Source: Haemophilus pittmaniae (GTDB lineage Bacteria; Pseudomonadota; Gammaproteobacteria; Enterobacterales; Pasteurellaceae). Taken from it: a stretch of 64,000 nucleotides of DNA. The stretch covers positions 1,736,001-1,800,000 of the forward strand of contig NZ_LT906463.1 of assembly GCF_900186995.1 (NCBI RefSeq). Direction: 5' to 3'. The translations under genes were made by a program, and so were the position numbers. Of this stretch, positions 1 to 64,000 are shown one piece after another (the stretch's first letter is position 1; every line of letters begins with the position of its first letter). The notes beneath the pieces are model-generated. The model was not told the DNA's origin. It made no database searches and saw only the letters and a list, made by a program, of their open reading frames with translations.

Positions 1-677
1 AATCCTCAATGGGTTCATTAATGATCGTTGCCGGTCATAAAGTTCATCCGGTATGGCAAAGCTATGAAGTGTTACCAATACTTTCATTGCTTACCGCCTT
101 TATCATGGGTTTCTCCATTGTAATTTTTGAAGGCTCCTTAGTTAAAGCGGGTCTTGCCGGTAAAACCCCTGACGAACGCCATTTATTCAGCCAATTGGCC
201 AAAGTTACTGCCGGCTTAATTAGCTGTTTCCTATTAGTACGTTTTGGCGAATTAATTTATCATGACAAACTTCACTATGTGCTTGGTTTCGATAAATTGC
301 ATAATTTTGAAGCTTGGATGTTCTGGATGGAAATTTGGTTAATGGTATTACCATTACTAACCCTTTTCCTCGGGGAAAAACGCTCAGACGCTCGTTGGCT
401 ATTTATTTCCGCATTAAGCATGTTGCTTGGCGCAGCCCTTTGGCGGATGAACTACTCGCTGATCATGTATGATCCGGGTAATGGCTATGAATATTTCCCA
501 TCGGCACAAGAATTGTTAATTTCAATTGGTTTCGTTTCTATCGAAGTTTGTGCCTATATTTTAATTGTACGTCTATTCCCTGTATTACCGGTGTTTAAAG
601 AAAAACACACAGAGGAATCGGAACAAATTATTGCCGAAAAAGCGGCATTCAGTAAAAAAGTTAGCGGAGCAGAATAA
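1..677 (+). CDS. hybB: Hydrogenase-2 membrane cytochrome b subunit HybB, 3' part
   Basis: C-terminal part of the multi-pass membrane subunit that passes electrons between the hydrogenase-2 HybO/HybC/HybA module and the quinone pool. The reading frame is open from base 3, so the gene begins outside the window. About 225 of an expected ~390 residues are present. The first residues, reading GSLMIVAGHKVHP, match HybB, and several strongly hydrophobic segments follow (for example around LSLLTAFIMGFSIVIF). The stop overlaps the hybC start by one base (TAATG), which indicates translational coupling. The methionine at base 9 is internal and not the true start. Confidence 0.9.
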   Translation, partial: SSMGSLMIVAGHKVHPVWQSYEVLPILSLLTAFIMGFSIVIFEGSLVKAGLAGKTPDERHLFSQLAKVTAGLISCFLLVRFGELIYHDKLHYVLGFDKLHNFEAWMFWMEIWLMVLPLLTLFLGEKRSDARWLFISALSMLLGAALWRMNYSLIMYDPGNGYEYFPSAQELLISIGFVSIEVCAYILIVRLFPVLPVFKEKHTEESEQIIAEKAAFSKKVSGAE

Positions 678-2386
678 TGACTGAAAAACAACGTATCTCA
701 ATCGACCCGATCACTCGTATTGAAGGTCATTTACGTATTGATTGTGAAATTGAAAACGGCAAAGTGACCAATGCTTGGTCCTCCGGCACAATGTGGCGTG
801 GTATGGAAAATATCGTAAAAGGTGCCGATCCCCGTGATGCGTGGATGATTATGCAACGGATTTGCGGTGTTTGTACCACGGTTCATGCCATTATTAGCGT
901 ACGCGCTGTTGAAGATGCGATCGGTGCTAAAGTGCCAGTTAACGCTCAATATATTCGTAATATGATTTTGGCAGCTCACAATATCCATGACCATATTGTG
1001 CACTTCTATCAACTCTCCGCAATGGACTGGGTAGATATCACTGCCGCACTTCAAGCGGATCCGGAAAAAGCTGCGGAAATGTTAAAAGGTGTTTCCACAT
1101 GGTCATTAAATAGTGCCAATGAATTCCGCAATGTGCAGAAAAAAGTCCAGGCGTTGGTCGACAGCGGACAATTAGGCATTTTTGCCAACGGTTACTTTGG
1201 TCACCCGGCAATGAAATTACCGCCAGAAGTCAACTTAATCGCCGTAGCTCACTATCTGCAAGCATTGGAATGTCAACGTGACGCTAACCGCGTAGTCGCA
1301 TTATTAGGCGGTAAAACACCACATATCCAAAACTTGGCAATTGGTGGTGTAGCAAACCCTATTAACTTAGATTCGCAAGCAGTGCTTAATTTAGAGCGCT
1401 TAATGTTTGTAAAATCCTGTATCGACCGTCTAACAGACTTCATCAATCAGGTATATAAAGTCGATGCGGCCGTATTCGGGGCTTACTATCCGGAATGGTT
1501 TGAATTGGGTAAAACTTCAGGTAACTACCTCTCCGTACCGGAATATCCAATTGATGCTAATAACTCCGTATTTATGCTCAAAGGCGGTTATGTTGAAAAT
1601 TATGGTCTTGGTACTTTCCGTGAAATCACCCAACAAAAAGATGACTTCGTTGTAAAAGGCATTAAAGAAAGTGGTAAACACGCTTGGTATGAAGATGATC
1701 AACCATTAGAACCTTGGGCCGGTTTAACTCGTCCAAAATACACCGGTTGGCAAGATGATGGTAAATACTCTTGGGTTAAATCACCAACTTTCTACGGTAA
1801 AGTGGTCGAAGTGGGTCCATTAGCCTACTTGATGACCGGTATTGCAGCCAACGACAAACCAACAATGACTCACTTCAATGAGATAAAAGCGCTGTATCAA
1901 ACCCTAACCGGCAAAGAGTTAAGTGTTGATGCATTGCATTCCACTATGGGACGAATCATTGGCCGTACAGTACATTGCTGTGCAATTAACGATATCCTTG
2001 GTGCACAATGGCAAATGCTAATCGACAATATCGGTAAAGGCGATGAAGTGGCTTACTTAAAAACTGAAATTCCACAAAGCGGTGAATTCCGTGGTGTAGG
2101 CTTCGGTGAAGTGCCACGCGGTATGCTTTCCCACTGGGTTGTCATCAAAGACGGTAAAATCGAAAACTATCAAGCGGTGGTACCATCTACTTGGAACTCT
2201 GGCCCGCGTAATGAAAATGACGAAATGGGACCTTATGAGCTTTCCATTATCGGTACACCAATTGCGGATCCAAGCAAACCATTGGAAGTGGTACGTACTA
2301 TTCACTCCTTTGACCCTTGCATGTCTTGTGCCGTACACGTGGTGAACACGGAAAACGGTGAAGTAACTGAAGTGAAGGTTCTCTAA
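677..2386 (+). CDS. hybC: Hydrogenase-2 large subunit HybC
   Basis: [NiFe]-hydrogenase catalytic large subunit, 569 residues and full length for the family. The two nickel-binding cysteine pairs are visible: RICGVC at residues 61-66 and DPCMSC near 546-551. The second is followed by the histidine (about residue 554) after which the maturation protease HybD cuts, leaving a 15-residue tail to be removed. The protein works with HybO in the periplasm for H2 oxidation under anaerobic conditions. It lies inside the hyb operon with one-base overlaps on both sides. The subunits HybO and HybA would lie upstream, outside the window. Confidence 0.97.
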   Translation: MTEKQRISIDPITRIEGHLRIDCEIENGKVTNAWSSGTMWRGMENIVKGADPRDAWMIMQRICGVCTTVHAIISVRAVEDAIGAKVPVNAQYIRNMILAAHNIHDHIVHFYQLSAMDWVDITAALQADPEKAAEMLKGVSTWSLNSANEFRNVQKKVQALVDSGQLGIFANGYFGHPAMKLPPEVNLIAVAHYLQALECQRDANRVVALLGGKTPHIQNLAIGGVANPINLDSQAVLNLERLMFVKSCIDRLTDFINQVYKVDAAVFGAYYPEWFELGKTSGNYLSVPEYPIDANNSVFMLKGGYVENYGLGTFREITQQKDDFVVKGIKESGKHAWYEDDQPLEPWAGLTRPKYTGWQDDGKYSWVKSPTFYGKVVEVGPLAYLMTGIAANDKPTMTHFNEIKALYQTLTGKELSVDALHSTMGRIIGRTVHCCAINDILGAQWQMLIDNIGKGDEVAYLKTEIPQSGEFRGVGFGEVPRGMLSHWVVIKDGKIENYQAVVPSTWNSGPRNENDEMGPYELSIIGTPIADPSKPLEVVRTIHSFDPCMSCAVHVVNTENGEVTEVKVL

Positions 2387-2859
2387 TGAAGCCGCTGATT
2401 TTAGGCATAGGCAATATCTTGTTGGGCGATGAAGGCATTGGCGTGCGCATCGCCCAACAGCTTGAAGAAAATCCGTCCATAACTGCAGAATTTGATGTAG
2501 TTGACGGCGGTACCTGTGGAATGGAATTGCTGGACCTAATGGCCAATCGACAACATATCATTGTGATCGATGCGGTATTAGCCAATAAAGCACCAGGTGA
2601 AATCATCACACTTTACGATGAGCAGGTACCGACATTTTTCTCCCGTAAAATCTCACCCCATCAATTGGGTTTGTGCGATGTACTTTCTGCCTTAAAATTA
2701 ACCGACGAGTTTCCAAGCCATTTATGCCTCATCGGTATCCAGCCGGAAACTTTAGAGCCACAAATGACACTAAGTCAAACGGTGCAAAATGCCTTTCCGG
2801 CCATTTTCACTGCTCTACGCCAAGCCGCCACAGGCTATGGTTTAAACTTTAATCAATAA
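2386..2859 (+). CDS. hybD: Hydrogenase-2 maturation protease HybD
   Basis: Endopeptidase that removes the C-terminal peptide of HybC after nickel insertion. It has 157 residues, about the length of E. coli HybD. The family nickel ligands are in place: Glu16 in GDEGIG, Asp62 in VIDAV and His92 in PHQLGL. Its start overlaps the hybC stop by one base, and its stop overlaps hybE in the same way. It is cytoplasmic and acts just before Tat export of the HybO-HybC pair. Confidence 0.95.
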   Translation: MKPLILGIGNILLGDEGIGVRIAQQLEENPSITAEFDVVDGGTCGMELLDLMANRQHIIVIDAVLANKAPGEIITLYDEQVPTFFSRKISPHQLGLCDVLSALKLTDEFPSHLCLIGIQPETLEPQMTLSQTVQNAFPAIFTALRQAATGYGLNFNQ

Positions 2860-3392
2860 TGGGGCTTATGCCCCTTTTTAAATTTATGTATCGACACGAA
2901 ACAACTGCTGCCCCAAATGCACCAGCAACTCAAATTGTTGGTTTTGAAGATAATCCTAGTGAATTATTTTTACAGGAAATGCAAAAAACCGTACCCAATA
3001 TGCAAGATCTCCCCTTCTATCGTCAGGGTATTGAATGTTTTTGTCCGAAATTTGTACTCTTTGAAGAACAATGGATCGGTACGGTTCTGACCCCTTGGAT
3101 GATAAGTGTTTTGGTGCTCCCAGGCCCAGGACAAACTTGGGAAGCGCGTGAGTTAGGCGATAAATTAAATATACAACTACCGTATAAAGCCCTGACTTTT
3201 ACCGTTAGCGGTTTGGAACAAATTCCACAATATTTAAGCTGCTCCCTGCAATCACCGCTCGATCCCGGGCTTTCTAACCAGCAGGCCAAGCAATTGACCC
3301 AAGATTGTTTGCGTATGGTACTTTCCATCAACGCTGAGCAGCCGAAACTCAACCAAAACCGCCGCAATCTATTTCAAGCTATGTTAAAATAA
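2859..3392 (+). CDS. hybE: Hydrogenase-2 chaperone HybE
   Basis: Family of accessory proteins thought to hold back Tat export until HybO-HybC are assembled. It has 177 residues, slightly longer than E. coli HybE (162). Shared segments include LFEEQWIG, TPWMISVLVLPGPGQ, QLPYKALTFTV and QYLSCSLQSPL. The extra length is at the N-terminus, where the ATG overlapping hybD (TAATG) is the coupled start. A later methionine (MYRHE, about codon 10) could be the real start instead. Confidence 0.9.
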   Translation: MGLMPLFKFMYRHETTAAPNAPATQIVGFEDNPSELFLQEMQKTVPNMQDLPFYRQGIECFCPKFVLFEEQWIGTVLTPWMISVLVLPGPGQTWEARELGDKLNIQLPYKALTFTVSGLEQIPQYLSCSLQSPLDPGLSNQQAKQLTQDCLRMVLSINAEQPKLNQNRRNLFQAMLK

Positions 3393-3419
3393 GCGCATTT
3401 TTCAAATGGAGTGAATATT

Positions 3420-3695
3420 ATGTGTTTAGGCGTTCCGGGCCAAATCGTCGAAATCGGTGATAGTGCCCTGCAATTAGCTACAGTTGATGTCTGTGGCGTA
3501 CAACGGGAAGTGAATATTTCATTGATCTGTGACCAAGATCCAGCTGAGCTACTACATAAATGGGTATTGGTGCATGTTGGATTTGCCATGAGCATAATTG
3601 ATGAGGAAGAAGCTAAAGAGACGCAAAATGCACTCTTGGCAATGAGTCAATTAGAGCACGAAGTCGGTGATTTTCTCGGCTTAAATCAACGCTAA
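3420..3695 (+). CDS. hybG: Hydrogenase maturation chaperone HybG (HypC family)
   Basis: HypC/HybG-family chaperone that carries the iron-cyanide ligand centre to the HybC precursor. I place the start at the ATG at 3420, not the in-frame GTG nine bases upstream. HypC-family proteins begin Met-Cys, and Cys2 is the working residue exposed after Met removal. Here the product begins MCLGVPGQ, with a GGAG ribosome site before it. It has 91 residues, and [14 protein letters not shown] is the family signature. E. coli has hybF between hybE and hybG; here hybF is absent. Confidence 0.93.
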
Positions 3696-3699
3696 AAAA

Positions 3700-3735
3700 G
3701 GGGGGCGAATGTGACATCAAACGCCCCTTCGATTT
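3700..3735 (+). terminator. Weak hairpin after hybG
   Basis: GGGGCG (3702-3707) pairs with CGCCCC (3722-3727) across a 14-base loop, followed by a T-rich stretch. It is a possible end of the hyb transcript. The right arm is also the CGCCCC end of repeat copy 1, so the hairpin may be part of how that element sits next to genes. Confidence 0.4.
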
Positions 3736-3803
3736 TAAGAATTTTTCTAAAAATCAACTATAACCCATTGATTTTATTATAACTATTAAAAAAACTGAAA
3801 AAA
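3722..3803 (+). repeat. Dispersed intergenic palindromic element, copy 1
   Basis: First of ten related intergenic copies. It runs from the CGCCCC end, through an A/T-rich palindromic middle, to the core CCATTGATTTTATTA (about 3765-3779). The outer inverted arms are visible in most copies as AAAATCAA and TTGATTTT. It lies between the convergent hybG and dapD genes. Confidence 0.75.
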
Positions 3804-3850
3804 TGTGACGTTTTCTGTTTCGAGCTTGTAACTTTGTCCTTTTATCAAAT

Positions 3851-3882
3851 AAAAAACCGCGCTCTAAGGGCGCGGTTTTCTT
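3851..3882. terminator. Bidirectional terminator between hybG and dapD
   Basis: AAAACCGCGC (3853-3862) pairs with GCGCGGTTTT (3870-3879). A runs lie on the left and T runs on the right, so it can end transcripts from either strand. It sits just downstream of the dapD stop. Confidence 0.85.
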
Positions 3883-3895
3883 TTGAACGATATGA

Positions 3896-4723
3896 TTATT
3901 CGTCGATAGTACGTAATAATTCGTTAATACCAACTTTACCTAAGGTTTTGGCATCCACTTTTTTCACGATGACTGCACAGTACAGGCTATATTTACCACA
4001 TTTAGACGGTAAGCTACCGGAAACCACAACAGAGCCCGCAGGAACACGGCCGTAATGAATTTCACCGGTTTCGCGATCATAGATTTTGGTGGATTGGCCG
4101 ATAAATACGCCCATGGAGATCACACAACCATCTTCCACAATCACCCCTTCAACCACTTCGGAGCGAGCACCGATAAAGCAGTTATCACCGATGATGGTTG
4201 GGTTTGCTTGTAACGGCTCTAATACACCACCGATACCCACGCCACCGGATAAATGCACATTTTTACCGATTTGAGCACAAGATCCAACGGTTGCCCAAGT
4301 ATCTACCATTGTACCTTCGCCCACATAAGCGCCGATATTGACATAAGAAGGCATCAATACCGTATTTTTCGCGATGTATGCACCTTTACGTACTGTTGCA
4401 GAAGGCACTACGCGGAAACCTTCCTGTTGGAAACGTTCTTCGGTGTAATCGGCAAATTTTAAAGCTACTTTGTCATAATATTTGGTTTCAGCACCGTCGA
4501 TAAGTTGGTTATCATTGATACGGAAAGAAAGCAATACCGCTTTTTTCAGCCATTGGTGAGTCACCCATTCACCATCGATTTTCTCAGCAACACGATATTT
4601 ACCGCAATCTAAGCCTTCGATGACTTCTTCAATTGCTACACGGGTTTGCGCATCTACGGTTTTCGGGGTAATTTCAGCGCGCTTTTCAAATGCGGCTTCG
4701 ATGATGTTTTGTAAATTTGACAT
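3896..4723 (-). CDS. dapD: Tetrahydrodipicolinate N-succinyltransferase DapD
   Basis: Makes N-succinyl-2-amino-6-oxopimelate from tetrahydrodipicolinate and succinyl-CoA in the lysine/diaminopimelate pathway. It has 275 residues (E. coli 274). The middle shows the left-handed beta-helix hexapeptide pattern ([40 protein letters not shown]). The N-terminus, reading [18 protein letters not shown], is typical. It is a single-gene unit with its own terminator. Confidence 0.97.
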
Positions 4724-4790
4724 TTTGCTTCCTATTTTTTAGTTAAAAAAACGGCAGTAGTTTTACCATATTTTGCTTTTTTAGGCAAAA

Positions 4791-4827
4791 AATAAACCGC
4801 ATCAGGCAATCCCTAATGCGGTTTATT
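4791..4827. terminator. Perfect 12-bp stem terminator after the small membrane peptide
   Basis: AATAAACCGCAT (4791-4802) is perfectly complementary to ATGCGGTTTATT (4816-4827), with a 13-base loop. On the minus strand the stem is followed by T-rich sequence. It ends the transcript of the 27-residue peptide gene and separates it from dapD. Confidence 0.8.
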
Positions 4828-4839
4828 TCAATGATTTTT

Positions 4840-4923
4840 TTATAAAAAGATCAAGGTTGAAAGTCCCACAACAACGAAAAGGGCAAACATCACCATAACC
4901 ATTGCATAACCGAAATCACTCAT
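4840..4923 (-). CDS. 27-residue single-pass membrane peptide, YnhF-like
   Basis: A 28-codon frame with a strong ribosome site (AAGGGG, six bases before ATG) and a perfect terminator right after the stop. The product has a short polar start (MSDFGY) and then one hydrophobic segment rich in Met, Val, Phe and Leu, ending LSTLIFL. It is divergent from purR. In E. coli the 29-residue membrane peptide gene ynhF is also next to purR, so position and architecture agree. Sequence identity at this length is too weak to prove orthology. Confidence 0.65.
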   Translation of the reverse strand: MSDFGYAMVMVMFALFVVVGLSTLIFL

Positions 4924-5034
4924 TTGTATTCCCCTTAAAAAAGAATTAGTTAGAATCGCGCAGATTCTAACAAAACTTTTACATTTGGAGCAAATTTTTC
5001 TTGCCTATTTTCTTTCCTTTTGTTGCCTAATCCC

Positions 5035-5061
5035 TATAATGGGCAAAACTTTTTTGGAGAC
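5035..5061 (+). promoter_or_regulatory. Probable purR promoter -10 and ribosome site
   Basis: A consensus TATAAT lies at 5035-5040, followed by GGAG about eight bases before the purR ATG. The -35 region is poor. I do not see a convincing PurR operator (ACGCAAACGTTTGCGT type) here, so autoregulation is not supported by this sequence. Confidence 0.4.
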
Positions 5062-5066
5062 AAATT

Positions 5067-6077
5067 ATGGCAACGATCAAAGATGTGGCCAAGATGGCCG
5101 GTGTATCCACAACGACCGTATCCCATGTGATTAACAAAACCCGTTTCGTCGCAGAAGAAACCCAAGAGGCTGTGATGCAGGCTATTAAAGCGCTGAACTA
5201 TTCGCCGAGTGCGGTTGCGCGCAGTCTGAAAGTGAATACCACAAAATCTATCGGAATGATCGTGACCACCAGCGAATCCCCATATTTTGCCGAAATCATT
5301 CATGCGGTTGAAGAACATTGCTATCGTCAGGGCTATTCGTTGTTTTTGTGTAATACCCAAAACTCACCGGAAAAAATCAAAAATCACTTAGAAATGCTAG
5401 TGAAAAAACGCGTTGATGGCTTGTTGGTGATGTGTTCCGAATATACTCAATATTCCTTGGATTTGCTTTCCGACTACTCTGCCGTCCCAATGGTGGTGAT
5501 GGATTGGGGGCCTAATACTCAAAGTGATTTAATTGAAGATAACAGCTTTGCCGGCGGTTATTTGGCCACCCGTCATTTGATTGACAACGGCCATCGCGCC
5601 ATCGGCATTATTGCCGGAGAATTAGATAAGACCACCGCTCAAACCCGCTATGAAGGCTTTGTCAGCGCCATGCAGGAAGCAGGCTTGAGCATTAATCCAA
5701 ACTGGGTGATGGAAGGTTTTTTTGAGCCGGAAGACGGCTACGAATGCATGAACAAAATTCTTAAACAAGCCGAATTACCGACTGCGGTGTTCTGCTGTAA
5801 CGATGTAATGGCGCTCGGTGCGATTTCCGCCATTACCGAAAAAGGCTTGCGTGTACCTGAAGATATTTCAATTATTGGCTACGATAACATTCACTCTTCG
5901 CGTTTCTATGCTCCGCCATTAACCACCATCCATCAATCGAAATCCCGTCTCGGTGCGCAAGCGGTGAATTTGTTACTTGAGCGGATCACCAATAAAGAGG
6001 GCGAAAAAACACCACATCACATTGTGTTACACCCTGAATTGGTACAACGTAAATCCGTAAAACGGCTAGAAGCATAG
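5067..6077 (+). CDS. purR: Purine repressor PurR (LacI family)
   Basis: Represses purine synthesis genes when bound to hypoxanthine or guanine. It has 336 residues. The LacI-type helix-turn-helix is at residues 2-25 ([20 protein letters not shown]), the hinge helix [10 protein letters not shown] is near 48-57, and a periplasmic-binding-protein-like effector domain follows, containing [13 protein letters not shown] and ISIIGYDNI. The start follows a GGAG site. It is monocistronic, with ppc downstream behind a 294-base spacer. Confidence 0.95.
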
Positions 6078-6084
6078 CTTTTTA

Positions 6085-6166
6085 AATCAACCATAATAAA
6101 ATCAATGACTTAGGATTGATTTTTACAAAAACTCTAAAAAACAATGGGGCGTCTTTTGCCCCATTA
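6085..6166 (-). repeat. Dispersed intergenic palindromic element, copy 2, ending in a hairpin
   Basis: Reverse-oriented copy. The core (TAATAAAATCAATGA as read on +) is at about 6095-6109, then AGGATTGATTTTTAC and an A-rich middle, ending at GGGGCGTCTTT. The last part forms AATGGGGC (6143-6150) with GCCCCATT (6158-6165), which can serve as the purR terminator. The rest of the purR-ppc spacer up to 6371 is very AT-rich and shows no gene. Confidence 0.7.
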
Positions 6167-6371
6167 TCATTTCTGCTTTTTTGCTTAATCGTGCTATTTA
6201 TCTTTTTTCAATTTAATTTAGATTTTCTCTAAAAATAAAAGAGTCGGTTTAGATAAATTTTAATTTTATTAATTTATTTCAATTTAACTCCTAATAGCAT
6301 TTGACCCTAGTACACATTTTTGATTATATCTGCCTCGGTTTAATTTTATTTTATCCTTTTGAGGAGTTTTT

Positions 6372-9008
6372 ATGATTCAGGAATATGCAACATTACGCAG
6401 CAACATCAATATGTTGGGGCGTTTTCTCGGAGAAACCATCAATGATGCGCAGGGTGCTGATATTTTAGAGCTGATTGAAAATATCCGTCAGCTTTCTCGC
6501 GATTCCCGTGCCGGCGATGATACTGCCCGTCAGGCCTTGCTAGATACCCTCAGCACCATTTCTAATGACAATATCATTCCGGTGGCGCGAGCATTTAGCC
6601 AATTTTTGAACCTCACCAATATTGCCGAGCAATATCAAACCATTTCCCGCAAACACAGCGATAGTCAATCTTCCGCTCGTTCGTTACGCGCGCTTTTTCA
6701 ACGTTTAAAAGCCCAAAATGCGTCTAAGGATGAGGTTTATCAAACCATTGAAAAACTCTTAATTGAGTTGGTATTAACCGCCCACCCAACGGAAACAACC
6801 CGTCGTTCATTAATCCATAAACACGTGGAAATCAATAATTGCTTAAGCAAATTGGAACATGATGATTTAACCGAACGCGAACGCAATGTCATCGAATGTT
6901 ATTTGCTGCGTCTGATTGCAGAAGCTTGGCATACCAACGAAATCCGCACCGTGCGCCCAACACCATTTGATGAAGCCAAATGGGGTTATGCCATGATTGA
7001 AAACAGCCTATGGCAAGCAGTACCAGAATTTTTACGCCAACTCAATGAATACTCCCGCGAGTTTTTAGGCTACGACTTACCGGTCGGCTTAAAACCGGTA
7101 CGCATTTCCTCTTGGATGGGCGGCGATCGTGACGGTAACCCTTTTGTAACCGCTGAAATCACTCGTAAAGTATTGTATTTAGCCCGTTGGAAAGCGGCTG
7201 ATTTATTCCTCAACGATATCCGTGCACTGGCCGAAGAACTCTCCATGGCTCGCTGCACCGAAGAATTCCGCAATAAATATGGCGATCATTTAGAACCTTA
7301 TCGTTTTGTGGTGAAAGCACTACGCAGCAAATTAACCACCACCCTCGCCTATTACGGCGACTTATTGGCAGATCGCATTCCTCGTGCCGCAAAGACAGAA
7401 ATCATTGAGCAGGATGCACAACTGTGGGAACCGCTCTACGATTGTTATCAATCCTTACTTGCTTGCGGTATGCGGATCATCGCCAATGGTTCGTTATTGG
7501 ATATTCTCCATCGCGTCAGTTGCTTCGGTGTCACCCTTTCACAAATGGATATCCGTCAAGAAAGCACGCAACACACCAATGCTATCGCAGAAATTACCCG
7601 CTACATTGGCTTGGGTGATTACGCACAATGGACGGAAGATGACAAACAGGCGTTCCTAATTCGCGAACTCAGTTCGCGTCGTCCATTGATTCCAACCAAC
7701 TGGCAGCCATCGGCTACCACCCAAGAAATTTTAGCCACCTGTAAAGTGTTGGCGGAACAACAACCAGGCGTCATTTCCTGCTACATCATTTCCATGGCAC
7801 GCAGTGCCTCCGATGTATTGGCTGTGCATTTATTGCTCAAAGAAGCGGGCGTACCATACCATATTCCGGTCATGCCATTATTTGAAACCCTTGATGACTT
7901 GGATGCCGCAGAAGATGTGATGCGTCAATTGTTTAATATCGGTTGGTATCGTGGTGTGATTAATAATCGTCAAATGGTGATGATCGGTTATTCTGATTCA
8001 GCCAAGGATGCCGGCATGATGGCCGCTTCTTGGGCACAATATCGTGCGCAAGAAGCCTTGGTAAACCTTTGTGAAGATTTAGGCATTGAACTTACCCTCT
8101 TCCACGGCCGTGGCGGTACCGTGGGGCGTGGCGGTGCACCAGCCCATGCGGCATTATTATCCCAACCGCCAAGATCCCTGAAAAATGGCTTACGGGTGAC
8201 CGAGCAAGGTGAAATGATCCGCTTTAAACTCGGTTTACCGGCCGTTGCGGTGGAAACCTTTGACCTTTATGCCAGTGCTATTTTAGAGGCCAATCTATTA
8301 CCACCGCCGGAGCCAAAAGACAGTTGGCGTGCAGTCATGGATGAACTTTCTGCGGCTTCCTGCAAAATCTATCGTGATGTAGTGCGTGGCGATAAAGATT
8401 TCGTTCCTTATTTCCGCAGCGCAACACCGGAACAGGAACTGGCCAAATTGCCATTAGGTTCACGCCCTGCCAAACGTAATCCGAATGGCGGTGTAGAAAG
8501 TCTACGGGCTATTCCATGGATTTTTGCCTGGACACAAAATCGCTTAATGTTACCAACCTGGTTAGGGGCCGGCGCCTCTATTCGCCAAGCCATCGAACAA
8601 GGACATGGCGCAGTGATCGAAGAAATGTGCAAAGCTTGGCCATTCTTCTCCACCCGTATCGGCATGTTGGAAATGGTATTCAGTAAAACCGACACCTGGC
8701 TTTCCGAACAATACGATCATGCCTTGGTCGCGCCGGAATTATGGTATTTGGGGGAAAGCCTACGCGCTCAATTACAAGCAGACATCAAAACCGTATTATC
8801 GCTTTCCCACACCGATGAATTAATGTCCGATTTACCTTGGATTGCCGATTCCATTGCCCTGCGTAATATCTATACCGACCCGCTAAATTTATTGCAGGTT
8901 GAATTATTACGCCGCTTCCGTGCCAATCCGGAAGTCAATCCAGACGTAGAACAAGCCTTAATGATCACCATCACCGGTATTGCAGCCGGTATGCGCAATA
9001 CGGGCTAG
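6372..9008 (+). CDS. ppc: Phosphoenolpyruvate carboxylase
   Basis: Carboxylates phosphoenolpyruvate to oxaloacetate, refilling the TCA branch whose genes (gltA, icd, acnB, sucAB) lie further along this window. It has 878 residues (E. coli 883). The catalytic-histidine motif [12 protein letters not shown] is at about 134-145, the loop [12 protein letters not shown] near 577, and [11 protein letters not shown] before it. The C-terminus, reading AAGMRNTG, is the family ending. A GAGGAG site precedes the ATG. A terminator follows immediately. Confidence 0.98.
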
Positions 9009-9020
9009 ACTCCCAAACAA

Positions 9021-9050
9021 AAAAGGCGTGCCAAGCACGCCTTTTTATTT
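9021..9050 (+). terminator. ppc terminator
   Basis: AAAAGGCGTG (9021-9030) pairs with CACGCCTTTT (9036-9045) across a five-base loop, followed by T-rich sequence. Confidence 0.9.
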
Positions 9051-9063
9051 TTCCACAATCTCC

Positions 9064-9150
9064 CAAACGCCCCATCAAAAATCAGATTTTTTGCAAAAAA
9101 CACATGTAACTCATTGATTTTATTATATATGTTTAAAAAATAATGATAGT
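9064..9150 (+). repeat. Dispersed intergenic palindromic element, copy 3
   Basis: Runs from AAACGCCCC through a perfect inner palindrome (TTTTTTGCAAAAAA, about 9087-9100) to the core TCATTGATTTTATTA (about 9110-9124). It lies between the convergent ppc and DNA-glycosylase genes. Confidence 0.75.
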
Positions 9151-9157
9151 ATCCTCT

Positions 9158-9775
9158 TTAACGCAGCCAATCCTCATTCAGTAAGGTAGCTTGTCGAAAC
9201 ACTTTACCATGTTCATCAATTACTGCATGCCATTCTTGGGCGGTTTTCAGTGAAATACGTTCCATTAGCGGCATACATTCAGCGCGTAAAGCAGTATAAG
9301 TTTGTGCTTGGCTTAAACCTAGACGATTAAAGAGACGTAGGGCATATTGATCGGCGATAAAAACTTTACGTTCGAAAAGATAAAGCAGCATCGCATCTGC
9401 AGTTTCTGGCCCCACACCTTTTAGAGAAAGTAGCTGTTTGCGTAGCGTCTCCGTTGGTATTGTTTTAAAGGCAGATAACTCTCCGCCTTGTTCAGCAAAC
9501 CATCTCATTTGATATTTAATATAAGCACTCTTCTGTTTATAAAATCCTGCTGGGCGAATACGTTGTTGTAATTCTTCATCTGACACAGCGAGTAGTTGTT
9601 CCAAGGTTAAAATATCCTCTATCTGCTGCAACGCATTGATGGCATTTTTTGCGGTTGTTTGCTGAATTAAAATCATTGAAACCCAATCGGATAAGCGATT
9701 TTTGTCGTTCCACCAATTCTGTTCGCCATAATGACGATATAATTTTTCTAAGGTTTGTTCGATTTTATCAAGCAT
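9158..9775 (-). CDS. HhH-GPD DNA glycosylase, MagIII/endonuclease III-like, without iron-sulfur cluster
   Basis: Base-excision repair enzyme of the helix-hairpin-helix GPD superfamily. The hairpin-plus-Asp region reads LLSLKGVGPETADAMLLY followed by FIADQYALRLFNRLG, with the aspartate of IADQY as likely catalytic residue. The C-terminal C-X6-C-X2-C-X5-C cluster of Nth/MutY is absent, which favours the 3-methyladenine glycosylase III type. I prefer the ATG at 9775 (MLDKIEQ, with GGAA upstream); an in-frame ATG at 9787 is possible. It starts about 7-20 bases after the metal exporter gene, so the two are co-transcribed. Confidence 0.8.
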   Translation of the reverse strand: MLDKIEQTLEKLYRHYGEQNWWNDKNRLSDWVSMILIQQTTAKNAINALQQIEDILTLEQLLAVSDEELQQRIRPAGFYKQKSAYIKYQMRWFAEQGGELSAFKTIPTETLRKQLLSLKGVGPETADAMLLYLFERKVFIADQYALRLFNRLGLSQAQTYTALRAECMPLMERISLKTAQEWHAVIDEHGKVFRQATLLNEDWLR

Positions 9776-9794
9776 AAGTATTTCCATTTCATTT

Positions 9795-10406
9795 TCACTG
9801 TTTTTTTAATGCCAAGCGGAACGCATTAATCCCACTTTTTAACACCAGTACACTTAACACCATACTTGCCAATGGATCAACCCATAACCATCCCAGAAAA
9901 TAGGCACTTAGACCGGAAAGTATCGCAATAATGGAACCGAATAAATCCGTCAGTACATGTAAATAAGCTGCTTTAATATTGAGGTTGTCATGATCGCTTT
10001 TCAACATTATCCAGGCAACGAAAAGATTTATCAGCAATCCAAGTAAAGCAACACCAAGCATCGGTAATGCCATCATCTCGATGGGATTGTGCCAGCGTTG
10101 AATCGCTTCAACTAAAATCATCAATGCCACAATAATCAATGAGCCGCTATTGAGTAAAGCAATGTATCGTTGTTTTTGAGCGGACAGAAACAGCGCCAAC
10201 AAGGCTAAACATAGCGACAAGCTATCGTTCGCCATGTGTCCGGCATCGGCCATTAATGCCAAACTGTTAAACCAATAGCCACCAATAAATTCAACAACCA
10301 TAAAACCGGTAATGATGGCAAAACTAAAGGCTAAGATTTTTTTATCTTGTGGAATATGCTCATGGGATAAATAAGCATGATGTTCATGGGTATGATGGTC
10401 TGACAT
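9795..10406 (-). CDS. Cation diffusion facilitator (zinc/cadmium-type exporter), lacking the cytoplasmic C-domain
   Basis: Proton-coupled divalent metal exporter of the CDF family in the inner membrane. Metal-site pairs are visible in the second and fifth membrane helices (ALMADAGHMANDS and HVLTDLFGS), and a His-rich N-terminus reads MSDHHTHEHHAYLSHEH. At 203 residues it is about 100 shorter than ZitB/CzcD, because the usual cytoplasmic dimerisation domain is missing. It is first gene of a two-gene operon with the glycosylase, behind a MerR-type promoter, divergent from the merR-like gene. Confidence 0.88.
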   Translation of the reverse strand: MSDHHTHEHHAYLSHEHIPQDKKILAFSFAIITGFMVVEFIGGYWFNSLALMADAGHMANDSLSLCLALLALFLSAQKQRYIALLNSGSLIIVALMILVEAIQRWHNPIEMMALPMLGVALLGLLINLFVAWIMLKSDHDNLNIKAAYLHVLTDLFGSIIAILSGLSAYFLGWLWVDPLASMVLSVLVLKSGINAFRLALKKQ

Positions 10407-10443
10407 ACTGCTCCTAATTGTGTGCTTAATTAACTTGGGATAA

Positions 10444-10474
10444 AGTATAAAGTCCGTAGTAACTACAAGGTCAA
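10444..10474 (-). promoter_or_regulatory. MerR-type promoter with a 19-bp spacer and central dyad
   Basis: On the minus strand, -35 TTGACC (10469-10474) and -10 TATACT (10444-10449) are separated by exactly 19 bases. This is the over-long spacer that MerR-family activators need. The spacer holds the perfect palindrome GTAGT-A-ACTAC (10456-10466). It drives the exporter/glycosylase operon and lies between it and the divergent regulator. Confidence 0.85.
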
Positions 10475-10491
10475 GATTTGATTTAAGAAAG

Positions 10492-10875
10492 ATGAAAATT
10501 CACGAACTCAGCAAACAAAGTGGCATTCATTTAGAAACCATCCGTTATTATGAAAAAATGGGCTTAATGCCAGAGCCTAAACGTCTGGCAAATGGTTATC
10601 GAGATTATGATGAAGCCAGTTTGAAACAATTAAAGTTTATTAAAACCTGCCGAGCGTTAGATTTTAGCCTGGCTGAAATTAAGTTCTTTAATGAGCTGAA
10701 AACGCAACAATCTCAACATTGTGAAGTGGATAGTATGTTGGCAAAACATTTGGTTTCAGTCGAAGAAAAAATTGCTGAATTAACGGAGATTAGAAATTTC
10801 CTACAAGGTTTGATTACCGAAGGTGATCATCAAGCCGCAGATTGTAGAGCAATGGCGCAATTAAAAGCCTATTAA
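10492..10875 (+). CDS. MerR-family metal-responsive regulator (CadR/PbrR/ZntR-like)
   Basis: Metal-sensing transcription activator of 127 residues. The N-terminal winged helix reads MKIHELSKQSGIHLETIRYYEKMGL, followed by a coiled-coil dimer helix and a C-terminal segment with two cysteines (HCEVD near residue 80, and DCRAM near the end). The Cys placement resembles the cadmium/lead sensors, but the metal cannot be fixed from sequence. It is divergent from the CDF operon whose promoter fits this family. Confidence 0.88.
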   Translation: MKIHELSKQSGIHLETIRYYEKMGLMPEPKRLANGYRDYDEASLKQLKFIKTCRALDFSLAEIKFFNELKTQQSQHCEVDSMLAKHLVSVEEKIAELTEIRNFLQGLITEGDHQAADCRAMAQLKAY

Positions 10876-10897
10876 ATACTGTCTAAAAAATATAAAA

Positions 10898-10922
10898 AAT
10901 CCGCACCTTGATGTGCGGATTT
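10898..10922. terminator. Bidirectional terminator between the merR-like gene and the NnrS-like gene
   Basis: ATCCGCAC pairs with GTGCGGAT across a six-base loop, with A/T runs on both sides. It serves the two convergent genes. Confidence 0.85.
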
Positions 10923-10926
10923 ATCA

Positions 10927-12027
10927 TTATTCCGGATCATCCGTAAAGGCATTGTTTCGGAATATCGGTACGAAAGTCGCCAAATACAGTCCAAATGCAC
11001 TAGCGATCAAAATAGCCGGAATAGTAATAAAAAACATCTCATCCACATACATTAAACAAGCACGTGCAATGGCTGCGGTGAAAAGGCAAAGCAGGGCCAG
11101 CCGGCAAAGTTTTGGATAATCCAGTTTGGTAAAGCCACTATGCCATAATCCTGCGGTGAGCCAGATCATCATTATGCTACCGAGAATGCCGCCAAGTGTA
11201 ATCATATGTAATGGATCAGCGGTGGATTCATCGAGTAATTTTGCCATACCTATCCACAGATAGCCGATTGCTGCAAACAGTTGAAGAAAGTAATAGATGC
11301 GTACGTAATGTTTACGTAGCAATTCGTAATGATGCAATTCGCGTAATTTAGCCAGCAGGATAAAGCCAACTGCAAAGGCTGTAAAAACGGTAGTTTGCGC
11401 AGGTAACCAAAGTTCAGCTGCCGTATGAAGCAATAAAAATATAATCGCGATATTTTTATACACGACATTTGGGATAAACACGGGATCTTTTAAATGACTT
11501 TCCTTCAGTGCTTCCGCCCCTAATAACACACTCACCCGAATAGACACAAACATCACTGCCGCCATATTTAAATGCACTTGTGCCCGCAATAATTTCAAGC
11601 TATCGCTCATAGCATAAGCAGTCTGACAAACCATAAATGCCGCAAGTAACATCAGCAGAGTAAAATTGTCGGTATTGTGATCCAACCAAAACAGCCAACT
11701 GCAAAAAAGTAACAACGCTAACCAATACGCAGCGACTAAAAACGAGGCAGTTTGTGGGGAAAATGGCAATAACATCAATCCCGCAAGTAAGAGTATGGCT
11801 AAAATGATGGCAATAGGTTTTAAGTTGCCTTTGTAATCCGTCCATTCAAGCATGGATGCGGTAAGAAATCCGCCATATGCGGCCGGTAGCATAAACTCTA
11901 AGAAAATTTTGCGGTGTAACACAATCGCATCATCTGGACTGATGAAAAAAATCAATGCACCAACAATCGCTAGAATGGCCGCACCAACAAAAAACGGTCG
12001 CATCGGATGACTAAAGAAATTATTCAT
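10927..12027 (-). CDS. NnrS-family haem/copper-type membrane protein
   Basis: Multi-pass inner membrane protein of the NnrS family, linked in other bacteria to nitric-oxide stress and respiratory metal handling. The family features are visible: HPMRPFF at the N-terminus, GGFLTASMLEWTDYKG, and the later HMITLGGILGSIMMIWLTAG with conserved histidines. I start at the ATG at 12027, not the longer frame. It has an AAGGAA site and overlaps the end of the ATPase gene (ATGAATAA), which shows translational coupling. It has 366 residues and is the last gene of the ABC operon. Confidence 0.82.
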   Translation of the reverse strand: MNNFFSHPMRPFFVGAAILAIVGALIFFISPDDAIVLHRKIFLEFMLPAAYGGFLTASMLEWTDYKGNLKPIAIILAILLLAGLMLLPFSPQTASFLVAAYWLALLLFCSWLFWLDHNTDNFTLLMLLAAFMVCQTAYAMSDSLKLLRAQVHLNMAAVMFVSIRVSVLLGAEALKESHLKDPVFIPNVVYKNIAIIFLLLHTAAELWLPAQTTVFTAFAVGFILLAKLRELHHYELLRKHYVRIYYFLQLFAAIGYLWIGMAKLLDESTADPLHMITLGGILGSIMMIWLTAGLWHSGFTKLDYPKLCRLALLCLFTAAIARACLMYVDEMFFITIPAILIASAFGLYLATFVPIFRNNAFTDDPE

Positions 12028-12712
12028 AGTAATGGATTCCTTGAAATTCACGTGCAACTACGGCTTCTTCAAAGGCTGAATTACGTTCGGATAATGGCGT
12101 TGGCAAAGTAATCACATTTTGCACATCCATACCCTTTGGCGAAAGTTGCATAATTTCTCGACTTAAGCGAACAGCTTCAAAACGATCATGTGTCACCAAG
12201 ATACAAGCCATGCCTTGTTGCTCTATTTTCTCTACCAACATAGCGGCTAAAATATTACGCAAATCACGATCTAAACCGACAAAAGGTTCGTCCAATAAGG
12301 CTAAATCACAGCCGCATAGTAATAGACGCAAAAATGCCACGCGTTTTGCCATACCGCCCGATAATTCGGTCGGGTATTTATTCAAATCCCCAGAGGAAAG
12401 CCCGATCTTTTCTGCCAGCGCAATGATTTCATTTTCATTAGGATTATCCATAAAAATGGCGATATTCTGCATGGCAGTGAGATTTTCTAATAGACGATTT
12501 TCTTGAAACAGAAAGCCTGTTTTACGGAATGTATTATTGATTTCGCCTGATTTTGGTGTTTCTAAACCTGAAATTAAACGCAGTACAGTAGTTTTGCCAC
12601 AACCGCTTGGGCCGAATAAGGTTTTTACTTCGCCTGGTTGTAAATCCATACTGAAATCGCGCACGATAGGATCGCGGAGAATTTCAAAACGCACATTCTT
12701 TAAACTCAGCAT
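12020..12712 (-). CDS. ABC transporter ATPase, nitrate/sulfonate/taurine type
   Basis: Nucleotide-binding subunit. Walker A GPSGCGKTT, Q-loop FLFQENRL, signature LSGGMAKRV and Walker B LALLDEPF are all intact. The ATG at 12712 overlaps the permease stop as TAATG, with GGAG upstream, so I use it in place of the upstream in-frame start at 12724. It has 230 residues. It couples to the permease encoded just before it and to the Tat-exported binding protein. Confidence 0.88.
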   Translation of the reverse strand: MLSLKNVRFEILRDPIVRDFSMDLQPGEVKTLFGPSGCGKTTVLRLISGLETPKSGEINNTFRKTGFLFQENRLLENLTAMQNIAIFMDNPNENEIIALAEKIGLSSGDLNKYPTELSGGMAKRVAFLRLLLCGCDLALLDEPFVGLDRDLRNILAAMLVEKIEQQGMACILVTHDRFEAVRLSREIMQLSPKGMDVQNVITLPTPLSERNSAFEEAVVAREFQGIHYYE

Positions 12713-13509
12713 TATCTTCTCCACGGCATAAACAGGATTTCCAATGGCTTGGTAATCAAATATTCAAAGAGGGAAACAAACACAATCACCAACAGCACAT
12801 AAGCCATGACTGTTGAAGTATCTAACATGGCTCTAGCATCGGCAATTTTCGCACCCACCCCCTCATTGGCTCCCAAAAGCTCTGCCATAATTACCACTTT
12901 TACGCCCATCGCAACCGCCACGCCAATGCTGGAAATGACATAGCCTGTGAGATGGGGAACGTACAAATAGCGGATTTTTTTCCACAATCCGAGTTTGTAC
13001 GCATCAAACAATTCTTCATGTTGTTTGTTTACACTTGCCATACCCATAGCGGCACTGGCAAAGGTCAGCGGAGCGACTAATACGATAATGGTAAATAGCA
13101 CACTTGGGTTGCCAAAGCCAAACCAAAATAAGGCCATCACAACCCAAATAATTGGCGGCATGGCTAATAAAATCGTAATTACGGGTTTGAGCAATGCCAT
13201 AGCGGTTTTAAAGCTGCCCGCAATCAGCCCCGCGGCTAAGCCAGCGACTAATGCAATGGTAATGCCCACAACGGAACGCCATAGTGAAATACCGATTTCG
13301 TTTTGTTGGAAATTTTCAAGCAGCTCAAGGGCTTTTTGAAAAACATCCGCGGGAGCCGGCAACATAAACTCACCAAATACCACGCTGCCCCATGCCCACA
13401 GTGCGACAACCATCATTGCCACACTCAAGCCGGCAAAACCGCTCCAGAGGTAGTCGATAATGTAAAACAACACTGGTTGCGGTTTACGGATTTTGTCTGT
13501 TTTAATCAT
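12712..13509 (-). CDS. ABC transporter permease, nitrate/sulfonate/taurine type
   Basis: Inner-membrane permease of 265 residues with about six hydrophobic segments. The ATPase-contact loop reads ELFDAYKLGLWKKIRYLYVP. The family is that of SsuC/TauC/ThiX. The substrate is unknown. The gene is 21 bases downstream of the binding-protein gene and overlaps the ATPase gene. Confidence 0.87.
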   Translation of the reverse strand: MIKTDKIRKPQPVLFYIIDYLWSGFAGLSVAMMVVALWAWGSVVFGEFMLPAPADVFQKALELLENFQQNEIGISLWRSVVGITIALVAGLAAGLIAGSFKTAMALLKPVITILLAMPPIIWVVMALFWFGFGNPSVLFTIIVLVAPLTFASAAMGMASVNKQHEELFDAYKLGLWKKIRYLYVPHLTGYVISSIGVAVAMGVKVVIMAELLGANEGVGAKIADARAMLDTSTVMAYVLLVIVFVSLFEYLITKPLEILFMPWRR

Positions 13510-13530
13510 GTGATGTGATTCAGTTTTAAA

Positions 13531-14508
13531 TTAAGCTAAGAAGAATTTTTCATCCGGTAATTTACCGCCTAAGAGTTTTGGATTGAATTCCATCAAAGTT
13601 TCATAGAATTGCATGATTTCATTTTTCAGTTCACTGGCTTTGGTCACCGTTAAACGAGCCCCCTCTAAGCCCATTTCAATGGCAGATTCCGGCGCAGGCA
13701 GATAATTGGCGCCGATTTCAGCCGCGCTTTTGCGATTAGCCATAATCCAACTTAACGCATCGCTTAAATCTTGGTGGAATAGATCAAATTGCGCCTTGTG
13801 TGCATGGAAATATTCTTCATTGGCAATAATCCCGGCCATTGGAATAAGTGGTTTGGTGTTAAATGCCTGTCCCCATTCTTTTATTAAATCGAAGCCCTGT
13901 ACAATATCAACACCAAACATCTTGCCCTTAAGCACTACAGCACTAGCCATCGGCTCCGGCAAAACTGCCCCATGGAAATCCTTAAGTAAGAATAACCCAA
14001 GCGCTTCGGTCGGTGTTGCTGCATAAGTAATTTCCAATTTATTGATATCAATATTGAGTTTTTTCAGCAACGCTTGTAACACAATATCCGGCATATCATT
14101 TTTAAATGGTACAAGGATTCTTTTCCCGATTAATTCTTGTGGCGAAGTAATAGCGCCACCTTTGCACATTAGCTGCGTAATACCATTGGTCAGAATATTC
14201 ACCATGCCGACGTTCTGCCCTTGATTACGCAAATTCACGCCTACATTACTAGGGCTCATCATGACTTTAAATTGCCCACTTGCCACACCTGCACGTAGCT
14301 GATCCGGCGAACGCCAAATCTCTAATGCTACATCTGATTGTTTTGCTAATTTACCTTGTGCAGCCGCCACTGCAATCGTCACACTTGGCATTGCCGGTGC
14401 ACCATAAATGGTAAATTGCTCTTTCGCTGTAGCCAATAATGCAGGGGAGATCCCTGCCGCTGTAAGTGCTGCTGTCATTCTTAAAAAATCACGTCTATTA
14501 AGTGCCAT
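13531..14508 (-). CDS. Tat-exported ABC substrate-binding protein (NMT1/SsuA-like fold)
   Basis: Periplasmic solute-binding protein of 325 residues, first gene of the operon. The N-terminus carries a twin-arginine motif (NRRDFLRM) followed by a hydrophobic stretch and ALLA, so it is probably exported folded by Tat, possibly with a bound cofactor. The body has the two-lobed NMT1/SsuA pattern (GAPAMPSVTIAVAAAQGK, GKRILVPFKND). A strong AAGGAG site precedes the ATG. The ligand cannot be named; the downstream NnrS-like gene suggests metal, haem or nitrogen-oxide physiology and not sulfonates. Confidence 0.85.
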   Translation of the reverse strand: MALNRRDFLRMTAALTAAGISPALLATAKEQFTIYGAPAMPSVTIAVAAAQGKLAKQSDVALEIWRSPDQLRAGVASGQFKVMMSPSNVGVNLRNQGQNVGMVNILTNGITQLMCKGGAITSPQELIGKRILVPFKNDMPDIVLQALLKKLNIDINKLEITYAATPTEALGLFLLKDFHGAVLPEPMASAVVLKGKMFGVDIVQGFDLIKEWGQAFNTKPLIPMAGIIANEEYFHAHKAQFDLFHQDLSDALSWIMANRKSAAEIGANYLPAPESAIEMGLEGARLTVTKASELKNEIMQFYETLMEFNPKLLGGKLPDEKFFLA

Positions 14509-14536
14509 ATTTATCTCCTTAAAATCGCCATCTATT

Positions 14537-14555
14537 GATAATAATTTTTATTATT
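14537..14555 (-). promoter_or_regulatory. Fur-box-like element upstream of the ABC/NnrS operon
   Basis: Bases 14537-14555 read GATAATAATTTTTATTATT. They agree with the 19-base Fur consensus (GATAATGATAATCATTATC) at 14 positions by my count. The site is about 30 bases upstream of the binding-protein ATG. AT-rich dyads arise by chance in this genome, so this is only a candidate. Confidence 0.4.
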
Positions 14556-14719
14556 ATGCTAATCCCGACAAATAAAGTAAAGAAATGTAAAAGCACTCTA
14601 CTGTAGGAAATGCTTTTACAGATAAAAATTTTTCGATTTGGTTAACTTAAAAGTAAATTGAGAGGTATTGAAAAGAAGGCAAATAATATTTGTAGTGAAA
14701 GAATTACTAAATTTTTTCG

Positions 14720-15079
14720 TTACTTCGTCAAATCATAACTCCAATCCAACAACTTGAAGATTTCTTCGGTTTCTACGCCATGATCTAATACAATCGTTAG
14801 CCAATGGGTTTTGTTCATGTGATAGGCAGGTAAGAAATTAGGCGATTGTTGTAAGATGCTTACCATATCGGGTGGACATTTAAGATTGATAAAATCAGTC
14901 TCCCCTTGTTCTTTTAAACCAAGTTTAGTTTTACTGATTTTGCCAATAAGCGCATACCATTTCCCTTTAGCATTACCATGGCGCAAGATAGCGTATTCAG
15001 GAAATTTTGCCCAAAGATATTCCGGCTGCGTAGCATATTGATTAGCTGCATAATTAAAGAGTTGTTGTGATTGGCGCAT
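14720..15079 (-). CDS. MmcQ/YjbR family protein
   Basis: Small cytoplasmic protein (119 residues) with the YjbR fold, related to double-wing DNA-binding proteins. Recognisable segments are WAKFPEYAILRHGNAKGKWYAL, INLKCPPDM and PAYHMNKTHWLTIVLD. The function of the family is not settled. It stands alone, with a GGAG-like site before the ATG. Confidence 0.85.
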   Translation of the reverse strand: MRQSQQLFNYAANQYATQPEYLWAKFPEYAILRHGNAKGKWYALIGKISKTKLGLKEQGETDFINLKCPPDMVSILQQSPNFLPAYHMNKTHWLTIVLDHGVETEEIFKLLDWSYDLTK

Positions 15080-15223
15080 GGTTTGCTCCTTGAATGAGGA
15101 TTTCGGTTATTATCATTCGTAGAATAATAAAAACAAAGGCAGCTTGAAAATTAAATTTCAAACTACCTTTTACATTTCTAAAAACGGTCAAATTTTTAAA
15201 TCCAATCGCTTGTTCTATCTCAA

Positions 15224-15328
15224 TTATTTACACTCAAAGCTTTCAGGCTTATTCTCATCGCCGCCGATATAGGTAGCGACTTTCGGATAGGCGCAAATTG
15301 GCATTTGTTTGTTCGGGAAGTTTTTACC
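15224..15328 (-). pseudogene. Remnant: C-terminal end of a tannase/feruloyl-esterase-family protein
   Basis: A short frame with no start ends NKQMPICAYPKVATYIGGD and then ESFECK and a stop. This matches the conserved C-terminal end of the tannase/feruloyl esterase family (Cys-Pro-Tyr-Pro ... Tyr-Gly ... Phe-x-Cys). Only about 34 codons are left. The rest of that gene is missing, and it abuts the decayed DsbA-like gene. I infer deletion during gene decay. Confidence 0.55.
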
Positions 15329-15354
15329 TTTTGCCCTCTTTCCTTTTCTTCAAA

Positions 15355-15935
15355 TTACCGCAAACTTTCTGAGCTAATTTGTCGCCAACCTTGCTCAGTT
15401 TCTTCCACTACAAGCGGCACTCCGCTGACACCGAATTGTTGTGCAATATTGGCCCCTTCAGCATACGCTGCTTAACCAGTTGCTCGATTGCAGGATCTTT
15501 TAAAATTTGGACTGCTTATATACAACCAATTTCGTGTAAAATCTCAGCCAATACATCTAATTTTGCTGTATCCAAACCTGCTTCATAGCATGCTTTTTGA
15601 AATGCACGTAATGCTTCCAATTCACAAGTTGGCTCAGTGGCTTGTACTGCAGTTAAAGCCTGTACCAAGAAAAAAGAATTTAAATTGGTCGGCTGTTGCA
15701 AAATGTTTTGGTGATAGCTTTCGCTGAACGGTAAGCCTGCAAGTTTTGCAATATGTTGATCATTTTTCCAGGCATATTCTGAGCAATCTGGCTACATGAC
15801 TTTATCACGGCAAAATAACCCTGTTGGAATGAGTTTCACATCAGCTGTTTGCGATAATTTTAAAATGCCGTCTGAAATGGCGTAGCACTACCCGCAAAGC
15901 GGATCGAACAAATAAAGAATGGTTTGTTTGCTCAT
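15355..15935 (-). pseudogene. Decayed DsbA-family thiol oxidoreductase-like gene
   Basis: Starts MSKQTILYLFDPLCG with a good ribosome site, 13 bases after ygiD. The CGWCY active site is broken because the Trp codon is TAG. A second TAG follows after the codons for KVM, a TAA lies at about 15516, and a one-base loss near 15460 shifts the frame. The C-terminal end still reads FGVSGVPLVVEE in another frame. The remaining text fits the cytoplasmic DsbA/FrnE-like family of about 200 residues. It is clearly non-functional and was co-transcribed with ygiD. Confidence 0.85.
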
Positions 15936-15948
15936 GATTTTTTCCTTT

Positions 15949-16734
15949 TTACTCCACTAAAACCGACATCATGCTGAGCGATCCGGCAATCAAATTATCG
16001 TTGAAAAACGTAATCTTATCTTGCGGTTCACGTAATGCCATGATGTACAGTAATGGCAAGTAATGATCAGGTGTTGGCACAGAAAGCTCGGCTTTTTCAC
16101 CTAACTGCTCATAATGCACTAAGGTTTCATCATCTTGTGTCGCAATCGCTTGATTGATTGTTTCACGGAAAGCAAACGCCCAATCATACCCGGCACCGAT
16201 TTGGTCGATATGTTCCCAGCTTATTGCTCTCAGATTATGCACAATGTTGCCACCACCGATAATCAACACACCTTGTTCTCGCAAGGCAGATAATTTTTTC
16301 GCCAAATTGAAATGCCATTCTGCCGATTGCAAACGGTTAAGACTCAGTTGCACCACGGGAATATCCGCATCAGGATAGAGAAATTTCAACACCGCCCAAG
16401 CGCCATGATCAAAACCACGCGTTGGATTTAGCTCAACATTTTCTGGCTGTAATAACGACTGCACTTGCTCCGCTAGCTCAGGCGAACCTGGCGCAGGATA
16501 TTGCACTTGGCTGAGTTCATCGGGTAAGCCGTAGAAATCGTAAATCATTTCGGGGTGTTCACCTGAGGTTACCTGCAAACGGCTACTATACCAATGTGCG
16601 GAAATCATCAAAATGGTTTTGGGTTTGGCAAACTTTTGCGTAATTAGGCTGAAATTCTGATTGAACGGGTTTTCTTTATCTAACGCATTCATCGGACTAC
16701 CATGCCCAACAAACAATACAGGCATTTTTTTCAT
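15949..16734 (-). CDS. ygiD: YgiD-type 4,5-DOPA extradiol dioxygenase
   Basis: Class III extradiol ring-cleaving dioxygenase family, metal-dependent and cytoplasmic. It has 261 residues. Typical segments are LFVGHGSPMNAL (first metal histidine), MISAHWYSS, RGFDHGAWAVL and IGGGNIVHNLR, then PTPDHYLPLLY near the end. The physiological substrate in bacteria is uncertain. The decayed DsbA-like gene follows on the same strand. Confidence 0.88.
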   Translation of the reverse strand: MKKMPVLFVGHGSPMNALDKENPFNQNFSLITQKFAKPKTILMISAHWYSSRLQVTSGEHPEMIYDFYGLPDELSQVQYPAPGSPELAEQVQSLLQPENVELNPTRGFDHGAWAVLKFLYPDADIPVVQLSLNRLQSAEWHFNLAKKLSALREQGVLIIGGGNIVHNLRAISWEHIDQIGAGYDWAFAFRETINQAIATQDDETLVHYEQLGEKAELSVPTPDHYLPLLYIMALREPQDKITFFNDNLIAGSLSMMSVLVE

Positions 16735-16984
16735 ATTTTCTCCTCGCTATTTGATAGGGCAGATAGTACGGTTAAATCTTTATGTAAAAAATATCTGTTG
16801 ATGAACAACATCTTTTACTAATTGGAAATAATGAATTGTAAGGCTTAGAGATATTAGTGTATTGAATTGAGAAAATATTAAAAAGCACGGTTAAATTTTA
16901 CAAAGATTTTACTTAATTTTTACTTTATTTACAGTTTATTATCTTTATATTTAGGCGTATGATGACTATTAGTTTTACATACCC

Positions 16985-17000
16985 CCTAAATTTATTTAGG
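16985..17000. promoter_or_regulatory. Perfect dyad upstream of the rhodanese gene
   Basis: CCTAAAT-TT-ATTTAGG is a perfect 7-bp inverted repeat ending 33 bases before the rhodanese ATG. It is placed where an operator would sit. No regulator can be named. Confidence 0.35.
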
Positions 17001-17033
17001 TAAATATATTATTTCTATTTAATAGGAGATTGA

Positions 17034-17405
17034 ATGATGAAAAAATTATTCACAGCAGTACTTTCTGCGGCGGCCATTGCTGTACCTTTTTTTGCTTCTG
17101 CGAATACTGCACCACAAACAGAACAAAGTATGGTGCAACCGGAAAAAGCAAAAGGTGTTTGGATCGATGTGCGTTCTGCCGAAGAATTTAATGCAGGCCA
17201 TTTGCAAGGTGCAGTAAATATTCCACACAATAAAATCGTTGAAGGCGTTAAAGCTGTTAGCTCAGATAAAGATGCGCCAATTAACCTTTACTGCCGTAGC
17301 GGTCGCCGTGCCGAAGCAGCACTAATCGAGTTGAAAAATGCAGGCTACACCAATGTAACCAACCATGGCGGTTATGAAGATTTGGTTAAAAAAGGCTTAA
17401 AATAA
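17034..17405 (+). CDS. Periplasmic rhodanese-domain sulfurtransferase (PspE-like)
   Basis: Single rhodanese domain of about 100 residues behind a Sec signal peptide (MMKKLFTAVLSAAAIAVPFFASA, cut near residue 23). The active-site loop CRSGRR and the preceding VWIDVRSAEEFNAGHL are intact. It transfers sulfane sulfur to thiol or cyanide acceptors in the periplasm. An AGGAGA site precedes two adjacent ATG codons at 17034 and 17037. It is monocistronic and divergent from ygiD. Confidence 0.9.
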   Translation: MMKKLFTAVLSAAAIAVPFFASANTAPQTEQSMVQPEKAKGVWIDVRSAEEFNAGHLQGAVNIPHNKIVEGVKAVSSDKDAPINLYCRSGRRAEAALIELKNAGYTNVTNHGGYEDLVKKGLK

Positions 17406-17425
17406 ATAGTAGATCATTTAAAGTA

Positions 17426-17460
17426 AAAATCCCCTAGATTAACCATCTGGGGGATTTTTA
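17426..17460 (+). terminator. Terminator after the rhodanese gene
   Basis: AAAATCCCC pairs with GGGGATTTT, and an inner AGAT/ATCT extends the stem. T-rich sequence follows. Confidence 0.85.
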
Positions 17461-17523
17461 TATAAGGAGCAGTCAAATAGTTAAGTATTTTTACAAATTA
17501 TCTTTAAAACTCAACTGCTTATT

Positions 17524-18396
17524 TTAAAACTTCACTATTTCACCATCTTCTGGAATTGCTACATTTTCAAGCTTATTTGCTTGGACAAATTGACGTAAAT
17601 CCTTACGGTACACAGACATATGGTTTACCGCATCCATGTGCACCGTGATAAGTTTTGTATTCGGTAGCATTTGGCGAGCATGAGCAACATCTTGTAACCC
17701 CATAATAATGCCGTCATTCGGAAAAGCTAAGGTACGCGCATCACCTGTGTTCATAATCATTACATCTGGTTTATAACGATTAATGGCTTTGTTTACTTCG
17801 GCAGTCCAAACTGTGTCACCAACCAAGTAAACCGTTGGATGACCTTTCGCTTGGAATGTTACGCCCATCGCCTCATCTAAAATCTCAGCTAATTGTGGTA
17901 CAGCGTACATTTCCGTTGTGCCGTGAGAACCGCCGGTTTTATTTAAAATAATACCTTCGAACTCCACCGGTTTTTCTAACGATAAACTGGTTATGTTAGT
18001 AAAACCTTGCGCTTTGAGTAGGTCGCCATCCCGTTCATGTTGCACAAAAATTTTGATGGATTTAGGTAAAATTTTTTGTGCAACCTCATCCCAATGATCT
18101 TCATGTGTATGAGTCAAAATAATGGCATCAACATCTTTGAAAGTATCTTCTGCTTTCATCGGCAATTCCACAAGTGGATTACGCAAATGGCTATTTAATG
18201 TCCCTTCAAAGCCTGCATAACGTCCTTTTTCAGCAAGCATCGGATCAATTAAAAAAGTTTTCCCTGCGTAGTTCAGGCGACCCGTGGCATTTCGGATATG
18301 TTGGTAGCTATCAGTGTTTTTAGAGGCAAGATCTACGGCGAAAGTATTTGCGCTAATAGCCAATGCTGTAGTGCTAATTAAGGTTTTTAAGTTCAT
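17524..18396 (-). CDS. Exported metallo-beta-lactamase-fold hydrolase
   Basis: MBL-fold protein with the metal motif HTHEDHWDE, resembling the UlaG-like branch of the superfamily. I start at the ATG at 18396 (MNLKTLISTTALAISANTFA), which gives a signal peptide and has an AAGGAA site, not the longer upstream frame. It has 290 residues and is probably periplasmic. The substrate is unknown. It is divergent from a GlxA-type regulator that probably controls it. Confidence 0.82.
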   Translation of the reverse strand: MNLKTLISTTALAISANTFAVDLASKNTDSYQHIRNATGRLNYAGKTFLIDPMLAEKGRYAGFEGTLNSHLRNPLVELPMKAEDTFKDVDAIILTHTHEDHWDEVAQKILPKSIKIFVQHERDGDLLKAQGFTNITSLSLEKPVEFEGIILNKTGGSHGTTEMYAVPQLAEILDEAMGVTFQAKGHPTVYLVGDTVWTAEVNKAINRYKPDVMIMNTGDARTLAFPNDGIIMGLQDVAHARQMLPNTKLITVHMDAVNHMSVYRKDLRQFVQANKLENVAIPEDGEIVKF

Positions 18397-18537
18397 TGTT
18401 TTTCCTTTTCTATACGTTATTGAATGAATAAACATATTATAGTAAGAACAAAATTGCGCAAAAATAGATAAAAGATCAATAAACATAAAAATCGGGTCAC
18501 TTCTGTGCTATGCTCATATCAAAGTAGGAGAAATAAA

Positions 18538-19491
18538 ATGAATAAACCCACAGTTGCTTTGATTGTGTATGAACAAATGATGCCCATTCATTTTGCGATG
18601 GCATATTCCGTTTTTTCTATGTCGGATTTAAACGGCAAGCCGTTATTTGAGTGTAAAATCGTTAGTGATTCGGACAACCTGACAAACTCGCTATTTCACA
18701 TACATTTAGATGGTGGTTTAGAGTGGTTGGAGAATGCTGATATTGTTGTGATGACTGGATGGCATGATACTCAAGTGATGCCGAGTGAGGCTTTATTAAC
18801 AGCATTACGGCAAGCGTATCAACGTGGTGCAACAGTAGTGGGTTTATGTTATGGCGCCTATGTGTTGGCGTGCAGTGGCCTACTTAACGGCAAAAAAGCA
18901 ACCACACATTGGCTAGGAGATAGTGATTTTACTAGTCGCTTTCCGCAGGTGAAATGGGATTTAAATCCTATTTATTTAGAACAAGATCGACTGATTACCT
19001 CCGCAGGAACGGCAGCTTCCATGGATTGTTGCCTTTCTATTGTCCGTAAATTATATGGTGTGAAGATTGCCAATCATATTGCCCGAATGCTGGTTATCCC
19101 CCCTCATCGTGAAGGCGGACAAGCACAATTTATCGAACGCCCTATTTCTCGTTCCACACCTAATCATAATATCAATGCGTTGCTTGCTTATTTAAATGAA
19201 AATCTGACCGCACTTCATTCGACTGATAGCCTTGCCGAACGTTTGTCAATGAGCCGTAGCACTTTCACACGACATTTTCGCAAAGCAACCGGAATGTCAT
19301 TAAATCAATGGTTAATTGAAGCAAGACTACAGCGAGCAAGAGAGCTTTTGGAAAGCACAGATTTATCTATTACTGACATTGCAGAACAAAGTGGATTTCA
19401 TAGCGATACCGCCTTGCGTCAGCACTTCTTGAAAAAACATAAGATTTCACCGAATCGCTGGCGTAAGCAGTTTCAAATTGAGGATGTTTAG
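18538..19491 (+). CDS. GlxA/FtrA-type AraC-family regulator with DJ-1/PfpI domain
   Basis: Two-domain regulator. The N-terminal DJ-1/PfpI-like domain contains VVGLCYGAYVLA (residues about 100-112). The C-terminal AraC helix-turn-helix pair reads LAERLSMSRSTFTRHFRKATG and then ITDIAEQSGFHSDTALRQHF. Start at the ATG at 18538 after GTAGGAG. It has 317 residues. It probably regulates the divergent MBL gene across the 141-base spacer. One AAGTGCGGT-type uptake word lies in the gene (reverse, 19207-19215) and another just after it (about 19506). Confidence 0.88.
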   Translation: MNKPTVALIVYEQMMPIHFAMAYSVFSMSDLNGKPLFECKIVSDSDNLTNSLFHIHLDGGLEWLENADIVVMTGWHDTQVMPSEALLTALRQAYQRGATVVGLCYGAYVLACSGLLNGKKATTHWLGDSDFTSRFPQVKWDLNPIYLEQDRLITSAGTAASMDCCLSIVRKLYGVKIANHIARMLVIPPHREGGQAQFIERPISRSTPNHNINALLAYLNENLTALHSTDSLAERLSMSRSTFTRHFRKATGMSLNQWLIEARLQRARELLESTDLSITDIAEQSGFHSDTALRQHFLKKHKISPNRWRKQFQIEDV

Positions 19492-20242
19492 ATCTTTTTA
19501 TTTTAAAGTGCGGTCAGATTTCAAAGCATTTTTGCAAATTCCTTTCAAAATTAGAAAGTTTGTTTATCTAAACTCAGCTGTTTTCTCCAACAAAAATTCA
19601 ATCACAGTCTGCACTTCGAGCATTGGCTATATTGCTAACATTTCTTATAAGCAGAATGTAAGTCAAACACATTTTTCCTAAGGAAAATTCATATCAGTAA
19701 TACACTTTTCAAACGAAAACGATTATATGAGTACATTTTTCTAATGAAATAAGGTGTTTTGATTTGATGTAAAAAAGCATATGCAGTATGTATCCCGATG
19801 AATCCTTCGTTGAATAAATCATTCCAACCTTGTGCCATTTGCCTTATTGAAAAATTAACCTTGGATAAATATCAACATTAGATACGTATTAAACGGCATC
19901 ACCTTAATCTTTCCGCATAAAATCAGATTCTTTAAAAAACCACTAATCTAAAGTTTCCAATAACAGCATAGCGATAACTCTAATTTTGCTCTGCTTAGCC
20001 ACCGAAACTTCTACTTTAGCCTTATCACAAATAATTACTCCCTGCCCCGCCGTTTCTGTCTCCCGAAACGCTACCTTGAAAATCATAGTTTTTGCAAAAA
20101 ATCGACATAACTCATTGATTTTATTAGAATTCATTTAAAAAGTAGATTTGGCCAATATTTTTGTTGCAAAACATCTCTTTCCCGTTAGGATCTGGCGCCA
20201 TTGGCTGCGGATGATTCGTGGCCGTCAACTTAAGGAAAAAAC
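19492..20242. other. 750-base stretch with no intact gene
   Basis: Holds one uptake word near 19506, short open stretches on the minus strand with no proper start (a 19-residue end reading MLEVQTVIEFLLEKTAEFR near 19570-19630, and a 63-residue frame at 19943-20134), and repeat copy 4. The broken character suggests decayed genes, but I cannot name a family. The brnQ promoter must lie in its last 100 bases. Confidence 0.5.
20065..20150 (+). repeat. Dispersed intergenic palindromic element, copy 4
   Basis: Runs from CGAAACGCTACC with GAAAATCATAGTTTTTGC, through an A-rich middle, to the core TCATTGATTTTATTA (about 20112-20126). The CGCCCC end is degenerate here. A partial look-alike (AAAATCAGATTCTTT, then an A run) is at about 19920. 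Confidence 0.65.
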
Positions 20243-21568
20243 ATGTTTAAAAAAGCGGGATTAACCGGATTGTTGTTATTCGGGATTTTCTTTGGCGCGG
20301 GAAATTTAATTTTTCCACCGGCGTTGGGGGCCTTATCGGGCGATGCATTTTGGCCTGCCATTGGTGGCTTTGTGCTATCTGGTGTGGGTATCGCTGTGCT
20401 CACATTAATTATCGGGGCATTAAATCCAAAGGGGTATGTATTTGAGATTTCTGAAAAAATATCGCCCCTTGTAGCCATTATTTATTTAGTCGTGCTCTAT
20501 TTGGCAATCGGTCCATTTTTTGCAATTCCGCGTACAGCAACGGCCGCCTATGAAGTGGGGATTGCGCCATTACTTGGCGATAAAACTAGCCAATATCTAT
20601 TGCCATTCACCCTGATTTATTTTGCGGCAGCGTTACTGATTGCCCTGAATCCATCAAAAATTTTAGATAGCGTCGGACGCATTCTAACTCCGCTATTCGC
20701 GGCCTTGATTCTACTTTTAGTGGTGTTAGGTGTTTATCAATATATGGATTTTCCACCGGCGAATACCGCTGCGGAATATTTGCAATCGGCATTTGGTAGC
20801 GGCTTTTTAGAGGGATATAACACCTTAGATGCTTTGGCTTCCGTTGCCTTTAGCGTGATTGTGGTGAAAACGTTGCGCCAATTGGGATTCCAGAATAAAC
20901 GACAATATATCATCACGATTTGGTTGGTGGGGATTGTGGTCGCCGCCGGATTTAGCTTGCTGTATATCGGGCTGGCCTTGCTGGGAAATCACTTCCCTAT
21001 TCCACCGGAAATCATGCAATCGGACATCAATAAGGGCGTGTATATTTTATCCGCCGCAACGCAAGCCATTTTCGGGCATTATGCACAATGGTTCTTGGCA
21101 TTGATGGTGAGTATGACTTGTTTCACCACCACGGTGGGGCTTATCGTGTCCTGTTCAGAATTCTTTAAAGAGCGTTTTCCGCAACTGTCCTATAAACATT
21201 ATGCGCTATTGTTTACGCTAATTGGCTTAGCGGTGGCCAATTTGGGATTGAACACAATTATTCGCTTCTCAGTGCCGGTGCTCCAATTACTCTATCCGAT
21301 TACTATTGTGTTGGTGGTATTGATTATCGCGCATAAATTTATTCCGTTAGCCAAATTGGGCATGCAGCTGACCGTCCTCTTGGTAGGACTAACCGCCTTG
21401 GCTGATGTGATTGCACAACATTTTGCATTGCCACTTTTGAGCGCTGGAATTAAACAACTGCCCTTTGCCGAACTGGCTATGGCTTGGGTAGCTCCTGGTT
21501 TATTGGGGTTGCTGTGCGCGATGATTTTGCCAAATCGCTACCGCAGTACGCCGTTTCATTTGGAATAA
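20243..21568 (+). CDS. brnQ: Branched-chain amino acid transporter BrnQ
   Basis: LIVCS-family cation symporter for leucine, isoleucine and valine in the inner membrane. It has 441 residues and about 12 hydrophobic segments. The N-terminus (MFKKAGLTGLLLFGIFFGAGNLIFPPALG) and the AIGPFFAIPRTATAAYEVG segment are family hallmarks. An AAGGAA site precedes the ATG. It is a single-gene unit. Confidence 0.95.
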   Translation: MFKKAGLTGLLLFGIFFGAGNLIFPPALGALSGDAFWPAIGGFVLSGVGIAVLTLIIGALNPKGYVFEISEKISPLVAIIYLVVLYLAIGPFFAIPRTATAAYEVGIAPLLGDKTSQYLLPFTLIYFAAALLIALNPSKILDSVGRILTPLFAALILLLVVLGVYQYMDFPPANTAAEYLQSAFGSGFLEGYNTLDALASVAFSVIVVKTLRQLGFQNKRQYIITIWLVGIVVAAGFSLLYIGLALLGNHFPIPPEIMQSDINKGVYILSAATQAIFGHYAQWFLALMVSMTCFTTTVGLIVSCSEFFKERFPQLSYKHYALLFTLIGLAVANLGLNTIIRFSVPVLQLLYPITIVLVVLIIAHKFIPLAKLGMQLTVLLVGLTALADVIAQHFALPLLSAGIKQLPFAELAMAWVAPGLLGLLCAMILPNRYRSTPFHLE

Positions 21569-21572
21569 TGAA

Positions 21573-21648
21573 ACGCTCTCTTAATTTCCAACGTTTTTCC
21601 AAAAATTAAAGCTAACCCATTGATTTTATTAGTAGTAATATAAAAACA
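21573..21648 (+). repeat. Dispersed intergenic palindromic element, copy 5
   Basis: Forward copy directly after brnQ, with the core CCCATTGATTTTATTAG at about 21617-21633 and a degenerate CG-end (AAACGCTCTC). It is paired with the reverse copy 6, 70-90 bases on, with the brnQ terminator between them. Confidence 0.7.
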
Positions 21649-21650
21649 TA

Positions 21651-21678
21651 AAATGCGCCTAAACAGGGCGCATTTTTT
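21651..21678 (+). terminator. brnQ terminator
   Basis: AAATGCGCC (21651-21659) pairs with GGCGCATTT (21667-21675), followed by T residues. It lies between two inverted repeat copies. Confidence 0.85.
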
Positions 21679-21720
21679 ATTCTCAACAAAGCAGAAAAAA
21701 AGATTATTTTTAATCATATG

Positions 21721-21783
21721 TAATAAAATCAATGGGTTACACCATCTTTTAGCAAAAACTTTTATTTTCGTGGGGGCGTTTGG
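21721..21783 (-). repeat. Dispersed intergenic palindromic element, copy 6
   Basis: Reverse copy: core TAATAAAATCAATGGG at 21721-21736, A-rich middle, and the GGGGGCGTTT end at about 21772-21781, five bases from the smrB stop. Confidence 0.75.
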
Positions 21784-21787
21784 GCAT

Positions 21788-22297
21788 TTAGATTTCGACC
21801 AAAATCAGAATTGCGGCATCTCCGCCCCACTCTTTGGGAGCTTGATGGAGCGCGCGCACCTTCGGGTGTTGCACCAGCCAGCGGGGAATTTGTTTTTTCA
21901 GAGTGAAAGTGCCGTAGCCGGTCATAATGGAGGCGCAATCCACCTGCTCCTGTTCACAGGCTAAAAGCAACGCAGCCAGTTCCTGCTTGGCCTGTTCACG
22001 GGTTAAACCATGTAAATCTAGGAATAATTCCGGGCTGAAATCCCCACGGCGTAATTGTTTAAGCAAATGCGATTCTTCCCCTTCTCGTAAATATTTCACC
22101 ACGCCATCATACTCGTTGAGCAAAGGTTCATATTCATCGGAGAAATAAAACAACGTGTCCTGCTTTTCACGCAATTGACGTTGTAAGAGCTTATTTGGCT
22201 CTTTGTGAATGCGCACGGGCGCTAAGGTATCCTGTTTTAACGGCTTAATGCCGGCTGTAGCGGCGCGGAACAGCGCCAATTCATCGTTATCTGGCAT
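21788..22297 (-). CDS. smrB: Smr-domain endonuclease SmrB
   Basis: Ribosome-collision rescue nuclease: SmrB cuts mRNA between stalled ribosomes in E. coli. The C-terminal Smr domain shows LFLDLHGLTREQAKQEL and the TGYGTFTLKKQ loop; HQAPKEWGGDAAILI closes the protein. I start at the ATG at 22297 (MPDNDELALF), which aligns with E. coli, not the upstream TTG. It has 169 residues. It is divergent from prmB, the conserved pairing. Confidence 0.92.
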   Translation of the reverse strand: MPDNDELALFRAATAGIKPLKQDTLAPVRIHKEPNKLLQRQLREKQDTLFYFSDEYEPLLNEYDGVVKYLREGEESHLLKQLRRGDFSPELFLDLHGLTREQAKQELAALLLACEQEQVDCASIMTGYGTFTLKKQIPRWLVQHPKVRALHQAPKEWGGDAAILILVEI

Positions 22298-22379
22298 AAT
22301 TTCAGGGTTCAATATGAAAAGGGCTTAATGATACCACCGTTTTATGATATAACGGGCCGATTTTTTATAAGGACCACCT

Positions 22380-23321
22380 ATGACAGAACATAATCAAGCC
22401 CTTGCTGCAACTATCCGTGAGGATAATGTGCTAGAGGCCTTACAAAGCATTGAGGATTTTTTACGCTGGACTTACAGCAGTTTTAACCGTAGCGATATTT
22501 ATTATGGTCAAGGATTTGATAATCCTTGGGATGAAGCCCAGCAATTGGTATTAGGCGGACTACAATTGCCACCTGATGTGCCGGAATCGTTATATCGCGC
22601 CCGTTTAACCCAAAGTGAAAAAGAAACCTTGTTGGAATTGGTATTGGCACGTATTGAGCAACGTGTGCCGGTGGCTTATTTAACGAATAGTGCTTGGTTC
22701 TGCGGTTTGGAATTTTATGTGGATGAACGCACCATTATTCCGCGTTCACCAATTAGTGCATTAATTCAGGATGGTTTTAGCTCACTATTAACGCATCAGC
22801 CACAACGCATCTTAGATCTTTGTACCGGTAGCGGTTGCATCGCAATCGCCTGCGCCGATAAATTCCCAGAAGCGGAAGTGGATGCCGTAGATTTATCAGT
22901 CGATGCACTAAACGTGGCAGAGATTAATATTGCCCGCCACCAAATGGAGCATCAAGTGTTCCCGATTCAATCGGATCTGTTTAATAATTTGCTTGGTCAA
23001 CAATATGATTTAATCGTCAGCAATCCACCTTATGTGGATGCCGAAGATTTAGCCGATATGCCACAGGAATTCCATTTTGAGCCGGAATTGGCGTTAGGTT
23101 CCGGGGCGGATGGTTTGGATATTACCAAACGTATTTTGCGTGAAGCGGCTGATTATTTAACGGAAAATGGTGTATTGGTATGTGAAGTGGGAAATAGCAT
23201 GCTAAGCTTGATTGAACAATATCCGGAGGTGCCGTTTAATTGGCTGGAGCTAAAAAATGGCGGTTTAGGCGTATTTGCCTTGGATAAAGCAACCTTGCTG
23301 CAATTCCGCGAACAATTCTAA
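22380..23321 (+). CDS. prmB: Ribosomal protein L3 glutamine methyltransferase PrmB
   Basis: SAM-dependent N5-glutamine methyltransferase acting on 50S protein L3. It has 313 residues. The SAM-binding region reads [13 protein letters not shown], and the catalytic NPPY motif is in IVSNPPYVD. The N-terminal helical domain is typical. AAGGACC precedes the ATG. Both this gene and smrB act on ribosomes and share one intergenic region. Confidence 0.95.
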
Positions 23322-23322
23322 A

Positions 23323-23356
23323 CAAAAAAGCGAAGGTAAGACCTTCGCTTTTTTGT
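23323..23356. terminator. Bidirectional terminator after prmB
   Basis: AAAAAAGCGAAGGT (23324-23337) is perfectly complementary to ACCTTCGCTTTTTT (23341-23354), with a three-base loop. It serves prmB and the convergent phosphatase gene. Confidence 0.92.
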
Positions 23357-23369
23357 TTGTCTCATATGA

Positions 23370-24002
23370 TTATTGTAAATGAGCTACATCATTAAGTTGC
23401 TCAATATGAAAGCCGCTTTCACTATCGTATTTCACAATGCTAATCGAAGTATTCAATAATGACTCTGATTTACCTGCATCACGGTGGTTTTGCCAAGTTG
23501 CCCCGCCCAATAAGGCCAATAAAAGACGCAAGGTATGGCCATGCGATACCACTAAAATATTGGCACCCGATTGATGCACCTTAATAATATCGTGCAACGC
23601 AGCCATTGCACGAACCGCTAATTGTTCAAAGGTTTCACCACCATTGTTTAATGCTTTATAAGCGCCCGGTTCATTGATGAGTTGTTTGAACTCGGTTAAT
23701 TCCCGCAAGTCATCGACTTGCATTCCTTCCCAACTCCCAAAAAACTGCTCATTTAGTCCACGATGTTGAAACAGCGGAATATCTCGTTCACCGATAATAT
23801 GCCCTGCAGTGTCAATGGTACGTTGTAAAATACTGGAATATGCCGCGGCAAATTCGACCTGCTGTAAGGCAGCACCGGTTTTCTGAGCGCCGACAATACC
23901 TTGTTCGGTCAGCGGTGAATCACCAAATCCTTGCAAAAGTCCTTGTTCGTTCCATTGGGTGCGACCATGACGAATAAAATAAAAAGTCAGTTTTTTAGAC
24001 AT
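23370..24002 (-). CDS. Histidine phosphatase family protein (GpmB-like)
   Basis: Cytoplasmic phosphatase of the cofactor-dependent phosphoglycerate mutase superfamily, 210 residues. The phospho-histidine motif is FIRHGRTQWNEQG near residue 8-20, and the second catalytic histidine is in ILVVSHGHTLRLLL. The substrate cannot be set from sequence. GpmB-like and alpha-ribazole-phosphatase-like members look alike. Confidence 0.85.
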   Translation of the reverse strand: MSKKLTFYFIRHGRTQWNEQGLLQGFGDSPLTEQGIVGAQKTGAALQQVEFAAAYSSILQRTIDTAGHIIGERDIPLFQHRGLNEQFFGSWEGMQVDDLRELTEFKQLINEPGAYKALNNGGETFEQLAVRAMAALHDIIKVHQSGANILVVSHGHTLRLLLALLGGATWQNHRDAGKSESLLNTSISIVKYDSESGFHIEQLNDVAHLQ

Positions 24003-24020
24003 AATAATTCCTTTAAAAAA

Positions 24021-24042
24021 TAAGGAAGCCTTAGACTTCCTT
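24021..24042 (-). terminator. Terminator of the macA-macB-channel operon
   Basis: TAAGGAAG pairs with CTTCCTTA; on the minus strand the stem is followed by a T run (the A run at 24015-24021). Confidence 0.75.
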
Positions 24043-24052
24043 ATGGGGATGA

Positions 24053-25420
24053 TTAGCGGGAGTAATACCCTGCCATTGAGCTATATACCGCATTTTCACT
24101 TTGAATTAGTGCGTATTTTGCATTTAAGATGGCAATCTGCGAAGCTTTTTCGGTATTGGCTGCAGTCAACCATTCACGTAATTCGGAAACGCCCGCATTA
24201 TAACGATTACGATAATATTGGGTAATTCGTTGGTTGTATTGATAAGTTTTTTGCTGGTTAGCAAAGCTGCTTTCGGCTTGGCGGAAGGCAAAATAGTTGG
24301 TATCCACATCGTTCAATACCGTCGTGATTGCCTGTTCATAATTTAAACGGGCGGTTTCATAATCAGCTTCAGAAATTTTGACATTCCATTTCACCGTATT
24401 CCAATTCAAGAACGGCAAACTGATATTTAATAAGCCAGATGCAATTGGCGTGTGGGTCGCATTATTCACATGGGTACCGGAAGAACTGAGGCTACCGCCT
24501 AAAGTTACTTCAGGGAACCAGCCTTTCTCTGTGGCTTTCGCATTTTTGAACGCGCTACTTAAACGATATTGATAACCTTTGATATCTGGACGATTAGCAA
24601 TCACAGAAACCGGCACATTTAAATTCACGCCCACGTTTTTCACGCTAAGAATATGCGGGAAGTTGATATTTAAAGCAGCATCCGGGGTTAAATTTAACAG
24701 ATTACGTAATGTTTGCTCCGCAGTTTTGCGCTGAGTTTCGTAAGAAATGAGGCTATTGCGGGCTGTCAATACAGCCTGTTGGGCTTGATCGATACTGGCG
24801 CTATCCGCTACACCTTGATTGAAACGGCGTTGCATAATGGCACTAATATCCGTGTAATATTTGATGCTATCCAGGGTCGCACTAATTGCATCATTCAAAT
24901 AGGCGATTTGATAATAGGTTGTAACAACTGAGTTAATCAATGACAGTTTAGTCGCTTCTAAATCTTCAGCTGTCGCTTTGTGAGTCCATTCTGCCGCATC
25001 TGCTGCATCGGCTAAACGACGCCATAAATCCAAGGTATAGCTAACATTAAGTGAACCCTTATGGCTAAGTGTAGAATTACCACCGGTCTTAATATTTTTA
25101 GATGCGGATGAAGATGTTGAACCACTAAAGGCCGGAATCAAATTAGCTCCAGCAAGATTCGCAGAGTACAGTGCACGATTTAAGCTTACTGCTGCTTTCG
25201 CTAAATTTTTATTGTTTAGTAAGGCTTGCTCTACAACTTGATTTAATTGTGGATCATTGTATAACGCCCACCAGTTTTCTTTCACATTATATTGCTTGGT
25301 AATTTCCGCATATTTTTGATAATCCTGTTGGCTGGCCTTGTAAGAATCGCCGATATTGGCACAACCGACTAAAGCACTGCTTAACATAAGGGCCAGTGCT
25401 GCTTTTTTAATATGTAACAT
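24053..25420 (-). CDS. Outer-membrane efflux channel lipoprotein (TolC/OprM/CmeC type)
   Basis: Trimeric outer-membrane channel partner of the MacAB pump encoded upstream. It has 455 residues. The lipobox is LVGC (Cys20), and WWALYNDPQLNQVVEQALLNNKNL is the start of the outer-membrane efflux domain, which is duplicated along the protein (YQIAYLNDAISAT, then YEQAITTVLNDVDTNYFAFRQAE). It is the last gene of the operon, 93 bases after macB. Confidence 0.9.
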   Translation of the reverse strand: MLHIKKAALALMLSSALVGCANIGDSYKASQQDYQKYAEITKQYNVKENWWALYNDPQLNQVVEQALLNNKNLAKAAVSLNRALYSANLAGANLIPAFSGSTSSSASKNIKTGGNSTLSHKGSLNVSYTLDLWRRLADAADAAEWTHKATAEDLEATKLSLINSVVTTYYQIAYLNDAISATLDSIKYYTDISAIMQRRFNQGVADSASIDQAQQAVLTARNSLISYETQRKTAEQTLRNLLNLTPDAALNINFPHILSVKNVGVNLNVPVSVIANRPDIKGYQYRLSSAFKNAKATEKGWFPEVTLGGSLSSSGTHVNNATHTPIASGLLNISLPFLNWNTVKWNVKISEADYETARLNYEQAITTVLNDVDTNYFAFRQAESSFANQQKTYQYNQRITQYYRNRYNAGVSELREWLTAANTEKASQIAILNAKYALIQSENAVYSSMAGYYSR

Positions 25421-25513
25421 TGATTTTTCCTTCTAAATAAAGAGGCAATAAATTGCCCTGATGTCATCAATAAAACCCTGGAATTTTACCCAAGTTTAAA
25501 ATTTTCACCAAAA

Positions 25514-27448
25514 TTATTCCCGTGCTAGTGCATTTATCGGATCCAATTGAGCTGCTCTTTTGGCTGGCATATAACCGAAAATAACACCGATTAATGTGGA
25601 GAATAATACGGCTGCAACGATAGAAAAGGCTGAGAAAGCCATGGTGAAATCTTTTACAAATAAATTAAATATTAAACCGATAAGGCCTGAAATCATTACG
25701 CCGGTAATCCCACCAATTAAACAAATTAAAATGGCTTCAATTAAAAATTGTTGCAAGATATTACCCTGTCTAGCACCAATTGCCATTCGTACACCGATTT
25801 CTTTGGTTCGCTCGGTAACGGAAACCAACATAATATTCATTACGCCAATACCACCAACAATTAATGAAATAAACGCAATGGAAGAAATTAACAATTTCAT
25901 CGTACCGGTGGTGCTTTCAATGGTTTGCTTAATCGTATCGCTATTCATGATAAAAAAATCTTTTTTACCATGGCGCATCTTAAGTAATTCAGTAATGCCC
26001 TTTTCTGCTGCAGTAGTATCTACCGAATCATCGATTTTAACTGTTATCGAGCCAATTTTCTTACTGCCGGAAATTCGATTCATTACCGTTGTGTAAGGAG
26101 CATACATATTTAATGAACTACTAGCTCCGCCCATTTGTTTGTCTGATACGACTCCAATAATAATTAATGGGCGTTTATTAAGCATTACAACTTTGCCGAT
26201 AGGATCCTCATTGGGAAAAATAGATTTTTTAGCACTTTCATCTATTAGAGCAACTTGATTACTATCCAACACATCTTGGTGAGATAGTAAGCGACCTTGT
26301 TTTAATTTTAAACCTTCGACATCAAAGGATTCTTCCCCAACACCTTTTAAAGTTGTTGAAGAAAACTCCTTATTACCATACACCAATGTACCGCTAGCGT
26401 AGCTATTAGGCGTTACACTCTGAACATAATGCTGCTGACTTAATACATTAGCATCACTCACTGTCAAATTTTGCATTTGCTCAGCACGGCGGTCACCAAA
26501 TCCTGTCCCATTAAAGATGGTCATAGTATTCGTGCCAATCCCTTTGATATTTTCCAAAATTTTCTGCTGAGAACCATTTCCCAATGCAACAACAGATACA
26601 ACCGATGTGATCCCAATAATGATCCCTAACATCGTGAGCAATGAGCGCATTTTATGGGCAATTATTGCACTAATAGACATTTTGAAGGATTCAGCTAATT
26701 GATCCTTACTAAATCCAAAGTGACGTTTTCGTTCGTTTATCGCTGTATTGGTAATAGAACTTACTGCTTTCTTTTGGCTATCGTTAATGATTTTTCCATC
26801 ACTAATTTCAATCACGCGATTAGCTTGAGCCGCAATTTCTCGGTCATGGGTTACCATAATGATGGTATGCCCCTCTGAATGCAGTTGGCGCAAAATTTCC
26901 ATAACATTTTTACCGCTTTGGGAATCCAACGCACCGGTCGGCTCATCGGCTAAAATGATCTCACCACCATTCATTAGCGCTCGCGCAATACTTACTCGTT
27001 GTTGCTGTCCGCCGGACAATTGAGAGGGTTTATTTTGACATTTATCGCCTAATCCGAGCTTTTCCAACAGCTGTTTGGCCCGCTCAAGTCTCACCTGCTG
27101 AGAAAATCCTGCATAAATAGCCGGTAATGCAACATTTTCTTGTGCCGTTAAGCTGGATAACAAATTATAGCGTTGGAAAATAAAACCGAATTTTTGACTA
27201 CGCAGGTCAGACAGTTGATCCTTTGAAAGCTCGATGGTTTCTTTACCATTAATTTTATAGGAGCCGCTTGAGGCTGTATCCAAACAACCGATAATATTCA
27301 TCAAAGTTGATTTGCCGGAGCCTGATTGCCCGATAATGGCCACAAAATCACCTTTTTCAATGGAAAGAGAAATATCCTTTAAGATATGCGCTCGATTTTC
27401 CCCTTCCCCGAAATAGCGATTCAGGTTTTTAATTTCAATGATTTGCAA
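25514..27448 (-). CDS. macB: MacB-type ABC efflux ATPase/permease
   Basis: One-polypeptide ATPase plus membrane subunit of a tripartite efflux pump, 644 residues. The N-terminal ATPase domain has Walker A GQSGSGKST, signature LSGGQQQRV and Walker B IILADEPTGALDSQSG. One membrane helix follows near residue 270 (SLLTMLGIIIGITSVVSVVAL), then a large periplasmic domain and three C-terminal helices (the FtsX-like part with GVRMAIGARQGNILQQFL). Substrates of MacB include macrolides and peptide toxins in other species. It lies 14 bases after macA. Confidence 0.95.
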   Translation of the reverse strand: MQIIEIKNLNRYFGEGENRAHILKDISLSIEKGDFVAIIGQSGSGKSTLMNIIGCLDTASSGSYKINGKETIELSKDQLSDLRSQKFGFIFQRYNLLSSLTAQENVALPAIYAGFSQQVRLERAKQLLEKLGLGDKCQNKPSQLSGGQQQRVSIARALMNGGEIILADEPTGALDSQSGKNVMEILRQLHSEGHTIIMVTHDREIAAQANRVIEISDGKIINDSQKKAVSSITNTAINERKRHFGFSKDQLAESFKMSISAIIAHKMRSLLTMLGIIIGITSVVSVVALGNGSQQKILENIKGIGTNTMTIFNGTGFGDRRAEQMQNLTVSDANVLSQQHYVQSVTPNSYASGTLVYGNKEFSSTTLKGVGEESFDVEGLKLKQGRLLSHQDVLDSNQVALIDESAKKSIFPNEDPIGKVVMLNKRPLIIIGVVSDKQMGGASSSLNMYAPYTTVMNRISGSKKIGSITVKIDDSVDTTAAEKGITELLKMRHGKKDFFIMNSDTIKQTIESTTGTMKLLISSIAFISLIVGGIGVMNIMLVSVTERTKEIGVRMAIGARQGNILQQFLIEAILICLIGGITGVMISGLIGLIFNLFVKDFTMAFSAFSIVAAVLFSTLIGVIFGYMPAKRAAQLDPINALARE

Positions 27449-27462
27449 AGCACTACCGTCCT

Positions 27463-28647
27463 TTAAAACATTCTCGGGCCACGCATTGAATTGCCAACCT
27501 GTTCACCGGCAACCACTTGAGAAACAATTACTTTTTCCCCTTCTTGTAAGCCAGATTTGACTTCGCTTTGAATATCATTTTGTACGCCAACTTCTACGCT
27601 ACGTTGCTCTACCTGATTATTCTCTTTTAGAACATTTACGAACGTTTTACCGTTTTGTTTTTGGATAGCCATATTGGGAACCAATAACACATCCGTTACA
27701 TTAGCAATTTCAATATTATTTTCTGTTGTCATCCCAATCCGCAGAATACGATCCGGATTATCAATTAGCACATTTGCGTAATAATAGATTGCCGATGTAG
27801 ATGAACTACTTGAACTACTGCTAGAAGAACTCGATGAAGAACTGCTGTCGCTAGTGGTTGTGTCTGCCGGATCAACAGAATCAATCACTGAGTGATAAAC
27901 CGTTTGGCTGTCAGATAGAATGGTAAAACGAACCTTTTGACCGGCTTTAACCTTTGTTATATCACCTTCTGAAATTTCCGGTTTAATTCGCATACGGCTT
28001 AAATCAGCAATAGTCACGATCGTCGGCGTAGTTTGGTTAGCATTAACTGTTTGCCCTTCAGAAACAGGTACAGCGACAATAGTCCCATCCATTGGTGCTG
28101 TAATCTTAGTATAGCCAACATTGGTTTCTGCTGTATTTACTTCAATTTCAGCCTGTTTGATGGATTCTTTTAAGGCATCCATTTCTGATTTTGCTGCATC
28201 CAGCGTATTTTTAGATGAATTGAGTTCGTCAAGAGAAAGGGCTTTTTGACTGTAAAGCTTGACATAGCGGTTGTATGCGGAAAGAGCCACATTATATGCG
28301 GTTTCCTTAGCCTTTAATTGAGCCTGATAACTTGCTAATACTGCTTTACTGGTGTTTAGCGTGTTTATTTGAGTCGTGGAATCAATGTCTGCAATGAGAT
28401 CGCCTTTTGTTACATCCTGTCCCAATTTAATATAGAGCTTCGTAATCTTACCAGAAACCTGTGCGCCCACATCAACTTCGTTCACACTTTCAATGGAACC
28501 ATTTGCAATAACATTTTTTTCAATATTGCCACGGGTGACGGCTTCCGTTAAATAACGAGTTTGTTGTTTACTATCATCTGTCCAGAAGAAATAAGCAATT
28601 CCAAGAATAAGTACAATACCGAGTAATAAAAATAACTTTTTTTTCAT
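27463..28647 (-). CDS. macA: MacA-type periplasmic adaptor with a 16-serine insert
   Basis: Membrane-fusion protein linking MacB to the outer-membrane channel. One N-terminal anchor helix (LFLLLGIVLILGIAYFFW) is followed by lipoyl-like, coiled-coil hairpin and beta-barrel domains (VDVGAQVSGKITKLYIK, GYTKITAPMDGTIV). It has 394 residues. Near residues 268-285 there is a run of 16 serines encoded by mixed codons (AGC, AGT, TCT, TCA, TCG), inserted in the beta-barrel region. It is the first gene of the operon. Confidence 0.93.
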   Translation of the reverse strand: MKKKLFLLLGIVLILGIAYFFWTDDSKQQTRYLTEAVTRGNIEKNVIANGSIESVNEVDVGAQVSGKITKLYIKLGQDVTKGDLIADIDSTTQINTLNTSKAVLASYQAQLKAKETAYNVALSAYNRYVKLYSQKALSLDELNSSKNTLDAAKSEMDALKESIKQAEIEVNTAETNVGYTKITAPMDGTIVAVPVSEGQTVNANQTTPTIVTIADLSRMRIKPEISEGDITKVKAGQKVRFTILSDSQTVYHSVIDSVDPADTTTSDSSSSSSSSSSSSSSSSTSAIYYYANVLIDNPDRILRIGMTTENNIEIANVTDVLLVPNMAIQKQNGKTFVNVLKENNQVEQRSVEVGVQNDIQSEVKSGLQEGEKVIVSQVVAGEQVGNSMRGPRMF

Positions 28648-28665
28648 TAAGTAAAATCCAATAAA

Positions 28666-28717
28666 TGAACAATCGTTCAGAAGGCCGTATTCTAATGATA
28701 AATACCTTCTGAAGCAA
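28666..28717 (-). promoter_or_regulatory. macA promoter with TetR-type operator
   Basis: On the minus strand, -35 TTGCTT (28712-28717) and -10 TAGAAT (28689-28694) are 17 bases apart. Just downstream lies the palindrome TGAAC-AATC-GTTCA (28666-28679), the kind of site TetR/AcrR repressors use. A second inverted pair, TCAGAAGG (28677-28684) and CCTTCTGA (28705-28712), brackets the -10. No regulator gene is adjacent; the IS1016 remnant begins 90 bases upstream. Confidence 0.6.
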
Positions 28718-28805
28718 TACTAACCATCCCCATAGATAATGGGATATACCCAAGGCAACTCCATTAAATTAAAGTTTCTTTGCTAAGAATTCCTATAAAA
28801 CAAGA

Positions 28806-29515
28806 GGCTGACGTAGATTAGCTCTAAATACCACACCATTTTCGCAATGTTTTAAGTTGTTTTTTTGGTGCTCCAAAGTTAAACCGAAATTCACATTCCT
28901 TCAATAATAAAGGAAAGTTTTTTCGGTCGATGCTATTATATTTTCGGAGTATTCTCTTCGCCTGACTTCCAAAATTTTCTATTCCATTTATGTGGTTTTG
29001 TTTCACCGCAAATAATTCGGAATGATTGATTCGTTCGTGGTGAAATTTGCTCACACCAAGAGCATCATAGCTTCGATAAGTATCGCTATAAACCCAGCTG
29101 TCAGGCTTGATTTTCCTCACAATAACAGGCATTAATGTCTCTGTTCTGGTATTTTCTACCACCACCGTAAATACTTTTCCTTGTCGCTTTAACAAACCGA
29201 ATACAGCAACTTTTCCTGCTGCGCCTTGACCTCGTTTTCCTTTATGATGACCGCCAAAATAACTTTCATCAAGCTCAATTTAACCATCAAAAACCTCATC
29301 GGCTTCAAGGGCTAAATGATAGCTAATGACTTCACGAATTTTTCTGTAAAACAAAATCCCTGAATTGGCTTGGATACCGAGTAAATCAGCCGCTGCTTGG
29401 GCTGTAACTTCTAATACAAAAAATTCAAGGAGCTTATTTTGTATAAATTTCTTTAATTTACAATGAGTTATATTCATTTTTATATGACTAGCACACTTGC
29501 TAATCTACGTCAGCC
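28806..29515 (-). mobile_element. IS1016-type insertion sequence (IS1595 family), inactivated
   Basis: Element of about 710 bases bounded by perfect 17-base terminal inverted repeats: GGCTGACGTAGATTAGC (28806-28822) and its complement (29499-29515). It contains one transposase gene broken by a nonsense codon. I see no matching 8-base direct repeats at the ends, which suggests a later rearrangement or deletion beside it. Confidence 0.88.
28824..29477 (-). pseudogene. IS1016 transposase with a premature stop
   Basis: A 217-codon frame intact except for TAA at 29280-29282, where family members read CAA (in DGQIELDE). The frame continues unchanged on the other side (IELDESYFGGHHKGKRG, then SDTYRSYD and HINGIENF). 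The conserved tryptophan after ENF is also changed to Gly. The ISXO2-like DDE domain is recognisable. It is unable to move itself unless helped by another copy. Confidence 0.9.
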
Positions 29516-29517
29516 CC

Positions 29518-29640
29518 AATTTTATTGGCGCTGATAGAACTGCAGGACATCATGAAGCTGAATTTGATATTGATGAAAAACAATTACTAACAGGCGTAAA
29601 TATTTATACTAAATTGTTGCAGAATTTGAGTACATCATGA
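29518..29640 (+). pseudogene. Remnant: C-terminal 39 codons of an M20-family amidohydrolase
   Basis: Directly at the IS1016 edge a plus-strand frame opens without a start. It reads NFIGADRTAGHHEAEFDIDE and then LTGVNIYTKLLQNL and a stop. This is the C-terminal end of M20 aminoacylase/hippurate-hydrolase-like enzymes (Ala-Gly-His-His-x-x-x-Phe-x-Asp-x-Glu). The upstream 350 or so codons are absent, replaced by the IS element. Confidence 0.75.
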
Positions 29641-29695
29641 GCTGTGGACTTGAGAGAATCAGTAAAGTGATATGAAATGTGCTGATTGAAACAAT

Positions 29696-29727
29696 AAAGG
29701 CAGACTATTTGTCTGCCTTTCGTTTTT
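29696..29727. terminator. Terminator between gltA and the amidohydrolase remnant
   Basis: AAAGGCAGAC (29696-29705) pairs with GTCTGCCTTT (29711-29720) across five bases. T runs lie on the right and A/T-rich sequence on the left, so it can end gltA on the minus strand. Confidence 0.85.
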
Positions 29728-29739
29728 GTTATTTGATAA

Positions 29740-31017
29740 TTATGATTTATCCATCGCTGGAAAGTCACGTTCTGTGTAACCTGTGTAGATTTGACGTGGA
29801 CGTACAATTTTGAAGTTCCCTTGTTTGTACATTTCTTTCCAGTGCGCAATCCAGCCAACAGTTCTCGCAAGCGCGAACATAACGGTAAACATCGATGTTG
29901 GAATTCCGATAGCTTTTAATACAATACCAGAATAGAAATCCACATTTGGATAAAGTTTATGTTCGATAAAATATGGATCATTCAAGGCGATACGCTCTAA
30001 TTCAATAGCAACATCAAATAATGGATTTTTAATGTTCAATTCTTTTAATACTTCATGGCAGGTTTCGCGCATTACTTTCGCACGTGGGTCGTAGTTTTTA
30101 TATACACGGTGCCCGAATCCCATTAAACGGAATGGATCATTTTTATCTTTTGCTCGAGCAATAAATTCAGGGATACGATCGACTGTACCAATTTCTTCTA
30201 ACATATTAATACACGCCTCATTAGCACCGCCATGTGCCGGTCCCCAAAGCGATGCAATTCCCGCTGCAATACAAGCGAATGGGTTAGCACCAGAAGAAGC
30301 CGCTGTACGTACAGTCGATGTGGATGCATTCTGTTCGTGATCAGCGTGTAGAATAAAAATTTTATCTAATGCACGTTCTAGAACTGGGTTAACGACATAA
30401 GGCTCGCATGGTGTGGCAAACATCATATATAAGAAATTCCCTGCATATGACAAATGATTTTGCGGGAACATAAACGGTTGCCCAATAGAATATTTGTAAC
30501 ACATTGCCGCTAAGGTTGGCACTTTAGCGAGTAAACGAATAGCAGTTAGCTCTCGGTGAGCTTCATTTTTTACATCGATAGAATCGTGATAGAACGCAGC
30601 CAAGGCTCCACTTACCCCACACATAACAGCCATTGGATGCGAGTCGCGACGGAAACCTTGGAAGAATTTAGTTAATTGCTCATGAACCAACGTATGGCTG
30701 CGTACTAATCTACTGAAATCTACATACTGCTCTTTTGTCGGACGTTCACCAAAGAGTAATAAGTAACTGATTTCTAAGTAATCTCCATTAGCAGCTAGTT
30801 GATCTATAGGGTATCCGCGATAAAGTAATACACCATTATCACCGTCAACATATGTAATTTCCGATTCGCATACGGCAGTAGAAACTAAACCGGGGTCATA
30901 GGCAAAGAGTTTATTTTGCGTTAATGGACGGATATCAACGGCTTCGTAGCCTAATGAGCCCTTGTAAACGTTAAGCTCATAGGAATTATCATTTATTGTT
31001 AGCGTTGCGTTTGCCAT
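29740..31017 (-). CDS. gltA: Citrate synthase (type II)
   Basis: Condenses oxaloacetate and acetyl-CoA to citrate. It has 425 residues, the length of the hexameric, NADH-controlled enzymes. The active-site regions [16 protein letters not shown] and [18 protein letters not shown] are intact. It is divergent from icd-acnB across a 268-base control region, so the three steps from acetyl-CoA to 2-oxoglutarate are encoded together. AGGAGGAC before the ATG is a strong ribosome site. Confidence 0.97.
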
Positions 31018-31185
31018 ATCGTCCTCCTGTTGTGAGATATTTTAGAATTTTTGGATATGTATATTCGAACTTAGCACTATTTAAATTATTTTGGCAATAG
31101 TTTTTTCTAGCAAAATGCTTTCAGTTGAAAAGAATTAATATTTTTTAGATGATATTTAATGTGAGATAGATTTTTTTGTGCGAAG

Positions 31186-31213
31186 TTGTTTTTTTATTTA
31201 AATTCCTGATAAT
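31186..31213 (+). promoter_or_regulatory. Candidate icd promoter
   Basis: -35-like TTGTTT (31186-31191) and -10-like GATAAT (31208-31213) with a 16-base spacer, about 75 bases before the icd ATG. The surrounding 31018-31285 region is very AT-rich and must also carry the gltA promoter. Confidence 0.4.
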
Positions 31214-31285
31214 GTCTAATCAATCCATTCTAATTTGGCGAAAATTATTCACAATGCGCCACACATTAAAATAATAGGAGATTCT

Positions 31286-32533
31286 ATGCAATCCAACGTT
31301 CAAATTCCTCAAGGTGAAAAAATTCAAATTGCCGCTAATGGTTCGCTTCAAGTACCCAATAATCCAATTATTCCTTTTATTGAAGGGGATGGAATTGGTG
31401 TTGATGTGACACCTGCGATGCAAGTAGTTATTAATGCCGCAGTAGAAAAAGCGTATCAAGGTAAACGTAAAATTTCGTGGATGGAAATTTACGCAGGTAG
31501 TAAAGCGAATGAAGTTTATGGTGAAAATACTTGGTTACCTGCTGAAACGCTCGATTTTATTCGTGAATATCATATTGCAATTAAAGGACCATTAATGACA
31601 CCTGTTGGTGGTGGCATTCGTTCTTTAAATGTGGCAATGCGCCAAGGTTTAGACCTGTACAACTGTTTGCGCCCAATCCGTTATTATGACGGCACTCCAA
31701 GCCCGGTGAAACATCCAGAGTTAGTGAATATGGTGATTTTCCGTGAGAACTCTGAAGATATTTATGCTGGCGTGGAATGGGTGGCAGGCTCACCTGAAGC
31801 AAATAAAGTGATCCAATTTTTGCAACAAGAAATGGGCGTGAAAAAAATTCGTTTTACTGAAGATTGCGGTATTGGGATTAAACCTGTTTCCAAACAAGGT
31901 ACACAACGCTTGGTTCGTGCCGCGTTGCAATATGTGATTGATAACGACCGCACTTCGCTTACTTTGGTACATAAAGGTAATATTATGAAATTTACCGAAG
32001 GTGCATTTAAAGAATGGGGCTATCAAGTGGCGCAAGAATTTGGTGCAACCTTAATTGAGCAAGGTCCATGGATGCGTTTAACAAATCCGAATACAGGGCG
32101 CGAGATTGTGATCAAAGATTGCATTGCAGATGCGTTTTTACAGGAAGTGTTATTGCATCCTACTGATTATGATGTGATTGCGACTTTAAATCTCAATGGT
32201 GATTACATTTCTGATGCTTTGGCGGCACAAGTGGGTGGTATTGGCATTTCCCCAGGGGCGAATATTGGCGATGAAGCTGCGATCTTTGAAGCTACTCATG
32301 GTACTGCGCCAAAAATTGCAGGACAAAATAAAGGCAACCCAGGTTCATTAATTTTAAGCGGAGAAATGATGTTACGTCATTTAGGTTGGGTTGAAGCGGC
32401 TGATCTTGTGGTTAAAGCGGTGTCCAAAACTATCGCGGATAAAACCGTTACCTTTGATTTTGCGGAGATGCTTGAAGGAGCGACGTTGCGCTCAACTTCT
32501 GAGTTCGCACAAGATATTGTTGCCAATATGTAA
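31286..32533 (+). CDS. icd: Isocitrate dehydrogenase (NADP)
   Basis: Oxidatively decarboxylates isocitrate to 2-oxoglutarate. It has 415 residues (E. coli 416). I start at the ATG at 31286, which follows AATAGGAG, not the longer upstream frame. The substrate-site serine lies in [17 protein letters not shown], and [18 protein letters not shown] is the C-terminal signature. It holds a reverse uptake word (31947-31955). acnB follows nine bases later. Confidence 0.97.
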
Positions 32534-32542
32534 GGAGTAACT

Positions 32543-35149
32543 ATGTCAGATTTTCTATTAGATTATCAGAAACAAGTTGATGAACGAGCTAAATTAGGTG
32601 TCGTGCCACAACCGTTAAATGCGAAACAAACTGCGCAACTGATAGAATTATTAAAAAATCCACCACAAGGAAAAGAAGCTTATTTATTAGAATTATTTGA
32701 AACTCGCATTCCTGCTGGTGTAGATGAAGCCGCTTATGTGAAAGCATCATTCTTATCTGCGGTAAGCAAAGGGGATGTGGTTTGTTCGTTAATTTCGGCG
32801 GAAAGTGCGGTGAGAATTTTGGGCAAAATGCAAGGTGGTTATAATATTGAGCCACTTTTGACCGCACTTGATGATCCTAAACTTGCACCGATTGCGGCGG
32901 AAGAATTATCTCGCACATTGTTGATGTTTGATAATTTCCATGATGTGCAATCCCGAGCAGAACAAGGTAATGTTTATGCGCAACAAGTTTTGCAATCTTG
33001 GGCAAATGCAGAGTGGTTTACGTCTCGCCCGAAATTAGCCGAAAAATTAACTGTGACTGTGTTTAAAGTGTCAGGGGAAACCAATACAGACGATCTTTCA
33101 CCTGCACAAGATGCGTGGTCACGCCCTGATATTCCATTACACGCCAAAGCGATGTTAAAAATGCCACGTGATGGTATTGAACCCGATGAACCAACTCAAG
33201 TGGGTCCGATTCAACAAATTGAAACCTTAAAACAAAAAGGCTTTCCATTAGCTTATGTGGGCGATGTGGTTGGAACAGGATCGTCACGAAAATCGGCGAC
33301 TAACTCGGTGCTTTGGTTTATGGGCGAAGATATTCCTTATATTCCAAACAAACGCGCAGGCGGTATTGTGTTGGGCGGAAAAATTGCCCCGATTTTCTTT
33401 AATACCTTAGAAGATGCGGGAGCATTGCCGATAGAAGTGGACGTGAGTCACTTAAATATGGGCGATGTCATTGATATTTATCCTTATGCAGGCAAAATTT
33501 GTCGTCATAACACTGATAATGTTCTTGCAGAATTTAGCTTAAAAACGGATGTATTATTAGATGAAGTACGCGCGGGTGGTCGTATTCCACTGATTATCGG
33601 TCGCGGTTTAACGCATAAAGCACGTGTTGCTTTAGGGGTGCCTGAAAGCGAGATCTTTGTTAAACCACAAAATGCGGTGGAAAATCACAAAGGATTTACT
33701 TTAGCGCAAAAAATGGTGGGGCGTGCTTGTGGTGTAGCTGGCATTCGGCCAGGGCAATATTGCGAACCGCGTATGACTTCAGTGGGATCACAAGATACTA
33801 CAGGTCCAATGACACGCGATGAATTAAAAGATTTAGCTTGTTTAGGTTTCTCGGCGGATCTTGTCATGCAGTCTTTCTGCCATACAGCGGCTTATCCAAA
33901 ACCTGTGGATGTGGTCACGCACCATACTTTGCCTGATTTTATTATGAACCGTGACGGCGTGTCCTTGCGCCCTGGGGACGGTGTGATCCACTCATGGCTC
34001 AATCGTATGCTGTTACCAGATACTGTTGGAACAGGCGGCGATTCACATACACGTTTTCCTATTGGAATTTCATTCCCTGCGGGTTCGGGCTTAGTCGCTT
34101 TTGCGGCGGCAACCGGGGTGATGCCATTAGATATGCCGGAATCGGTTTTAGTACGTTTCACAGGTAAAATGCAAGAAGGCATTACCTTACGCGATTTAGT
34201 CCATGCCATTCCATATGTTGCGATTAAACAAGGTTTGCTCACCATTGAAAAGCAAGGTAAGAAAAATATTTTCTCAGGTCGAATTTTGGAAATTGAAGGT
34301 TTGGAAGATTTGAAAGTAGAACAGGCTTTTGAACTTTCCGATGCTTCGGCAGAACGTTCGGCGGCGGCTTGTACCATTAAACTCAACAAAGAACCGATTA
34401 TTGAATATCTCAATTCAAACATTACTTTATTGAAATGGATGATCGCTGAAGGTTATGGTGATGCACGTACACTGGAACGACGTGTCAAAGCAATGGAAAA
34501 TTGGCTTGCTAATCCAACTCTTTTAGAAGCGGATAAAGATGCTGAATATGCAGCAGTGATTGAGATTAATTTAGATGAAATCAACGAGCCGATTGTATGT
34601 GCGCCAAATGATCCTGATGATGCTCGTTTATTATCAGAAGTACAGGGCGATAAGATTGATGAAGTGTTTATCGGATCTTGTATGACCAATATAGGGCATT
34701 TTCGTGCCGCTGGTAAATTACTCAATCAATTCAAAGGAATGATTCCAACCCGTTTATGGGTGGCTCCGCCAACCAAAATGGATGCGGCATTGTTAACCGA
34801 AGAAGGTTATTACAGCATTTATGGCAAAAGTGGTGCGCGTGTCGAAATGCCGGGTTGTTCACTTTGTATGGGCAACCAAGCGCGTGTGGCGGATAAAGCC
34901 ACAGTGGTTTCAACCTCTACGCGGAACTTTCCTAACCGTTTGGGGCAAGGTGCCAATGTGTATCTTGCGTCAGCAGAATTGGCAGCCGTTGCGGCATTGC
35001 TAGGTAAATTACCAACACCTGCGGAATATCTCACTTATGTGGCGGATTTACAGAAAGAAAAAGACGATGTTTATCGTTATATGAATTTCAATGAAATCAG
35101 CACCTATATAAAAAAAGCGAATAATGTGATTTTTCAGCAAGCACTGTAG
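32543..35149 (+). CDS. acnB: Aconitate hydratase AcnB
   Basis: Isomerises citrate to isocitrate through a [4Fe-4S] cluster. It has 868 residues, with the AcnB order: N-terminal HEAT-like domain, then the swivel domain, then the cluster domains. Cluster cysteines lie in [13 protein letters not shown] and [13 protein letters not shown]. It is co-transcribed with icd. Two uptake words (32803-32811 forward and 32861-32869 reverse) sit 50 bases apart inside the gene. An IS3-family element begins 16 bases after the stop. Confidence 0.97.
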
Positions 35150-35195
35150 TGTGAAGCAGCAAAGTGATCTGCCCCCCAAAAGTTGGACAGGTTAG

Positions 35196-36002
35196 TTAAC
35201 TTAAATATTGAGCTCGGTATTGCACTGGGCTCAATCCTTTTAAACCAAGTTTAATTCGTTTTTGGTTGTAATACACTAAATATTCTTCAATTTCAGCCTG
35301 TAATTCAGCAATTGAATGATAACTCCGAGAGTAAAAGCACTCTGATTTTAATATTGCAAAAAAGCTTTCAATCACCGCATTATCGTAGCAATTTCCTCGG
35401 CGACTCATACTTTGCACCGCTTTACCCGCCAACATCTTTACCCATTCCGCCGAGCCATACAATACGCCTTGGTCGCTATGAATAATCGGGCATTCTGTCG
35501 GTTTAATCCTACTAAGCCCTTGTTCTAACATCTTTTTTACCAATGAAAACTTCGGGCGTGTCGCAAAGTTATAAGCAATAACTTCTCGGTTAGCCAAGTC
35601 CATCAGCGGTGAAAAATAAAGCTTTTCTTGCCCAACCTGAAATTCCGTGACATCCGTTACCCATTTTTGATTGAGTGCCGTTGCTGTAAAATCACGATTC
35701 AGTAAATTCGGGGCAATATGCGATGTTTTTCCTCGTTTTCCATGTCTTTTCTTGCGTAAAATGGAATGAATGCCTAACTCGTTCATCAGCTGTAACACCG
35801 TTTTATGATTCAAATGGAAGCCCCTTTGGCGTAATTTGAGTGTCATTGGGCGATAACCATCTCGGTTTTTGTTCTTTTTATACAGCGATAAGATAGCCTC
35901 TTTAGCTTCGTGATAATTTCGCTTAATCTCTTTATAGTAAAAGCTTGAGCAAGGCATTTTAGCCACACGAAGTAAATCATTTAATGCATGGTTTAGCTTC
36001 AA
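35196..36002 (-). CDS. IS3-family transposase OrfB (DDE integrase core)
   Basis: Integrase-fold catalytic half of the transposase, 268 residues. The DDE triad is readable: Asp in NQKWVTDVTEF, Asp in IIHSDQGVLYG and Glu in NAVIESFFAILKSE. It lies in the -1 frame relative to OrfA and has only a TTG at the overlap. It is therefore most likely expressed as an OrfAB fusion by frameshifting in the A-rich run near 36010-36025. Confidence 0.93.
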   Translation of the reverse strand: MKLNHALNDLLRVAKMPCSSFYYKEIKRNYHEAKEAILSLYKKNKNRDGYRPMTLKLRQRGFHLNHKTVLQLMNELGIHSILRKKRHGKRGKTSHIAPNLLNRDFTATALNQKWVTDVTEFQVGQEKLYFSPLMDLANREVIAYNFATRPKFSLVKKMLEQGLSRIKPTECPIIHSDQGVLYGSAEWVKMLAGKAVQSMSRRGNCYDNAVIESFFAILKSECFYSRSYHSIAELQAEIEEYLVYYNQKRIKLGLKGLSPVQYRAQYLS

Positions 36003-36373
36003 TCTTTCAATAATTTTTCTTTTTTCTGTCGTTGTTTTTGACGGTCGAGCGCCTCCAACTCCTTTAGATAAGCAATCTCCGCTCGAGCCAAGGCGAGCTC
36101 TCGCTGCAGCTTTTTAAACGCTTTAAGTGAAAAATCTGTGGTTTCTGGAATTTCAATGTCTTTCTTTTTCATCTTTGGCTTCACTATTTTCGGTATTTGA
36201 AGGTTTGTATCAGGCGATTTTACGCCATCAAGCCCTCTTTCCCGAAATGCTTTTAGCCAATAAATGATGAGAGCGTGGGAAATTTGATGAAGCTTAGCCA
36301 CCTCACGGATACCATAATCCTGTTCGATGACGAGTATGATAATTTTCAAACGAAATTGATAAGAGTAGGACAT
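35999..36373 (-). CDS. IS3-family OrfA (helix-turn-helix)
   Basis: DNA-binding half, 124 residues from MSYSYQFRLKII (an upstream in-frame ATG at 36382 is also possible). HTH region YGIREVAKLHQISHALIIYWLKAF, then a basic stretch and a leucine-rich coiled coil (LKAFKKLQRELALARAEIAYLKELEAL). Its stop overlaps the OrfB frame. Confidence 0.9.
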   Translation of the reverse strand: MSYSYQFRLKIIILVIEQDYGIREVAKLHQISHALIIYWLKAFRERGLDGVKSPDTNLQIPKIVKPKMKKKDIEIPETTDFSLKAFKKLQRELALARAEIAYLKELEALDRQKQRQKKEKLLKD

Positions 36374-36535
36374 AATCTGCACCTCAAATTAGGTGTACAG
36401 GTTTTGGGGGGCAGATCATTTTTTGTTAAAAGTTGCATTTTCTCTGTTTGTGGTTAAAACACACACTTCTTTGTCATCGCTGAATTAGAGATCGGCGAAT
36501 GATGTATTATTAACTTACTTTGTTAGGAGTAAAAA

Positions 36536-36700
36536 ATGTCTCTAAGCGTAGAACAAAAAGCTGCAATCGTTGCAGAATTCGGTCGTGATGCGAAAGATAC
36601 TGGTTCATCAGAAATTCAAGTCGCATTATTAACTGCTCAAATCAACCACCTTCAAGGTCACTTTGCTGAGCATAAAAAAACTAATTTCCGGAGAAATTAG
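36536..36700 (+). pseudogene. rpsO: Truncated ribosomal protein S15 gene (5' 48 codons)
   Basis: Begins with a strong site (TTAGGAG) and ATG. It reads [20 protein letters not shown] and continues to [11 protein letters not shown], exactly the first 48 residues of S15. The frame then runs into six unrelated codons (TNFRRN) and a stop, so about 40 residues of the essential rRNA-binding C-terminal half are missing. The foreign part is the sspB terminator. A complete rpsO must exist elsewhere. It lies 117 bases from the IS3 element. Confidence 0.9.
36674..36700 (-). terminator. sspB terminator, fused to the rpsO fragment
   Basis: CTAATTTC (36681-36688) pairs with GAAATTAG (36693-36700); on the minus strand the stem is followed by seven T residues (complement of 36674-36680). 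This is a textbook terminator for sspB. The same A run is where S15 homology stops, so it marks the junction. Confidence 0.85.
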
Positions 36701-36711
36701 GTTTTGTGACT

Positions 36712-37152
36712 TTAATCCACAATTCGTAAATGAGATGGTGATTTTGGAGTAGCTGATTTAGGTTTATCAACAGCTTGGCTAAAGTTTGTTGGTTGTTCAT
36801 CTTGTAGTGGCTGATTTAATTCATCATAAATAGCCTCCCCTTCAAACATTACGCCATCCCCATTTTCTCTTGCATAAATTGCAAGCGCTGCTCCCATTGG
36901 GATATAAAGCTCTCTAGCAACACCTTTAAAACGGGCATTAAATTGAATGAAATCATTGGTTAATTGTAAATTGCCGGTAGCACTCGGTGAAAGATTCAAC
37001 ACAATCTGTCCATCTTTCACATATTCCATAGGCACATTAACGCCATAATAGGTCGCATCAACTACTAAATAAGGCGTGAAATTACAATCCAGCAACCAAT
37101 CGTAATAAGCTCGCAGTAAGTAGGGGCGTTTGGCCGGTAATTTAGTTGTCAT
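36712..37152 (-). CDS. sspB: ClpXP adaptor / stringent starvation protein B
   Basis: Delivers ssrA-tagged proteins to the ClpXP protease. It has 146 residues. The folded domain reads KRPYLLRAYYDWLLDCNFTPYLVVDA, and the C-terminal tail (PKSPSHLRIVD) is the ClpX-docking module, separated by a Pro/Ser/Lys-rich linker. Its start overlaps the sspA stop by one base, the conserved sspAB operon. Confidence 0.95.
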   Translation of the reverse strand: MTTKLPAKRPYLLRAYYDWLLDCNFTPYLVVDATYYGVNVPMEYVKDGQIVLNLSPSATGNLQLTNDFIQFNARFKGVARELYIPMGAALAIYARENGDGVMFEGEAIYDELNQPLQDEQPTNFSQAVDKPKSATPKSPSHLRIVD

Positions 37153-37790
37153 TATTTTTCATCCAATAAATTCTTAGGCGCCGCTTCACCGACTGATTGC
37201 AGGAAGGAATCTCGGGCAAAAACTCTATCCATATACCCTTTCACTGCTTTACTGCCAGTTCCGGTAAATTCAACTCCCATGTTTTTTAATTTCCAAAGAA
37301 GAGGGGCAATATAGCAATCAACCAAACCGAATTCATCACTCATAAAATATTCAAATTGTTGAAAGACTGGTGCAATCGCTAAAAATTCTTCTTTAAGTTG
37401 TTTCAACGCTTGGGCCTGCTCTGCAGCCGTACCATTTTCAGCATTAGCTAAGGTCGGATACCAATCATGCTCAATGCGTAACATTAATAAACGATCTTTA
37501 GCACGAGAAACAGGATATACCTGCATGAGTGGCGGATGTGGAAAACGCTCATCTAAATATTCCATGATGATACGTGAATTATATAAAACCAAATCTCTAT
37601 CAACTAATGTTGGTAATGTGCCATAAGGATTTAATTCCATTAAATCTTCTGATAATGCTTGTGGATCAACTTCTTCGTTTTCATAAGCAACTCCTTTTTC
37701 CGCTAAAACGATTTTAACCTGATGGCTATAAATATCGTTTTTATTTGAAAAAAGCGTCATTACTGAACGTTTATTTGATGCATTGGACAT
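37152..37790 (-). CDS. sspA: Stringent starvation protein A
   Basis: RNA-polymerase-associated protein with a glutathione-transferase fold, induced on starvation. It has 212 residues. N-terminal thioredoxin-like part: RSVMTLFSNKNDIYSHQVKI, NPYGTLPTLVDRDLVLYNS, IIMEYLDERFPHPPL. Helical C-terminal half ends KNLLDEK. It is first gene of sspA-sspB, with a GGAGG site before the ATG. Confidence 0.95.
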   Translation of the reverse strand: MSNASNKRSVMTLFSNKNDIYSHQVKIVLAEKGVAYENEEVDPQALSEDLMELNPYGTLPTLVDRDLVLYNSRIIMEYLDERFPHPPLMQVYPVSRAKDRLLMLRIEHDWYPTLANAENGTAAEQAQALKQLKEEFLAIAPVFQQFEYFMSDEFGLVDCYIAPLLWKLKNMGVEFTGTGSKAVKGYMDRVFARDSFLQSVGEAAPKNLLDEK

Positions 37791-38050
37791 GTATTCCTCC
37801 GAAGATCCAAAAAATGCGATTCACTACTAATAAGGGCGCGCATTCTAGCACAAATCAGAACCTAATTACCAATTAATTCTATTTTTTACTTTAATTTCAA
37901 TAAGTTATACTCAATCCATAAAAAATCAATTTTATCTCTTATTTATATTTATAAATACTCAAACCACCTAAAACTTGAACTTCGTCACAGAAAAAAATTT
38001 ACTAAAAAAATAGAATAGAGGCGGATTTACTGTATCTAGGAGGTTGTACT

Positions 38051-38914
38051 ATGTGGAAATCAATTTCTCAGGTCTTAGCAGATCAATTCGGCGCATACTA
38101 TTCCATCAAGGAAAAAAATAAAGTTCATAGCGGCGAAATGAATGAAGCCTGGATCATTAATGACGGAATTCAAGCCGTTTTCGTAAAAGTAAATGAACGG
38201 AGCTATCGCTCGATGTTTCGTGCTGAAGCTGACCAGCTCATTCTCCTAAATAAAACAGAATCCATTCGGGTACCACAAGTCTATGGTGTGGGATGCTCAC
38301 AAAATCATAGTTTCATTCTCATGGAAGCCTTACCGATTACCCAACAAACCGCATTAACTAGCGATTTTGGCTTGCAGCTAGCTAAATTGCATCAATTAAA
38401 CGGCACTGGTCATTACGGGTTAGATATTGATACTTGGCTAGGTCCTGAATATCAACCTAATAAATGGAGCCTAAGCTGGGCAAAATTTTTCAGCGAACAG
38501 CGTATTGGCTGGCAATTACAACTTTGCAAAGATAAAGGGCTATCATTTGGTAATATTGAGCAGATTGTTCATAGAAGTGCTAAAAAATTGGAAAAACATC
38601 AGCCATCTCCGGCTTTATTACATGGAAATTTATGGATTGAAAATACTTGCATCGTAGGTAACCAAACCGTAACCTACGATCCCGCCTGCTATTGGGGAGA
38701 CCGTGAGTGTGACCTAGCGTTTAGTGAATTATTTCAACCATTCCCTATGGAGTTCTATCAATCTTATAATCAGGCGTATCCATTGGATCAAGAAGGTTAT
38801 CAACAACGTAAAGGATTGTACCAACTCTACCATCTACTTAATTTCAGTCATCGATTCAACGGAAACTATATCCAACTAACTCAGAAATATATCGACAAAT
38901 TACTTAATGAATAA
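38051..38914 (+). CDS. Fructosamine/ketosamine-kinase-family protein with altered catalytic loop
   Basis: Aminoglycoside-phosphotransferase fold of the fructosamine 3-kinase family (protein deglycation), 287 residues, like E. coli YniA. Typical text: GEMNEAWIIND, FVKVNER, LLHGNLWIEN and YDPACYWGDRECDLAF. The catalytic loop in the family normally reads HGDLW. Here codon 193 (bases 38627-38629) is AAT, giving HGNLW, so the catalytic aspartate appears replaced by asparagine. The metal-binding DPACYWGDRE is intact. It is divergent from sspA. Confidence 0.87.
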   Translation: MWKSISQVLADQFGAYYSIKEKNKVHSGEMNEAWIINDGIQAVFVKVNERSYRSMFRAEADQLILLNKTESIRVPQVYGVGCSQNHSFILMEALPITQQTALTSDFGLQLAKLHQLNGTGHYGLDIDTWLGPEYQPNKWSLSWAKFFSEQRIGWQLQLCKDKGLSFGNIEQIVHRSAKKLEKHQPSPALLHGNLWIENTCIVGNQTVTYDPACYWGDRECDLAFSELFQPFPMEFYQSYNQAYPLDQEGYQQRKGLYQLYHLLNFSHRFNGNYIQLTQKYIDKLLNE

Positions 38915-38917
38915 ACA

Positions 38918-38948
38918 AAAAGAGCGCAATTTTCATTGCGCTCTTCTT
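38918..38948. terminator. Bidirectional terminator after the kinase-like gene
   Basis: AAGAGCGCAAT (38920-38930) pairs perfectly with ATTGCGCTCTT (38935-38945) with a TTTC loop. It serves this gene and the convergent OmpA-like lipoprotein gene. Confidence 0.92.
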
Positions 38949-38961
38949 TATTCGTCATCCA

Positions 38962-39849
38962 TTATTGAACAACAATAGTCTCAGGTTGACGGCTTTCGTA
39001 TAACGGAGCCGGGCCTTGTGGACCACCATTCACGTGACCGCCTTCTTGGTGTAATTTCAACACAGAACCAGCTGAAGTAATTTCAACACGGCGGTTTGGA
39101 CGTAAACAATCTTTTTCTTCTTGACTTGCATGACGGAATCCTGGACAAGCTTTAACTTGTGGATTTTTACCGTAACCGATAGCTGTAATTTGTGCAGTTA
39201 TACCATCTTCGATTAAGCGGGCTTTCACACGGTTAGCACGACGTTGGGAAAGTCCCATATTGTAAGCATCTGAACCTAAACGATCGGTATAGCCTGCAAC
39301 TTTAACATCTTTTGCACTGCTAGATTTCAACTGAGCAGCTACGTTGTCAACAACTTCTCTACCACGACGGGTTAACGTATCTTTATCGAAGTCGAATAAG
39401 AAGTCACCACTTAAGACAAAGTTAGTATTGCCGTTACAACCATTTGGATACCAGAAGAAGCTTTGTGCATTGTGGTTTTTGTCAAACAATACTTTATATT
39501 GACAAATTTTGTGGATACCTTGTTCGCGATAGTTGAATGCATAATCCCATTCTTCAACGCCATATAAGCCTTCTGCGAAGTGCGGACGACCAAGTAGATT
39601 ATAGATTTGGTCTTTGTTCATACCACGTTCAACCATACGAACATTATCCCAGTTTGGCCAAGAACCAAATTGGCTACCATCATGGTTAAAAGCAGATTTA
39701 TCGATATTTGGCCATTTCAATTGTGGCACTTGAACACCATCTTTTTCTACATATTCAGGTTGACCATCTGCGGTGACCTTGCTTAAGTTACCGCAAGCGG
39801 CGACAGTTGCGACAGCAACAGCTGAAAGTAAAATGCGAGAGAATTTCAT
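38962..39849 (-). CDS. Lipoprotein with BamE/SmpA-like and OmpA peptidoglycan-binding domains
   Basis: Predicted outer-membrane lipoprotein of 295 residues. Lipobox VAAC (Cys19). A SmpA/BamE-like domain around residues 70-125 (VERGMNKDQIYNLLGRPHF, EEWDYAFNYRE) is followed by an OmpA C-terminal domain from about 145 (DFLFDFDKDTL, VAGYTDRLGSDAYNMGLSQRRANRVK, RPNRRVEI) that binds peptidoglycan. A consensus TATAAT lies about 50 bases upstream (complement of 39900-39905). It probably ties the outer membrane to the cell wall. Confidence 0.88.
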   Translation of the reverse strand: MKFSRILLSAVAVATVAACGNLSKVTADGQPEYVEKDGVQVPQLKWPNIDKSAFNHDGSQFGSWPNWDNVRMVERGMNKDQIYNLLGRPHFAEGLYGVEEWDYAFNYREQGIHKICQYKVLFDKNHNAQSFFWYPNGCNGNTNFVLSGDFLFDFDKDTLTRRGREVVDNVAAQLKSSSAKDVKVAGYTDRLGSDAYNMGLSQRRANRVKARLIEDGITAQITAIGYGKNPQVKACPGFRHASQEEKDCLRPNRRVEITSAGSVLKLHQEGGHVNGGPQGPAPLYESRQPETIVVQ

Positions 39850-40052
39850 TTTTTTTACCTTTTTAGTTAAAGCGCGGTTTTAACACTGCACTATCAAACA
39901 TTATAAATTCAATGGAAAAACTATAAAAAGTTTCGGTGGATATGTTAAAGATAAATGCCTTTCTTGTAAAGTAAGAAAATGCGATAAATCCTTTAATTTA
40001 TTAAGTTTTTTTTGTAAATTTATGTAAAGAATTTACAATTTTTCTTTACAAT

Positions 40053-41105
40053 TCAATGGATAAAATCCTGCCCATTTTTAGCCCGATAACGATTAATTAG
40101 AGCGGCTAGAGTCTCCTCACTTTGTTTTCCCAATTTCTGTAATAACGTCTTTTTCACCTTATATTTCACAGAGATAACCGAACAATCCGGCATTTTTTGT
40201 AAAATCAAATCATCGCTGGTAGACAGTCCATCAATCAATTGTAAATCCAACGCTTGTTGGCCAAACCAGTGCTCTCCTGTTGCCACTTTATTAATATCTA
40301 CACAAGGACGATTTTGAGAAACAAAATCCTTAAATAATTGATGGGTTTCTTCCAATTCCTGTTGAAACTTCTGTTTGCCTTTTTCGGTATTTTCTCCCAA
40401 TAAGGTCACCGTACGTTTAAATTCTCCGGCAGTCATCACATCTACATCCACATCATGTTTCTTTAAAAAACGATGCACATTTGGCACTTCTGCCACCACC
40501 CCAATAGAACCGATGATGGCAAAAGGAGCTGCAACGATATGATCCGCCACACAAGCCATCATATAACCACCACTGGCCGCAACCTTATCAACCGCAACCG
40601 TCAATTTAATCCCTTTTTGTTTTAAGCGAGTTAGCTGAGATGCCGCCAATCCATAACCATAAACCACACCTCCAGGGCTTTCTAAGCGCAATAAAACCTC
40701 ATCCTGGGGTTTTGCTACTTCAATAATCGCAGAAATTTCCTCACGTAATGCTCGAGTTTGTGATGCATGAATATCCCCTTCGAAATCAATTACATAAATA
40801 CAGGGTTTCACATCTTCAATACCTTGCTTTAATTTTGTCTTATGCGCTTTGATTTCTTCTTTATGGGCTTTTTTTTCTGCCTTTTCAGCTAATTTGATTT
40901 CTTCTTCGGAAAGTAAAAAGTGGGCCAAATGTTTCGCATTCTGACGATACTCTTCGGCCAAATCCTTAAGGATTAATTCTCCGTAATGGGATTGATTACG
41001 CTGCTTAGCATTGATAATGAGTGCCACAATTAAGACAATCATCAATAAAATCGTTAAAATTTCCAAAATAAAAATACCGTAACCGGTCAAAATATCGCTC
41101 CACAT
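40053..41105 (-). CDS. sohB: Inner-membrane serine protease SohB
   Basis: S49-family peptidase related to signal peptide peptidase SppA. It has 350 residues. One N-terminal membrane helix (FILEILTILLMIVLIVALII), then a lysine-rich linker and the protease domain facing the periplasm. The nucleophile serine is in AASGGYMMACVADHI, and the lysine of the dyad is likely in GEFKRTVTL. AAGGAG precedes the ATG. Confidence 0.93.
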   Translation of the reverse strand: MWSDILTGYGIFILEILTILLMIVLIVALIINAKQRNQSHYGELILKDLAEEYRQNAKHLAHFLLSEEEIKLAEKAEKKAHKEEIKAHKTKLKQGIEDVKPCIYVIDFEGDIHASQTRALREEISAIIEVAKPQDEVLLRLESPGGVVYGYGLAASQLTRLKQKGIKLTVAVDKVAASGGYMMACVADHIVAAPFAIIGSIGVVAEVPNVHRFLKKHDVDVDVMTAGEFKRTVTLLGENTEKGKQKFQQELEETHQLFKDFVSQNRPCVDINKVATGEHWFGQQALDLQLIDGLSTSDDLILQKMPDCSVISVKYKVKKTLLQKLGKQSEETLAALINRYRAKNGQDFIH

Positions 41106-41249
41106 AGGCGCTCCTTCATGGCAAAAAAATACCGCGGCATTCTACTGATTCCTGTGCAAATTCACTAACTTTTTATGGAAAAATTTCCCGATTCAGGTAA
41201 ACTACTGCGGTTTTTTATGCTTAATTTTTAATGAATTAGCGAGGTTTAT

Positions 41250-42653
41250 ATGACAAAAATTGCATCGATTAAAGATGTGTTACAGGGCGGCATCGCTATC
41301 GGTGAAAGCGTGACAGTGCGTGGCTGGGTTCGTACCCGTCGTGACTCCAAAGCCGGCCTTTCTTTTTTAGCGGTATATGATGGTTCCTGCTTCGCCCCAA
41401 TCCAAGTTATCGTTAACAACGATATTGAAAACTATGAAAGCGAAGTATTGCGTCTCACTACCGGCTGTGCCGTAATCGTTACAGGTACTGTAGTTGAATC
41501 GCCGGCAGAAGGGCAAGCGGTTGAATTACAAGCACAAAAAGTTGAAGTCACAGGTTTTGTAGAAGACCCGGATACTTATCCTATGGCAGCTAAGCGCCAC
41601 TCTATTGAATATTTGCGTGAAGTTGCACATTTACGTCCTCGCACCAATATTATCGGTGCTGTGGCTCGTGTTCGCCATTGCTTGGCACAAGCTATCCATC
41701 GTTTCTTCCACGAACAAGGTTTCTATTGGGTGGCCACACCGCTTATCACCGCATCCGATACCGAAGGTGCCGGCGAAATGTTCCGTGTTTCCACATTAGA
41801 CTTGGAAAACTTACCGCGTACCGAACAAGGCAATGTAGATTTTAGTCAAGACTTCTTCGGCAAAGAATCCTTCTTGACCGTATCCGGCCAACTTAATGGC
41901 GAAACCTATGCCTGTGCATTAAGTAAAATTTATACTTTCGGGCCGACTTTCCGCGCTGAAAACTCCAATACAACCCGCCACTTGGCCGAGTTCTGGATGG
42001 TAGAGCCGGAAGTAGCCTTCGCGACGCTGGCAGATAATGCCAAATTAGCTGAAGATATGTTGAAATATGTTTTCCGTGCCGTATTGGCTGAACGCCGTGA
42101 TGATTTGGAATTCTTTGCCAAACACGTAGATAGCGAAGTGATCAACCGTTTAGAGCAGTTCGTCAATTCAGATTTTGCTCAAATTGATTATACTGATGCT
42201 ATCGACGTATTATTGAAATCTGGCAAAAAATTCGAATTCCCAGTATCTTGGGGTATTGATCTATCCTCCGAACACGAGCGTTATTTGGCAGAAGAATATT
42301 TCAAATCCCCGGTCGTTGTGAAAAACTATCCAAAAGATATCAAAGCCTTCTATATGCGTCTCAATGACGACGGTAAAACCGTGGCAGCAATGGATGTATT
42401 AGCTCCTGGGATTGGGGAAATTATCGGCGGTTCACAACGTGAAGAACGCTTGGAAGTCTTGGACAAACGCATGGCCGAAATGGGGCTCAATCCGGAAGAC
42501 TACTGGTGGTATCGTGATTTGCGTAAATACGGCACCGTGCCACATTCCGGTTTTGGCTTAGGTTTTGAGCGCCTCATCGTATATGTGACCGGTGTTCAAA
42601 ATATTCGTGATGTGATCCCATTCCCTCGTTCACCACGTAACGCCAATTTCTAA
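41250..42653 (+). CDS. asnS: Asparaginyl-tRNA synthetase
   Basis: Class IIb aminoacyl-tRNA synthetase charging tRNA-Asn. It has 467 residues. N-terminal OB-fold anticodon-binding domain ([15 protein letters not shown]), class II motif 2 region [22 protein letters not shown], and motif 3 [15 protein letters not shown]. The typical C-terminus reads [10 protein letters not shown]. It stands alone, divergent from sohB. Confidence 0.97.
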
Positions 42654-42660
42654 TCTTTCC

Positions 42661-42718
42661 AAAACGACTGTCTTCGTTGAGATCGTTTCCTGCGATTTCG
42701 ACGGGCAGTCGTTTTTTC
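42661..42718 (+). terminator. Long nested hairpin terminator after asnS
   Basis: AAAACGACTG (42661-42670) pairs with CAGTCGTTTT (42706-42715). An inner arm (CGTTGAGATCG with CGATTTCGACG) extends the stem. A T run follows. Confidence 0.8.
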
Positions 42719-42758
42719 GTTAGCCATATCAGAGGAAGCGCATTGCGTATTTTCGTAA

Positions 42759-42842
42759 AACGCCCCTTTGAAAATTGGAGTTTTCTCAAAAACAGCATCT
42801 AAGTCATTGATTTTATTAGTGTTGATTAAAAAAGTTTTTTCA
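42759..42842 (+). repeat. Dispersed intergenic palindromic element, copy 7
   Basis: AAACGCCCC, then TTTGAAAATTGGAGTTTTC and an A-rich middle, to the core TCATTGATTTTATTAG (about 42804-42819). It lies between asnS and can, 20 bases before the can ATG, so it may affect can translation or transcription. Confidence 0.75.
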
Positions 42843-42863
42843 GCGCTTATTTAGGAAAGTAAT

Positions 42864-43556
42864 ATGGACAAAATTAAGCAATTATTTGCCAACAATTTCA
42901 GTTGGGCACAACGTATGAAAGAGGAAAATTCTACCTATTTCAAAGAGTTGGCCGATCACCAAACCCCCCATTATTTATGGATCGGTTGTTCTGACAGCCG
43001 TGTTCCTGCAGAGAAACTCACTAATCTGGAGCCCGGTGAATTATTCGTTCACCGTAACGTAGCCAATCAAGTGATCCACACGGATCTCAACTGTTTATCG
43101 GTAGTGCAATACGCGGTGGATGTGTTAAATATCGAGCATATCATCATTTGTGGTCATACTAATTGTGGTGGGATTAAAGCGGCTATTGCGGATAAGGATT
43201 TGGGATTAATCAATAACTGGTTGTTACATATTCGTGACATTTGGTTTAAACACGGCCATTTATTGGGCAAACTTTCACCGGAAAAACGTGCCGATATGCT
43301 GACTAAAATCAATGTGGCGGAACAGGTTTATAACTTAGGTCGCTCATCTATCGTGAAAAGTGCTTGGGAAAAAGGCAAGAAATTGTCGCTACACGGTTGG
43401 GTATATGACGTTAACGATGGATTCTTAATTGACCAAGGGGTAATAGCGAATAGCCGTGAAAGCCTGGAAATATCCTACCGCAACGCGATTGCCCGTTTAT
43501 TAACCTTGGAAGAGGAAGATATTTTAAGAAAAGAACCGACTGAGGAAAACCCATAA
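42864..43556 (+). CDS. can: Beta-class carbonic anhydrase
   Basis: Interconverts CO2 and bicarbonate, feeding carboxylases such as PEP carboxylase. It has 230 residues. Zinc ligands Cys42 ([10 protein letters not shown]), His97 and Cys100 (ICGHTNCGG) are intact, with Asp44 paired to an arginine. A GGAAAG site precedes the ATG. Confidence 0.96.
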
Positions 43557-43565
43557 ATCAAAACA

Positions 43566-43599
43566 AAAAGTGCGGTAACTCTTGTTAACCGCACTTTTT
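43566..43599. terminator. Terminator built from two inverted uptake words
   Basis: AAAGTGCGGTtAA-type left arm (AAGTGCGGT, 43568-43576) and right arm (ACCGCACTT, 43588-43596) pair across a short loop, with A and T runs outside. This is the familiar Pasteurellaceae arrangement in which two uptake signals form a bidirectional terminator, here between the convergent can and bioD genes. Confidence 0.9.
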
Positions 43600-44334
43600 T
43601 TATTTGACCTGTAAGGTTTGCATATACAGCAACGGATCGATTTCCGTTAAATAATGCCCCAATTCTTGCGTTTCCGGTTTATGTACGTAAGGCAATTTGC
43701 CAAGCAACGGTGCCGCAATATTTTTACTCAATATCTCTATAATCTCTGCGTAATGGCTCAATCCCGGATTGATCCGGTTGGCTATCCAGCCTAACATCGG
43801 TACGCCTAACTGCTCAATTGCTTTAGCGGTTAATAAGGCGTGATTAATACAACCTTCTTTGATGCCAACGACCAGTACCACCGGCATTTTGTGTTGACTG
43901 ACCCAATCGGCAAAGCTCTTACCTTCCGCCATTGGTGTCATGAAACCGAATGACCCCTCCACCACAACTGATTGATAACGTTGATTAAGCGCATCTAGCA
44001 TCTGATCGACCTTAGTTAGCTTAATACGTCCACCATCAACTCCCAACATCGGTAAATTATGGGAAAATGTGTAACTATTAATATCTTGATAAGCGACCTT
44101 TTGATTGGAAGCATGCATCAACGCAAGCACGTCATTATTATCCATATTATCGTAATCGCTATCCGGTGTGCTTGGCTCGCTTATAGCCGGATACAGGCTT
44201 TCCTCACAACCGCAGGCAATCGGTTTAAAACCGACAATTTGCACGCCTCTCGCCTGTAAAGCCTGAATAATGGCACGACAAGCAGTAGTTTTACCAACAT
44301 TGGTATCGGTACCTACCACAAAAAAGCTGCTCAT
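43600..44334 (-). CDS. bioD: Dethiobiotin synthetase
   Basis: ATP-dependent ring closure of 7,8-diaminopelargonate in biotin synthesis, 244 residues. P-loop GTDTNVGKTTACR at the N-terminus, VVEGSFGFMTPM for the substrate site, and LPMLGWIANRI late in the fold. It is not next to other bio genes here. Confidence 0.92.
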   Translation of the reverse strand: MSSFFVVGTDTNVGKTTACRAIIQALQARGVQIVGFKPIACGCEESLYPAISEPSTPDSDYDNMDNNDVLALMHASNQKVAYQDINSYTFSHNLPMLGVDGGRIKLTKVDQMLDALNQRYQSVVVEGSFGFMTPMAEGKSFADWVSQHKMPVVLVVGIKEGCINHALLTAKAIEQLGVPMLGWIANRINPGLSHYAEIIEILSKNIAAPLLGKLPYVHKPETQELGHYLTEIDPLLYMQTLQVK

Positions 44335-44467
44335 TTTGTCTCCCTCACAGTCTGAATTCTTAAAAATTGAGAAAAAACCTCAAATGGGCGGCGATTCTAG
44401 CGAAGTTTGTTCCTTGAAAAGTTGAGATAACGCAAGGTTTACACTAAGGTTAACAAAAAATTTACAA

Positions 44468-44734
44468 TTACTTGATCCAGCTCAAACTATTAAAGAGTCC
44501 GTCATCCTCTTTCGCCAGTTGCAAGTAAAAGCCTTGTCCTTGAATAGCCTGCAACACTTCCTGCTTATCAGCATTCTTTAATTCTTTGCTTCCCAGTAAA
44601 TTAAACGGTATGACGAATTGTGGTCGACCAAACGCCTGTAATAAGGCATCCGGCACCTTGGAAAAATCATCTCGTTTAGCAATATAAAGATAGCTTCCCG
44701 GCTTTTTTACGCTTTTATAAATGGCACAAAGCAT
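44468..44734 (-). CDS. ycgL: YcgL-domain protein
   Basis: Small conserved gamma-proteobacterial protein of unknown role. 88 residues from the ATG at 44734 ([18 protein letters not shown]), which follows GGGAG; the longer frame starts at a TTG inside the ribosome site. Family segments: [16 protein letters not shown] and [12 protein letters not shown]. Confidence 0.9.
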
Positions 44735-44749
44735 ATTTTCTCCCAAAAT

Positions 44750-44783
44750 AAAAACCCTGCTGGGTTACCCCAACAAGGTTTTT
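44750..44783 (-). terminator. Terminator between ycgL and the repeat lipoprotein gene
   Basis: Imperfect stem AAACCYTGYTGGG with its complement around a TAA loop, with seven T residues on the plus side and a T-rich exit on the minus side. It lies downstream of the lipoprotein gene. Confidence 0.7.
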
Positions 44784-44799
44784 TTACACAGTGAAGGAA

Positions 44800-45291
44800 T
44801 TATTTAGTTAATGCTTCTTTCACTTCAGTTGCTTTTTGTTCAACAGCGTCTTTTGCTTCACCCGCTGCTTCTTTGGCGCTACCGACTTTCTCTGCTGCCG
44901 CATCTTTCAATTCGGCTGCTTTATCGGATACCGCTTGTTTGGCATCAGCCATTTTTTCCATAGCCGCGTCTTTCGCTACACCTACTTTCTCAACTGCTGC
45001 ATCTTTTGCATCAGAAATTTTTTGAGCTGCCGCATCTTTCATTTCAGTTGCGGTTTGTTTAGCGGAGTCCATCGCGTCTTTTGCTGCATCTTTGACATCT
45101 GCGGCTGCATTTTTAGCGGCTTCTTTTACATCAGCTGCTGCACTTACCGCGGCATCTTTCATATCAGCCGCTGCATTAGCGGTGGCATCTTTGGCCGCTT
45201 CAACTTTCTGTGCGGTTTCCTGTTTATCAAAACAACCTGTCATGGTTAATGATGCGCCAAGAACTAATGCTGCTAATACTGATTTTTTCAT
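44800..45291 (-). CDS. Alanine/lysine-repeat lipoprotein
   Basis: 163 residues from the ATG at 45291 (GGAG upstream). Lipobox TMTGC (Cys20). The rest is a continuous amphipathic helix built of degenerate 7- to 11-residue units of the type DAAKNAAADVKDA, with almost only Ala, Lys, Asp, Glu, Met and Val. It looks like LEA or apolipoprotein-type repeats. It is probably anchored in the outer or inner membrane and extended. Function unknown; gene copy number of the repeat may vary between strains. Confidence 0.85.
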   Translation of the reverse strand: MKKSVLAALVLGASLTMTGCFDKQETAQKVEAAKDATANAAADMKDAAVSAAADVKEAAKNAAADVKDAAKDAMDSAKQTATEMKDAAAQKISDAKDAAVEKVGVAKDAAMEKMADAKQAVSDKAAELKDAAAEKVGSAKEAAGEAKDAVEQKATEVKEALTK

Positions 45292-45548
45292 TTTCAAATC
45301 TCCATTTAATCGTTTATCAATGAAAAGCAAAGCGCTTGGGCTTTGCGGGGGCGTAGTTTACGGAAAAATCAAAAAAAGAAAACCTTTTCGACCGAAATTT
45401 ACTTTTGCCACACCTTTACATTTCCTTATAACAAGCAAAATGGCTTCCTAACACACTGAAATCAAAAAATATTCTAAAAAGTTCCCGAAAAAAATTTTAT
45501 TTTTTGTAAAGAAGATAATTTTATTTCTTTGTTTATTATTTAAACGAT

Positions 45549-46034
45549 TTATAGGTTTTCCGGTGGATAATGATGGCTTTCTAAACGTCCTTTCTGACCA
45601 TCCCAATCCACTTGAGCAATGGTAGATGGATAAAAACTAATCGGATTCCGCTTGCCATAAAGCTCTGCCACAATGTCACCAACCAATGGTAAATGGGAGA
45701 TTAATAACACTGCCTGCGTCCCTTGCTCTGCCAGTACGGCTAAATAATTGGCTACAGTTGTTTCATTACCATAGGGCGTAATACCTTCCCATGTCTCCAT
45801 TTTATTATCTAAATCGCCCGAAAATGCTGCTGATACTGCAGTAAAAGTTTGTTGTGCACGGGTATAAGGGCTCACCAGTACCTTATCCAGCACAATTCCT
45901 GTCATTTTCAAATACTGTTGTAACCATTCGCCCTGCAATGTTGATTGATGTTTACCATAATCCGTTAAACGACGCTCTTTATCGCTTTGAGCCATCACTT
46001 CGGATTCACCGTGACGCATAATAAATACTTTCAT
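45549..46034 (-). CDS. sixA: Phosphohistidine phosphatase SixA
   Basis: Histidine-phosphatase superfamily member acting on phosphohistidine in signalling or PTS proteins. 161 residues from the ATG at 46034 (AGGAAAG upstream), not the longer frame. RHGESEVMAQSDKERRLTDYG at the N-terminus has the phospho-acceptor histidine; VLLISHLPLVGDIV holds the second. It is typical of SixA in its short length. Confidence 0.9.
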   Translation of the reverse strand: MKVFIMRHGESEVMAQSDKERRLTDYGKHQSTLQGEWLQQYLKMTGIVLDKVLVSPYTRAQQTFTAVSAAFSGDLDNKMETWEGITPYGNETTVANYLAVLAEQGTQAVLLISHLPLVGDIVAELYGKRNPISFYPSTIAQVDWDGQKGRLESHHYPPENL

Positions 46035-46067
46035 TTCGCTTTCCTGTAAAAATGTAAAAATCAAAAT

Positions 46068-46093
46068 AAAAATGGGAGCTATGCCCCCATTTA
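46068..46093 (-). terminator. Terminator of folP-glmM
   Basis: AAATGGG-GC pairs with GC-CCCATTT around TAT, with T-rich sequence on the minus-strand exit. Confidence 0.7.
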
Positions 46094-46139
46094 TCCTTAA
46101 ATGATCTCGATTATCCTTGTTCTAAAAGGCAATCATCAC

Positions 46140-47474
46140 TTAAGCGGCTTTTACCGCCTCAGCAATTTCCTCGGCACATTGCTGTGCCAAAGAACCGTCT
46201 TCACATTCTACCATCACGCGGATCAATGGTTCTGTACCGGATTTACGTAATAGAATGCGTCCTTTACCGGCGAGACGTTGTTCAACATCGGCAGCCACAG
46301 CACGCACATTATCATTTTCCAACGGATTGGTTCCGCCCGCAAAACGGACGTTAATTAGCACTTGCGGGAATAATTGTACTCCACCGGCTAATTCATGCAA
46401 CGATAAACGGTGTTTAGCCATCGCAGATAACACCGCTAAGGAAGCAATGATGCCATCACCGGTAGTATTTTTATCAGCAATAATAATGTGACCGGAATTT
46501 TCGCCACCCAAAGTCCAACCGTTTTCCTGCATTTTTTCCAACACATAACGGTCGCCCACATTAGCCCGAACAAAAGGCACACCTAACATTTTTAAGGCGA
46601 TTTCCAAGCTCATGTTACTCATAAGCGTACCCACAACACCACCTTTCAACTGACCGGATCGCAATGCTTCACGAGCAATAATAAAGAGGATTTGGTCACC
46701 ATCGATTTGGTTACCTTTGTGATCGACCATCATAATGCGGTCACCATCACCGTCATAGGCCAAGCCCACATCGGCACCAACTTCCAACACTTTAGCCTGT
46801 AACGCACGTGTATCGGTCGCACCACAATGATCATTAATATTTGTACCGTTCGGTTGAGTACCGATTTCAATCACTTCAGCCCCTAACTCACGCATCACAT
46901 TTGGTGCAATATCATAGGTAGCACCATTAGCACAATCCACAACAATTTTATAGCCATCTAAACTTAAGTGCGCTGGGAAAGTACCTTTACAAAACTCAAT
47001 ATAACGTCCTGCTGCATCTTTGATGCGACTTGCTTTACCCAAATCAGCGGATTCCACGCAGTCCATCGGTTGTTCCAACATTGCTTCGATCGCTTCCTCA
47101 ATTTCATCAGGCAATTTTGTGCCTTGAGCAGAGAAGAATTTGATACCGTTATCATAGTATGGGTTATGTGAAGCAGAAATAACAATTCCCGCCTCCGCAC
47201 GGAAAGTGCGGGTCAAATAGGCAATGGCCGGGGTTGGCATTGGGCCAGTAAAAGCGGCTGACAAACCGGCTGCGGCTAATCCCGCTTCTAGCGCAGATTC
47301 CAACATATAGCCGGAAATTCGGGTATCTTTACCGATCAGCACGGTACGGGAACCTTGGGAAGCCAAAACCTTTCCGGCTGCCCAGCCCAGTTTTAATGCA
47401 AAATCGGGCGTAATCGGATAACTACCCACTTTGCCGCGTACCCCATCGGTACCGAAATATTTACGATTTGCCAT
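46140..47474 (-). CDS. glmM: Phosphoglucosamine mutase GlmM
   Basis: Converts glucosamine-6-phosphate to glucosamine-1-phosphate for peptidoglycan and LPS. 444 residues from the ATG at 47474 (an ATG directly before it is also possible). Phosphoserine loop [18 protein letters not shown], metal loop DGDGDRIMM, sugar loop GGENSGH and phosphate loop [12 protein letters not shown] are all intact. It is in an operon with folP, as in E. coli. Confidence 0.96.
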
Positions 47475-47499
47475 CATTCATCCTTAATTAATTGAAATG

Positions 47500-48327
47500 T
47501 TAAGCATTCAGCGTAGCTTGCCAGATTTTCAATGCATCGGCAGTTGCCGCCACATCATGAACGCGTAGAATTTTTGCACCGTTTTGTGCTGCAACTAGCG
47601 CACCTACCGCACTTCCAACCAGACGCTCGTCTACCGGTTTGTCCAATACAGCGCCAATCATCGATTTGCGCGAAAGGCCGATTAACAACGCATAGCCATC
47701 CTCGGTAAAACGGGCAAGCTGTTGTAATAATTGATAATTATGTTGTACGGTTTTGCCAAAACCAAAACCAACATCCCACAGAATATGTTCCTTAGCCAAT
47801 CCCGCCGCCAAACAGTCTTGGGTTCGGGCTTGTAAAAACGCATACACTTCCGCAACCACATCGCCATAATGCGGCTCGGTTTGCATTGTGCGCGGTTGCC
47901 CCTGCATATGCATAATGCAGGTTGGCAAATTTAGTGCGGCTGCCGTTGCCAAGGCGCCGTCTTCGCGTAAGGCTCGAATATCATTGATCATATCCATACC
48001 AACTGTCGCAGCTTGTCGCATCACTTCAGCTTTAGATGTATCAACGGAAATCCAACAATCAAAGCGTTGTGCGACAGCTTCCACGACAGGCACAACGCGC
48101 GCTAATTCTTCCTCAAGGGAAACCTCAGCAGCCATCGGACGGGTCGACTCGCCACCAATATCAATAATGGTTGCGCCTTCTTTAAGCATTTTTTCCGCTT
48201 GGAATAATGCATTATCCAATTGCAAAAAACGCCCGCTATCGGAAAAGGAATCCGGTGTAACATTGAGGATGCCCATAATTTGCGGCGAACCCAAATCTAG
48301 ACATTTATTATTGGCGTAAAGTTTCAT
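47500..48327 (-). CDS. folP: Dihydropteroate synthase FolP
   Basis: Condenses p-aminobenzoate with the pterin pyrophosphate in folate synthesis and is the sulfonamide target. It has 275 residues. Signature segments: MGILNVTPDSFSDSG, GATIIDIGGESTRP and RVHDVAATADAL at the end. It starts at the ATG at 48327, next to an in-frame GTG. It holds a reverse uptake word (47606-47614). It is 23-26 bases ahead of glmM. Confidence 0.95.
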   Translation of the reverse strand: MKLYANNKCLDLGSPQIMGILNVTPDSFSDSGRFLQLDNALFQAEKMLKEGATIIDIGGESTRPMAAEVSLEEELARVVPVVEAVAQRFDCWISVDTSKAEVMRQAATVGMDMINDIRALREDGALATAAALNLPTCIMHMQGQPRTMQTEPHYGDVVAEVYAFLQARTQDCLAAGLAKEHILWDVGFGFGKTVQHNYQLLQQLARFTEDGYALLIGLSRKSMIGAVLDKPVDERLVGSAVGALVAAQNGAKILRVHDVAATADALKIWQATLNA

Positions 48328-48417
48328 CACGTCCGGCAGGTATTAAAAAATTGAAGGGCGTCATTATAGCGAAAGATCGACTATTTTTGTATGGAAATGG
48401 AGTTTGTTTTTTATATC

Positions 48418-48480
48418 CCATAAAATCAATAGGTTACACTACTTTTTTAAGCAAACGATGGTTTTCCCAAGGGCATTTTA
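48418..48480 (-). repeat. Dispersed intergenic palindromic element, copy 8 (degenerate)
   Basis: Reverse copy: ATAAAATCAATAGGTTACACTAC at its core region, an A/T-rich middle, and a degenerate end AAGGGCATTTTA. It is in tandem with copy 9. Confidence 0.55.
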
Positions 48481-48507
48481 TACGATAAACTGGGTTTTAA
48501 AACCAAC

Positions 48508-48572
48508 TCTAATAAAATCAATGAGTTACATGCTATTTTAGATAAAACTTTGATTTTCGATGGGGCGTTTAA
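48508..48572 (-). repeat. Dispersed intergenic palindromic element, copy 9
   Basis: Reverse copy with clear outer arms: AAAATCAA (about 48514-48521) and TTGATTTT (about 48550-48557), ending TCGATGGGGCGTTT. It lies upstream of folP and downstream of mrp. Confidence 0.75.
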
Positions 48573-48579
48573 GGGAATA

Positions 48580-48604
48580 AAAAAGGACGGTTTCCCGTCC
48601 TTTC
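48580..48604 (-). terminator. mrp terminator
   Basis: AAAGGACGG (48582-48590) pairs with CCGTCCTTT (48595-48603). The minus-strand exit is T-rich. Confidence 0.85.
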
Positions 48605-48621
48605 ATTTATTCACCTTGCAA

Positions 48622-49734
48622 TTATTTAACTTCGCGGAACAAAATTTCGCCCGGAATAACCGAACCTTGCCAGTAAAGCTCACTGGCCACTTTTTCCGCT
48701 AATTGTAAGAAGGCTTGGGCGATTTCACCTTGCGGATCTGCTGCCACTGTCGGTTTACCAAAATCCAAATCTTCCCGTAAACGAATATGTAATGGCAATT
48801 GGCCAAGCACTTGCACGTTATATTTACGCGCCATTTTTTCTGCGCCACCGGTACCAAAAATTGCTTCATGGTGGCCGCAATTAGAACAAATATGCATCGA
48901 CATATTTTCAACAATTCCTAATACCGGCACGGAAACCCGTTCGAACATGGCAATGCCCTTCACCGCATCCAATAATGCAATATCCTGTGGCGTTGTTACC
49001 ACCACGGCACCAGTCACTGGAATCTGTTGGGAAAGGGTTAGCTGAATATCGCCGGTGCCCGGAGGCATATCGATTACTAAATAATCTAGCTCATTCCACA
49101 AGGTTTCATTCAATAATTGGCTTAACGCACTGCTAGCCATTGGACCACGCCAAATAGTCGCATTATCATCACTCATCAGATAACCAATGGAATTGCTGTC
49201 TAAGCCTAATGCCTTAATTGGGCTGATATGTTGATTATCTGGTGAGGTTGGGCGTTGATCCGCCGCACCTAGCATATGTGGAATCGATGGACCGTAAATA
49301 TCCGCATCCAAAATACCTACTTTGGCACCTTGTGCTTGCAGAGCCAAAGCTAAATTCACCGATACCGTTGATTTACCAACACCACCTTTCCCCGAAGTCA
49401 CGGCAATAATATTTTTCACGCCTTTCACCGCCGGTTGGTCGTTGGCACGTTTTAAGGTCGCAATTTGATAATTCACTGCCCATTTAATTTGGCGACACTC
49501 GGCTGCGGCTAACAAAGCTTCAGAAACGCTTTGTTTGAGTGCCTCCACACCGGTATTCCAAGCAAAAGGTAATTGCAATTCAATGCGTAGCAAATCACCG
49601 GCTTTTTCCGCTTTTTTTAACGCATTTAAAGCAATGAGATCTTTTTTAAGGGTGGGATACTGAAATTGTTGAATGATTTGGCTAATTTGCGCCTGCTGTT
49701 GCGGGCTGAGGTTATCGGAGAAAGTTGTTGTCAT
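48622..49734 (-). CDS. mrp: Mrp/ApbC iron-sulfur cluster carrier ATPase
   Basis: P-loop ATPase that carries [4Fe-4S] clusters to target enzymes; candidate clients here include aconitase and hydrogenase-linked proteins (inference). 370 residues from the ATG at 49734 after AAGGAAC. N-terminal MIP18-like domain, deviant Walker A SGKGGVGKST, and the cluster-binding Cys pair in HICSNCGHHEAIFG. It is divergent from metG, the common enteric arrangement. Confidence 0.94.
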   Translation of the reverse strand: MTTTFSDNLSPQQQAQISQIIQQFQYPTLKKDLIALNALKKAEKAGDLLRIELQLPFAWNTGVEALKQSVSEALLAAAECRQIKWAVNYQIATLKRANDQPAVKGVKNIIAVTSGKGGVGKSTVSVNLALALQAQGAKVGILDADIYGPSIPHMLGAADQRPTSPDNQHISPIKALGLDSNSIGYLMSDDNATIWRGPMASSALSQLLNETLWNELDYLVIDMPPGTGDIQLTLSQQIPVTGAVVVTTPQDIALLDAVKGIAMFERVSVPVLGIVENMSMHICSNCGHHEAIFGTGGAEKMARKYNVQVLGQLPLHIRLREDLDFGKPTVAADPQGEIAQAFLQLAEKVASELYWQGSVIPGEILFREVK

Positions 49735-49884
49735 ATCTGTTCCTTGAAAGTAGAGTAAATTTGTCGGGCACATTTAACCATTTTCAGCGCCATCTGTTAA
49801 GTAACTTGTTCGTTCAACTAGAAAAAATACCGTTGTTCGGGTATCATACGCGCAATTTTTTTGCACTTTAAACAGAGAAAAACA

Positions 49885-51933
49885 ATGTCAAATTCATCCC
49901 GTAAAATTTTAGTGACCTGTGCCTTACCTTATGCCAATGGCGCTATTCATTTGGGTCATATGTTGGAGCATATCCAAGCGGATATTTGGGTTCGCTTTCA
50001 ACGGATGCGCGGCCACCACGTACATTTTGTGTGTGCAGATGATGCACACGGCACGCCGATTATGCTCAATGCCGATAAATTAGGCATTACTCCGGAGCAG
50101 CTTATCGAGCAGGCGAAAGCAGATCATATTCGTGATTTCCAAGGGTTTAATATTAGCTTCGATAATTATCATTCCACCCACAGTGAAGAAAATCGCGAAA
50201 TCACAGCTGAAATTTACAACAAACTCAACGCAGCCGGTTTTATTAAAACTAAAACTATTTCGCAGCTTTTTGACCCGGAAAAAAATATGTTCTTGCCTGA
50301 TCGTTTCGTCAAAGGCACTTGTCCGAACTGCGGTGCGGAAGATCAATACGGGGATAACTGCGAGGTCTGTGCATCAACTTATAGCCCAATGGATTTGCTT
50401 AATCCGCGTTCAGCGGTTTCCGGTGCAACTCCTATCGTAAAAGAATCGGAACATTTTTTCTTTGATTTACCGGCCTTTGAAGGCATGTTAAAAGACTGGA
50501 CCCGTTCCGGCACGCTACAGCCGGAAATTGCGAATAAGATGCAGGAATGGTTTGAAAGCGGTTTACAACAATGGGATATTTCCCGTGATGCCCCTTACTT
50601 TGGATTCCCAATTCCAGGCACCAAAGACAAATTCTTCTATGTTTGGTTGGATGCGCCAATTGGCTACATGGCATCCTTCAAAAATCTTTGCCAACGTGAA
50701 GGACTTGATTTTAATGAATTCTGGGCAGAAGACTCAACTGCCGAGCTTTATCACTTCATCGGTAAGGATATTGTTTATTTCCATAGCCTATTCTGGCCGG
50801 CCATGTTGCAAGGTGCAGGATACCGCAAACCGACCAACGTCTTTGCCCACGGCTATGTCACCGTAGACGGCGCGAAAATGTCTAAATCCCGCGGTACCTT
50901 TATTCAGGCATCAACCTATTTAAACCATCTTGATCCGGAATGTTTGCGTTATTACTACGCGGCTAAACTCAACGATCGTATTGAAGATCTGGATTTCAAT
51001 TTGGATGACTTTGTACAACGGGTCAATACCGACATCGTAAATAAGCTGGTCAACCTGGCTTCACGTAATGCCGGTTTTATTGCTAAACGCTTTGACGGTA
51101 AATTGGCCAATACCTTGGAAGATACCGCGCTATTTAACGAATTTACCGCGCAAGCGGAGCAGATCGCGAATTATTATGAACAACGCGAATATAACAAAGC
51201 GATTCGTGAGATCATGGCATTAACCGATAAAGCCAATAAATACATTGATGAAAAAGCACCTTGGGTATTAGCGAAAGAGGAAGGCAAAGAAAGCGAATTG
51301 CAGGCGGTTTGCTCAATGGGTATCGAATTATTCCGTATCTTAATGAGTTATTTAAAACCGGTTCTACCACAATTGGCTGAACGGGCAGAATCCTTCCTGC
51401 AAACCGAATTACGTTGGGATAACATTGCCCAACCATTGCACAACCACCAATTAGCGCCGTTTAAAGCCTTGTTCTCGCGTTTGGACAAAAAACAAATTGA
51501 TGCCGTTGTGGATGAAACCAAAGCATTATTTGCCGCAACACAAACAGCCCCGGCAAGCAAAGCTGCAACAGAATCAGCCAGCAGTAATATCGAACCGATT
51601 GCCGATAGCATCAGCATCGATGATTTTGCCAAAATCGATATGCGAGTAGCGAAGGTATTGCAATGTGAGGCGGTTCCGGAATCCAACAAATTGTTGCGTT
51701 TCCAATTGGATTTAGGCGATCACCAACGCCAAGTACTTTCTGGTATTAAAGCTGCCTACGGCAAACCGGAAGAACTTGTTGGCCGTTTTGTGATTGTGGT
51801 AGCTAACCTTGCTCCACGCAAAATGAAATTCGGAGTTTCAGAAGGAATGATCCTCTCCGCCGGTAGCGGTGGTGCTGACTTATTCCTACTTTCCGCGGAT
51901 AGCGGAGTCACTGCAGGAATGCAGGTTAAATAA
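49885..51933 (+). CDS. metG: Methionyl-tRNA synthetase
   Basis: Class I synthetase charging tRNA-Met. 682 residues from the ATG at 49885. The longer frame starts at a TTG. HIGH-type motif AIHLGHM, zinc-binding [22 protein letters not shown] in [11 protein letters not shown], and a C-terminal EMAP/tRNA-binding domain from about residue 580 ([20 protein letters not shown]). Confidence 0.97.
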
Positions 51934-51936
51934 AAT

Positions 51937-51964
51937 AAAGGGCGACACTTGTCGCCTTTTTTAT
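51937..51964 (+). terminator. metG terminator
   Basis: GGCGACA (51941-51947) pairs with TGTCGCC (51950-51956), followed by a T run. Confidence 0.88.
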
Positions 51965-52033
51965 TGCTTAAATTAAGCAAATACCCTAGTATATCACTCA
52001 ACTTATAGCATCAAAGACAACGAGGAAAATCAT

Positions 52034-52897
52034 ATGGCAAAGGAACTCATCTGTTACAAAAGAATGCCCGTATGGACTGCTGATCGCCTACCACAAATGT
52101 TTCGCGAAAAGCACAACACGAAAGTCGGTACTTGGGGGAAATTAACCGTATTAAAAGGCCAACTGAAATTTTTCGAGCTCAATGAAGATGGCTCAGTAAT
52201 TGCCGAACATCTCTTTAGCGCCGGCAGTGAATCACCTTTTGTTGAACCACAAAGCTGGCATCGCGTAGAAGCAGCAAGCGATGACTTAGAGTGTTTTTTG
52301 GAATTTTACTGTACGCCAGAAGATTACTTCAGTAAAAAATACAATATGACCGCCACGCATTCGGAAGTGGTCGAAGCCATGCAAACCATCCAGCCATGCA
52401 AAGTATTAGATTTAGGTTGTGGCCAAGGACGCAACTCACTTTATTTGGCTCTTAAGGAATTTGATGTCACCGCTTGGGATCACAATGAAAGCAGCTTGGC
52501 TTTCTTAAACGAAACCAAGGCAAAAGAAAATTTAGAAATCGACACAGCGCTGTATGATATCAATCAGGCCGCGATTAGTGAAAATTATGATTTTATTCTA
52601 TCCACTGTTGTCTTTATGTTCTTAGATCGTGCCCGTATTCCGGCGATTATTGACAACATGCAGCAGCACACCAAACCGGGTGGTTATAATCTCATCGTTG
52701 CAGCTATGTCCACCGATGATGTACCTTGTCCGTTAGCCTTTTCCTTCACCTTCAAAGAAAATGAATTGAAGGAATATTATCAAGGTTGGCAATTCATTAA
52801 ATACAATGAAAACATGGGTGAATTGCATAAAACCGATGAAAATGGTAATCGCATTAAAATGAAATTTGTCACCATGCTGGCTAAAAAACCACAATAA
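52034..52897 (+). CDS. tehB: Tellurite-resistance methyltransferase TehB (long form)
   Basis: SAM-dependent methyltransferase with an extra N-terminal cupin-like domain (residues about 1-95: KRMPVWTADRLPQMFREKHNT, SFVEPQSWHRVE type text). The SAM motif VLDLGCGQGRNSLYLAL is near residue 133. It has 287 residues, the same two-domain length as H. influenzae TehB, where it is linked to tellurite and oxidative-stress resistance. It is monocistronic with a hairpin after it. Confidence 0.92.
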   Translation: MAKELICYKRMPVWTADRLPQMFREKHNTKVGTWGKLTVLKGQLKFFELNEDGSVIAEHLFSAGSESPFVEPQSWHRVEAASDDLECFLEFYCTPEDYFSKKYNMTATHSEVVEAMQTIQPCKVLDLGCGQGRNSLYLALKEFDVTAWDHNESSLAFLNETKAKENLEIDTALYDINQAAISENYDFILSTVVFMFLDRARIPAIIDNMQQHTKPGGYNLIVAAMSTDDVPCPLAFSFTFKENELKEYYQGWQFIKYNENMGELHKTDENGNRIKMKFVTMLAKKPQ

Positions 52898-52913
52898 TTC
52901 GATTAGCCACAAA

Positions 52914-52945
52914 CAAGGGCGTTTTATATACGCCCTTGATTTTGT
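52914..52945 (+). terminator. Hairpin after tehB
   Basis: CAAGGGCG (52914-52921) pairs with CGCCCTTG (52931-52938), followed by ATTTTG. Confidence 0.75.
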
Positions 52946-52957
52946 CTAGACGGCAAC

Positions 52958-53045
52958 AAACGCCCCCTCGAAAATCAAAGTTTTTGTCAAAAACAACCAT
53001 AACCCATTGATTTTATTAGGGTTGATGTAAAATCTATTTTTAGCA
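52958..53045 (+). repeat. Dispersed intergenic palindromic element, copy 10 (clearest)
   Basis: Best-preserved copy. It runs from AAACGCCCCCTCG, then AAAATCAA, then GTTTTTG-T-CAAAAAC (inner palindrome), then the core CCCATTGATTTTATTAGGG and GTTGATGTAAAATC. Outer arms AAAATCAA and TTGATTTT are perfect. It lies between tehB and the flippase gene. Confidence 0.8.
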
Positions 53046-53136
53046 CATTGCTGTCGTTCAACCGTTCACGGGAAATTTGCCCAATCCCCTATTCCCCCTT
53101 ATAATCTCCACTCCATTTATCCAAGAATAAAATTGA

Positions 53137-54675
53137 ATGTCCAATAACGCCGGCGCCAATAAAAAAATAGCCAAAAACACTCTCTTTTTGTATATCCGCA
53201 TGCTCTTCAATATGGGCGCGATGCTCTATATTTCCCGCGTGGTCTTGCGGGTGTTGGGCGTGGAAGATTTTGGTGTCTACAACATTGTTATGGGCGTGGT
53301 GATCCTATTTTCATTTTTTAACGGCACCATGACCGCCACTACACAGCGTTTCATTAATGTAGAAAAAGCCTCAGGTGATCCCTTAAAGGTTAATAAAGTC
53401 TTCAATATCAGTATCTTAAATCATGTACTGATTATGTTCTTGGTCGTTCTGTTGGCAGAAACCGCCGGCCTATGGTTTCTGAATGTCAAACTTAATATTC
53501 CCGCTGCCCGAATGCCTGCAGCCAATATTGTCTATCAATTAGCGCTTTTAATCGCCTTGGTCGAAATCATCAAGGTGCCTTTTAATGCGATGATTGTAGC
53601 CCATGAAAAGATGGCTTTTTATGCTTGGCTCGGACTTGCAGAAACAGTACTTAAACTCAGCGCAGTATTTATCCTAATGCATATTGAGCATTACGATAAA
53701 TTGATTGCCTATGGTGGCTTATTGCTTGGGGTTAGTCTGTCTGTGCTCTGTCTATTTGTGTTTTTCTGTAAACGCACATTTCCTGTGGAAACCCGTTTCC
53801 GCTTGTACAAGGATTTAGATAAAACCCGAGAGATGGTGAGTTTCTCCGGTTGGATGCTGTTGGGGCAAGTGGCCGTGGTCGGCTCCACTCAAGGTCTGAA
53901 TATGGTTACCAACCTATTCTTCGGTGTCCTTGTAAACGCCGCGGTGGGTATTGCTAATCAGGTGGATGCTGCGGTTTATGCCTTCGTGAATAATTTCCAA
54001 GTAGCCTTTAATCCGCAATTGGTACAATCCTATGCTGCAAAGGATTATGATCGTAACCGCCGTTTAATTTTGGCTACATCAAAATATTCCCTGTATTTGA
54101 TTGCAATTTTATCAGCACCGGTCCTCTACTTTAGCCATACTCTGCTCACTTGGTGGTTAGGCGACAATCTACCGCAATATGTAGAACAATTGGTGCAAGC
54201 AACCATCCTTTGTTCGCTAATCAGTGCTATGGCCGGTTCTTTTTGGATGACCGCATTGGCGATCGGTGCACAAAGTGTTAAACAATATAATATCGTACTA
54301 ACCTTAATCGATTTATGCACAGTACCTTTGGCCTACTATCTATTTACCTTAGGATTTAATCCTGTGTATGCCTTTATCGGTAAATTCACAACCGCTATGA
54401 TTATGCAAATTTACCGACTTTACTTTATTAATAAAAAGGTGAAATTTAACCGTAGTGAATTTGTCTCATACCTGTTCAATGTGGTCGTGATTTTCACCCT
54501 AATGCTAAGCCTGATTTATTTATCGGATACCAAAAGAACCTATAGCTTTATGGCTTTCATCGGCGGAGCCTTTATTTTGGAAATCATTTTGATTGCCGTG
54601 ATTGTGCTGTTTGGTCTTAATCGTCAGGAAAAAAATTTAATTTTTAGCTATATCAACCAGCGAGTACGCAAATGA
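53137..54675 (+). CDS. Wzx/MATE-type polysaccharide flippase
   Basis: Multi-pass inner-membrane protein of 512 residues with about 12-14 hydrophobic segments, of the lipid-linked oligosaccharide flippase family (NTLFLYIRMLFNMGAMLYISR, LRVLGVEDFGVYNIVMG). First gene of a coupled run: its stop overlaps the next start by four bases (ATGA). Codon choice is similar to neighbours. The glycan it moves is unknown because no glycosyltransferases lie beside it. Confidence 0.87.
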   Translation: MSNNAGANKKIAKNTLFLYIRMLFNMGAMLYISRVVLRVLGVEDFGVYNIVMGVVILFSFFNGTMTATTQRFINVEKASGDPLKVNKVFNISILNHVLIMFLVVLLAETAGLWFLNVKLNIPAARMPAANIVYQLALLIALVEIIKVPFNAMIVAHEKMAFYAWLGLAETVLKLSAVFILMHIEHYDKLIAYGGLLLGVSLSVLCLFVFFCKRTFPVETRFRLYKDLDKTREMVSFSGWMLLGQVAVVGSTQGLNMVTNLFFGVLVNAAVGIANQVDAAVYAFVNNFQVAFNPQLVQSYAAKDYDRNRRLILATSKYSLYLIAILSAPVLYFSHTLLTWWLGDNLPQYVEQLVQATILCSLISAMAGSFWMTALAIGAQSVKQYNIVLTLIDLCTVPLAYYLFTLGFNPVYAFIGKFTTAMIMQIYRLYFINKKVKFNRSEFVSYLFNVVVIFTLMLSLIYLSDTKRTYSFMAFIGGAFILEIILIAVIVLFGLNRQEKNLIFSYINQRVRK

Positions 54676-55625
54676 ATCAACAACTTATTGATTTAAAAAA
54701 CAAACTGTCTCCGATTGCAGATTTAATCAAAGATAAGAGCGATGTTTTTTATTTTGATTACCCCCTACACCTCAATGTAGGTGACTTGTTAATCTACCAT
54801 GGCACCGAACAGTTCTTTAAGGATCACGGTATTCAAATTCGCCTAAAACTTTGCGAATTTGATATGGATATTGACGAAGTCAAAGCTAAAATCACTGCCA
54901 ATACGACTATTTTGTTGCATGGCGGCGGTAACTTTGGGGATCTCTATCCACAACACCAAAAAATTCGTGAGGCCATGGTTACTCATTTCCCCAACAATCG
55001 AATTATCGTTCTACCGCAAACCCTATACTTTAAAGATACCGACAATTTGCAGCAGTCTGCAAAATTATTCCGTACCCATGCAGATTGTCATCTGATTGCT
55101 CGCGATCAACGAACCTTTGATACATTTAAAGCCTTTTCCGAGCATGTTTATCTATCTCCGGATATGGCTCATCAACTTTATGGTAGTTTACCGTGCAAAA
55201 CTGAAATGACCGGCAAGGCACTCTATTTTTTACGCAAAGATGTAGAAGCAAGTCAAATTGAAAAAGAAATTACAGCAGCATTGCCGGCCGGCGCTCATAT
55301 TAAAGATTGGGATGATTTACTTTCGATGGTCGATAACAATGTTTTAGCCTTGAGTTGGCGTTTAAGTAAATGGGCTAACCAGCGACAAGCTTACTGGTTG
55401 AAAGATCAAATTAACCGTTTTTGGTTTAGATATACGCAAGGAATTACCAAACGGGTAGCGAAAAACTTTCTAAGTTATGACCAAGTCACTACAACCCGTT
55501 TACACGGCCATATTTTTTCCTGCCTATTGGAAATCCCAAATACGGTCTGCGATAACGCCTATGGTAAAAATAAAGCTTATGCTGCTTTGTGGACTAAAGA
55601 ATTGAATTTTGTCACTCTGGAATAA
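54672..55625 (+). CDS. Polysaccharide pyruvyl-transferase-family protein
   Basis: CsaB/ExoV-like family adding pyruvyl ketals to surface sugars, 317 residues. Typical text: LNVGDLLIYHGTEQFF, TTILLHGGGNFGDLYPQHQKIRE, RIIVLPQTLYFK, LIARDQRTFDTF and TTTRLHGHIFSCLLEIP. It is translationally coupled to the flippase. The substrate is inferred only. Confidence 0.88.
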   Translation: MNQQLIDLKNKLSPIADLIKDKSDVFYFDYPLHLNVGDLLIYHGTEQFFKDHGIQIRLKLCEFDMDIDEVKAKITANTTILLHGGGNFGDLYPQHQKIREAMVTHFPNNRIIVLPQTLYFKDTDNLQQSAKLFRTHADCHLIARDQRTFDTFKAFSEHVYLSPDMAHQLYGSLPCKTEMTGKALYFLRKDVEASQIEKEITAALPAGAHIKDWDDLLSMVDNNVLALSWRLSKWANQRQAYWLKDQINRFWFRYTQGITKRVAKNFLSYDQVTTTRLHGHIFSCLLEIPNTVCDNAYGKNKAYAALWTKELNFVTLE

Positions 55626-55627
55626 GC

Positions 55628-56371
55628 ATGTTTGAGCTAAAACGTTTAATTACCGCAATGTTACTACCGCCTTTTAATGTCTTAATTTTATTAGGTATCG
55701 GTTTACTATTAAGTCGTCTGCAATGGAAAAAACTAGGTCGTTGTTGCCTGTTTCTATCGGTTTTGATTCTGTATATTTTCAGTATTCCCTATACAGCACA
55801 ACTGTTGAAAGATAGCCTGGTTAAGAATGATGCGTTAAGCCTACAGGAATATCAAAGTGCACAGGCGATCGTATTACTTGGTGGTGGGTTACGAGATAGC
55901 CAAGAGCTTTATGCCCCTTTGGCATCTAGTGCAGTACAGTTAGAACGCTTACGTTATGCGGCCTATTTGCAAAAATCCACCGGTTTACCATTACTGATCA
56001 CGGGAGCCAGCCCAACCGGAGCAATTGAGGCTAAAATTGCTGCACAAGAACTGCAGGAGTTTTTTAATGTGCCTACCCGCTGGATTGAGCCGAAAGCCTT
56101 GACGACTAAAGAAAATGCACTTTATAGTCAAAAAATCCTGGCAGAAAACGGTATTCATAAAATTATTTTAGTAACCAATGAATGGCATATGCAACGAGCC
56201 AAACTGCTATTTGAACAACAGGGATTTGAAGTGCTCCCTGCTTCCGTAGGTGAAGGTAAAACCCCTGAGGAATATGGAATTAATCTATTTCATTTTGTTC
56301 CACAGGGCGGTGCTATGGCTAAGAACACCCAATTACTCAAAGAGTGGTTGGGCTATTGGAAAGAAAAATAG
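55628..56371 (+). CDS. ElyC/YdcF-family (DUF218) envelope protein
   Basis: Membrane protein of 247 residues with two N-terminal helices (LLPPFNVLILLGIGLLLSR, CCLFLSVLILYIFSIPYTAQLL) and the DUF218 domain (AQAIVLLGGGLRDSQ, LPLLITGASPTG, TTKENALYSQKIL, VTNEWHMQRAKLLFEQQG). In E. coli ElyC affects peptidoglycan and enterobacterial common antigen lipid carriers. It lies two bases after the pyruvyl-transferase gene. Confidence 0.87.
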   Translation: MFELKRLITAMLLPPFNVLILLGIGLLLSRLQWKKLGRCCLFLSVLILYIFSIPYTAQLLKDSLVKNDALSLQEYQSAQAIVLLGGGLRDSQELYAPLASSAVQLERLRYAAYLQKSTGLPLLITGASPTGAIEAKIAAQELQEFFNVPTRWIEPKALTTKENALYSQKILAENGIHKIILVTNEWHMQRAKLLFEQQGFEVLPASVGEGKTPEEYGINLFHFVPQGGAMAKNTQLLKEWLGYWKEK

Positions 56372-56410
56372 TCTGACAAGGTATTTTATTTATAAGCAAG
56401 GAGATTTTTT

Positions 56411-57073
56411 ATGACGCAATTAACCCGTGAACAAATGTTGGCTGTATTTGATCAACGACGCTCTTGTCGTTATTACGATGCCAATAAAAAAATTAGTGAT
56501 GCAGATTTTGCTGCAATCTTAGAGTTTGCCCGCCAATCTCCTAGTTCTGTTGGTTCTGAACCTTGGCATTTTTTGGTAATTCAGGACAAAGCATTACGTG
56601 ATAAACTAAAACCCTTTAGCTGGGGCATGGCTACACAATTAGATACTTGTAGCCACTTAGTCATTATTTTAGCGAAGAAAAATGTTCGTTATGACAGTGC
56701 ATTTTTAATAGATTCGGCAAAACGTCGCGGAGTTGAAGAAGCACAAATGCCGGCAACCATGGCCCGTTATAAAGCCTTTCAAGAAAATGATATGGGCATT
56801 GCCGATAATGAGCGAGCTCTATTTGATTGGGCATCCAAGCAAACTTATATTGCCTTGGGTAATATGCTAACCGGTGCGGCAGCCCTAGGCATTGATTCCT
56901 GCCCAATCGAAGGTTTTAACTATGCGTTAATGAATCAAACCCTGTCTGAGGCAGGACTTTTTGATCCGCAGGAATATGCAGTATCCGTTGCGGCGACCTT
57001 TGGTTATAAGGTCAAAGATATTGCCAAAAAAGCACGTAAACCGTTAGCCGATATAGTAACCTGGGCTAAGTAA
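56411..57073 (+). CDS. NAD(P)H-dependent nitroreductase-family flavoprotein (NfsB-like)
   Basis: FMN oxidoreductase of 220 residues. N-terminal FDQRRSCRYYDANKKISDADF and RQSPSSVGSEPWHF bind flavin; ASKQTYIALGNMLTGAAALGIDSCPIEGF is the dimer core. It is close in layout to NfsB (oxygen-insensitive nitroreductase and dihydropteridine reductase). AAGGAG precedes the ATG; the gene is 39 bases after the ElyC-like gene, perhaps one transcript. Confidence 0.88.
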   Translation: MTQLTREQMLAVFDQRRSCRYYDANKKISDADFAAILEFARQSPSSVGSEPWHFLVIQDKALRDKLKPFSWGMATQLDTCSHLVIILAKKNVRYDSAFLIDSAKRRGVEEAQMPATMARYKAFQENDMGIADNERALFDWASKQTYIALGNMLTGAAALGIDSCPIEGFNYALMNQTLSEAGLFDPQEYAVSVAATFGYKVKDIAKKARKPLADIVTWAK

Positions 57074-57075
57074 CA

Positions 57076-57103
57076 AAATGGCCGCTGATGCGGCCATTTC
57101 TAT
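57076..57103. terminator. Terminator after the nitroreductase gene
   Basis: AAATGGCCGC (57076-57085) pairs perfectly with GCGGCCATTT (57090-57099), with a TGAT loop. Confidence 0.9.
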
Positions 57104-57114
57104 TTCGTATAGAA

Positions 57115-57888
57115 TCAATTTAAAGTTGTCTGATCCGACAATAAATCGTCACATTCCCACCCAATATACTCACCACCAAAATCCAGAGCCAATTGCTCAA
57201 ACTGTTGTACCAACTCAAAAATTTCGTTGTTATCCAACGGCATTTCCTGTTCTATTTTCACCAAAAAGAAGGGAAGTTCCTCATCATCAATCTTTAATGG
57301 TTGGCTTGAATATTTTAATGCACTAAAAGAATATTGCCCTAGACTGAATTCATCCATAAAGGGAAACATTTTCGCTTCTTCATCAAAGTGAAAACTATGT
57401 TCCACTAAATAAGTATCCGCTAAATCCCGTCCTTTTTCAGTTAATAAACTCAACACTTCTTCTGTCGCATTTAATTTAATTTCTAAAGGTGATGCCATTA
57501 GAAAATCAAAATAGATATCCCAATTGGGATCCTCCTGCACTGTCACATTTTCCACAAAATCAATTTGTTGCAAAACTTCTTGCAACAATTTAGGTTCTTT
57601 TGCATAAAAATGCATCTTAGCTTGATGATTACAAATAAAATGACCGGCAAAAAAAACATCTGGTAATGCCGATAATTGTGCCAAAATCTTAAAAATCCGA
57701 TTAATTAAAATCTCATATTCCGGCTCTGCGGGTAACCCATCCTCATCACCTTGGTAAGGTATCGTTAATTCAACAATTTGGTTTAGCCCTTGATTATGGT
57801 ATTTTTCAATATCCTCAATATTGGCCGTAAAAACTGCCGCCATACCGTTAACGGTTGAACGATAATTCTGCCAATTTGCCATATCCAT
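57115..57888 (-). CDS. DUF695/RraB-domain protein (TIGR01619 type)
   Basis: 257 residues. An N-terminal DUF695-like part ([21 protein letters not shown]) is followed by a C-terminal region resembling RraB, the regulator of RNase E ([30 protein letters not shown]). The ATG at 57888 follows AAGGAG. It lies nine bases after xthA on the same strand, so the two are co-transcribed. Highly acidic. Confidence 0.8.
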
Positions 57889-57897
57889 AGGCTCTCC

Positions 57898-58701
57898 TTA
57901 CTTAAACTCAGCCCAAATCGGAGCATGATCAGATGGTTTATCCATTGCCCGAATATCCAACGCAATACCAACATCAACACAACGTTCGGCAAGTTGACGA
58001 TTAACTAAAATATGATCGATGCGCAATCCTCGATTATCATCAAATCCTTTCGAACGATAATCAAACCAAGAGAATTTATCATTAACTGTTGGGTTTAATT
58101 TACGAAAAGTATCTTCTAAACCATAGTCATATAAACGTTGATACCACTGACGCTCTTCCGGTAAAAAAGAACATTTTCCAGTACGTAACCAACGTTTACG
58201 ATTTTCTTCACCAATACCAATATCGAGATCGGATGGACTAATATTCATATCTCCCATTATTAAAATAGGATTTTCTGAATCATGTTCTTGTTCAATATAA
58301 CGCTGTAAATCAGCATAGAATTTTTCTTTAGCAGGAAATTTTGTTTCATGTTGACGACTTTCGCCTTGTGGAAAATAGCCATTAATCGCGGTCAACAGAC
58401 CAAAATCGGTTTCAAGATCCACCATAATAATACGTTTCTGTGCATCTTCTCCATCACCGGGAAATCCCCTCCGAACAGCTTTTGGCTCCTGCTTAGTCAG
58501 AAATGCCACGCCATAATGACCTTTTTGGCCATGGTGAAAAATGTGATACCCAAGATTATCAACCAATTCATAGGGGAACATATCATCAGCCACTTTAATT
58601 TCCTGAAGACCAATGACATCGGGTTGATATTTTTCTACGATAGCTTCCAATTGGTGGGGTCTTGCTCGTAACCCATTAATATTAAAAGAAATAAATTTCA
58701 T
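57898..58701 (-). CDS. xthA: Exonuclease III
   Basis: Main AP endonuclease and 3'-repair exonuclease, 267 residues. [20 protein letters not shown] at the start, [12 protein letters not shown] for the metal glutamate, [16 protein letters not shown] and a C-terminal [10 protein letters not shown] with the catalytic histidine. First gene of the pair with the RraB-like gene. Confidence 0.96.
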
Positions 58702-58760
58702 AACTGTTCCTTAAAGAATAAAACGGTAGCTATTATAACGAAATTACCACCATTTGCCGT

Positions 58761-58943
58761 TTAAAAGTCGCATTTATACTCTCTTTTCATTAACCAAGTA
58801 ATATTCCTTGATCCTATCGATAGACCTAGGGTGTGAATGCTCTCTATAAAGCAATTATTAATCTTAGCTCCAATACAAATTTCGAAATGCTCATAAGAAA
58901 AATCAACATCAAAAGTGTAAAAAACTTCAACATGATTTTCTTG
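58761..58943 (-). pseudogene. Open 60-codon fragment without a start
   Basis: Minus-strand frame that opens after a stop and runs 60 codons: QENHVEVFYTFDVDFSYEHF, later CIGAKINNCFIESIHTLGLS, ending REYKCDF. It has a coding-like residue mix but no ATG at its beginning. I do not recognise a family. It may be the end of a decayed gene in the AT-rich patch, or chance. Confidence 0.3.
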
Positions 58944-58986
58944 TTAATATCATTTTCTCCAGTACAAAATTAGATCTATTTAAAAA

Positions 58987-59526
58987 TTATGGATATTCAA
59001 ATCCAAATTCGTACTCTTTTAAAAAACCATCAGAAAAGATGAATTTTTCGTAGTATAGTGGCATATCAAATTCTTGTAAAAATTTGCTCTCGCTTTGCTC
59101 AGTTACATACATCACAATAGTGTCACTCTTCTCTTGTTGTAGTCTAGTTGGCTTGCCTAACTTACTTAAAAGTATATTTTGCTTCATACCGAGAGAAATA
59201 CCCGAGTTTGTTGTAAATTCTTTTAGTTTGCTGAAATTTATATCCTCATTCATAAGTTCTCTATCAAAAAACTTAACATTTATTCTTTGAATCTCGTGAT
59301 TTACACCACAGCAAAAATCAAGGGTCATAACCTGTGTCCTAGATAAATTTACAAACTTTGCTTTTTCACCATCTAAAAAGAATTTGACCTTTTTTGATGC
59401 TAAGTGTGTGGTAGATAAAATTTGGCCTATCTTAATCTCATTGATACCTACAGTAGATGGCAAAGTTTGACTAGCCACTAAGCTTAAGGAATTTAAAATG
59501 ATAAATAATATAAAAAAACACCGCAT
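58987..59526 (-). CDS. Exported protein of unknown function
   Basis: 179 residues with a clear Sec signal peptide (MRCFFILFIILNSLSLVASQ). It contains a segment ISLGMKQNILLSKLGKPTRL that resembles the GMTxxEVxxLLGKP motif of BamE/SmpA-type domains, followed by an acidic and aromatic C-terminus. AAAGGAAC precedes the ATG. AT content and codon use look lower-GC than neighbours. No neighbour explains its role. Confidence 0.7.
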   Translation of the reverse strand: MRCFFILFIILNSLSLVASQTLPSTVGINEIKIGQILSTTHLASKKVKFFLDGEKAKFVNLSRTQVMTLDFCCGVNHEIQRINVKFFDRELMNEDINFSKLKEFTTNSGISLGMKQNILLSKLGKPTRLQQEKSDTIVMYVTEQSESKFLQEFDMPLYYEKFIFSDGFLKEYEFGFEYP

Positions 59527-59658
59527 AGAATTGTTCCTTTACTGTAATTTTTGCAGTCTTAGAATTATTTGAATTTTTTCCTATACCAATAATAGTCTGG
59601 CTCCCTCTTCCTTTTTAGTAGACTTTTCATCGTTTTTTAAGCTCAGATACATAATAAG

Positions 59659-59721
59659 AATGCGGCCAATTCTTTAGCTTTTTTAATCTTTCCCAAAAAA
59701 TGCTAAAGAATTGACCGCATT
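59659..59721. repeat. Large inverted repeat downstream of sucB
   Basis: AATGCGGCCAATTCTTTAGC (59659-59678) is complementary, with one mismatch, to 59702-59721, around a 23-base loop. It is much longer than an ordinary terminator stem but placed to end the sucAB transcript. Confidence 0.75.
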
Positions 59722-59737
59722 ACAAATTATTTAATAT

Positions 59738-60967
59738 CTAGATTTCCAATAATAAGCGTGTTGGATCTTCTAAAAGTTCTTTGATTGTGACCAAGAAACC
59801 AACGGATTCACGCCCATCAATCAAACGGTGATCATAAGATAAAGCCAAATACATCATCGGACGAATCACTACTTCTCCATTTAACGCTATTGGGCGTTCT
59901 TTTATTGCATGCATACCTAAAATCGCACTTTGTGGTGGATTAATGATAGGTGTGGACATTAAAGAACCAAATACACCACCATTGGTGATAGTGAAGTTAC
60001 CTCCGGTTAAATCTTCAACGGTTAATTTTCCGTCCCGTCCTTTTTCAGCAAGCTGTTTGATATTTTTCTCAATATCCGCCATGCTTAGCTTATCGCAATC
60101 ACGCAATACCGGAGTAACCAAACCTCGCGGCGTAGAAACCGCGATACTAACATCAAAGTAATTATGGTAAACCACATCATTATCATCAATAGAAGCATTA
60201 ACTTCTGGGTAACGTTTCAAAGCTTCCACAACGGCTTTAATATAAAAAGACATAAAACCCAAACGCACACCATGTTGTTTTTCAAATTTTTCACCATAGG
60301 TTTTACGTAATGTCATAATAGGCTGCATATCAACTTCATTGAAGGTTGTTAACATCGCCGTACTATTTTTAGCTTCTAACAAACGCTCCGCAATACGTTT
60401 ACGTAACCTTGTCATAGGTACACGTTTTTCACTACGTGACTGATACGCAACAGTACTGATCGTATTGTGTTCCGTTGCAATATTTTGTTTAACGCTAGCT
60501 TGCTCACGTCTTGTAATTTCCCGTTCTACATCTTCACGGGTTAAACGACCACCTACGCCAGTTCCTCGAATATCCTCAGCATTTAAATTATTTGCCGCTA
60601 ATAACCTACGGATTGCCGGACCTTGATCGTCGGCATGGCTATGGCTATTTTCAATCGCCGCCTGTTGACGATCCGATGGTGTCGGCTCATTTGTATCTTT
60701 CGGCCCAATTGAACTAATATCTCCCGCCTGTAGAGTCGAAAGAACGCCAAGCACCTGTTTGCTCACTACTGTAGCACCTTCATCCTGGAGAATATCAGCT
60801 AATACGCCATCACTAAGTGCCGGCACTTCTAGAACAACTTTATCGGTTTCAATTTCAACTAGAACTTCATCACGTTTTACCGCCTCTCCTACTTTTTTGT
60901 GCCAGGTTGCGACTGTTGCGTCCGCTACAGATTCCGGTAAATCAGGAACTAAAATATCGATTGTCAT
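59738..60967 (-). CDS. sucB: 2-oxoglutarate dehydrogenase E2, dihydrolipoyl succinyltransferase
   Basis: Core of the 2-oxoglutarate dehydrogenase complex, 409 residues. One lipoyl domain at the N-terminus with the lipoylated lysine in [13 protein letters not shown] (about residue 43), an E3-binding domain near 110-145 ([13 protein letters not shown]), and the catalytic acyltransferase domain ending in [18 protein letters not shown] with the active histidine. It lies 44 bases after sucA. Confidence 0.97.
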
Positions 60968-61011
60968 TAGATCTTTCCTTTTAAACTATAAAATTTCTCA
61001 ATACAGAAGCC

Positions 61012-63825
61012 TTAGAATGAAAGTGCATCTGCGACTAATTGTTTCTGTTGTTGGGTATGTAATGAAACATAGCCTACGGCTGGAGAGGCTGATGCTGGAC
61101 GGCCGGCGTATTTCAATTTCACACCATCAGGCAAAGAGCTTTCAAAGTTATGTTTACTACAATACCAAGCCCCTTGGTTAAGTGGCTCTTCTTGACACCA
61201 AACAAAATCAGTTACATGGGAATAAGGCTCTAACACCGCTTTTACATCATCATGAGGATAAGGGTATAGCTGTTCAATTCGAATAATCGCAACATCCTGT
61301 TGTGCATTTGCTCGGCGTTGCTCCAATAAATCGTAATACACTTTACCTGCACAAAGCACAACTCGTTTAACTTTTTTCGGATCCAACGGGTCAACTTCAC
61401 CAATGACGTTCTGGAATTCACCGTTAATTAATTCATCCATTGAGGAAACAGCTAACGGATGACGTAACAAGGATTTTGGTGAAATACCAATTAGTGGACG
61501 TCGCATCTTACGTAAGAATTGACGACGTAACATGTGGTAAACCTGCGCTGGTGTAGATGGAATACACACCTGCATATTTTGTTGTGCACAAAGTTGCAAA
61601 TAGCGTTCTAAACGGGCTGAGGAGTGTTCCGGACCTTGGCCTTCATAGCCATGTGGCAATAACATAACCAAACCGCACATTCTGCCCCATTTTTGTTCAC
61701 CGGAACTGATAAATTGGTCAATTACGATCTGAGCACCATTGGCAAAATCACCAAATTGAGCCTCCCAAATCGTTAAGGTTTTAGGATCGGTAGTGGCATA
61801 ACCATACTCAAATGCTAATACGGATTCTTCTGAAAGCACCGAATCCCATACTTCAAAATGACCTTGATTCGCATGTAGATGTGTTAACGGAACATAACCT
61901 GTACCATCGTTTTGGTTATGAACTACGGCATGACGATGGAAGAATGTTCCTCGTCCCGCATCTTCTCCAGATAACCGTACGTTAGCTCCTTCATCAAGTA
62001 AAGTGGCATAAGCCATTGTTTCTGCCATCCCCCAATCCAGTAATTTATCTCCGGCAGCCATTGCTTTGCGATCCTCATAGATTTTTTCTACACGAGGATG
62101 AGCACGCAACGCATCTGGATATTCAGCAACACGTTTTGCCAAAGTCACAAAACGTTCTTTAGGGAAAGCGGCATGATAAGGAGAAGTCCAATCATGATCG
62201 AGATATTGCAACCAATCCATTTTAGCCACATCCATCTCCCGCCATTCGGCAACCACACGCTCACCGTTATCTAAAGCATCGCGATACAAGTTCATCATTT
62301 CTGTCACTTCTGACTCAGTGATAACACCTTCGGCGATTAAACGATCTGCATATACTTTGCGTGGCGTTGGATGTTTTTTGATAATACCGTACATCATTGG
62401 TTGAGTTGCCAATGGCTCGTCCGCCTCATTATGTCCATGACGACGATAAGAAATTAAATCAATAAAAATATCCCGTTTAAATAATGTCCGGTATTCCACA
62501 GCCATTCTTGCTGCAAAAGCCACCGCTTCAGGATCATCACCATTTACATGGATAATTGGCGCCTGAATCATTTTTGCAATATCCGTACAATATTCCGTAG
62601 AACGAGTATCACGTGGGTTAGAAGTGGTAAAACCAATTTGGTTATTGATCACAATACGTATCGTACCACCGACGGAATAACCCCGAGTATTGGATAAATT
62701 AAGGGTTTCCTGCACGATACCTTGTCCTGCAACTGCTGAATCACCATGTACCGTAACTGCTAAAACACGATTACGATCAGCATCATTATGTTTAGTTTGG
62801 CGAGCGCGTACCGCTCCAGCAACTACCGGACTGACAATTTCTAGGTGAGATGGGTTAAATGCCAAAGTTAAATGCATTTTACGTTCATCGCCCAAAGCGA
62901 AATCCGATGAGAAACCTTGGTGATATTTCACATCCCCTGTACGTTCCCCTGTCGTATGTTTACCGGCAAATTCATCAAATAAATCCTCAGGACGTTTACC
63001 TAAGACATTCACCAACATATTCAAACGTCCACGGTGCGCCATACCAAACACAACGTCGGTAACGCCTTGCTGTCCCGAATGACGAATGATTTCTTTCACC
63101 AATGGAATAAAGGCATCACTCCCCTCTAGCGAAAAACGTTTTGCTCCCGGGAATTTTGCGCCAAGATAACGCTCAAGCCCATCCGCTGCCGTCAATTCAT
63201 TTAAGAGATTAATTTTTTCCTCTTTACTGAATAATGGTTTTTCTAAACGGCTTTCCAACTTTCCTTGTAACCAAAGTTTTTGTTCCATATCCTGCACATG
63301 CATAAATTCCAAACCAATTGAGCCACAATAGGTCTCTTTTAACATGTGGGCCAATTCACCTAATTTAATCGTATCGCGTTTATAGACGTAATGGTTGATA
63401 TTAAAAGTTTCATCAAGATCTTGTTCTGTTAGGCCATGATAATGGTAATCCAATTCAGGCACATGGGAGGTTTTCCAACGGTAGTAATTGAGGGGATCTA
63501 AATGGGCCTCGAGGTGGCCGCGAAAGCGATAAGCGTTAATAAATTGTAAAACTTTTACCAATTTCGCGCTGGCTTCAGGATCGATTACCGTCACAGTTTC
63601 ACTTGAGTGCTCGCGAGCCAAACGGCGGAAATAATCACGCACCGGCGAATGTGGTTGTTCAACTGTGGTTGATACCTTTGGTAATGCATCAAAAATCGCA
63701 CGCCAATCAGCATCAATAGAGTCAGGATCGGTTAAATAACTCTCGTACAATTCTTCGATATAAGATTGATTAGCACCACCTAATGCTGTACTGGCTAACC
63801 AGTCATCAAAGGCTTTATATTGCAT
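61012..63825 (-). CDS. sucA: 2-oxoglutarate dehydrogenase E1
   Basis: Thiamine-diphosphate decarboxylase subunit, 937 residues from the ATG at 63825 (MQYKAFDDWLAS), preceded by GAGGGGG; the frame can be extended upstream but without support. Family segments: FRGHLEAHLDPL, FGMAHRGRLNML, INNQIGFTTSNP, NGDDPEAVAFA and RRHGHNEADEP. First gene of sucA-sucB. Confidence 0.97.
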   Translation of the reverse strand: MQYKAFDDWLASTALGGANQSYIEELYESYLTDPDSIDADWRAIFDALPKVSTTVEQPHSPVRDYFRRLAREHSSETVTVIDPEASAKLVKVLQFINAYRFRGHLEAHLDPLNYYRWKTSHVPELDYHYHGLTEQDLDETFNINHYVYKRDTIKLGELAHMLKETYCGSIGLEFMHVQDMEQKLWLQGKLESRLEKPLFSKEEKINLLNELTAADGLERYLGAKFPGAKRFSLEGSDAFIPLVKEIIRHSGQQGVTDVVFGMAHRGRLNMLVNVLGKRPEDLFDEFAGKHTTGERTGDVKYHQGFSSDFALGDERKMHLTLAFNPSHLEIVSPVVAGAVRARQTKHNDADRNRVLAVTVHGDSAVAGQGIVQETLNLSNTRGYSVGGTIRIVINNQIGFTTSNPRDTRSTEYCTDIAKMIQAPIIHVNGDDPEAVAFAARMAVEYRTLFKRDIFIDLISYRRHGHNEADEPLATQPMMYGIIKKHPTPRKVYADRLIAEGVITESEVTEMMNLYRDALDNGERVVAEWREMDVAKMDWLQYLDHDWTSPYHAAFPKERFVTLAKRVAEYPDALRAHPRVEKIYEDRKAMAAGDKLLDWGMAETMAYATLLDEGANVRLSGEDAGRGTFFHRHAVVHNQNDGTGYVPLTHLHANQGHFEVWDSVLSEESVLAFEYGYATTDPKTLTIWEAQFGDFANGAQIVIDQFISSGEQKWGRMCGLVMLLPHGYEGQGPEHSSARLERYLQLCAQQNMQVCIPSTPAQVYHMLRRQFLRKMRRPLIGISPKSLLRHPLAVSSMDELINGEFQNVIGEVDPLDPKKVKRVVLCAGKVYYDLLEQRRANAQQDVAIIRIEQLYPYPHDDVKAVLEPYSHVTDFVWCQEEPLNQGAWYCSKHNFESSLPDGVKLKYAGRPASASPAVGYVSLHTQQQKQLVADALSF

Positions 63826-63941
63826 TTTTACCCCCTCGGTCGGTATGAATAACGACCCATTATACATAGGATAAAATGGGAAATAATCGTAAAAGTGAAG
63901 TTTGTTACAAAATTGTGATCTTTCTCAAAGAAAAAAACATA

Positions 63942-63975
63942 AAAAAACCGCATCTATACAATGCGGTTTTTTATT
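63942..63975. terminator. Terminator at the window edge
   Basis: AAAAAACCGCAT (63942-63953) pairs with ATGCGGTTTTTT (63961-63972). It belongs to a gene outside the window or separates it from sucA. Confidence 0.8.
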
Positions 63976-64000
63976 TGATAAAAGTTCTCTTAGAAAGTTA

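Follow-up and report, generated by a model that had tools for sequence, protein, structure and literature searches.

Foreign identity of the gltA-icd-acnB block

We asked how three genes for the route from citrate to 2-oxoglutarate came to stand beside two insertion sequences (ISs) and two truncated genes in the genome studied here. The locus lies in a window of 64,000 nucleotides, which is the whole stretch of DNA that was analysed (Table 1). The initial annotation had named the three genes gltA, icd and acnB, and this identification held, as all three reading frames were intact and passed the NCBIfam equivalog cut-offs for citrate synthase, NADP isocitrate dehydrogenase and AcnB. For icd we chose the ATG at 31286 as the start; in the open reading frame list, the frame starts from the TTG at 31235.

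Table 1. Features of the locus, with positions in the window
Feature	Position	Strand	Matches and remarks
Host gene to the left of the import, macA-like	27463-28647	-	above the cut-off for the RND_mfp adaptor
IS1016-like element (IS1595/ISXO2-type transposase), left border of the import	28804-29517	-	DDE_Tnp_IS1595, E=1.8e-19
M20 peptidase-family gene, 3' stub, donor left flank	29518-29640	+	last 39-40 codons; 95.8% over 119 bp to G133
gltA, citrate synthase, 425 aa, imported	29740-31017	-	PF00285; NF004126/TIGR01798 above cut-off; 96.5% aa identity to G133
gltA-icd divergent intergenic region, presumed promoter, imported	31018-31285		87.5% to G133 over 273 columns
icd, NADP isocitrate dehydrogenase, 415 aa, imported	31286-32533	+	PF00180; NF005425/TIGR00183 above cut-off; 97.3% aa identity to G133
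acnB, aconitate hydratase B, 868 aa, imported	32543-35149	+	TIGR00117 above cut-off; PF11791/PF06434/PF00330; 96.8% aa identity to G133, G065 and G089
IS3-family element, 1254 bp	35165-36418	-	HTH_Tnp_1, rve, rve_2, HTH_21; OrfA 35999-36382, OrfB 35196-36002
rpsO 5' stub (leader and first 48 codons), donor right flank	36422-36679 (codons 36536-36679)	+	95.4% to G133
A7 run at the right join	36674-36680		A6 followed by G in the donors G133 and G065
Putative host terminator (hairpin and tail), downstream of sspB	36681-36711		read by eye in the sequence
sspB, host gene to the right of the import	36712-37152	-	PF04386
sucA, 2-oxoglutarate dehydrogenase E1, host gene, next pathway step	61021-63783	-	TIGR00239 above cut-off

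In the ten other species of the genus that were compared, gltA had no match in any, and acnB had only partial matches of 35-36% identity. None of the three genes was found among the DNA-level matches listed for two of these congeners, G005 and G006, and the absence of icd from the congeners was judged only from this DNA search. In contrast to its congeners, the block closely resembled G133, a genome of another genus (the one that includes the pig bacterium Actinobacillus porcinus): positions 29522-35141 aligned with it without a break at 89.4% identity, and the three gene products shared 94-97% of their amino acids with genomes of the A. porcinus group. At third codon positions the block genes were 70.1-72.4% identical to G133, as against 41.1-56.1% for the flanking host genes sspB, sspA, asnS, macB and macA, i.e. 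the three block genes are closer to a distant taxon than these five host core genes are. Over all positions, the macA-like gene was closer to G005/G006 (71-73%) than to G133, G065, G089, G106 and G050 (66-68%), and so was sspB (75-76% to G005/G006 vs 66-69% to five donor-side genomes compared). The exception among the host genes was asnS, for which congeners (80.0-80.2%) and donor-side genomes (78.3-81.6%) did not separate. We call the gene left of the import only macA-like because its best NCBIfam model, MacA, scored below the cut-off (261 vs 342 bits). Base composition was unremarkable: the GC3 of the block (31.5-33.0) fell within the spread of the host genes (26.8-42.7) and below that of G133 (35.4-37.8). 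One genome per species was compared, and with ∼11% divergence between the block and G133, the nearest genome found, and a branch to this genome 2-3 times longer than that to G133, the exact donor lies outside the sample.

The comparison of gene trees suggested by the initial annotation gave the same picture: the block grouped with G133, whereas host genes grouped with those of congeners. In the tree of the concatenated block genes, this genome and G133 were split from the other five sequences with a support of 99, while the concatenated host genes split this genome and G005/G006 from the other five with a support of 100; the two trees are thus in conflict. In a larger tree of acnB, to which 40 further sequences contributed (three being named duplicates of genomes already in the set), this genome, G133, G065 and A. 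porcinus formed a clade with a support of 100. Within it, acnB alone placed this genome as sister to the G133-G065-A. porcinus group and not beside G133, with a support for that group of 52 in the smaller and 98 in the larger tree.

Could this lineage simply have kept ancestral genes that the rest of the genus lost, with ISs later scrambling the neighbourhood? We found acnB in 90 of the 121 genomes of the family (own genome included), so the ancestor of the family probably had it, and its wide distribution fits such retention. However, retention is at odds with the gap in third-position identity to the other genus, with the conflicting trees, and with a donor-type rpsO 5' end beside the block in a genome that carries a complete native rpsO elsewhere. 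We regard it as very improbable; it is refuted by the present data, except in the case that evolution of the block was several-fold slower than that of the host genes. An assembly artefact or contamination would likewise account for the absence of gltA and acnB from all ten congeners, but the genome is a single contig (completeness 100, contamination 0.34), host flanks stand on both sides of the block in that contig, a congener-type IS lies inside the import and the block is 11% diverged from the nearest genome found; such an error is hardly credible. The sequence comparisons strongly support the reading that the gltA-icd-acnB block was imported into a Haemophilus-like genome from a G133-like species.

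Donor edges and the two IS elements

In G133, the genes M20, gltA, icd, acnB and rpsO are contiguous and in this order, and this donor order explains both broken genes at the edges, which are remnants of the donor flanks from the same segment. On the left, a stub of the M20 gene abuts the IS1016-like element. The initial annotation had placed this stub outside the left IS and cut at its edge; the stub does begin at the IS edge, but it lies on the inner side, between the IS and gltA. The 40 residues alone had no match in Pfam, and the stub takes its name from the full G133 gene, which abuts gltA and matches Peptidase_M20 (E=3.3e-26). As an alternative source we considered the host's own M20 gene, because a congener M20 (L250) was 83% identical to the stub over 89 bp. 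We rejected it, as among seven loci compared only L074, of G133, reached 95.8%. Moreover, the next 99 bp, the spacer between M20 and gltA, had a good match (93.9%) only in L074 among five loci compared.

On the right, the first 48 codons of rpsO were found beyond the IS3-family element, just as the initial annotation had stated. This stub is similarly close to G065 (94.6%) and G089 (95.3%), and it is less similar to G005/G006 (86.0%), G050 (89.0%) and G106 (87.4%); its identity to the native rpsO of this genome is 89.0%. As the genes are whole in the donor and truncated at both ends in the recipient, which in addition has a complete rpsO elsewhere, the transfer ran from the donor to this genome. 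The proposal of the initial annotation that the block was inserted is therefore borne out by its foreign identity, the donor-flank stubs, the lack of gltA and acnB in ten congeners and the conflict between block and host-gene trees. Sister genomes with the same gene order and no ISs, or gene trees matching the species tree, had been named there as evidence to the contrary, and we found neither. Very probably, the source was a species close to G133, and the DNA acquired was a segment of ∼5.9 kb that extends from the 3' end of M20, includes gltA, icd and acnB, and stops at codon 48 of rpsO. In this reading, it was inserted between the macA and sspB genes of a Haemophilus-like recipient, the compared relatives of which lack gltA and acnB. 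Because the donor edges are preserved, both ends of this intergeneric transfer of metabolic genes can be read almost to the base.

We then asked what part the two ISs played. The left element, which we take to be an IS1016, resembles elements of the IS1016/IS1595 family in its transposase domain, inverted terminal repeats and length of ∼714 bp, and differs from them in one in-frame stop in the transposase and in its non-matching flanks, where direct target repeats were not found. It had been described as decayed; this is true of the stop, but the element is full length with both terminal repeats, so that the decay is mild. It occurs once in the genome at the DNA level, and fragments of it were 74-90% identical to sequences of G106. 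The right element has the OrfA helix-turn-helix, the OrfB rve integrase and the inverted terminal repeats of the IS3 family, is present in the genome as a single copy plus one 62-bp partial match (DNA level), and shares 94-96% identity with its best full-length matches in the congeners G002, G003, G005 and G008. It does not form the right border of the import, as donor DNA runs on past it to position 36679. Given its match to congener copies and its position inside the imported segment, the IS3-family element probably arrived later than the import. In G133 and G065, a paired uptake-signal hairpin occupies its place, and the element may have entered the acnB-rpsO spacer with loss of a donor-type hairpin there.

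It is conceivable that the two ISs moved the block as one unit, as a composite transposon or by another IS-mediated route, since an IS stands on each side of the three genes and the IS1016-like element lies exactly at the left join. We nevertheless rejected this as very unlikely. The elements are of different families (IS1595-type and IS3) instead of two copies of one IS, and, each being single-copy at the DNA level save for the 62-bp partial match, they are not a matched pair. Furthermore, there are no target duplications at the outer ends, the donor sequence does not stop at the IS3-family element but reaches the rpsO stub behind it, and that element is of congener type. The initial annotation was right that neither IS has target duplications, as the flanks of each element differ. 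Its wider view, of a block bounded by two ISs and placed by IS-linked recombination, is only partly sustained: an IS with unrelated flanks does mark the left join, but the other IS is internal to the imported DNA, and at the right join there is an A-run and no IS.

Formation of the joins

How could such a segment have been joined to the host DNA? The rpsO of the donor has six A residues at the right join and this genome has seven; this microhomology is short and AT-rich, and hence weak. Similarity to congeners resumes at ∼36712. Homology-facilitated illegitimate recombination is a process of naturally transformable bacteria, and the import may have been integrated in this way, with IS1016 as the left anchor and the 6-7 base A-run on the right. 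The locus resembles this process in having one possible long-homology anchor and microhomology at the other join. It differs in that IS1016 is only a candidate anchor, and the recipient site as it was before the transfer is outside the sample.

The ten congeners did not provide a clean empty site, because macA and sspB lie apart in all ten: at a distance of 22-176 kb in six, on different contigs in three, and in one ∼2 Mb apart (or 226 kb if the contig is circular). In all ten, glnS stands beside macA (by eye; L096 confirmed by TIGR00440), which is not so in this genome. As macA and sspB are not neighbours in the congeners, the insertion site is also a rearrangement breakpoint. This breakpoint is compatible as well with a larger import whose ends were trimmed later by a deletion adjacent to IS1016 and a second deletion, an account that concerns only how the ends were formed and overlaps with the import of the G133-like segment. 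A deletion next to IS1016 would leave the element without a target duplication, as seen here, and the A-run join fits a slipped deletion. On the other hand, five flanking host genes (macA, macB, sspB, sspA and asnS) are not donor-like at third positions, and more steps are needed. We consider later trimming possible but somewhat doubtful.

The imported enzymes and their metabolic context

Citrate synthase, aconitase and isocitrate dehydrogenase have all been reported missing in Haemophilus influenzae and Actinobacillus pleuropneumoniae, according to two studies (PMC6831627, PMC2175527). The congeners of this genome are similar to these species in lacking gltA and acnB, whereas this genome differs from them in having all three genes. 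PMC6831627 describes the loss of early TCA enzymes as characteristic of Haemophilus that are restricted to humans, and suggests that the lack of aconitase has a bearing on how oxidative stress is tolerated. The acquisition may be a re-gain after an ancestral loss.

The clusters of A. porcinus (strain NM319, taken as G089, with an identical acnB), G133 and G065 contain the same three genes in the same divergent arrangement. They are whole, while in the host studied here, which is of another genus, the cluster has truncated ends and an IS3-family element in its spacer. In G133 and G065 rpsO adjoins acnB, as in the import; in G089 it is ∼40 kb away on the same contig. Changes private to this genome were under strong purifying selection (pN/pS of 0.032, 0.015 and 0.035 across the three block genes), part of which constraint may predate the transfer. 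We consider it likely that a single horizontal transfer from an A. porcinus-like species restored a whole arm of central metabolism; citrate synthase and aconitase, and by published accounts isocitrate dehydrogenase too, are missing from the relatives of this lineage. The block would then have come with its own divergent promoter region and been kept under purifying selection, in a recipient whose own DNA-uptake signals appear to be eroding. We found no description of this transfer in the literature searched, which included the available parts of PMC10986600, PMC13076348, PMC6831627 and PMC2175527 and left out most subscription papers.

Finally, we asked whether the products of the block could feed into the metabolism of the host. 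The gene for the next step, sucA, scored above the TIGR00239 cut-off in each of the 11 genomes that represent the genus, and all 11 likewise had an ELFV glutamate dehydrogenase. With both of these at hand, the route to 2-oxoglutarate and glutamate looks restored, as judged from gene content. H. influenzae requires glutamate; here, the block would give the cell its own 2-oxoglutarate and glutamate.

Layout of the locus and distribution of its genes

The gltA-icd-acnB block is carried by a single-contig genome of 2,181,355 bases, in which the window covers bases 1736001-1800000. All three reading frames are intact, and all three exceed their NCBIfam equivalog cut-offs. The initial annotation had the content of the locus right but placed the M20 peptidase gene stub outside the IS1016-like element, whereas the stub lies on the inner side of this element. 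No target duplication was found at either IS element.

Features of the locus (window coordinates)
Feature	Position	Strand	Placement
macA-like gene			left neighbour of the locus
IS1016-like element	28804-29517		
M20 gene stub (last 39-40 codons)	29518-29640		
gltA		-	between M20 stub and icd
icd		+	between gltA and acnB
acnB		+	between icd and IS3-family element
IS3-family element	35165-36418		
rpsO leader and first 48 codons	ends at 36679		
A7 run	36674-36680		
Hairpin			downstream of sspB, right of the A7 run
sspB			right neighbour of the locus

We compared the gene content with that of relatives, each species being represented by one genome. gltA had no match in any of the 10 other genomes of the genus, and a match in 24 of the 41 genomes searched, including its own. 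acnB was present at E<=1e-100 in 90 of 121 genomes of the family (own included); in all 10 congeners we observed only a 35-36% match over ~122 residues, and the H. pittmaniae genome has a second weak match of the same kind, which we take to be LeuC. When the whole region was searched as DNA, gltA, icd and acnB were unmatched in the congeners G005 and G006 among the matches listed, and the absence of icd from congeners refers to this search of these two genomes. A diverged type of acnB (72-75% amino acid identity) occurs in some family members (e.g. loci L080 and L081, from G117 and G125), and genomes G057 and G139 contain both types.

Origin of the block

The closest acnB genes were those of G133, G065 and G089, all from genus g56 (97% amino acid identity; next match 89%), and acnB was more distant in other members of g56 (G106, 88%; G117, 74%; G125, 75%). 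The acnB of G089 is identical to that of Actinobacillus porcinus NM319. Positions 29522-35141 aligned with G133 without a break (89.4%), identity being fairly even at 84-95% per 250 bases along the block, and the match continued at 36422-36679 (95.4%). As the latter stretch lies beyond the IS3-family element, the foreign DNA does not end at this element, contrary to what had been proposed. The uninterrupted order M20-gltA-icd-acnB-rpsO in G133 identifies the two truncated genes at the edges as donor flanks. Identity to G133 is 95.8% for the M20 stub, 93.9% for the M20-gltA spacer and 95.4% for the rpsO stub; the latter is 89.0% identical to the genome's own complete rpsO. In G065, gltA-icd-acnB-rpsO is contiguous with no M20 gene adjoining gltA, and in G089 rpsO is ~40 kb away.

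Host genes served as controls. Third-position identity to G133 was 70.3% for gltA, 70.1% for icd and 72.4% for acnB, compared to 56.1% for sspB, 51.4% for sspA, 50.3% for asnS, 46.3% for macB and 41.1% for macA; the five host genes were 44-61% identical to G005 and G006 at these positions. Four of these host genes had higher nucleotide identity to both G005 and G006 than to any of five donor-side genomes, asnS being unclear (G106, 81.6%; congeners, 80.0-80.2%). In concatenated trees the window grouped with G133 for the block (support 99) and with G005/G006 for the host genes (support 100). Single-gene trees were weaker: the window-G133 split had support of 90 (gltA) and 72 (icd), and for acnB the window stood beside the whole G133-G065-G089 group (support 52 in one tree, 98 in another). 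The donor was therefore a relative of G133 outside the set of genomes compared.

Integration and the IS elements

The IS1016-like element separates the macA upstream region from donor M20 sequence; the ~95 bases adjoining it on the macA side had no good match in any compared sequence. At the right join, donor rpsO reads CAT then A6; in the window the run is A7 and continues into the sspB-side hairpin. We favour one-sided anchoring at the IS1016-like element, with microhomology having served at the other end; an almost equally probable alternative is a larger import with subsequent trimming. The gene order at the recipient site is not the ancestral one, because glnS adjoins macA in all 10 congeners (L096 checked by profile) but lies ~170 kb away here. 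By eye, the gene past sspB differs among congeners. Also by eye, downstream of sspB in L101 and L105 (from G003 and G002) a transposase end lies inside the sspB terminator and adjoins an uptake-signal half-hairpin (altered in L105), so insertions or breakpoints seem to recur on this side of sspB. Between G133 and the window, the M20 stub and spacer differ at 11 of 217 bases. Though few bases are involved, so small a divergence suggests a transfer much more recent than the separation of the species from its congeners.

The best full-length copies of the IS3-family element were in G002, G003, G005 and G008 (94-96% identical), and no strong match was found for G133, G065, G089 or G106 among the matches listed. 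It occupies the acnB-rpsO spacer where G133 and G065 carry a paired uptake-signal hairpin, which is missing in the window. Most simply, the element would have inserted after the transfer. This element seems to insert next to uptake-signal sequences (L192-L196, L202, L212, L219 and the window copy at 35165-36418). Our flank check took in 8 of the 10 copies >1.1 kb: exact AAGTGCGGT lay within 45 bp of 5 of 7 full-length congener copies, compared to 278 of 5000 random points in congener DNA. L219 has AAGTGCGGT with one mismatch and L195 has none within 45 bp (L194 and L195 appear to share a single insertion site); the window copy has none left beside it, but donors have a pair at that place.

Constraint, predicted function and genomic background

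We counted private changes in the window at codons where G133, G065 and G089 agree (a simple count, with multi-change codons treated roughly). Synonymous and nonsynonymous changes numbered 48 and 7 in gltA (pN/pS 0.032), 67 and 4 in icd (0.015) and 129 and 17 in acnB (0.035); some of this constraint may date from before the transfer. sucA exceeds its cut-off in all 11 genomes of the genus, each of which also carries a member of the ELFV dehydrogenase family that we take to be glutamate dehydrogenase. Judged from gene presence and pathway knowledge, the predicted products of gltA, acnB and icd can convert oxaloacetate and acetyl-CoA to 2-oxoglutarate, which could in turn yield succinyl-CoA or glutamate. 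PMC2175527 reports that A. pleuropneumoniae lacks all three genes and that H. influenzae, H. ducreyi and H. somnus share this pattern.

This genome has far fewer copies of the Haemophilus uptake signal AAGTGCGGT than its congeners: we found 20 in 235 kb of sampled sequence (12 stretches, L260-L271) and 5 in the 56.8 kb of window outside 29522-36680, whereas 100 kb of congener DNA (a 20-kb stretch from each of five genomes) held 78. The other uptake-signal type of the family, ACAAGCGGT, was not enriched (2 in 235 kb, 1 in the window). AAGTGCGGT still occurs ~8 times as often as a third-order Markov model predicts (25 versus 3.0), and it looks as if these signals are eroding. The accessible parts of PMC1626085, PMC12616744 and PMC6776037 held no mention of such loss in this species; PMC1626085 gives H. 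ducreyi as the exception to high signal density.

Another feature of the window, at 42756-42834, is a repeat of roughly 77 bp (AAACGCCCC... to ...AATAAAATCAATG) that is dispersed in the genome. Among the matches listed, no copy appeared in the other seven genomes of the DNA search. It recurs in at least 36 other places in the H. pittmaniae genome, is intergenic and by eye often lies just past terminators; it may belong to the small mobile or REP-like repeats.
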